From a candidate division KSB1 bacterium (GTDB lineage: Bacteria; Zhuqueibacterota; JdFR-76; DREG01): a stretch of DNA of 32,169 nucleotides. A program made the translations under genes and the position numbers. Every line of letters begins with the position of its first letter. Position 1 is the first letter of the stretch. Below, piece by piece: positions 1 to 32,169 of the stretch. Location of the stretch: the NCBI GenBank assembly GCA_022566355.1, contig JADFJB010000049.1, forward strand, positions 1-32,169, read 5' to 3'. Under the pieces are notes generated by a model, which was given only the letters and a program-made list of their open reading frames with translations, ran no database searches and was not told the origin of the DNA.

Positions 1-1
1 T

Positions 2-364
2 TACGAAAATGGTTTAAAAATACCATTAGCCAAAAATGCTTTGAAGGGCTTATTAGAAAAAGTGAATTTAGAAAATAATAACAAAGTTGAATTAATTGGC
101 TGGGCTATTGATTTAAAGAATCCTCATCTACCAGTCGTAATTATGGTACTTCACAAAGGAGAAAATATCTATTGGGGGCAGAATAATGTTAATCGACCTG
201 ATCTTTCTAAGAAATATAGTAATGCACTTTTGAAAAGCGGTTTCAGGTTTGAACTCCCATTAAAAATGTTCAAGGTCGATAACCTGGACATTTCCGAGTT
301 ACGTGTATTTGCTTTCTCAAATGGAGTAGCCACTGAATTGAATTATTTTAAAGGATTTAAATAA
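2..364 (+). CDS. C-terminal fragment of an envelope/glycan-related protein (5' end outside window)
   Basis: The reading frame is open from base 2 to the TAA at 362-364, so this is the 3' end of a gene that starts upstream; the TTG at 41 is just an internal codon. About 120 residues are visible. They form a predicted small beta-rich domain with the pattern VELIGWAID...RPDLSKKY...SGFRFELP, which I associate with C-terminal accessory domains of membrane glycosyltransferase-like proteins in FCB bacteria; I cannot name the family. There is no membrane segment in the visible part. The next gene starts nine bases downstream in the same frame and encodes a GT-C-like membrane protein, so the two are probably cotranscribed and may both act in surface glycan assembly. 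The function of the full protein is unknown. Confidence 0.6.
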   Translation, partial: YENGLKIPLAKNALKGLLEKVNLENNNKVELIGWAIDLKNPHLPVVIMVLHKGENIYWGQNNVNRPDLSKKYSNALLKSGFRFELPLKMFKVDNLDISELRVFAFSNGVATELNYFKGFK

Positions 365-373
365 GACAGAAAA

Positions 374-2104
374 TTGAAACAAATTTATAAAATACAATTT
401 TCTCCGAAAACTATTCGGATACTTTCAATCGTTTTGGCATTAGCTCCCTTTATCAGCATTCCAATTCTGGGTTCGCAATTCTATTTTCGCCACGACGATT
501 CAGTAAAGTTGTTGTGGGCAAAAGAATTTACTCAACCCTTTTACGAAGCTCTATCCACTAACCCTGAGGTGAACAAGTTTGATAACTATCCGGGAATCGC
601 CGGAGCCTGGCGGCCGTTTGTTTATCTTTATGTTAAAGCTTTATGGCATTTATTCGGAACCACATCAGGCCCATATTATTTTATCGGGGGGTTATTTTTT
701 ATTGCAGCTGTTTATTTTTTATTTAGACTGGTGGAAAAGCGATCAGGAATGCTTGCTGCAGTATTGAGCTGTCTGGCGCTATTCGCAGTCTTTCATGGAA
801 GTATGTATAACCTATTTCTCTTACATACGGCAGTCTCTTTTTTTTACCAGCTTGGCATGATTTACTTTTTTTGGTGCTTTTTAAAGAAGTACAGTTGGTA
901 TAATTTGGTTGGCATGCTCCTTTTTTTGGTTCCGGCAATGAGCCGGCAAACTACGCCGATCATTTTGATAGCGATCCTGGTCACTTTTCTCTTCGAGCAT
1001 AGGGGTAGCCTATCGAACTTCTCTTTACGCAAATATTTACCAATACTAGGTATTTTGATGGCCGGCTTTTTTGTGATTACATTTTCATGGTCGATCGGCC
1101 GCATTTCGGTTTTGGCGTTCGCTTCCGATTATGATAAAGTGTTAAATTATCTTTCGGAAAGATTCTTCTATTACGGTACTATTCTGACGAGTGGGATTAC
1201 AGGCTCAATTATGCTTTTGGTTTTTGGAGGTGGCGTTTTTCACCATTTAGCACAGAAAGCTAAAGAAAGATTTAAATTCAAAAAACTGGATTGGATGTGG
1301 CCGCCCGTAATTTTGATAGTAACATTTCTCCTTATGTTACATCAACCTTATGCCATTTACTGGTTTGTGTTATGCTGTTTGTATCTATTCATATTTGATG
1401 ATGAATTACGCATGCCCATTGGTTGGGCTCTTGCATCTTTGTTTTTATTTCTCATGAGTATTTATTACCACAATGGTTATTTGTTAGGGGCCGGATTCCC
1501 GTTTGCTATGGTAATAGGCATTCTTTCAGCTCGATTGATTTGCCGGTGCAAAAATGTTTGGGAAAAGTATTCCACAGAGCAGTTGAAAAAATTAGCCATG
1601 GTCGGAGGAGTTGTAGTATTCACAATACTTGTATTTGCTATACCTTTTTTTAACAAGGCCGTTTTTTTGACCGACCGTATTGATGCTATTAAATTAACGA
1701 TCGAAGCGAATAACAACTTTAAGCAGTTGATGACTTATTTGCAAAATGAGGTGCCGAAGGATGCAACACTCTATGAGTATGCCGAAAGAGAGATTGGTAT
1801 ATCACCCAGCGAGCGTCGCAAATTTTCTTTTAAAGTGCAAGCCCAACGGACTAAAATCATGAATATTTCTGACAAATTAACAATGCTGAAAGTATTGGAT
1901 CGTGGCGACCTTAAAATTCTTCATGCTTCGATATTAAATAATACCAACCCCACCGCTGAAGATTTTTTTATGACTTTAAATAATTATGAAAAGGAAACCA
2001 CAAAACAACATTTTAAGTTAGTCCCGATCAAGGAGTTTAAAAGCGAACACGAAATGGCTTCTGTTTACCGCTTTTATTATACTCTAAACACTTCATTAAA
2101 ATGA
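374..2104 (+). CDS. Multispanning membrane protein, GT-C glycosyltransferase-like (GT39/ArnT type)
   Basis: A 576-residue protein with about ten to twelve hydrophobic segments up to residue ~440 and a soluble C-terminal tail of ~130 residues. The first extracytoplasmic loop, just after the first membrane segment, carries RHDDSV (about residues 39-44). An acidic pair there is the hallmark of GT-C enzymes, which transfer sugars from polyprenyl-phosphate donors on the outer face of the inner membrane. The start is the TTG at 374, the first start codon after the stop of the preceding gene; no clear ribosome binding site is seen, which fits translational coupling. A strong terminator follows at 2161. 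The donor and acceptor cannot be told from sequence, and an O-antigen ligase-like or uncharacterised membrane protein remains possible. Confidence 0.6.
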   Translation: MKQIYKIQFSPKTIRILSIVLALAPFISIPILGSQFYFRHDDSVKLLWAKEFTQPFYEALSTNPEVNKFDNYPGIAGAWRPFVYLYVKALWHLFGTTSGPYYFIGGLFFIAAVYFLFRLVEKRSGMLAAVLSCLALFAVFHGSMYNLFLLHTAVSFFYQLGMIYFFWCFLKKYSWYNLVGMLLFLVPAMSRQTTPIILIAILVTFLFEHRGSLSNFSLRKYLPILGILMAGFFVITFSWSIGRISVLAFASDYDKVLNYLSERFFYYGTILTSGITGSIMLLVFGGGVFHHLAQKAKERFKFKKLDWMWPPVILIVTFLLMLHQPYAIYWFVLCCLYLFIFDDELRMPIGWALASLFLFLMSIYYHNGYLLGAGFPFAMVIGILSARLICRCKNVWEKYSTEQLKKLAMVGGVVVFTILVFAIPFFNKAVFLTDRIDAIKLTIEANNNFKQLMTYLQNEVPKDATLYEYAEREIGISPSERRKFSFKVQAQRTKIMNISDKLTMLKVLDRGDLKILHASILNNTNPTAEDFFMTLNNYEKETTKQHFKLVPIKEFKSEHEMASVYRFYYTLNTSLK

Positions 2105-2160
2105 TCGATTTGGGAATGGATAGATTTAATCCGTAACTTTAGCATATACCTACTTTGAAT

Positions 2161-2198
2161 AAAACCCCGTTAAATATATTTTACGGGGTTTTGTTTTG
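2161..2198 (+). terminator. Rho-independent terminator after the GT-C-like gene
   Basis: A perfect ten-base stem, AAAACCCCGT at 2161-2170 and ACGGGGTTTT at 2183-2192, with an AT-rich loop and followed by a T-rich tract. It lies 57 bases after the stop codon. Confidence 0.85.
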
Positions 2199-2318
2199 AG
2201 CAATTGTGTATTGAATTATCCCGAATGGGTCCAAGAAAATGCTAATAATTAAATCATGGCAGGTTTAAAAAATAACAGATCTCTTTGATTTTGACAAGCG
2301 CAATTATGTTTTGTTAAG

Positions 2319-2354
2319 AAGCAACTGAATACATTACCACAGTTGCTTTTTTTT
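2319..2354 (+). terminator. Second hairpin-plus-T-tract in the 2105-2430 gap
   Basis: Stem AAGCAACT (2319-2326) and AGTTGCTT (2341-2348), loop of 14 bases, then a T run to 2354. No gene lies between this and the terminator at 2161, so it may be a backup terminator, the end of a small RNA, or a relic of a lost gene. The stretch 2199-2318 shows no supported ORF. Confidence 0.6.
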
Positions 2355-2355
2355 A

Positions 2356-2384
2356 TTGACCCAAACTCACGAACTCATTATATT
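2356..2384 (+). promoter_or_regulatory. Sigma-70-like promoter of the threonine dehydratase gene
   Basis: TTGACC at 2356-2361, a 17-base spacer, and TATATT at 2379-2384. The position, directly after a terminator and about 45 bases before the start codon, supports it as the promoter of the next gene. Confidence 0.6.
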
Positions 2385-2430
2385 GAATAGTTTTTGAACT
2401 GAATATAATTAATCCGTCTAAGGGTTGCTC

Positions 2431-3453
2431 ATGTTAAACTTAGAACGCAAACAATTTCAAGAAATTTCTAGTCCGGATGTCTCGGAAATTCGCAATGCCC
2501 GGAAGCGATTGGGAAATCTGATCCGAAAAACACCCGTTTGGCATATGCAGTCGGATGTTGTAGCTAATTATTTGGGAAAAGATTCCCAAGTATTTCTTAA
2601 ATTGGAGCTTTTCCAATTTAGCGGTAGTTTTAAACCCAGGGGTGCTTTGACCAATATGTTTTCTCTTTCGAAAGAGGAGTTGGCACGCGGCGTAACCGGC
2701 GTTAGTGCGGGGAACCATGCCATTGCCTTAGGGTATGCGGCCAGTGTGCTTGGTACAACCGCAAAAGTTGTGATGCCAAAATCAGCAAATCCTGCCAGGG
2801 TGCAGCGATGTAAATCCATGGGAACAGAAGTGATATTGGTTGACGATGTTCACAAAGCATTTGATCGAGTCCATGAAATCGAATCAAAAGAAGGGAGAAT
2901 TTTTGTTCATCCATTTGAAGGCCCATTAACTGCTTTAGGAACCGCGACTTTAGGCCTTGAGTTTTGTGAACAAGTTGAAAAACTGGATGCTGTTTTAATA
3001 CCCATTGGAGGTGGCGGGCTTTGTGCAGGGGTATCGGCTGCAGTTAAACAACTTCAGCCGGATTGCGCTGTCTTTGGTATTGAACCTGAAGGCGCGAATA
3101 CAATGCATCTTAGCTTTGCATCGGGAAAACCGGAGTCACTAGATAAAGTTCGCACTATTGCCGATAGCCTTGGCGCCCCACATACCGCCCCATATAGCTT
3201 GTCTCTATGCCAAAAATATGTAGATGAACTTATTTTGGTTAACGATGATGAGATATGCAGCGCTATGTTTTTACTTTTCCAGGAGATGAAACTTGCTGTT
3301 GAACCGGCAGGTGCTGCTGCAATGGCTGCTTTACTGGGTCCATTACGGCAACGTTTGGCTGGTAAGCGAATTGGTTTGATCATATGTGGTACTAATATAG
3401 ATTTGGAAAGTTATTATCAACATGCGAAAACAGGCAGTATTGGGCACAATTAA
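2431..3453 (+). CDS. Threonine/serine dehydratase, PLP-dependent, without ACT domain
   Basis: A fold-type II PLP enzyme predicted to deaminate threonine (or serine) to the 2-oxo acid and ammonia in the cytoplasm. The Schiff-base lysine lies in SGSFKPRGA (K68 from the ATG at 2431), the substrate loop is SAGNHA (~92-97), and the phosphate-binding glycine loop is GGGGLCAG (~197). The length of about 340 residues covers only the catalytic domain, so there is no C-terminal ACT domain for isoleucine feedback, as in catabolic dehydratases and serine racemase-like members. The ATG at 2431 is preferred over the TTG at 2425 because AAGGG at 2420-2424 sits six bases upstream of it. The gene appears monocistronic with its own promoter. 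Threonine dehydratase, serine dehydratase and racemase activities cannot be separated from sequence alone. Confidence 0.85.
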   Translation: MLNLERKQFQEISSPDVSEIRNARKRLGNLIRKTPVWHMQSDVVANYLGKDSQVFLKLELFQFSGSFKPRGALTNMFSLSKEELARGVTGVSAGNHAIALGYAASVLGTTAKVVMPKSANPARVQRCKSMGTEVILVDDVHKAFDRVHEIESKEGRIFVHPFEGPLTALGTATLGLEFCEQVEKLDAVLIPIGGGGLCAGVSAAVKQLQPDCAVFGIEPEGANTMHLSFASGKPESLDKVRTIADSLGAPHTAPYSLSLCQKYVDELILVNDDEICSAMFLLFQEMKLAVEPAGAAAMAALLGPLRQRLAGKRIGLIICGTNIDLESYYQHAKTGSIGHN

Positions 3454-3491
3454 CTGAATCTTAATATTAACAAGAAAATTTATTTTTTTTC

Positions 3492-3520
3492 TTGACAATA
3501 AATATTTACCTTCTTAAATT
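3492..3520 (+). promoter_or_regulatory. Promoter of the cold-shock gene
   Basis: TTGACA at 3492-3497, a 17-base spacer, and TAAATT at 3515-3520. A transcript starting near 3527 would carry a leader of about 125 bases before the cold-shock start codon. Confidence 0.6.
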
Positions 3521-3526
3521 GTGCGA

Positions 3527-3651
3527 AATTTGGTTGGTATTCGTTCTTTTATGTAACTAGAAATCTGATGGTTTATTCAGGTCTGAGCGCTCTGCCATCA
3601 AATAGTTGAGTTAAATTAAATTATATTCTTTTGTTTCGAGGAGGTAAGGTT
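3527..3651 (+). promoter_or_regulatory. Long structured 5' leader of the cold-shock gene
   Basis: Between the predicted transcription start and the ATG lies a ~125-base untranslated leader. TGATGG at 3566-3571 can pair with CCATCA at 3595-3600, and the enclosed segment contains the palindrome GAGCGCTC. Long folding leaders are known to act as RNA thermosensors in cspA-type genes; a thermosensor role here is inference. Confidence 0.45.
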
Positions 3652-3861
3652 ATGGCAGATCGCGAAACCGGAACTGTTAAATGGTTCAATGAAAAAAAAG
3701 GATTTGGGTTCATTGTCCGTGAACAGGGAGAAGATGTATTTGTTCATTATACATCAATCAAAACCGATGGATTTCGAACACTTCAGGAGGGCCAAAAAGT
3801 TGAATTTGCTATCGGTCAAGGAGAGAAAGGCCCCCAAGCCCTTGATGTGGTTGCCTTGTAA
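3652..3861 (+). CDS. Cold-shock protein, CspA family
   Basis: A 69-residue single-domain cold-shock protein, the family's usual length. It shows the nucleic-acid-binding motifs RNP1 (KGFGFI) and RNP2 (VFVHY) after the TGTVKWFN start. Such proteins bind single-stranded RNA and DNA in the cytoplasm and melt RNA structure during cold adaptation or growth transitions. The ATG at 3652 is chosen over an upstream in-frame codon because the strong site GAGGAGGT (3639-3646) precedes it by five bases. A terminator follows immediately, so it is a single-gene unit with its own promoter and a long leader. The family call is secure; which paralogue it represents is not decidable. Confidence 0.95.
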
Positions 3862-3878
3862 TAATTTTTTATTTTTAA

Positions 3879-3908
3879 AAGGCACATCCGGGGATGTGTC
3901 TTTTTTTG
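3879..3908 (+). terminator. Terminator after the cold-shock gene
   Basis: GGCACATCC (3881-3889) pairs with GGATGTGTC (3892-3900, one G-T pair; the innermost bases must stay open as loop), followed by seven T residues. Confidence 0.75.
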
Positions 3909-3948
3909 GTGAAAATGAAATTACATCATCTTTGTTATGAAAAGTTCC

Positions 3949-4881
3949 TCATTTGGAAAAAATAAATCCCAAAGAAAATATTGAACCACTCGTTGTGTTT
4001 TTACCTGAAAAAATATGGAGAACTTCTGCCTGGATAGCTAAATGATCTTTAATATTATAAATAATAGCTGGACTGATTTTTAGAATATTTTGGTCGCCAA
4101 CGATCACGGAAGGGTTAACACCGCCTCCACCGGGCAAGGGTGTAACGACGGGTAATCCTATTAAGTCAAGTGGTGTAGTTGTATTTTGAATTCCATCCAG
4201 GTTGATCTTGAATAGCAGGCGATTTTTATTATACCCGATTTCAACTGAGTAAAGAATTTCATCATGAAGTCTGCCGGTTCTAACTCTGTAGCCAATACCT
4301 GATGTAAAATAAATAGGTATGGGATGAAAACTAAATCCAAATAATAAATGACCCTCATAATCTAAATCTCCAGTGCCTAAAGGAGCTCCATCATTACTCG
4401 GTCTCTTATCATAGCCTAAAGGCAATTTGACGCCTCCTTGTAGTGACAAAACAATCGGGTTTGTGATTATCGCGTATCGGCTGATAAGAGAAAAATCTCC
4501 TAGACCATTTGTAAATAAGGATTCACGGCTGGCAAGAATGTCTTGAGTTAGATACTTATCCCATTTCGAGTTTAATATTTTAAACGGTACATTTACGATG
4601 CCTGTTAACTTTGAAGTAAAGCCATATTCAGCGTATATATTGATATTGAAATCACGGAAAGAAGCATTTTTAAAAGCAATTTTTTCGGCAAAAATTGCTA
4701 CTTTATTGCCAAGATGATTGAATTCCGACCTGGTGAAAAAGTAGTTTCCCGAAAGTTTGAAATAATATCCACCCTTTTTTTGAGGCCATGCTCCTGCAAA
4801 AGTATTTACACTGAATGATAGAAAAAAAAGAACCAGGATAAAATAACTTGTTGAATAACAAAATATTTTCTGATTCTTCAT
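3949..4881 (-). CDS. Predicted outer-membrane beta-barrel protein
   Basis: About 310 residues with a signal peptide (MKNQK, a hydrophobic stretch and a likely cleavage site after VNTFA) followed by alternating beta-strand patterns and a C-terminal strand ending in phenylalanine-serine-lysine. The motif NGLGDFSLISRY and the strand GGVKLPLGYDKRP resemble the transporter/MetA-pathway phenol-degradation-type barrel family (PF13557-like); this assignment is by pattern recall. The ATG at 4881 gives the better signal peptide; a TTG at 4902 would add seven residues. It lies 24 bases downstream of the DUF3179 gene on the same strand, so the two are likely cotranscribed. The substrate or role is unknown. 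Confidence 0.65.
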   Translation of the reverse strand: MKNQKIFCYSTSYFILVLFFLSFSVNTFAGAWPQKKGGYYFKLSGNYFFTRSEFNHLGNKVAIFAEKIAFKNASFRDFNINIYAEYGFTSKLTGIVNVPFKILNSKWDKYLTQDILASRESLFTNGLGDFSLISRYAIITNPIVLSLQGGVKLPLGYDKRPSNDGAPLGTGDLDYEGHLLFGFSFHPIPIYFTSGIGYRVRTGRLHDEILYSVEIGYNKNRLLFKINLDGIQNTTTPLDLIGLPVVTPLPGGGGVNPSVIVGDQNILKISPAIIYNIKDHLAIQAEVLHIFSGKNTTSGSIFSLGFIFSK

Positions 4882-4905
4882 GACAAGGACAATCCAACTC
4901 AATAA

Positions 4906-5583
4906 TTAATAATCCAAAATTTTTGTATCCGGATGACTGGCCACCCAATCCTTCCATCTTGTTTTTACAGAAATCAATTCCTCCAATTTTCTGTCTTTAT
5001 AAACACCAGCAATACTGGTTAGCCCGTCGGTCCCGGAAAGATGATACCACATACTTTCGGTCTCGTAGTCGAAAAGTACAAAAGTATTTTTGTATGTCCA
5101 ACCGCTGGCACTTAATGTTAAGACTTTATCATCTATTTCACGGCTGTACACGGCAGCCAAATCGACGAGAGGTCAGTAAGCTACAGCGACATGTGCATCT
5201 GCAAATATTTCATTAGCAATTTCATGAATGCTCAATACTCCGATAGAGTATGCACGAGGATCATTGTTAATTTCGGTTGCCAGAACCAAAAAGGTTTCAT
5301 TATCAAAGGGATAACCGGTATCCCCTGGAGAAAGCATTTTTGGATTTAAAATAGGTTTGATAGCAAATGGTCCTAATCCGAATTGAAATTCTGCAGGTTC
5401 CATACCGTATTTTTCTTTGGCATGAGTTACATCCCACTTTTTGCCAGTGTTATCAACGATTAAATACCTTCCATCCTTCATTTCAACTTTTGCTCCATCC
5501 GGTCCGGAAACATCACTACTGCAACTGATCGTTAAGAATAATACAGATACATATTTCATAATTGTTTTTGAATAGGTAAACAT
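4906..5583 (-). CDS. DUF3179 domain protein, candidate selenoprotein (in-frame TGA read as Sec137)
   Basis: Reading through one TGA (5175-5173) gives a continuous 225-residue protein. Its N terminus is a signal or lipoprotein-like segment (Cys21 after FLTIS). Residues ~70-220 match the DUF3179 family: an NPKML segment, FLVLATEINNDPRAYSIGVL, HEIANEIF, then VAVAY-TGA-PLVDLAAVYSR, SGWTYKNTFVLFDYETES and a C-terminal WKDWVASHPDTKIL. In the family the motif is typically Y-C-P-L, so the TGA falls precisely on the conserved cysteine while both sides keep the family signature. The second cysteine of the usual CPLC motif is replaced by valine. The ATG at 5583 follows an AAAGGG site. The molecular function of DUF3179 is not established; a redox role is inference. 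The alternative is a nonsense mutation or sequencing error. I recall a public annotation wording for this family that includes '(seleno)protein', which should be verified. Confidence 0.75.
5135..5175 (-). promoter_or_regulatory. TGA codon with downstream hairpin, possible bacterial SECIS element
   Basis: On the minus strand the TGA (5175-5173) is followed after 14 bases by the stem GGCTG (5158-5154) / CAGCC (5146-5142) with loop CCGTGTA. ATTT (5162-5159) and AAAT (5138-5135) can extend the helix across a three-base bulge. A hairpin about 11-20 bases after UGA is what bacterial SelB-dependent recoding needs. The loop has its G at positions 3 and 5 rather than in the first two positions, so the fit is imperfect. 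Confidence 0.45.
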
Positions 5584-5825
5584 GGCAAACCCTTTAATTT
5601 TTAAATACTATTAATTCGTTTTATCCCGGTTGATATTGTATCTAATATTTCTTTTAAGTTCAAAATAATAGAACGGATTCTTTATGGGAGTTATTCCAAA
5701 TGATATATATATTCTAAAGAAAATCAGCTAATTTTTTCTGGATCCAAATCTTGTCTTGTCCTGCGAATATAAACAATTGGAATTTCAATTAAGATACAAA
5801 TTGACAATTTTATTAAGGAGAAACA

Positions 5826-7286
5826 ATGCAAGAACAAAAGCAAGACTTGAAAAATTTTATCGACGGGAAATGGCAAAAATCAAAAGCTATGGATCTTTTG
5901 GCAGTAATCAATCCAGCGACCACAGAGTTGATGGCCCACGTTCCATTGTCACCCTCTGAAGAAGTCGACCAGGCAATTCAAGCTGCTTCTCGAGCCTTGG
6001 TAGATTGGCGGCGTACACCCATTACAGAGCGTATTCAGTACTTGTTTAATTTGAAATATCTATTGGAAGAGCATTTTGAGGAACTCAGCAGGACAATCAC
6101 AATGGAGTGTGGCAAGACGTTGCAAGAATCCCAGGGTGAAATAAGAAGAGCAATCGAAAATGTTGAGGTGGCTTGTGGTACGCCAATGATGATCCAGGGA
6201 TATAACAATGAGGACATAGCTCGCGGAATTGATGAAATGATGATTCGCCAACCTATTGGTGTCTGTGCAATTATTGCTCCTTTCAATTTCCCAGGGATGA
6301 TCTCTTTCTGGTTTATGCCAATGGCAATTGCTTGTGGAAACACGGTAATCATTAAACCTTCCGAGAAGACACCTGTGACCATGCAAAAGGCTTTTGAGCT
6401 AATCGAGAAAACAGGATTGCCCAAGGGTGTGGTAAATTTAGTGAATGGGGCAAATGAAGCTGTCGATTCCATTTTAGATCATCCGGCAATTCGTGCCGTC
6501 AGTTTTGTCGGTTCAACGCCAGTAGCAAAATACATTTATACTCGCGCTGCAGAAAATGGGAAAAGGGCTCAATGCCAGGGGGGGGCTAAAAATCCGGTCA
6601 TTGTAATGCCTGATGCTGACTTCCAGGAAGCTTCAAATGTTTTGGCCGAAAGTGCATTCGGGTGTGCCGGTCAAAGATGCCTTGCCGGCTCGCTCGCAAT
6701 TACTGTTGGCGAAGCTCGGCAACCATTTACAGACTCAATTGTAAGTGCAGTAATGAATAGAAATGTAGGGTATGGATTGGATGAGGGTGTGGATATGGGT
6801 CCTGTGATCACATCTGAAAGTAAAAGTAGAATAGAATCGATCGTAGAGAAAAGTATTTCGGAAGGTGCAAAGCCGGTGGTTGATGGCCGGAAAGCAGTCA
6901 TACCAGGATATGAAAAGGGATATTTTATTCGACCCACCATTCTTGCAAATTTACATCCCAAAAGTGATGTGGTTAAATCCGAGATATTTGGCCCGGTTCT
7001 GGGTTTAATGCATTTTGAAACGATCGAAGAAGCAATTGAGTTTGTCAATTCCGGACAATATGGCAACATGGCATGTCTGTTTACCAAAAATGGTTCTTAT
7101 GCCAGGAAATTTCGTTACGAAGTCGAGGCGGGAAATATTGGTATCAATGTTGGTGTTGCAGCACCCATGGCCTTTTTCCCATTCAGCGGATGGAAGGATA
7201 GTTTTTACGGCGATTTGCATGGACAGGGGAAACATTCAATAGAGTTTTTTACACAAACTAAAGTCGTGATTGAGCGGTGGAGTTAG
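5826..7286 (+). CDS. mmsA: Methylmalonate-semialdehyde dehydrogenase (CoA-acylating)
   Basis: A 486-residue aldehyde dehydrogenase predicted to convert methylmalonate or malonate semialdehyde, with CoA and NAD, to propionyl- or acetyl-CoA in valine, thymine or beta-alanine breakdown. The family signature is clear: APFNFP with the oxyanion asparagine (N154), [10 protein letters not shown] for the cofactor, QGGAKN in place of the catalytic glutamate region of hydrolytic ALDHs, the catalytic cysteine in FGCAGQRC (C285), and the C-terminal [18 protein letters not shown] typical of MMSDH. Length is normal. AAGGAG (5815-5820) precedes the ATG by five bases. It is convergent with a symporter and an aminotransferase that could supply its semialdehyde substrate. 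An inverted-repeat arm begins directly after its stop codon. Confidence 0.93.
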
Positions 7287-7317
7287 GCCACGGAATCACA
7301 CGGAAAAGCGCTGAAAA
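7287..7317 (+). repeat. Left arm of a 26/31 inverted repeat bounding an insertion island
   Basis: The sequence starting GCCACGGAATCACACGGAAA directly abuts the mmsA stop codon and recurs, inverted, at 7900-7930. The two arms match at about 26 of 31 positions, and the enclosed 644 bp hold a broken GxxExxY gene and a MITE-like element. Confidence 0.75.
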
Positions 7318-7350
7318 AAATAAATTGGATACTTTAGAGGGAGGGATAAA

Positions 7351-7854
7351 ATGAAAAACTTGCTATCATAGTGTTTGAACGAAAAGCACCCATTCTGTCA
7401 TTCCCGCATGCTTTTAGCGGGAATCTACCTGCTTGAAATGATTAGATTCCGGCTCAAAAGATTAACGGAATGACACTAGTTGTCGAGTTTTTGTTCAGAC
7501 ACTATATAGTGAAATAACTGAGAAGATTCTTGGGGCTGCCTTTGAAGTTTGGAAAATTCTAGGATATGGATTTCTGGAAAAAGTATATGAAAATTCATTG
7601 GTAGAGGAATTGAATCTGAGAAATATTAAAGCGAAACAGCAGTATCCCATTGATGTGTACTATAAACAAAAAAAGATTGGAATTATACTGCAGATTTATT
7701 AGTTGAAAATAAAATCATTGTTGAGATAAAGGCTGAAAAAGAATTGAATTTAAAACGTAGTTCCCAACTGCTGAATTATTTAAAAGCAACTAATCTACGT
7801 GTAGGGTTACTATTAAATTATGGGGAGAGAAATGCACCTTTAAACGATTTATAA
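7351..7854 (+). pseudogene. GxxExxY-family protein gene, broken by an insertion and a frameshift
   Basis: The ATG at 7351, after the good site GGGAGGG, begins MKNLL; the frame is then cut by a 133-bp element (7371-7503). Removing that element and one copy of the TAT(C)ATA flank restores MKNLLYSEITEKILGAAFEV, followed by GYGFLEKVYENSL, which carries the family signature GxxExxY. A second lesion, a one-base deletion near 7682, shifts the frame from KKIG to NYTADLLVENKIIVEIKAEK. That second part is the PD-(D/E)XK-like core of the family, and it continues to LNYGERNAPLNDL and a TAA at 7852-7854. The family's function is not established; genes of this type are often scattered in accessory DNA. It is clearly non-functional as a single protein here. 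Confidence 0.85.
7371..7503. mobile_element. MITE-like non-autonomous element inserted in the GxxExxY gene
   Basis: About 133 bp bounded by terminal inverted repeats GTGTTTGAACGAAAA (7371-7385) and TTTTTGTTCAGACAC (7489-7503), matching at 13 of 15 positions. Flanks TATCATA on the left and TATATA on the right look like a decayed target duplication. Inside are two hairpins: ATTCCCGC/GCGGGAAT (7400-7424) and ATTCCG/CGGAAT (7447-7472), each next to GTCAT or ATGAC. It has no coding capacity. Its deletion restores the reading frame of the host gene, which is good evidence that it is an insertion. Confidence 0.7.
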
Positions 7855-7884
7855 TGTAAAAATCAATTGAGTTAGATAATGAAA

Positions 7885-9396
7885 TCAATTTTCAATGGTT
7901 TTTCTGTGTCTTTCCGTGTGATTCTGTGGCATAAATATACTTACCAATACTCCCATAATCCCAGACAGCAAAAATGCGGGTGGCAATTCGCTTAGTTGTG
8001 AGAAGAATTCTCCAACACCTGGCCAATGCGGCGCCCAAAAATTGAAAATAGGTATACAAACAAATCCTGTAATCATCGCTGCAATTGCACCGTTGGCAGT
8101 CATTCCCCGCCAAAAAAGAGACAGAATAATGGTTGGGCAAAATGTGGCTGCGATACCACCCCAGCCAAAAATGACAAACCAGAAAATCGTTCCTCCTTTA
8201 GTGAGCCAGGCAACAAATAAAGCAATACATAGGGCGATAAGGGCAATAGCAATAGTGACTTTACGGCTTAATCCAACCAATTCATCGTCTTTAAGATTTG
8301 GATGGCGAACTTTCTGGTAATAATCGCGAACTGCAGCACTGCTAGCTACGAGAAGTAAAGAGTCGACTGTCGACATTATTGCAGACAATACAATTGCGAT
8401 ATATAATCCCACCAAAAACATGGGCAGCAGTGAATCTACAAGCATAGGTAATACGGCTTCAGCATTTTCTCCCAACACAGATTCGAGAGTATCATTAGGA
8501 CCTGTTAGTAGCGACCTACCCACAATGCCTGTTAATACCGCCCCGGAATCTGCGAATAAAGTCCAAAGAATTGCGACCACTGTCCCTTTAGGAATTTCTT
8601 TTTCTTCCTTTAGGGCGATAAACCTGACGAAGATTTGCGGAGAACCCATGAATCCTAAGCCTATTAAAGCCAATGAAAAAATAGAAGCAATATTGATGAT
8701 ACTCCAACCGCCAGCTCCTGTGATGGTCATTAATGCCGGATCAATGGAATTCAGGGAAGTTGTTAAAGATGACCAGCCTCCTATTGAAACTAAACCAAAA
8801 ACCGGAAGAAAGACAAGGCCAAGAATCATTAACGAGCCTTGGAAAACATCGGACCATGCTACAGCCAGAAAACCGCCAGCTACGCTATAAACCAACACAA
8901 CGCCAAATCCAATGATAGCGCCTAAATAAAAATTCCAGTCTAAAAAACTGTTGAATGCTTTCCCGGTGGCGAATATTTGGGCGCTTACATAAATAGTTAC
9001 AAAAATCACCAATGTCGCAGCTGAAACCAACCGAAGATGGTGACTTTTGTCTCGAAATCTCGATTCCAGGTAATCCGGAATGGTGATGGAATCGTATTCA
9101 TCGGTTAATCGTTTGAACCGGCGAGCCATAAAAATCCAGGCAAATGCAACTCCCAGTACTTCTCCCAAAACGACCCAAAAAGCTTTTAATCCAACCGCAG
9201 CTCCCATGCCTGTTAATCCAAGCAAAAGCCATGCAGATTCCCCGGTTGCCCTTGCAGAAAAAGCAACTGTCAGGAACCCAAGTTTTTTGCCGGCAGCAAA
9301 ATAATCTCGGAGATTTTTCATCCGGCGGGATGCAAGAAAGCCTATCCCAATTAAGACTGCTAGGTACAAAAGAACAATACTGAGCTTTATCAACAT
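7885..9396 (-). CDS. Sodium:solute symporter family protein (PutP-like)
   Basis: A 503-residue inner-membrane protein with about 13 hydrophobic helices, of the SSS/SSF family that couples sodium influx to uptake of proline, other amino acids or small organic solutes. Supporting motifs are DYFAAGKKLG after helix 1, ARATGESAW, YSVAGGFLAVAWSDVFQG, and GSPQIFVRFIALK as in PutP-type members. An AAGGA site precedes the ATG. It lies 25 bases downstream of the class III aminotransferase on the same strand, so they likely form an operon for import and deamination of one substrate. The last residues (QNHTERHRKTIEN) are encoded by the right inverted-repeat arm, so the native C terminus has probably been replaced. 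The substrate is not determinable from sequence. Confidence 0.88.
   Translation of the reverse strand: MLIKLSIVLLYLAVLIGIGFLASRRMKNLRDYFAAGKKLGFLTVAFSARATGESAWLLLGLTGMGAAVGLKAFWVVLGEVLGVAFAWIFMARRFKRLTDEYDSITIPDYLESRFRDKSHHLRLVSAATLVIFVTIYVSAQIFATGKAFNSFLDWNFYLGAIIGFGVVLVYSVAGGFLAVAWSDVFQGSLMILGLVFLPVFGLVSIGGWSSLTTSLNSIDPALMTITGAGGWSIINIASIFSLALIGLGFMGSPQIFVRFIALKEEKEIPKGTVVAILWTLFADSGAVLTGIVGRSLLTGPNDTLESVLGENAEAVLPMLVDSLLPMFLVGLYIAIVLSAIMSTVDSLLLVASSAAVRDYYQKVRHPNLKDDELVGLSRKVTIAIALIALCIALFVAWLTKGGTIFWFVIFGWGGIAATFCPTIILSLFWRGMTANGAIAAMITGFVCIPIFNFWAPHWPGVGEFFSQLSELPPAFLLSGIMGVLVSIFMPQNHTERHRKTIEN
7900..7930 (-). repeat. Right arm of the inverted repeat, overlapping the symporter 3' end
   Basis: This is the inverted partner of 7287-7317. 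It encodes the symporter's final residues from QNHTERHRK onward, placing the island boundary inside that reading frame. Confidence 0.75.
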
Positions 9397-9421
9397 AGAT
9401 TCAATTCCTTCTCAAAGAGTG

Positions 9422-10741
9422 TCAACCTTCAAATGCTTGATCGGTTAAATCAAGACCCCGGTCTATAATTTCAAATCCTTCGAGTAACTGCTTTTCGGTG
9501 ATGCAAAGCGGGGGATTACACATGAAGCTGGCCCAGCGCAAGAAAGTGAACAATCCTTCCTCGCGGAAAAAATTTGCTAACTTTTTCATAGGTTCGGAAG
9601 TTCCGTTGTACGGCGCTATTAACTCACCGCTAGCGTTTTTCTGGATGTCGATCATACCAAAAAGACCGATGCATCTGCCTTCTTTGACGCTGGGATGTTT
9701 TCGTGTGAGACGATCCATTTCATCACGCATGATTTTTCCCAACCTGGCTGCATTTTCTGCTAAATCTTCCTCCTGTATGACTTCAATAACAGCCATAGCA
9801 GTATTCAATGCTAATGGATGGGAGTTATAGGTTAATCCACCCCAAAAAACATTCTTCCGAAAATGATCTGCAATTGCATCGCTTACACCGACACAACCCA
9901 GTGGTATATATGCACTCGTCAATCCTTTTGCCATCGTTACAATATCTGGTATTATCCCAAAATGTTCAAATGCAAACATCTTACCTGTTCTGCCAAAACC
10001 GCTCATAATCTCATCGCATATCAAAAGGATGTCATATTGATTCAGCAATTCATGAAGGCCTTGCAGATAGCCTTTGGGAGGTACGAGAATTCCATTGGTG
10101 CCGGTTACTGTCTCCACAATCATAGCAGCTATGTTATTGGGTCCTTCGTACTGGATAACCTCATCCAAATATATGAGGTTATCCTTGGTGATTTCTTCTT
10201 CAGAGTTGCCAAAGGAATAATTATATGGCTGAGGATCTAACACATGGACAATTCCGGGAGTTCCGGGTTCATTGGGTATTCTACGTGGATCCCCGGTTAG
10301 CTGCATGCAAAGATGGCTGCCGCCATGATAACTTCTGTAGCGAGACAGAATTTTTTGGCGCCCGGTATAAAGGCGCGCAGCTCGAATAGCATTTTCATTT
10401 GCTTCCGCTCCGCCAACTGTGAAAAAGAATGTGTTAATATTGCCAGGTACAATTTGAGCCAGTTTCTTCCCTAACTTAGCTCTGGATTCTGTTGCAGTTA
10501 ATGGATAGACATAAATGAGATCATCCAGAGCATTTTTCATCGCCTTGATGACTTTGGGATGGGCATGGCCGATATTTACACACATCAGCTGGCTGTTAAA
10601 ATCGATGAAGCGCTTTCCTTCCGGCGTCCAGAAATAAACACCCTGGGCTTTAGCCACAGGTATTGGATTTACCGACTCAATGGATGACCATTCATAAATT
10701 GTATGCTTTTGACAAAGCTCGATCATTTCCTGAGAATTCAT
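9422..10741 (-). CDS. Class III aminotransferase (omega-amino acid type)
   Basis: A 439-residue PLP enzyme of the class III (ornithine/omega-aminotransferase) fold. It carries the PLP-phosphate loop GGAEANENAIR (~110), SYHGGSH (~138), the pyridine-N aspartate in LLICDEIMSGFGRTG (D243) and the Schiff-base lysine in TMAKGLTSAYIPLG (K272). It resembles taurine:pyruvate and beta-alanine:pyruvate aminotransferases and related enzymes. The GAGGATCGC segment before the ATG is a good ribosome site. The adjacent symporter and the convergent mmsA suggest import, transamination to a semialdehyde, then oxidation to an acyl-CoA; beta-alanine to malonate semialdehyde would fit directly, and taurine or an aminoisobutyrate are alternatives. 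The family is secure, the substrate is inference. Confidence 0.88.
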   Translation of the reverse strand: MNSQEMIELCQKHTIYEWSSIESVNPIPVAKAQGVYFWTPEGKRFIDFNSQLMCVNIGHAHPKVIKAMKNALDDLIYVYPLTATESRAKLGKKLAQIVPGNINTFFFTVGGAEANENAIRAARLYTGRQKILSRYRSYHGGSHLCMQLTGDPRRIPNEPGTPGIVHVLDPQPYNYSFGNSEEEITKDNLIYLDEVIQYEGPNNIAAMIVETVTGTNGILVPPKGYLQGLHELLNQYDILLICDEIMSGFGRTGKMFAFEHFGIIPDIVTMAKGLTSAYIPLGCVGVSDAIADHFRKNVFWGGLTYNSHPLALNTAMAVIEVIQEEDLAENAARLGKIMRDEMDRLTRKHPSVKEGRCIGLFGMIDIQKNASGELIAPYNGTSEPMKKLANFFREEGLFTFLRWASFMCNPPLCITEKQLLEGFEIIDRGLDLTDQAFEG

Positions 10742-10835
10742 GCGATCCTCTTTTCTGTGGTTGTATTTGATTGTATGAATTCATTATAAAATGAATAAAT
10801 CCAATTAAAGCAAGTGAAAAAAGCATATTTCGTTT

Positions 10836-10850
10836 TGATTGATCCAATCA
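10836..10850. repeat. Short perfect inverted repeat in the divergent intergenic region
   Basis: TGATTG, three bases, CAATCA, between the divergent aminotransferase and aminopeptidase P genes. It could be an operator for either; no regulator is encoded nearby and no canonical promoter was recognised around it. Confidence 0.3.
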
Positions 10851-10935
10851 GTAGGGTTTTGTCTTGCTTCTAAAGTATGATCTCTTAATATTCATAAATC
10901 ACTAAATAAAATATTAAAGAAATAGAGGTAGAGTT

Positions 10936-12381
10936 ATGGCTAAACTAGGTGTTTTAATCTTTGGCTTGTTATTTTTTCCAATCCTTTTGTTCTCTCAAGA
11001 GAATTATTATTATCAAACTGATTTTACTATCGAGGAGTTCGCGGAACGCAGATCGCGAGTTTTTGATAAAATTGGAAATCACTCCTTGGCACTTATCCAA
11101 GGCGGAACTGCTGTTCGTGGATTTGAAGTCTTTCGTCAATCCAATGAATTCTACTATCTATGCGGATTGGAAACCCCACATTCCTATTTGCTAATGGATG
11201 GAAGGAATCGGCGATCGACCTTGTATTTGCCCCATCGCGATGAAGCTCGTGAGCGCAATGAAGGTAAAGTTCTTTCAGCGGAAGATGTTAAATTGGTGAA
11301 AGAATTGACTGGCGTCGATGCGGTTTATGGTTCAGACTTAATGGCCAGACATTTCACAGGTTTTCTGATAAGGGCACCGTTTCCATCAGTATATACGCCT
11401 TTCAGTCCGGCTGAAGGAAAGGCAACCAGTCGCGATGAATTAATCCGCGGTAACGCTGCAATTGCATCCGATCCCTGGGATGGCAGCCCTTCTCGAGAAG
11501 GACATTTTATCCATTTGCTGAAGTCCAGATTCCCGCAGTTCGAAATACAGGATCTATCACCGATATTGGATGACATACGTGTCGTAAAAAGTCCGGCTGA
11601 AATAATATTGATCCGGCGTGCGAGTCAATTGGCTGGGATGGGTCTTATGGAAGCGATGCGAAGCACAAAGCCAGGTGTGATGGAATATCAATTGGATGGG
11701 GCAGCCCGGTATATTTTCTTGATTAATGGCGCCCGCAATGAAGGCTACTCTTCAATCACTGCCGGCGGGACCAATGCATGGATGGGACACTATTTTCACA
11801 ATAAAAGTGTACTAAAAAGTGGTGATCTGGTTTTAATGGATTATGCACCGGAGTACCGTTTCTACACCAGCGATGTTGCCAGAATGTGGCCGGTTAATGG
11901 CAAATTTACTTCCGGACAGCGTGAGTTATATGGTTTTATCTTGAAGTACTACAAAACAATATTGCAATACATTCGCCCTGGAGTTTCCGCAGCCAAAGTA
12001 ATGGATGAGGCCGCAGAGGTGATGAAAGGAGTCTTTGAGAAAACTCGATTCTCAAAGCCAGCATACAAAAAGGCTTGTGAGGGTACCCTGACTTTTCGGG
12101 GACATTTATCCCATTCTGTAGGAATGGCAGTTCATGATGTTGGGAATTATAGGGACGGTTTATTAAAACCAGGTATGGTATTCTCGATTGATCCCATGTT
12201 GTGGGTTCCGGAGGAAAAACTTTATGTTCGCATTGAAGATGTTGTGGTTGTAACGGAAGAGGGCGTAGAGAATTTTACCAATTTCGTACCAACTGAAATT
12301 GAGGGAATAGAGAAATTAATGGAAGAAAGAGGGATTTTGCAGATACGGCCTGCAACAAAGTCAATATCTAATAGTCCTTGA
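10936..12381 (+). CDS. Secreted aminopeptidase P family protein (M24B, Xaa-Pro peptidase)
   Basis: A 481-residue pita-bread metallopeptidase with an N-terminal signal peptide (MAKLGVLIFGLLFFPILLFS), so it likely acts in the periplasm or outside. The N-terminal AMP_N domain spans ~27-190 (GGTAVRGFEVFRQSNEFYYL) and the catalytic domain ~220-470. Metal ligands are visible as D302 (MDYAPEY), D313 (TSDVAR), H393 (LSHSVGMAVHD) and E434 (VRIED). The fifth, normally glutamate in an EPG motif, is aspartate D419 in FSIDPML. The enzyme class removes an N-terminal residue before proline. A purine-rich AGAGGTAGAG lies before the ATG. It is transcribed divergently from the aminotransferase. Activity is likely but the ligand substitution leaves some doubt. 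Confidence 0.85.
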   Translation: MAKLGVLIFGLLFFPILLFSQENYYYQTDFTIEEFAERRSRVFDKIGNHSLALIQGGTAVRGFEVFRQSNEFYYLCGLETPHSYLLMDGRNRRSTLYLPHRDEARERNEGKVLSAEDVKLVKELTGVDAVYGSDLMARHFTGFLIRAPFPSVYTPFSPAEGKATSRDELIRGNAAIASDPWDGSPSREGHFIHLLKSRFPQFEIQDLSPILDDIRVVKSPAEIILIRRASQLAGMGLMEAMRSTKPGVMEYQLDGAARYIFLINGARNEGYSSITAGGTNAWMGHYFHNKSVLKSGDLVLMDYAPEYRFYTSDVARMWPVNGKFTSGQRELYGFILKYYKTILQYIRPGVSAAKVMDEAAEVMKGVFEKTRFSKPAYKKACEGTLTFRGHLSHSVGMAVHDVGNYRDGLLKPGMVFSIDPMLWVPEEKLYVRIEDVVVVTEEGVENFTNFVPTEIEGIEKLMEERGILQIRPATKSISNSP

Positions 12382-12416
12382 TTCAAAACAAGTTGTTGTT
12401 GGCAAAGAAAATAATT

Positions 12417-12712
12417 ATGAAAAAGCACCAATTTTCGATTTTGATTTCTCTTCTTTTTTTCTTGGGATCGCAAATCTCTAATTCCCAGACAGTAAATATA
12501 TACGATCGACCAAAACAAACCGAACACAGCCATAATTATGATGCGATTCACTACCGTATTAAATTGGAATTTGATGAAAAATCCAAATCCTTTAAAGGTG
12601 AAAACAGGATTACTTTAACTCCTCATTTATTGTTATTGATAGCGCAGAAAAACCGGTTATACAGCTAGTTTTCATATGATATTAGAAAGCTGGTTGAAAA
12701 TATTTAACTTGT
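12417..12712 (+). pseudogene. Truncated, frameshifted M1-family aminopeptidase remnant
   Basis: The ATG at 12417 opens a signal peptide (MKKHQFSILISLLFFLGSQ), then YDAIHYRIKLEFDEKSKSFKGENRITLTP, the start of the N-terminal domain of M1 (gluzincin) aminopeptidases. Near 12625 the frame shifts: the open frame ends in a non-homologous tail at 12668, while another frame continues the family pattern as SFIVIDSAEKPVIQLVF. A third frame gives a short further piece ending at a TAA near 12707. The remaining ~500 residues, including the zinc site, are absent, and queD starts directly after. It is a 5' relic, not a functional enzyme. Confidence 0.8.
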
Positions 12713-12719
12713 AGGATCA

Positions 12720-13085
12720 ATGAATATTATGATTGTTTTCAAATCATTTAAATTTGAAGCTGCACATTATTTACCAAATGTTCCCGATGGTCATAAATGT
12801 AAAAGACTACATGGGCATTCGTTTAGAGTGGTAATTCATGCTTCCGGGGAAGTCGATGCGGATGTAGGCTGGGTTATTGATTTTGCCGATATTAAAAAAG
12901 CATTTGATCCCATACTTACGGAATTAGACCATCATTATTTAAATGAAATACCCGGATTAGAAAATCCAACAAGTGAAAATATAGCAAGATACCTTTGGAA
13001 AAGGCTCAGCAGTAATTTGCCCCAACTCCATCAAATTGACGTGCACGAGACTTGTAACGCCGGATGCACCTATCTGGGTGAATAA
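12720..13085 (+). CDS. queD: 6-carboxytetrahydropterin synthase (QueD/PTPS family)
   Basis: A 121-residue tunnelling-fold enzyme predicted to make 6-carboxy-5,6,7,8-tetrahydropterin from 7,8-dihydroneopterin triphosphate, the second step of queuosine biosynthesis. Zinc ligands are H16 (FEAAHYL) and H31, H33 (RLHGHSF). The catalytic cysteine is C27, the catalytic pair D70-H71 lies in ELDHHYLN, and the substrate-binding glutamate is E110 in HETCNAGCTYLGE. Length is standard. An AGGAT site lies four bases before the ATG at 12720. No other queuosine gene is in the window; it is the intact gene in a stretch of decayed ones. A PTPS-type role in another pterin pathway is the alternative. Confidence 0.92.
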   Translation: MNIMIVFKSFKFEAAHYLPNVPDGHKCKRLHGHSFRVVIHASGEVDADVGWVIDFADIKKAFDPILTELDHHYLNEIPGLENPTSENIARYLWKRLSSNLPQLHQIDVHETCNAGCTYLGE

Positions 13086-13111
13086 ATCATCTTATTCTAA
13101 AGGTTTTTATA

Positions 13112-15417
13112 TCAATTTCTAGAATTGTCTAGGATATCCTGAATCATGGATTGATCCACCATATTCTTTTGCGGATTTCTTTTTGAGGTTTGCCCCAGCG
13201 TAATGTTTGCAGATAGTTGTCTTTCCAATACAATTGCAAGCTCTTTTGTGCGAATCGGTTTGGCAATGTAATCGTCCATTCCCGCATCCAACATCCTCTC
13301 CCGGTCTCCCTTTAAAGCGTGTGCGGTCATGGCGATTATAGGAATATTGTGATTTTTAACTTCTGATTCAGGGTTTCGGATGATTTTTGTTGCCTCGATT
13401 CCGTCCATTTCTGGCATTTGAATATCCATAAAAATCAAATCGTAATGACTGTATTTCAACACTTCAACTGCTTCTTTTCCGTTAAACACCACATCCACCC
13501 GGTAGCCTAATTTTTCGATAAAACGTTTGGCAACTTTTTGATTGGTTAAATTATCTTCCACAAGTAAAAGTTTTATTTCGCTTTGATTATGTCCTGATTG
13601 AGATGTTATTTGAATGTTTTCATCTGAAACTTGACTTTTGTTTGGTCCTTGATAATCTTGTAATTTATTAGGAGGCTGCTTTTCAAAAACTGCAGTGAAC
13701 CAAAATGTTGAACCTGATCCTGCTTCACTTCAACAAACTGGTCATACCGATAATTCCATTAAGAGGGGGTTCGAATTTCGTGGCTCATAATAGCCAGGGA
13801 TTCACTTTTTGCTTTTGTAGCAGTTTCGGCAGTCTCTTTGGCTTTCAGCAAAGCAGCTTTTGCCTGTGATCTCTCAATTAACTCGGCTTAATTGTGTGCC
13901 TATTTGGGTCATCGCATCAATGAATGATTTATCAGGCTACTGGATTTTTCCGAAAAAAATTCCAGAACAGCTACTACTTCATCGCCTAACAATACAGGAA
14001 AAGCAAATCCACTTTCGATGCCAATTTGTCTGGCTACTTTTGCTCGAGTAAACTCCCTTTCTTTTTTCGGAAGTGTAGTCCAATCCGGTTTTTTTGTAGC
14101 TAAAACAGTACCTGGTAATCCAACATTCGGTGAAAATCTGTAAGAGGCCGTTATGTTCTGGAATTCCTCAAACTTTTTCGCGTCGTCAAGGTGCCAAATT
14201 GAAGACGGAATCATTTCCGTCGGTGAATTCTCAGACGGCAAATAGACATGTCCAATTGGCCACCTCATGTAATCACATACTTTATCGATACATGCCTGGG
14301 CAGCATCTTCCATTGTAAGCGCTTTATTTGCTGCAACAGCTATTTCTTGATGTAATTTGATTAGGGTTGTTTTCTGATGCAAAGCTTCTTCAGTACGAAT
14401 TCGATCTTTAATTTCCCGTTGTAGAGATGCTGTGCGTTCTTCCACACATTGTTCCAGTATTTTATTTCTTTCCTTGATTGAACGAGTTCTTAGTTTGTAA
14501 ATGAAATGATGAGAATTAAGAATAACACCAAAAAAATAATTAGGCTACCAAACCAAAGGGTTTGCCAAAAGGGAGGTGTAATTGTAATTTTTATACTTGC
14601 CCCTCTTGGTTCCGATTTCCATCATTGTTTGACCCTTTTACATTAAACGTGTAATCGCCGAGGCTGAAGTTTGTAGTATTAACAAATCTTCGGTTACCCT
14701 CATAATTCCACTTTTTGTCAATTCCATCCATTTTATAGGCATGTTGATTCTTTTCTGGAATGACATAATTCAATACTCAAATTCAAACGAAATAAAGTTT
14801 TCTTTATAAGATAATGAGAGTTTCATGGTGTCAGAAATAGGTTGATTTTAGGTTGATTTAGATAAGAAACATTTGCCGAAATCGATTTGTTGGAGATTCT
14901 TGTTGAATTAAATTATTTGAGTCCTACTTCTATCAGTCGCAATCCAAAGATTACCTTCTTGATCCCTGCTTATTTCCGTGACTTTATTATTGAGTGAATT
15001 ATTTATTTTAGCAGAATGAATTTGATATCGGTTGAATTGATTATTGCTCCGATCTAACTGATTCAATCCATTTTCTGTTTCAATCCAAAGTATACCGGAT
15101 TTATCTTCGTAAATCGCAGTTACAAAATTACTACTGAGATTTTGATGGTCTGAAGGATCCGACCGATAGCGAAATAATTGATCTGAATCATAATCGTATT
15201 TATTCAGTCCGTCTTCTGTGCCAAACCATATGATTCCCTTGTTATCCTGGAAGATACAATCTACCGGGCCTTGCGATAATCCATCCTTGATTGTCAGGTG
15301 TTGAAATTTGATTTTTGGTTTCTGTGCCTGGACATTGGCGGCAAGGATCGCAATAAAGGCAGTTGCCAAAATCAATTTGCAGGAATTGAAATGTTGAGGT
15401 TTTTCGAAGTGATTCAT
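13112..15417 (-). pseudogene. Hybrid two-component sensor kinase (propeller-Y_Y_Y-TM-GAF-HisKA-REC), degraded
   Basis: Pieces of one large sensor appear in order. From 15417: a signal peptide and two-component propeller blades (GLSQGPVDCIFQDNKGIIWF, TEDGLNKYD). Near 14773-14600: a Y_Y_Y domain (GDYTFNVKGSNNDG). Near 14595-14505: ITPPFWQTLWF and the membrane segment. At 14445-13909: a GAF domain. Near 13800: the H-box MSHEIRTP. At 13561-13112: a receiver domain with phosphoacceptor MDIQMPEMDG and conserved lysine KPI. Most propeller blades are missing. A one-base shift follows the Y_Y_Y domain (~14600), a TAA follows the membrane segment (14492-14490), an extra C after the H-box (13765-13769) shifts LNGIIGMT out of frame, and nearly all of the ATPase domain is deleted, leaving only GSGSTFWFTAVF. 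A functional protein is not possible. Confidence 0.88.
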
Positions 15418-15591
15418 GATCTTGAAGATTTTTGGAAACCCCACAATCCTTATTTCACTTATTTAATTGATTGAATCATGGCATCATTTTAATTTATCGA
15501 ATCATTATGATCAAATCTTAACAGACTGTTAATATTTTACTTTTTAAAATCTGGGTTAAAAGTAGAGTTTTATTGTTGATAGCAATTTTGT

Positions 15592-15619
15592 TTGCATCAC
15601 TCAAGGAATCAATTATATT
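15592..15619 (+). promoter_or_regulatory. Possible promoter of the clpP-like gene
   Basis: TTGCAT at 15592-15597, a 16-base spacer, and TATATT at 15614-15619, about 44 bases before the start codon. The -35 box is a weak match. Confidence 0.35.
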
Positions 15620-15662
15620 CAATTTGTTTGAGTGGAAATCAAATAATAACTAAGGAGAATAA

Positions 15663-16250
15663 ATGACATTGAACATAGAGTCTAAGGAATCAGAGGAAAA
15701 AGACGGACTTAAATTTAGGATAGATCAAAAATTATTTAAAACACGAACCCTATTAATCTACGGCGAAATAAACCAGAAACTAGCTAAAGAAGTTACTGAA
15801 AAACTGTTGGTTTTGTCTATCGACTCTGACAATGATATTAAGATATTCATTAATTCACAAGGTGGTCATGTCGAATCCGGAGATACAATATTTGATATGA
15901 TTCAATTCGTTAAACCAAAGGTTGAAATAATAGGCACTGGCTGGGTTGCTAGTGCAGGCGCTTTTATTTTCATATCTGTTCCTTTGGAACAAAGATACTG
16001 TCTTCCAAATACCCGGTTTTTACTTCACCAACCCATGGGTGGTGTTGGTGGTGTGGCATCTGACATCAGTATTGAAGCAAAGGAAATCGTTAAAATGAAA
16101 TACCGCCTTAACAAAATATTTGCCAAACAAACAGGACAATCCTTAAAAAAAATTGAAAAAGAAACAGATCGCAATTTTTGGATGACTGCAGAAGAAGCAA
16201 TTGATTATGGATTGGTCAATAAAATAATAAAATCAGCAGAAGAGATTTGA
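15663..16250 (+). CDS. clpP: ClpP-type ATP-dependent protease proteolytic subunit
   Basis: A 195-residue serine peptidase of the ClpP fold (S14), which forms a barrel and degrades proteins fed by a Clp ATPase in the cytoplasm. Visible motifs are [18 protein letters not shown] (~64-80), the nucleophile in GWVASAGAF (S98), the histidine in [11 protein letters not shown] (H122) and the aspartate in [18 protein letters not shown] (D169). The nucleophile motif usually reads ASMGA and here reads ASAGA. The AAGGAG site before the ATG is strong. No clpX or tig lies next to it, which is unlike the usual clpP locus, so this may be an additional ClpP paralogue with a special role. The triad is complete, so activity is expected. 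Confidence 0.88.
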
Positions 16251-16401
16251 TAAGTACTTTATAAATCGAAAAGTAAATTGTCTTTGGAAAAACATTTAAA
16301 ACTCAAAAATTAAAACCTGGAATTTAAATCTACGTAAAAATATTCTTGGTTTATGGTTTATTTTAAGAGTCTCAAAGTTATTAAGTCATAAGGAGAGAAA
16401 A

Positions 16402-16686
16402 ATGCCAAAAGTCAGGTGGAACCTAAAAGTTTTAGCCGAGAGCGATCAAACTGAAGTCGTTGAAGGAAATCAATATTTTCCGCCGGATTCGATCATGAGA
16501 GAATTTTTCATTGAGAGTGATTATCATACGATATGTCCTTGGAAAGGGACTGCAAGCTATTATCATATCGAAGTTGATGGGAAACGTAATGAAAATGCTG
16601 CATGGTATTATCCAAACCCGAAAGACGCAGCAAAACAAATAAAAGACCATGTTGCCTTCTGGAAAGGTGTAGAGGTTGAAGAATAA
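16402..16686 (+). CDS. DUF427 domain-containing protein
   Basis: A 94-residue protein covering the whole DUF427 domain. The signature is unmistakable: VLAESDQTEVVEGNQYFPP, then HTICPWKGTASYYH, AAWYYPNPKDAAKQIKDH and VAFWKGVEV. There is no signal peptide or membrane segment, so it should be cytoplasmic. AAGGAG lies seven bases before the ATG. The biochemical role of DUF427 proteins is not settled, and the neighbouring clpP-like gene, 151 bases upstream on the same strand, gives no clear hint. Confidence 0.9.
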   Translation: MPKVRWNLKVLAESDQTEVVEGNQYFPPDSIMREFFIESDYHTICPWKGTASYYHIEVDGKRNENAAWYYPNPKDAAKQIKDHVAFWKGVEVEE

Positions 16687-16713
16687 TTAATTATTGAGGT
16701 TCTCTGGTAAGAA

Positions 16714-17631
16714 TTATGAAACTTGTTTATTGGGGTAAGCTTTAAGAATTCCCTCACGACAATCGTACAATCGGGTATTAAGTATTTGTTTGGCAAGTGT
16801 AATATCAAGAGATACATCGGCTGGACGGTTGCCTGTTAATTGTACATCCTGCATTGTAGATTTTTCGATATTGTTTATATCCGCACCTAAATGTTGCGCT
16901 AATAATAATCCGAATCGATAGCGATCAATTGATTCGGAGCCACCGATATGAAGTGTCCCGGTAAACTCGATTTTTGCAGCTTCGAAGATGGCATCCGCTA
17001 AATTACCTGCGAAAATAGGGGTTCTGAATTGATCCGAAAAAAGCTTTGTAGCCTTACTTTTACGCCATGAGTGGATCATCCATTCGCTAAAAGAAGTTCC
17101 GGAAATAACTGGTGGACCAAAGATAATCGAAGGTCTGATAACAATATAATCAGAACAGTTTTCTTTTATAGCTAATTCACCTTGCCATTTGCTCCAGCCA
17201 TAATGGTTTAAAGGAGCAGGGGCTGAGTCTTCTCCATAAGCTGCTTCTACACCATTAAAAACCAGGTCTGTTGAAATGTATATTACTCTTGTTCCCATAT
17301 CATGTGCTATTTGAGCAATTTTCTTACTTGCGTGTGTATTTATTTTAAGAGTTTGTGTTTTATTTTTTTCGCTTGTATCTACATTTGTTATTGCAGCATT
17401 GTGAATGATTATATTTGGCTGTATATCAGTAACGCACTTCTCAATTTGATCCATAATTGATAAATCTAAAAACTGCCAATGACAACCATCATATATGGGA
17501 AGATTTTGATAGTATGTAGCTGTAACATCAAATCGTTTTTCAGCTTCCTTAACCAAATATCCACCAAGAAAACTACTTCCCCCGGTAATCAGAATTCTTT
17601 CTTTTATCGGATTCGAATTCTCAGTTTGCAT
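16714..17631 (-). CDS. RmlD-like sugar-nucleotide reductase (extended SDR)
   Basis: A 305-residue extended short-chain dehydrogenase of the dTDP-4-dehydrorhamnose reductase family. The NAD(P)-binding loop is ITGGSSFLGGY (~15-25), DL at ~56 follows, NAAITNVDTSE occupies ~78-88, and the catalytic residues are T121 in ISTDLVFNG and the Y144xxxK148 pair in HYGWSKWQGE. The enzyme class reduces a 4-keto sugar nucleotide for surface polysaccharides. The gene follows the DUF5683-like genes by 16 bases and is likely in their operon; no clear ribosome site is seen before the ATG. No rmlA, rmlB or rmlC is present in the window, so a dTDP-rhamnose role is not certain, and a related NAD-dependent epimerase or reductase is possible. 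Confidence 0.8.
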   Translation of the reverse strand: MQTENSNPIKERILITGGSSFLGGYLVKEAEKRFDVTATYYQNLPIYDGCHWQFLDLSIMDQIEKCVTDIQPNIIIHNAAITNVDTSEKNKTQTLKINTHASKKIAQIAHDMGTRVIYISTDLVFNGVEAAYGEDSAPAPLNHYGWSKWQGELAIKENCSDYIVIRPSIIFGPPVISGTSFSEWMIHSWRKSKATKLFSDQFRTPIFAGNLADAIFEAAKIEFTGTLHIGGSESIDRYRFGLLLAQHLGADINNIEKSTMQDVQLTGNRPADVSLDITLAKQILNTRLYDCREGILKAYPNKQVS

Positions 17632-17646
17632 TTATGGAAAAAACGG

Positions 17647-18369
17647 TTACCAGGTCGTTGAAAAGGAAAGACTCAAATGTACATCCCCGGAAGTTCCAAG
17701 TGATGGACCCACTTTGACATGAGAACCAATTTTTGTTAATTTTCCACGAGCGACAAATATGGCGTCTATTCCACTGATGACATGGTTTGCTATAATTGCT
17801 CCTAGTATTAAAGTGGAATTTCGGTTCGCTTTTTCAGCAGAAAGGCGTAACTCATCAAATTTGTTTTGGTCCTTAACTGAGTTCCATTGCCAGAAATTCT
17901 CCTCGTCAATTGGATATACATCATCATAACGACGAAAACGCCTCATCTCTTCGTTATGTTCATAAATATCAATAAAATTGCTTACATCGGTGTAGAAAGT
18001 TTTTTCCTTACCGGTTCCTTTGACACCAGCGCTTTGGACCGCGAAGTTTTCCAAATCGTTTCGCTTCAAATGACTATATATTTGAAATGAGGCAAACGTA
18101 CTCCAAAACAACCCTTCTGCAACAATAAATGAGCGGGCTCTCGTATTAGCTCCGGTGGATAATTGACCCCAGCCCGGTAGCAGTAAAGATTTTAGAAAGA
18201 CCGGTCCGGTCGATTCATAAGTTGGTTCGGTTTGTTGTGGTTTAAATATTGTGATTTTTGATGGCCTGAATAATTGATAATGACGTGATGAAAAATAATT
18301 AGGATTTTCATCACAAAATAAAACCGTTGGAAAAATCATAATAAAAATAACAAAAATTAGTTTTTTCAA
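17647..18369 (-). CDS. DUF5683-like membrane-associated protein (paralogue 1)
   Basis: About 240 residues with an N-terminal signal peptide (MKKLIFVIFIMIFPTVLFC) and a C-terminal beta-strand-like end (LSLSFSTTW). The core contains KSLLLPGWGQLSTG followed by a hydrophobic helix (SFIVAEGLFWSTFASF) and, later, LILGAIIANHVISGIDAIF. This arrangement recalls DUF5683-type envelope proteins of FCB bacteria, whose function is unknown. The start is a TTG at 18369, after AGTAGG. It is a tandem paralogue of the next gene upstream (18402-19205): both share the PGxGxL-TG loop and the ANHxxSxxDA helix. Confidence 0.65.
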   Translation of the reverse strand: MKKLIFVIFIMIFPTVLFCDENPNYFSSRHYQLFRPSKITIFKPQQTEPTYESTGPVFLKSLLLPGWGQLSTGANTRARSFIVAEGLFWSTFASFQIYSHLKRNDLENFAVQSAGVKGTGKEKTFYTDVSNFIDIYEHNEEMRRFRRYDDVYPIDEENFWQWNSVKDQNKFDELRLSAEKANRNSTLILGAIIANHVISGIDAIFVARGKLTKIGSHVKVGPSLGTSGDVHLSLSFSTTW

Positions 18370-18401
18370 TGCCTACTTCATTTCATGCACAATATTGAAT
18401 T

Positions 18402-19205
18402 TCACCAGTTTATTGCAAAGCTTGCAACGGGCGTCGGTTTGTTATTTACTATTGTATATTTTAAACGAACTAGCGGTTGAATTTTCTTATTAAAACGATT
18501 AACAGACCAAACTGCGTCAAGGGCGCTGAGAATATGGTTAGCGAACGCAATTCCAGTCATTGCCGTGGCTAACTTAAGTTTGTCATTACTTTTGCCACGT
18601 ATAGCCATATAATGTAAACCAGTTTCAGAGGTATCTGTCAATGCGTTTGCTAAAGCCACGTCATCCCAACCGGCATTGAATTTTTGGTATTTGCCAATCA
18701 TCTCATAATATTGCTGAGTTTTGGTCTCCGGTAATTGATGATGTGCCCACTGTTGCCTGGTGTCTTCCGGAAGAGAATTCCACCATTGATTCCAGCGGTC
18801 ATTGCTCCAATAATCTGCAGCATATTGCTTAAACTCTATTTTTAAATCTTCTCCTTTTTTCTTATTGGATGCATAAGTTGTCCACGCTGCAACTTCAATT
18901 CCTAGAAATAAAATCCCTTTCAACCAGGATCCGGTGTAAAGCTCTCCGCTCCCGGGTATCAATAAGGAAAAAAACAGCCCTTTTTTGGATGATTTCAAAT
19001 CCGGATTTTTGTTTGCTTCCAAATCCTGGAAAGCAAAGGAAGTAAGGATTGATGGACCTATAGGTAAGAATGGCTTGCCAAATATTTCCTGGTTTTGGGT
19101 TGAAAAACGTTCATCATTCTTTTTCTCTGATTTTTCTTCTGCCCAAACCAGTGAGTTCAAAAATACTATTAAAACTAAAACTAAAAATAATTTCTTTTTT
19201 TTCAT
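18402..19205 (-). CDS. DUF5683-like membrane-associated protein (paralogue 2)
   Basis: About 267 residues with a signal peptide (MKKKKLFLVLVLIVFLNSLVWA) from the ATG at 19205, preferred over the TTG at 19223 because AGGA precedes it by eight bases. The core has FFSLLIPGSGELYTGSWLKG, a hydrophobic helix with GIEVAAWTTYAS, and near the end GIAFANHILSALDAVWSV, matching its neighbour in order and spacing. A tryptophan-rich middle (DYWSNDRWNQWWNSLPED) is not shared. The two genes are 32 bases apart. The role is unknown; their position next to T9SS-related genes suggests an envelope function. Confidence 0.65.
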   Translation of the reverse strand: MKKKKLFLVLVLIVFLNSLVWAEEKSEKKNDERFSTQNQEIFGKPFLPIGPSILTSFAFQDLEANKNPDLKSSKKGLFFSLLIPGSGELYTGSWLKGILFLGIEVAAWTTYASNKKKGEDLKIEFKQYAADYWSNDRWNQWWNSLPEDTRQQWAHHQLPETKTQQYYEMIGKYQKFNAGWDDVALANALTDTSETGLHYMAIRGKSNDKLKLATAMTGIAFANHILSALDAVWSVNRFNKKIQPLVRLKYTIVNNKPTPVASFAINW

Positions 19206-19273
19206 TTTAAATTTCCTTTTCAAATATCCTATATCTAAATTATTTTAGGATCTGAACGAAAACCTTACAGCTG

Positions 19274-19304
19274 GATTCCCGCTAAAAAGAACGCGGAAAT
19301 GACA
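19274..19304. repeat. Dispersed hairpin repeat, relative of the 7397-7425 hairpin
   Basis: GATTCCCGCTAAAA, a short spacer, then GCGGAAATGACA. Read inverted, the hairpin at 7397-7425 gives GATTCCCGCTAAAA identically and GCGGGAATGACA with one difference. It lies in the 155-bp gap between two minus-strand genes. Confidence 0.6.
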
Positions 19305-19360
19305 AGAAAGAGTTTTTTTATTATCCATTAATTGGTTTATTTTTCCATTAATATTTGTTG

Positions 19361-22339
19361 TTAATCCAAATAATCAAATGTAAAGCCAAAATAAAAACGC
19401 CATTCTTTACCATACTTAAAGTTGCGGTTTGTTATTTCATCAAAACCGTAAGCACCATCAAAAAATAATCTCATTGGAAAATTATAAAAAGCAAACGTAT
19501 CAACCCGAATTTGAAATCCAACATCCTTCTTGAAATCATCCAGTTGAATAGAACCCTCATTCCAGGCATTGCCAAAATCCACAAATAAGCCTGCGTAAAG
19601 TTTGTCAAATTGGAAGGGTGGTATATTGACTCCAAGGTTATCCGATATTTTGAATCGGTAGGATAAGGAAGTATTTAAAAGTTTTCTTCCTTCGATGCTA
19701 TAATAAGGATAGCCTTTTAAGCCAAGAAGTCCTCCGGCAAATAAATTAAAGAAGCTTTCAACAGGTTTATCGATAAAACCACCTCTGACATGAAATTCCA
19801 GACCATGCTTCCAGGGCAATGAAAAAAATTCTGACCAGTCAAAATTAAATTGATTGTAATTAAATGGTTTGAATACTTCCTGAACAGTGCTGTATTTCCG
19901 GTTTATTTCAAAACCCTTGATAAATTTGTTATGAAGGCGATCATATTTTAATGTAAATCGCCTGCCAAATCTTGGATTGATTACTGATGTTCTTGATCTG
20001 GCAACACCCTCATGCCGCCATTCTAAAGAGAAATCAGATCCGAGAAAATAAGTGTAACTAAACCTTACTTCGTTGTTCCCTTGCTGTGTGGTTATTTTTC
20101 CATCATAACGGCTGTACACAAACATACCGCGTATTGTGTTAGTTGTGTTGAGTTTCAATTCCAATCCCAGGTCAACTTCCAAAAGGTTATACTTGAATTT
20201 ATCACTATTGTCTTCGGTATGTCGAGTTTGGTTGTAAACCTCCACAAAAATAGTTGGGTAGAATTTTCGGTATTGGATAATGCCAAATAAATCCATATCA
20301 AATGACCGGTTGAGTACAAAACCGCCCAGGATGGAATATTTATTAAGGACTTCACTCGAAGCAAAATAGCTGCCCAATTTCAGGGTATTATAATCAACCA
20401 TTACTCTTGGAAATAAATTCAAAACCCCATATGTATTCTTGTATTTCTCTACATCCGGATTATCATTTTTTTGATTATATCCAATAGATGAATTTCCGTT
20501 GTTTCCGTTGTTTGTCTGGGCAATTTCTGTCACAGGAGTGGAACGCGGCAGTCGTTCTTTCGCTAAATAGTTAAATTCGTTCAGCTTTTTTGGATCGGCA
20601 ATATATGCTATTTTATAACCATCCGATGTATACAAACTGTAGGCGAGTCCTCTTTGTGGATGATAGCTTGGCATGAAAGCCCCACCAATAACATTGGTAA
20701 GAGGAGTGGATTCATTCGATTCAAGATCTAGCTCATAAATGTTGAAAATACCACTTTTATCCCAGCTAAAAAATATGGATCCTCCGATGGGATTGAAAAC
20801 GGGAGTTCGTGAATCTGAGGCGTCTTGAATCAGGTAACGAAAATTATCGCCGTTTTTATTGATCATCGCAATATCCCGACCATTATTATTGGAAATATCG
20901 AAAACGATCCGTTTGCCATCGGGAGACCAAGAAGGCCGGAAGATTTGCTCCCCATTTTTAAATCGAGTAACTGGGTGAATGGTTCGCTGAGAGGGATTCA
21001 CGATGACAATATTGTCTGTTCCATCTTTCCCGGTTACACACACTATTTTGTTTTCAACCGGGGACCAATTTGGATTTCTTAATCTTCCACCATGGGTAAT
21101 TCGAGTTTCTTGTTTGCTTTCCAAATCATAGATAAAAAGTTCAAAATATGTAGAGCCAAATCGATCGTAACGATGTTTTTTAACATAAGCCAACTGTTTG
21201 CCTTCAGGTGAAAAAGCAGGTGAATACTGAACATTGCTCTTAATTTCTTGAAATTCCTTTTTGTCAAAATCATATAGAGTCAGGCTGCTAGGACTAAAAT
21301 GTTCTCGACCTTTATTGCTTACATAAGCTACCTGGTTATTGATCGGTGCCCAAACCGGATAAAAATTGCCAAATCCTTCCTTTTCTATAATTACCCCGCG
21401 ATTTTCGTTTTTTGAGATTTGTTTTGTGCCATCTTGGTAGACGCATTCAAGGAAATTCTTCCATTCATCATAAATCTTGTCTATCGATTTTCCTAAAACC
21501 TTCTTAACCGCGGAGTTGAAATTAATCCTGAGAGGAGATTTCATACCTCTGGTAATTTTTGCAATAGTATCCGATCCATAATTTTCACTGATGTAGTTGA
21601 CCAGGGAAAAACCTGAATTGTAAACTTGTTCGTTCCCCAGGCTTGTATGTCCGAACGAGGACATTTCATTATAGCTTAGCATTTTATGATCTAAAACTGC
21701 GGTACGGAGAATCATATCACGGTGTGTGTCCCAAAAATCATAAGACGTATTTTCAGATTGAAATTGCGCTATACCTTCGGCAAACCAGGGGGGAATAATG
21801 GCACCTGCAAATGGAAAGGACACAATTCTATTTGGGAAACCATAAAGAACATCGGGTCTAATTTCTTGCTCGTATCCGATATATTGGAAGTATAGAGCCG
21901 GGATATGATCTCCAAATTTTTTGGATTGGTCGAGGGAGATCATATGGGTGAATTCATGAGTGACAACACCCAGGAGCCAGGGATGTGTTCCACGGAGATC
22001 AAAATCCATTGGTGTGGCCCAGATTTCGATTTTATTATCGTAGAAATACGCAGCCCCATTTGAATAATCATCATGATCCCGCACTATGAAATGAAAAGGT
22101 TTATCGCCTTTATATCCATATAAATCTGTTATGGGGGCGTAGATTTCTTCGGCGATTCGAGCGATTTCCTTAGCAGTCCGTTCAACGCCATTATGAAAGT
22201 GAACTTCAAAGTGTTCAGTCTTTATGCTATACCAATCCAATTCCGGATGGTTGAAATCATCCGGCTGGGCCAAAGCCGTATTATCATTCCATGAAATAAT
22301 TAGTACGATAAACAGAAAGGGTTTTATTAATCGCGACAT
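19361..22339 (-). CDS. Secreted gluzincin peptidase / PD40 beta-propeller / outer-membrane barrel fusion
   Basis: A 992-residue envelope protein. After a signal peptide (cleavage near TALAQ, residue 25) comes a peptidase-MA-like domain (~30-300) with the zinc motif HEFTH (H128, E129, H132) and the third ligand E188 in PPWFAEGIAQF. Residues ~320-610 hold repeated PD40/TolB-type blades (NFYPVWAPINNQVAYVS, YSPAFSPEGKQLAYV, FRPSWSPDGKRIVF). Residues ~640-992 are a predicted beta-barrel of surface-antigen/BamA type (KGYPYYSIEGRKLLNTSLSYRF, AGLFVDFGNAWNEG) ending in FTFDYLD. The ATG overlaps the stop of the upstream M6-like gene by one base (TAATG), so the two are translationally coupled. It probably sits in the outer membrane with the peptidase in the periplasm or at the surface. 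Single domains are recognisable; the function of the fusion is not known. Confidence 0.82.
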   Translation of the reverse strand: MSRLIKPFLFIVLIISWNDNTALAQPDDFNHPELDWYSIKTEHFEVHFHNGVERTAKEIARIAEEIYAPITDLYGYKGDKPFHFIVRDHDDYSNGAAYFYDNKIEIWATPMDFDLRGTHPWLLGVVTHEFTHMISLDQSKKFGDHIPALYFQYIGYEQEIRPDVLYGFPNRIVSFPFAGAIIPPWFAEGIAQFQSENTSYDFWDTHRDMILRTAVLDHKMLSYNEMSSFGHTSLGNEQVYNSGFSLVNYISENYGSDTIAKITRGMKSPLRINFNSAVKKVLGKSIDKIYDEWKNFLECVYQDGTKQISKNENRGVIIEKEGFGNFYPVWAPINNQVAYVSNKGREHFSPSSLTLYDFDKKEFQEIKSNVQYSPAFSPEGKQLAYVKKHRYDRFGSTYFELFIYDLESKQETRITHGGRLRNPNWSPVENKIVCVTGKDGTDNIVIVNPSQRTIHPVTRFKNGEQIFRPSWSPDGKRIVFDISNNNGRDIAMINKNGDNFRYLIQDASDSRTPVFNPIGGSIFFSWDKSGIFNIYELDLESNESTPLTNVIGGAFMPSYHPQRGLAYSLYTSDGYKIAYIADPKKLNEFNYLAKERLPRSTPVTEIAQTNNGNNGNSSIGYNQKNDNPDVEKYKNTYGVLNLFPRVMVDYNTLKLGSYFASSEVLNKYSILGGFVLNRSFDMDLFGIIQYRKFYPTIFVEVYNQTRHTEDNSDKFKYNLLEVDLGLELKLNTTNTIRGMFVYSRYDGKITTQQGNNEVRFSYTYFLGSDFSLEWRHEGVARSRTSVINPRFGRRFTLKYDRLHNKFIKGFEINRKYSTVQEVFKPFNYNQFNFDWSEFFSLPWKHGLEFHVRGGFIDKPVESFFNLFAGGLLGLKGYPYYSIEGRKLLNTSLSYRFKISDNLGVNIPPFQFDKLYAGLFVDFGNAWNEGSIQLDDFKKDVGFQIRVDTFAFYNFPMRLFFDGAYGFDEITNRNFKYGKEWRFYFGFTFDYLD

Positions 22340-25300
22340 TATTTTACTACCGCAACTTTAATTATATGAACATCCTGGCTTTTGCCGTCATCTGCCAGTA
22401 ACCTTGCCATATAAACACCACTTGATACACCAGTTAGTGGCCAGACAACTTCGTTTTCAACATTTGCGGTTCCATTTGTTTCAAGTTTCGTGATTGATTC
22501 ACCAGCTAAATCATATATCGAAATCGTAATTTGTGCATCTTTTTGTAACAAAAAGCGAAATGTTGTTTGATTCCCTTCGGTGGGATTTGGATAATTATAA
22601 GCAAACTGAACGAGTTCATTATTTGGATTTATTACTTGCTCCGGGACAAAGGTATTATTACTACTGCCATTTGCATCAAACCTTGCCTGCAGCCAGGAAC
22701 CTTCTGTAAGCCAATTGGAAATATCTACTTTTCTGACGTGGAAAAATCCATCGGAATTTGCATCGATCAATTCGATGGTTCCATCGTTATTCAAGTCTGC
22801 CAAAGATAGGTTTGGCGTTTCAATACTGCCGCCGCCACTATAAAATAATGTCGAATTTACATTACCTGCCTCATCGATTACGATAATATCATTCTGTCCA
22901 TTTTTCGCAAAAATATTTCCGCTTGAAGGAGTTAATAAAACGAGGGGAGCGCTATAATATCTTTCAGAATTTTGCAATGGCTGATCCAATTCGACAGGAA
23001 AGCCATTCGCAAGTGTGCCATTATGATTGAATACCCAAATGCTTTTTTGAGTGGAAAGTATGATTTCGCCAAAGCCGTCGTGATCGATGTCCGCAAGAAC
23101 AGGGTAGCCCATAACCGGGTTGTCGAGTTCAAAATCCAAACCATCAATTTCAATCAGCTCAGAAGTAAAGCCATTTATTTTCCTGCCGGAATTCAAAATT
23201 AAGGAAGGTGAATTGACGTCGCTCAGATACCCGGAAGTAATACTATTTTGATTCGATTGATCAATGTTAACCTGTTTTTCAGTCAAAATTGAACCTGCCT
23301 GGTTTAGCATTAAGAGACTGCTTTCAGTGAGTACTGCCAGATGCGTTTGTCCGGTTGCAATATTCGTTTTACAAAAGGATAATATTTGACTATTTAAATC
23401 TTTTTCCCATAATTGCGTGCCGTCGAAAGAAAAAAGGCTCATAGTTTGTCCGCCTGAAACCACAAGGTTTCCTTGCCACACCAGCATGTGGTCTACTTCC
23501 TGGTCTTTCTCCCAAATACGCTTAGCAAATCCCGAGTTAAGATCAATCTCATTTGTAGACCAGGCGATTAGTTTTTCATGATCCACTGCTGCGTAGATTA
23601 TGGAAGGCGTTTCACTTATCCGATCATTTACGACAATTGGATGGCTAATATTACCTTGTACTGTATCAAAAAGCGCTAATTGAAATCGTTCCAAATTACC
23701 ATCCCAGTTTTGCACTGTCAACGAGTCTTTCCTTGGAATGAAAGGATTTCCATTATGATCCCATGCAAAAATTTGATTATTTCCGGGTGTGAAGAAGATA
23801 GCAGCTTGATTAGTTTGTGAAAGTTCAGCAATGGTTGGAGGAAATTTCACCCTAGTATTATCTGAGAAACGAGCTGGAAAATTGGCATAGTTTACGGAAT
23901 TACTGTAATCAAATTTCATAACGGAATCGATTGAACTGAAATTCGATAAAGTGATAAATGTCTGCGCACCCGAGTTGCTTCGGCTTGACGGATTGGAAGT
24001 GGGGGAGAAGCTAACAAAATTACTTTGATTTGCCAGAATGTGTATTTCATTATCACTGTAAAAAGCGTCATGCAACACACCGAACTCACTACCGCTTCCG
24101 GGGCTCAAAAAACCAAAAGTTTGGCCTATGTCCTGGGAACCATCAGCTTCCTCCAAATCAACACCCCGGTTTATAGGGTCAGCATTGATTCTGTTTGAAT
24201 TATAATTTTCCTCAATAATTCGATCATCAATGTGCCACACAAGAATACCGGATCCAGGGATCGCAAAATCATATTCTTCAATCGAAGTAATAACTCCGAG
24301 GCGTTCACCGGCAGATGTGTCGATTTGTGCGGTGAATCTACCGGTTCTATCGAATTCAAGACGATGTCCAAATTGGTCAAAACCAAATGTAATATCATCC
24401 TTATTGTAATTGGAACTTCTATTTTCGATTAGAAAATACTCATGTGCATTAATCGGGATTTTGAAAATTCTTGGCGTCTTCTTAACAGAACTCACTGCTA
24501 CCTGGATCCCGGTTCCCGGTTCTAACAGAATTGGCTCTTCCCAACCCAAGAATACCTTTGACCAGGCAGTCGGTTGTGCAGGGATCAAACCAAAATAATT
24601 ACTAGCGCCGGCATCCATTAAACCCCAGGCGCCAACACCTGATTGACCTGTGTCCGTATTAAAAAGACTCGGTAAACCCAATTGATTGCCGAGAAGTAAA
24701 ACAAAAGTTCCTTTCAGGGCAAATTCACTGTCTTCTTGGTTTTGCGTTTCCGGTAGGATGATACCCTCTTTAACGATCCCATTTGATGTCACAATACCGC
24801 CATAAGCCGGATCATTGTTGCCAAGACGTTCTCTCAAATCATTTTCAGATAAGAATGTGGATGGGATATCATTGGGTGTTAAATCGAAATCGCTCGAAAA
24901 ATCTTGACCTACGCCAGCATGAAATACCACAAATATATCGAATTCAGAAAATAATATTTGATCTTCTTCATTTGCTGCTAAAATGGCATCTCGAAACAAT
25001 TCTGCCTGGCGAATATTGAGTTCTTCTTCAGTCGTATTGGGGTTATAGTATTCCATTTTTTGTGGTAAACCATAACTTTGATTGTTTTGCAGTGGATACA
25101 CATCTCCTGTCAAAATTAATTTACTCTTTGAAACCGATTTATAATAACGGGATGCGGCTGTTAATTGAGCCAGAAAATATTCGCGATCATGCGGCGGCGG
25201 ATCAATAACTGTACTATCATTCGAACTAATATTAAAAGTGCCATTTCCCGTGGTGGTTGAAACAGTGTCAGGTTGGAAAGAAACACGAATTCCCATTACC

Positions 25301-25515
25301 CGAAGAGTTATCGATGAATTTCTCCTTTTTACTATTGAACTAGTTCCGGTTTTATTAAAGTAGTCAATACTGAGCAGTTTTTGGAGACTAATACTATTCA
25401 ATTTATATTGAGGAATTAAAGTGGTTTTTTGCCCAACCTGGGAAAAGGATACCCTAATTAATATGATGAAAAAAAACAGGAGAAAACAGAGTACTTTGCT
25501 TTTGAAATTGTTCAT
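22339..25515 (-). CDS. M6-like secreted protein with T9SS sorting domain; zinc motif lost
   Basis: About 1058 residues from the ATG at 25515, chosen because it gives a clean signal peptide (MNNFKSKVLCFLLFFF...VSFSQ); a TTG at 25560 is in frame. Residues ~110-420 match the M6 (immune inhibitor A-like) peptidase domain: FDIFVVFHAGVGQD, then TFVLLLGNQLGLPSLFNT, WGLMDAGASN, TAWSKVFLGWEEP and GILVWHIDD. The position of HExxH is LLLGN, so zinc binding and catalysis should be lost. Later come beta-propeller-like and FG-GAP-type repeats with calcium-loop patterns (DIDHDGFGE, DLNNDGTIE). The C terminus (YNYPNPTEGNQTTFRF ... GVYMARL) is a type A T9SS sorting domain. It likely reaches the cell surface via T9SS as a binding rather than cleaving protein. 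Confidence 0.85.
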   Translation of the reverse strand: MNNFKSKVLCFLLFFFIILIRVSFSQVGQKTTLIPQYKLNSISLQKLLSIDYFNKTGTSSIVKRRNSSITLRVMGIRVSFQPDTVSTTTGNGTFNISSNDSTVIDPPPHDREYFLAQLTAASRYYKSVSKSKLILTGDVYPLQNNQSYGLPQKMEYYNPNTTEEELNIRQAELFRDAILAANEEDQILFSEFDIFVVFHAGVGQDFSSDFDLTPNDIPSTFLSENDLRERLGNNDPAYGGIVTSNGIVKEGIILPETQNQEDSEFALKGTFVLLLGNQLGLPSLFNTDTGQSGVGAWGLMDAGASNYFGLIPAQPTAWSKVFLGWEEPILLEPGTGIQVAVSSVKKTPRIFKIPINAHEYFLIENRSSNYNKDDITFGFDQFGHRLEFDRTGRFTAQIDTSAGERLGVITSIEEYDFAIPGSGILVWHIDDRIIEENYNSNRINADPINRGVDLEEADGSQDIGQTFGFLSPGSGSEFGVLHDAFYSDNEIHILANQSNFVSFSPTSNPSSRSNSGAQTFITLSNFSSIDSVMKFDYSNSVNYANFPARFSDNTRVKFPPTIAELSQTNQAAIFFTPGNNQIFAWDHNGNPFIPRKDSLTVQNWDGNLERFQLALFDTVQGNISHPIVVNDRISETPSIIYAAVDHEKLIAWSTNEIDLNSGFAKRIWEKDQEVDHMLVWQGNLVVSGGQTMSLFSFDGTQLWEKDLNSQILSFCKTNIATGQTHLAVLTESSLLMLNQAGSILTEKQVNIDQSNQNSITSGYLSDVNSPSLILNSGRKINGFTSELIEIDGLDFELDNPVMGYPVLADIDHDGFGEIILSTQKSIWVFNHNGTLANGFPVELDQPLQNSERYYSAPLVLLTPSSGNIFAKNGQNDIIVIDEAGNVNSTLFYSGGGSIETPNLSLADLNNDGTIELIDANSDGFFHVRKVDISNWLTEGSWLQARFDANGSSNNTFVPEQVINPNNELVQFAYNYPNPTEGNQTTFRFLLQKDAQITISIYDLAGESITKLETNGTANVENEVVWPLTGVSSGVYMARLLADDGKSQDVHIIKVAVVK

Positions 25516-25589
25516 GCTTTTATAACTATTAAAAGTTATCTTGCTTTTGATGTTTATCAAAAGAAGTGTACATCAGTGCTATACAAATA

Positions 25590-25625
25590 AAAACCGAGGC
25601 CAATGACTTGACCTCGGTTTTTATT
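25590..25625 (-). terminator. Terminator after the PorV-like gene
   Basis: AAACCGAGG (25591-25599) pairs with CCTCGGTTT (25612-25620), with T-rich runs on both strands. It separates the PorV-like gene from the M6-like gene, which therefore needs its own promoter. Confidence 0.8.
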
Positions 25626-25653
25626 CGCTAAAAAGTGCAATTTCTAAGTAGCT

Positions 25654-26709
25654 TTAAAAAATAACTGAGAATGAGAATCGCATTGTATCTGATAATGGAT
25701 GGCCTTTACCGGCAGCAATATAGCCAAAGTCAATTTGGTAGATCGAATATCTAAAACCTGCACCAAAAGTTTTGGCGCGAATTTTGCCAATTTTATCGTC
25801 CCAATACCCGGCTCGCAAAGCAAAGAAATCGGCATACCAATATTCCATTCCGACATGTGAAATCACTTTTTTCATTTCTTGATCAAATGGTTCATCTCCC
25901 CAAGATGTGAAGATTGCTTTATAAAATGGGTCCGATTTTCCATCTGTATACCGGCGAACAAGAAGCTTGTTGAAATCTGCAGTCAGAGTAATTTTGTTAA
26001 ATTCAGAATCCAGTAAACGATATGCAAATCCCAATTTTAAATTAGTGGGCTGGGGGTCGGCTTGATCCACATCAATATATGCCACTTTAGGCCCCATGTT
26101 GGATAGGTTAATCCCAAAATTCAATCGGTCAAACAAAAATTGCTTGTACAAAATTCCAAGATCTACACCAAATGTCCAGGCTTGCCCTGTCCCTTCCTCT
26201 TTTCCTGCTCCAAAGGGGGCTAAATTACTTCTAATTATTTTCATGTTGACACCCAGGCCAATATTTGATTTTATTTTGGTGCCAAACGCTCCCGAAACAG
26301 CAAAATCGTAACTGGTGAATTTATCAATAACCTCAGGTCCTCTTTCGTCGGTTACATTTTGCTCTCCAAAATTCATGTAAGTAATACTTAGTCCAAATGT
26401 CCCAAGACCATCAACTGGGTGAGTAAAGGCCCCATAATCATAAAAAAGATCGGATGACAGTTGAGGCAACCAGTTTGAATGCATGAATAAGAATTCATTA
26501 TTTTCTAAGAAAGCTAAACCGCCACTATTCCAAAAAATAGCGGATGCATCATCTGCAACTGCAACAAAAGCTTCCCCCATTCCGTCAGCACGAACACCAG
26601 GTGAAATTAATAGAAACAATATTCCAGCTTCGCTTTGAGCTTTGCTTTCCGCTTGGATGCCAAATATCAATGCGATTGCTAAAAGCAGGGAAGTGAATTT
26701 CGTTTTCAT
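25654..26709 (-). CDS. PorV/PorQ-family outer-membrane protein (T9SS-associated)
   Basis: About 350 residues with a signal peptide (MKTKFTSLLLAIALIFGIQAESKAQ). The early motif ISPGVRADGMGEAFVAVADDASAIFWNSGGLAF is diagnostic for PorV/UPF0164-type barrels, and the protein ends with the barrel strand MRFSFSVIF. In Bacteroidota, PorV is an outer-membrane component of the type IX system that receives cargo carrying a C-terminal sorting domain; here the adjacent gene encodes such a cargo. The ATG at 26709 is preferred to an upstream in-frame codon at 26733 because a perfect GGAGG lies six bases before it. The gene ends in its own terminator. Other PorV/PorQ family members are not dedicated T9SS parts, so the assignment to secretion is inferred from context. 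Confidence 0.85.
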   Translation of the reverse strand: MKTKFTSLLLAIALIFGIQAESKAQSEAGILFLLISPGVRADGMGEAFVAVADDASAIFWNSGGLAFLENNEFLFMHSNWLPQLSSDLFYDYGAFTHPVDGLGTFGLSITYMNFGEQNVTDERGPEVIDKFTSYDFAVSGAFGTKIKSNIGLGVNMKIIRSNLAPFGAGKEEGTGQAWTFGVDLGILYKQFLFDRLNFGINLSNMGPKVAYIDVDQADPQPTNLKLGFAYRLLDSEFNKITLTADFNKLLVRRYTDGKSDPFYKAIFTSWGDEPFDQEMKKVISHVGMEYWYADFFALRAGYWDDKIGKIRAKTFGAGFRYSIYQIDFGYIAAGKGHPLSDTMRFSFSVIF

Positions 26710-27258
26710 TATAAACCTCCGAATTATATCCAAATAAAAAAAACCAATGTCATCTTAATTGAAACCTCTCTGTCCCTGACATTCGTTTTTAAAATGGAGA
26801 ATGCGAAACAGCTAAAGGTTAATGACAAATCAAAAAAAAAGAACTCTTAACTAAAACAACCTTTAACTAAATTTTCTCGGCAATCTCCTTAATCATGGTA
26901 TATTACAGAAATAAAATTGTAAAATTAATTTAAGATATCTATATGTTCTTGTCAAGGTTTAATTATTACAATAACAATCTAACGCTATATAACAGAAAAA
27001 TATCCACAAAAATTTTTAAAATTAACAATTTCACCAAAAAACATCATTTAGTTATATATATCGGCATTATTGTTTTCGAATATAGTCCAGACCTTTTGAT
27101 TTTAAGGAAACAAGCACTCAAATTATATTCAATGAAATCTTAATTAATATAGGTAGTGAATAAATTCTTAAAAAATGCCGAAAATAAGTTGAGATAGGGA
27201 TTCCTATATTTTGTTTTTTTAGAATAATACTAATTTAATTTTTAAGGTATTTTCATTT
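26710..27258. other. Intergenic region between divergent porV-like and HD-GYP genes
   Basis: About 550 very AT-rich bases. It must hold the promoters of both divergent genes, but no convincing -35/-10 pair was found by eye. A 66-codon ORF at 26943-27143 has low-complexity Asn/Ile/Lys/Tyr composition, no ribosome site and no recognisable motif, and is probably spurious. Confidence 0.5.
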
Positions 27259-28338
27259 ATGCTTTTTTCTAAAATTCTGGTTGTTGATGATGAGCAATCC
27301 ATACGGAAATTAACCAAACAATATTTAAAAGAGTTTGGTTATATTTGCGAGGCTGTTCAAACAGCTGATGAAGGCTTGAAAAAGTTAACATCCGATCGCT
27401 TTGACCTGGTAATGACAGACATTCAATTAAACCATAATGAGGGGATTAACCTTCTCCATCGAATTAAAAAAATCGATCCAAATTTAGCTATGATCGCTCT
27501 AACCAGTACAGAAAACACAAAACAAGCTGTAGAATGTTTGAAAATTGGAGTTTCAGATTATATTTTAAAACCTTTTCAAAAAAATGATATTCAAGTAGCA
27601 GTTAAACGCGCACTAGAGAGGAGAAGTCTCCTTCTGAAAAAAAAAGCATATCATGATGAATTGGAAAAGAGTATCCGTGGTCGAACGATGGAGGTTGTTC
27701 GGGCTTATCATGAAATCGAAAATACCTATCAACAGACTCTTGAAGCTTTAATTTCTGCCTTAGATTTTAGGGAACAAAGTACGGCGGGTCATTCCAAAAG
27801 AGCTGTCGATTATACAAGATTGCTGGCAATGGAAATGGGTATTCAAGGAGAAGAGTTGATATCTATCACACGCGGAGCACTTTTGCACGATGTTGGAAAA
27901 ATCGGAATTTCGGATTCCATTTTACTCAAACCGGGAAAATTGTTGGAGAGCGAATGGGAAATAATGAAAAAACATCCCATTTATGGGTATGAAATGTTGA
28001 AAGACATAAAATTTTTAGAGCAATGTCTTGATATCATTCTTTATCATCATGAGAGATTTGATGGTAAAGGTTATCCGCGAAGAATTAAAGGAGAGGATAT
28101 TGCAATAGGCGCCCGGATTTTTGCAGTAGTTGATGCGTTTGATGCAATAACCAGCAACCGTGTTTATCGATCGGCACAGAGTTTTAAGAAAGCTTATGAT
28201 ATTCTACGTGAAAATGAAGGGACTCAATTTGATCCGTATGTAGTTGAATCCTTTGCAAAAATTCCCGAGCAGAAAATTCTTCGTATTTATCAGCTGTCCA
28301 TCTTAGAGGAAAATAAAAGAAATGTTAAAGACAAATAA
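27259..28338 (+). CDS. Response regulator with HD-GYP domain (RpfG-type cyclic-di-GMP phosphodiesterase)
   Basis: A 359-residue cytoplasmic regulator. Residues 1-125 form a receiver domain with the acidic pair D10-D11, phosphoacceptor D54 (VMTDIQ), T82/S83 and K104 (ILKPF). A helical linker (~125-165) leads to the HD-GYP domain (~165-350) with HSKRAVDYT, the metal pair H210-D211 in LLHDVGKIGI, KKHPIYGYEML, HHERFDGKGYP carrying GYP at 271-273, and FAVVDAFDAITSNR. HD-GYP enzymes hydrolyse cyclic-di-GMP; phosphorylation of the receiver should control this. No partner kinase is adjacent, so it is an orphan here, although a degraded hybrid kinase lies 12 kb away. The ribosome site is weak. A terminator-like hairpin follows. 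Confidence 0.92.
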   Translation: MLFSKILVVDDEQSIRKLTKQYLKEFGYICEAVQTADEGLKKLTSDRFDLVMTDIQLNHNEGINLLHRIKKIDPNLAMIALTSTENTKQAVECLKIGVSDYILKPFQKNDIQVAVKRALERRSLLLKKKAYHDELEKSIRGRTMEVVRAYHEIENTYQQTLEALISALDFREQSTAGHSKRAVDYTRLLAMEMGIQGEELISITRGALLHDVGKIGISDSILLKPGKLLESEWEIMKKHPIYGYEMLKDIKFLEQCLDIILYHHERFDGKGYPRRIKGEDIAIGARIFAVVDAFDAITSNRVYRSAQSFKKAYDILRENEGTQFDPYVVESFAKIPEQKILRIYQLSILEENKRNVKDK

Positions 28339-28351
28339 TAAATATTGGTAC

Positions 28352-28398
28352 ATTAACCGATTTTTGAAATTCTTATTTTTTATCTTTGGTTAATTTTT
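28352..28398 (+). terminator. Possible terminator after the HD-GYP gene
   Basis: ATTAACC (28352-28358) pairs with GGTTAAT (28388-28394), with GAT/ATC extending inside, followed by a T run. The loop is long and AT-rich, so strength is uncertain. Confidence 0.4.
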
Positions 28399-28491
28399 GG
28401 AATTATTAATGATTATTAATTGTATTTGTTTATCAAAAAATATAGTATAGCAGTTGTACAGAATAATTAGGATTAAAAAAAAGAAATCATT

Positions 28492-30564
28492 ATGGTACGA
28501 TCAAAAGCATACAGTTTAATTATTTCATTGATTCTTGCAATTGTTGGTTTAAGCCAAGCCAAGGATACGCCATTTACTTCCTCTGATCGATTTCCTTTAC
28601 CTCAGGAGCTTGAGGTACAAGTTGAATTTTGGATTGATGTGTACACCAAATATCATACGAATGAATACATCATTCATGATACTAGAAATTTGTCAATTGT
28701 TTATGAAGTAGTGCAGTTGGGAAGGCTACATAAAGATCAAATAGATCTGCCGCAAACTAAAAAAGAGAGGAAGTTCTTAAAGAAGAAAAGTAAACAATAT
28801 CGCTCAATCCTTTTAAAATTAGGATCATCAAAAACCAACCTTAAGAAATTAACATCGAAAGAATTGGAAATATTCAAATATTTTGGAGAATCCACAAATC
28901 GCAGAGTCTATAGGACCGCTGCTAAGAATATTAGAGTTCAGCGCGGACAAAAGGATCGATTTGAAAGAGGGCTAAAGCAATCCGGTAAATATATTGATCT
29001 TATTAAACGAATTTTTAGAAAACATGGGCTTCCTGAAGAATTAAGTGTCCTTCCTCATGTGGAATCTTCATTTAATTATTTAGCCTATTCTTCGGCAGGA
29101 GCTGCGGGGATGTGGCAAATTACAAGGCGAACCGGGCGTCGTTATCTAAAAATCAATTATGAAATTGATGAACGATTAGACCCACTATTATCGACTGAAG
29201 CAGCAGCAAAGCTGTTAAAAAATAAATACAATACTCTCGGAGAATGGCCGATTGCTATTACTGCTTACAACCATGGCCTTCCTGGAATGAAGCGAGCTAA
29301 AAGGAAACTGAACACGACGGATATCGTCAAGATTATCGCAAAGTATCGAAGTCGATATTTTGGGTTTGCTTCTCGAAATTTCTATTGTGAATTTTTGGCA
29401 GCATTGCACGTCGTTGAGAATTATCAGGAATATTTCAGTGAAATTGCATTTGAACCGCCAGAAAAATTTCAAGAGTTTGAATTGCCTTATTTTGTCAAGT
29501 TAAGCACTATAGAAAATTATTTTAATATTAGTGTTCAGAAAATAAGAGAGTTTAACCCTGCTTTAAGAAAACCGATTTTTAATGATTCGAAATATTTACC
29601 AAAGAAATATATGCTTCGATTACCGATTAACATCGATCCGGCTTTATTATTTGCCAGCGTACCGGAATCGCAGCTTTTTGTCGATCAAAAGTTATCAAAA
29701 TATTATCGGGTTAGGCGAGGGGATACACTAAGCAAAATTGCCAGTCGACACCGAACATCTACTGCTGCATTAATGGCTATGAACAATATTGCAAGCGCTA
29801 ACAGAATTCGTACCGGTGTGGTATTACGAATTCCTCAAAAAGAACAATTGGTAAGTTTGACAAAAGAAAAATCTACAAAAATTGAAAATAAGAAAACTCA
29901 GGAGAAAGTGATCGCAGCAGCCCCTGTACCGAAAGAAATAAAATCAATTGAAATGTCTCAATCAGAAAAAGTATCAGGTATTCCAAAATCTGCCGGACCA
30001 AAGGTTGAACCTCAGGCCATAGATTATTCTACAGTAAATAGTAGAAAGTCCATTACACCTGAGATTTTATTTATTACAAACACAAATCCTGTTGAAGGCG
30101 TTGTGATAGTTGAACCGGACGAAACACTGGGGCATTATGCCGATTGGTTAAAAATCCCAACTCAACACATTAGAAATTTGAATGATTTGACTTATGGAGA
30201 AGATATTCAGTTCGGAACCGAAATTAGAATCGTTTTCCAAAAAGTTAAACCTGAAGATTTCATCAATTCCAGGTTAGAGTATCACAGGGGAATCGAAGAG
30301 GATTTCTTTTTGAATTACAACGTCTTGGGGACGACAACGCATCAAATAAAAAGAGGCGATAATATTTGGTATTTATGTAATTACGTTTATAAACTTCCCT
30401 TTTGGTTGATAAAAAGTTATAACAGTGAAATAGATTTTCAAAAACTGAAACCTGGGGATCTAATATTAATTCCGGAAATTCAGGCCATCGAATCAACCTC
30501 AGCAAATAGTGAAATCAATAAAATACTTACTCCAAAACCCCAAGTTTTATCCTCAAACTTTTGA
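28492..30564 (+). CDS. Lytic transglycosylase with LysM domains (MltD-like)
   Basis: A 690-residue exported protein with signal peptide (cleavage near SQA, residue ~23). A long helical N-terminal region (~35-175) precedes the SLT domain (~175-300), which has the catalytic glutamate in LPHVESSFN (E191), then SSAGAAGMWQI, DPLLSTEAA and ITAYNHG, as in MltD-type enzymes. A clear LysM follows at ~404-448 (YRVRRGDTLSKIASRH), then a low-complexity linker, a divergent LysM-like repeat at ~537-583 (PDETLGHYADWLKI) and a third LysM at ~617-662 (HQIKRGDNIWYLCNYV). It should cleave peptidoglycan between MurNAc and GlcNAc with anhydroMurNAc formation, bound through the LysM repeats. No ribosome site is obvious. 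The next gene, a NamZ-like protein, also acts on peptidoglycan. Confidence 0.9.
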   Translation: MVRSKAYSLIISLILAIVGLSQAKDTPFTSSDRFPLPQELEVQVEFWIDVYTKYHTNEYIIHDTRNLSIVYEVVQLGRLHKDQIDLPQTKKERKFLKKKSKQYRSILLKLGSSKTNLKKLTSKELEIFKYFGESTNRRVYRTAAKNIRVQRGQKDRFERGLKQSGKYIDLIKRIFRKHGLPEELSVLPHVESSFNYLAYSSAGAAGMWQITRRTGRRYLKINYEIDERLDPLLSTEAAAKLLKNKYNTLGEWPIAITAYNHGLPGMKRAKRKLNTTDIVKIIAKYRSRYFGFASRNFYCEFLAALHVVENYQEYFSEIAFEPPEKFQEFELPYFVKLSTIENYFNISVQKIREFNPALRKPIFNDSKYLPKKYMLRLPINIDPALLFASVPESQLFVDQKLSKYYRVRRGDTLSKIASRHRTSTAALMAMNNIASANRIRTGVVLRIPQKEQLVSLTKEKSTKIENKKTQEKVIAAAPVPKEIKSIEMSQSEKVSGIPKSAGPKVEPQAIDYSTVNSRKSITPEILFITNTNPVEGVVIVEPDETLGHYADWLKIPTQHIRNLNDLTYGEDIQFGTEIRIVFQKVKPEDFINSRLEYHRGIEEDFFLNYNVLGTTTHQIKRGDNIWYLCNYVYKLPFWLIKSYNSEIDFQKLKPGDLILIPEIQAIESTSANSEINKILTPKPQVLSSNF

Positions 30565-30751
30565 TATGGTTTATTTTAAAATTCATCACTTGATTTTCTT
30601 CGAATAATTTATTGCACTTAAATTCAATCGCTTTAAATTAGTATTGACTATAACCGATTTTTTTCGAATTTAGTTACTATAATCTTGTTGCCCAAACCAA
30701 GTAGGTATTCAAAGATTCAGATTGTTTTTTCACCCAAATTCAAGAGGATGA

Positions 30752-32014
30752 ATGTTTACTTCTAAGCAGAGAGTTCATGGATTGCTAAGCATGGTCCTAT
30801 TGGGGAACTTATTATTTTTCTTAAGCTGTGAAAATAAGTTTGAACCAGTCAAACCTGGATTGGACGTTCTCATTCAAGAAAGTATAAACCTTATTGAAGG
30901 AAGAAAAATAGGTATAATTACGAACCATACAGCTCTTTCATCCAATGGCGAGCACATTGTGGATGTTTTGATAAAAAAAGTCCCTAATATACATATAGCT
31001 GCACTCTTTGCTCCGGAACATGGAATACGAGGAGATCGAACGGGTGGTGAGTTTATAGAAACTTATATCGACTCATTGACAGGGATAACTGTCTTTAGTC
31101 TTTATCAAAGAAACAGAAAGCCAACTTCGGAGATGTTAGATAGCCTGGATTTGCTGTTATTTGATATTATGGATATTGGTACGAGATTTTATACTTACAT
31201 GAGCACTATGGCATTGGCAATGGAAGCAGCTGCAGAACATGGGATACCTTTTATCGTTCTTGACCGCCCTAACCCAATTTCCGGAGAAATCATTGAAGGA
31301 CCGATATTACAACCGGAACATAAGAGCTTTGTGGGGATGTTTCCTATCCCTATCCGACATGGCTTAACAGCAGGAGAGTTAGCCCGGATGATCAATGGTG
31401 AGGGATGGTTGGCAAATGGTATCCATGTTGATTTGACAGTAGTCCCTATAAAAAATTGGCAGCGAATGCAGTGGTTTGATCAAACGGGTTTACCCTGGAT
31501 TAAAACTTCCCCCAACATGCCAACCTTGGATGCAGCCATTCTTTACCCGGGTATGGGTTTGCTCGAGGGCGTAAATATATCTGAGGGCAGGGGAACATCA
31601 ACACCTTTCAATCTCATTGGAGCTCCCTGGATTGAACCGGATATTGTGAAATCAAAATTATCTGCTTTTCAAACATATGGTATTCAGCTTGAATCCAGAG
31701 AATTTACTCCAGTTTCCATTGCTAATGCAGCGCCATCGCCTGAATATGAGGATCAATTATGTAAAGGATTTTATTTACATATTGAAAATCGAAATGTATT
31801 CCGCTCGGTTTCGTTTAGCCTAAATCTATTATCAACTTTATATCAATTATATAAAAATGAATTAACATTTAACTCTTATTTTGATCGACTCCTTGGCGAC
31901 TCGAATATAAAGCAGCAAATAATGGATGGTATTCCTGTAAGAAATATAATTGCAAGTTGGAGTGGGGATTTGGCTAAGTATAAAATGGCAAGGAAAAACT
32001 ATTTACTCTATTAA
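30752..32014 (+). CDS. DUF1343 protein, NamZ-like exo-beta-N-acetylmuramidase
   Basis: About 420 residues. A signal peptide ends in LLFFLSC, a probable lipobox, so the mature protein would be a lipoprotein starting at Cys26. The rest is one DUF1343 unit with the family motifs GRKIGIITNHTAL, LFAPEHGIRGD, FDIMDIGTRFYTYM, VLDRPNPISG, PNMPTLDAAILYPGMGLLEGVN and SEGRGTSTPF. Characterised members (NamZ, family GH171) release MurNAc from the non-reducing ends of peptidoglycan fragments. The GAGG site lies four bases before the ATG at 30752. Together with the upstream lytic transglycosylase it suggests a peptidoglycan turnover pair. Length matches the family, so the gene looks complete. Confidence 0.9.
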   Translation: MFTSKQRVHGLLSMVLLGNLLFFLSCENKFEPVKPGLDVLIQESINLIEGRKIGIITNHTALSSNGEHIVDVLIKKVPNIHIAALFAPEHGIRGDRTGGEFIETYIDSLTGITVFSLYQRNRKPTSEMLDSLDLLLFDIMDIGTRFYTYMSTMALAMEAAAEHGIPFIVLDRPNPISGEIIEGPILQPEHKSFVGMFPIPIRHGLTAGELARMINGEGWLANGIHVDLTVVPIKNWQRMQWFDQTGLPWIKTSPNMPTLDAAILYPGMGLLEGVNISEGRGTSTPFNLIGAPWIEPDIVKSKLSAFQTYGIQLESREFTPVSIANAAPSPEYEDQLCKGFYLHIENRNVFRSVSFSLNLLSTLYQLYKNELTFNSYFDRLLGDSNIKQQIMDGIPVRNIIASWSGDLAKYKMARKNYLLY

Positions 32015-32062
32015 CCTGGATAATTCATGAATCATGTTTTTAAGCTTAAAACTTCCAATTAT

Positions 32063-32086
32063 GTCATCCCGTCGTGAACGGGATCT
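32063..32086. repeat. Dispersed GTCATCCCG-type hairpin repeat
   Basis: ATCCCGT (32066-32072) and ACGGGAT (32078-32084) form a hairpin with a five-base loop, preceded by TGTC. It is similar in form to the hairpins at 7397 and 19274 but differs in sequence. It could also end the transcript of the NamZ-like gene, though no T tract follows. Nothing else is seen to the window end. Confidence 0.5.
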
Positions 32087-32169
32087 ATTTCCATACATAT
32101 GAAAAAGCAGAAAGTTAAGCATGAAAATAGCGTGAAATGATCTTTTCTTGGATACCAATTATAAGGTTT

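Follow-up and report, generated by a model that had tools for sequence, protein, structure and literature searches.

A DUF3179 lipoprotein gene of a draft bacterial genome almost certainly encodes selenocysteine at an in-frame TGA codon

Results

A DUF3179 reading frame with a single in-frame TGA

The window, a stretch of 32,169 nucleotides, contains a DUF3179 gene and, directly downstream, a co-directional gene (Table 1). The initial annotation gave the coordinates and the motif of the DUF3179 gene correctly and left its strand unstated; the strand is minus. An AAAGGG ribosome-binding site lies upstream of the ATG. The frame contains one internal stop, the TGA in the sequence VAVAY-U-PLV, followed by 88 residues. 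The reading made from the sequence at the outset, namely that this TGA is the only in-frame stop with no other lesion, that it falls on the family cysteine and that about 88 residues of family sequence follow, is borne out in each part: alignment places the TGA on the Cys column, and the Pfam DUF3179 match (PF11376; 1.6e-32, residues 78–224) runs through it. The protein passes the gathering cut-off of PF11376 (113.5 bits versus 27), and the C/U-P-L motif of the family is present as AYUPL at codons 135–139.

The predicted product is a short, one-domain lipoprotein form that covers profile positions 7–148 of 292. Its only cysteine is the lipobox-like Cys21 in the N-terminal signal, a column kept across the subfamily alignment. 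The AlphaFold model is confident (mean pLDDT 91); a Foldseek search of the model against the PDB gave no significant match, and profile searching of PDB sequences with the protein likewise gave none, so no function can be transferred to it. The downstream gene is without a Pfam match, and the same outer-membrane-like neighbor is conserved in the same-family genome G001.

Table 1. Features of the DUF3179 locus in the window.
Feature	Position	Strand	Description
DUF3179 selenoprotein gene (predicted)	5583..4906	minus	225 codons, ATG 5583..5581 to TAA 4908..4906; UGA to Sec at codon 137 (predicted); lipoprotein-type N-terminal signal, Cys21
In-frame TGA, predicted Sec codon	5175..5173	minus	Codon 137, Cys column of DUF3179
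SECIS-type hairpin GGCUG-CCGUGUA-CAGCC	5142..5158	minus	5-bp stem, 7-nt loop, start 14 nt past UGA
Downstream co-directional gene	3949..4902	minus	Predicted outer-membrane-like protein; likely start 4881

Conservation of the TGA column

The source genome (G000), of an uncultured Calditrichota bacterium, is a 4.62-Mb draft in 213 contigs, 98.5% complete. It contains four DUF3179 genes, every one with an in-frame TGA at the cysteine of the C-P-L motif. Many of the DUF3179 matches in the 119 surveyed genomes of relatives also hold a TGA. We aligned a subfamily of 26 members, most of them from independent assemblies, that comprises Calditrichota, an unclassified bacterium and Krumholzibacteriia; named relatives assign the group to Calditrichota. 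The TGA occupies the identical column in 26 of 26 members, the window gene included, and neither an additional stop nor a frameshift was found across the conserved core of the aligned relatives; the initial annotation had named such lesions in sister-strain homologues as a refutation. Its argument that random nonsense mutation would rarely hit this codon is strengthened by the same TGA column in the three other DUF3179 copies of the source genome and in every selenoprotein-type relative aligned, which puts the placement far beyond chance. In genome G001, of a different genus in the same family, the syntenic orthologue (L133) carries the TGA and is likewise followed by the outer-membrane-like gene. 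The comparison of homologues at this column, also proposed at the outset, shows TGA in relatives and Cys in L142, which belongs to a genome (G028) where no selA scored over the cut-off and none of the 10 DUF3179 matches contains a stop.

A sequencing error or a chance nonsense mutation confined to the window gene would account for one stop in a frame that is otherwise intact, but not for the same codon in 25 further sequences, mostly from independent assemblies; codon conservation thus refutes this explanation, to which we assign a negligible probability. Upstream of the TGA and downstream of it alike, pN/pS is about 0.3 between genes whose synonymous sites are nearly saturated, which argues that the stretch 3′ of the TGA is translated and selected.

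The initial annotation also remarked on the loss of the usual second cysteine. Valine is indeed found three residues after the Sec position, but this is the norm of the subfamily (20 of 26 members; Cys in L169) and not special to the window gene. At the LTCISG column, Cys is present in 22 of 26 members and Ser in the window protein. Two further sequences were observed in passing: L147 (G030:C145:3371-3808) is a divergent DUF3179 gene that keeps the TGA column with U-R-V instead of U-P-L and is without the conserved hairpin sequence, and L166:3709-4410 is a DUF3179 paralogue that adjoins a Sec-type gene in a MAG of Calditrichia, with Ser at the Sec column, VYSGFF and no C-P-L motif.

A SECIS-type hairpin downstream of the TGA

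The hairpin lies directly 3′ of the TGA within the coding frame; counting the first base of UGA as 1, columns 18–22 pair with 30–34. Across the alignment, 96.9% of cells are paired, and in three of the five pairs at least one sequence has both bases replaced (G-C to A-U, C-G to G-C and U-A to C-G). The covariation score was matched by none of 500 shuffles, slid versions of the stem each left fewer than half of the cells paired, and RNAalifold recovered the same stem unprompted. The six codons beneath the hairpin have a mean codon identity of 0.86 (0.29 expected from codon use), as compared with 0.38 (0.35 expected) at conserved positions elsewhere in the gene. Here GCC (21/21), GTG (26/26) and TAC (24/24) are fixed while the adjacent Arg codon varies freely, a freezing of synonymous codons that selection on the protein does not explain. 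Together, hairpin compensation and frozen codons, evidence that the initial annotation did not include, make Sec much likelier than a nonsense mutation.

In lying within the coding frame directly 3′ of the UGA, and in its compensatory changes, the hairpin resembles bacterial SECIS elements. The usual bacterial SECIS loop has a G within the first two loop bases, whereas the first G of the CCGUGUA loop is at position 3.

Selenocysteine machinery in the source genome and its relatives

The search for Sec genes that the initial annotation called for was successful in part. The source genome contains selD, which has an in-frame TGA of its own (TCGUAAKISP) and is otherwise intact, whereas family models, a same-family protein query and a conserved tRNA-Sec pattern detected neither selA nor selB nor tRNA-Sec in the 213-contig draft. 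Absence had been put forward as a refutation with respect to a complete genome only, and the source genome is a draft; the absence nonetheless counts against Sec decoding. A joined query of the relatives' selA, selB and neighboring genes identified no gap-flanking contig end in the source genome. The tRNA-Sec pattern, a T-arm pattern, was negative in G002 as well as in the source genome, and its match in G056 (L131) gained no support as a tRNA from ARAGORN. No UCA tRNA occurred among the best tRNA-Sec-like matches of the source genome, a set that is not an exhaustive scan.

SelD (L020; G000:C12:35945-36865) is itself a predicted selenoprotein, with U at the site of the catalytic Cys of SelD, which corresponds to Cys17 in E. 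coli. A further selenoprotein candidate is an AhpC/TSA gene (L174; G000:C53:9735-10175) in which an in-frame TGA takes the place of the catalytic WCPxC Cys codon (RGGWUPYC). Like the TGA at the conserved Cys of DUF3179, those of both genes are at a catalytic Cys site; since the families differ, we regard them as supporting evidence only. Genome-wide reassignment of UGA was rejected: UGA is the ordinary stop of 10 of the 22 ORFs in the window, and most AhpC/TSA homologues are without an in-frame TGA.

The two other same-family genomes have selA adjoining selB, and in G001 tRNA-Sec is on a different contig from selAB, such that two separate assembly gaps may be needed in the source draft. Thirteen other surveyed genomes carry a window-type TGA gene; selA was found in 11 and tRNA-Sec in 10, with at least one of these in each, which suggests that dropout of a single part is common in drafts. 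In two genomes, at L155 (G040:C78) and L157 (G081:C370), a long-type DUF3179 gene with Sec has a tRNA-Sec gene within about 1–2 kb.

A very recent loss of selA, selB and selC in the lineage would leave the TGA genes as relics, truncated at the TGA. Failure to detect selA, selB and tRNA-Sec in an assembly that is 98.5% complete agrees with such a loss, as do the weak matches, the only ones obtained, of the relatives' selAB-flanking genes in the source genome. Against it, six TGA genes of the source genome keep the frame intact past the TGA and none has a second lesion, selD is undamaged except for its own TGA, and the drafts G013, G032, G033 and G060 also miss tRNA-Sec or selA yet keep TGA genes. 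Because the six genes show no decay, the missing genes most likely reflect an assembly gap, with selA, selB and selC presumably located in unassembled DNA, and we consider recent loss improbable.

Insertion of Cys by a special, selC*-like suppressor tRNA-Cys, or of another residue in place of Sec, would fit an assembly in which tRNA-Sec was not detected, and species of tRNA-Cys that resemble tRNA-Sec have been reviewed (PMC7609411). We judge it very improbable: relatives with the same TGA column have a standard tRNA-Sec(UCA), selA and selB; selection acts at the RNA level on the downstream hairpin, for which a simple suppressor would have no need; and selD is retained with no selenouridine synthase found in the source genome, which leaves SelD no other evident use.

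Discussion

Based on these observations, the TGA codon of the window gene is almost certainly decoded as selenocysteine, and the candidacy raised by the initial annotation is supported by the shared TGA column, the hairpin, the frozen codons and selD. We propose, with a probability of roughly 0.93, that the product of this gene is an extracytoplasmic DUF3179 selenoprotein of the lipoprotein type in which UGA 137 is read by SelB under the direction of the hairpin and Sec is the redox centre. SelB and Sec-tRNA(Sec) would decode codon 137, with the hairpin just 3′ of it providing the signal, and from the combined evidence we infer Sec as the residue inserted there. The lipoprotein-type signal suggests that the protein is located outside the cytoplasm.

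A redox role is suggested by the exchange of Sec and Cys between sequences. As the protein has no Cys beyond Cys21, no residue other than Sec137 is a candidate for redox activity; replacing the family Cys, Sec137 would be the sole redox-active residue of the mature protein besides the lipid-anchored Cys. Sec137 would then probably serve on its own as a nucleophile or a centre of the peroxidatic type, with an external thiol as the reductant. In most relatives, the Cys of the LTCISG column could resolve a selenenyl bond.

DUF3179 is a listed selenoprotein family with the motif UxxC/T (reviews PMC9312934 and PMC13188914), and PMC9312934 credits DUF3179 selenoproteins to work published in 2007 on a symbiont of Olavius algarvensis (its ref. 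63). DUF3179 is therefore already known as a bacterial selenoprotein family, and the present case, though real, is largely what would be expected. The window protein belongs to the same Pfam family as the published selenoproteins and has Sec at the same conserved C-P-L Cys. In contrast to the published UxxC/UxxT motif, it has UPLV (UxxV) and no second Cys; it also differs in being a short, one-domain lipoprotein and in its occurrence in Calditrichota. Our literature search returned no relevant link of Calditrichota or Caldithrix with selenoproteins. What is new here is (i) the phylum, (ii) a UxxV motif that no second Cys accompanies and (iii) a SECIS element supported by covariation.

More broadly, the lipoprotein DUF3179 proteins centred on Calditrichota may form a subfamily that is Sec-dependent nearly throughout, with a lone Sec, its own form of SECIS and a redox enzyme activity on an unsolved fold, a proposal to which we give even odds. 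A draft genome may miss Sec genes while plainly holding selenoprotein genes, and absence from a draft is for that reason a poor refutation. Read with the standard code, these DUF3179 genes are cut short at the TGA. With evidence at the RNA level, the present analysis adds Calditrichota to the range of a selenoprotein family that has received little study, and the near-strict use of Sec in the short lipoprotein form offers a good handle on the function of DUF3179.
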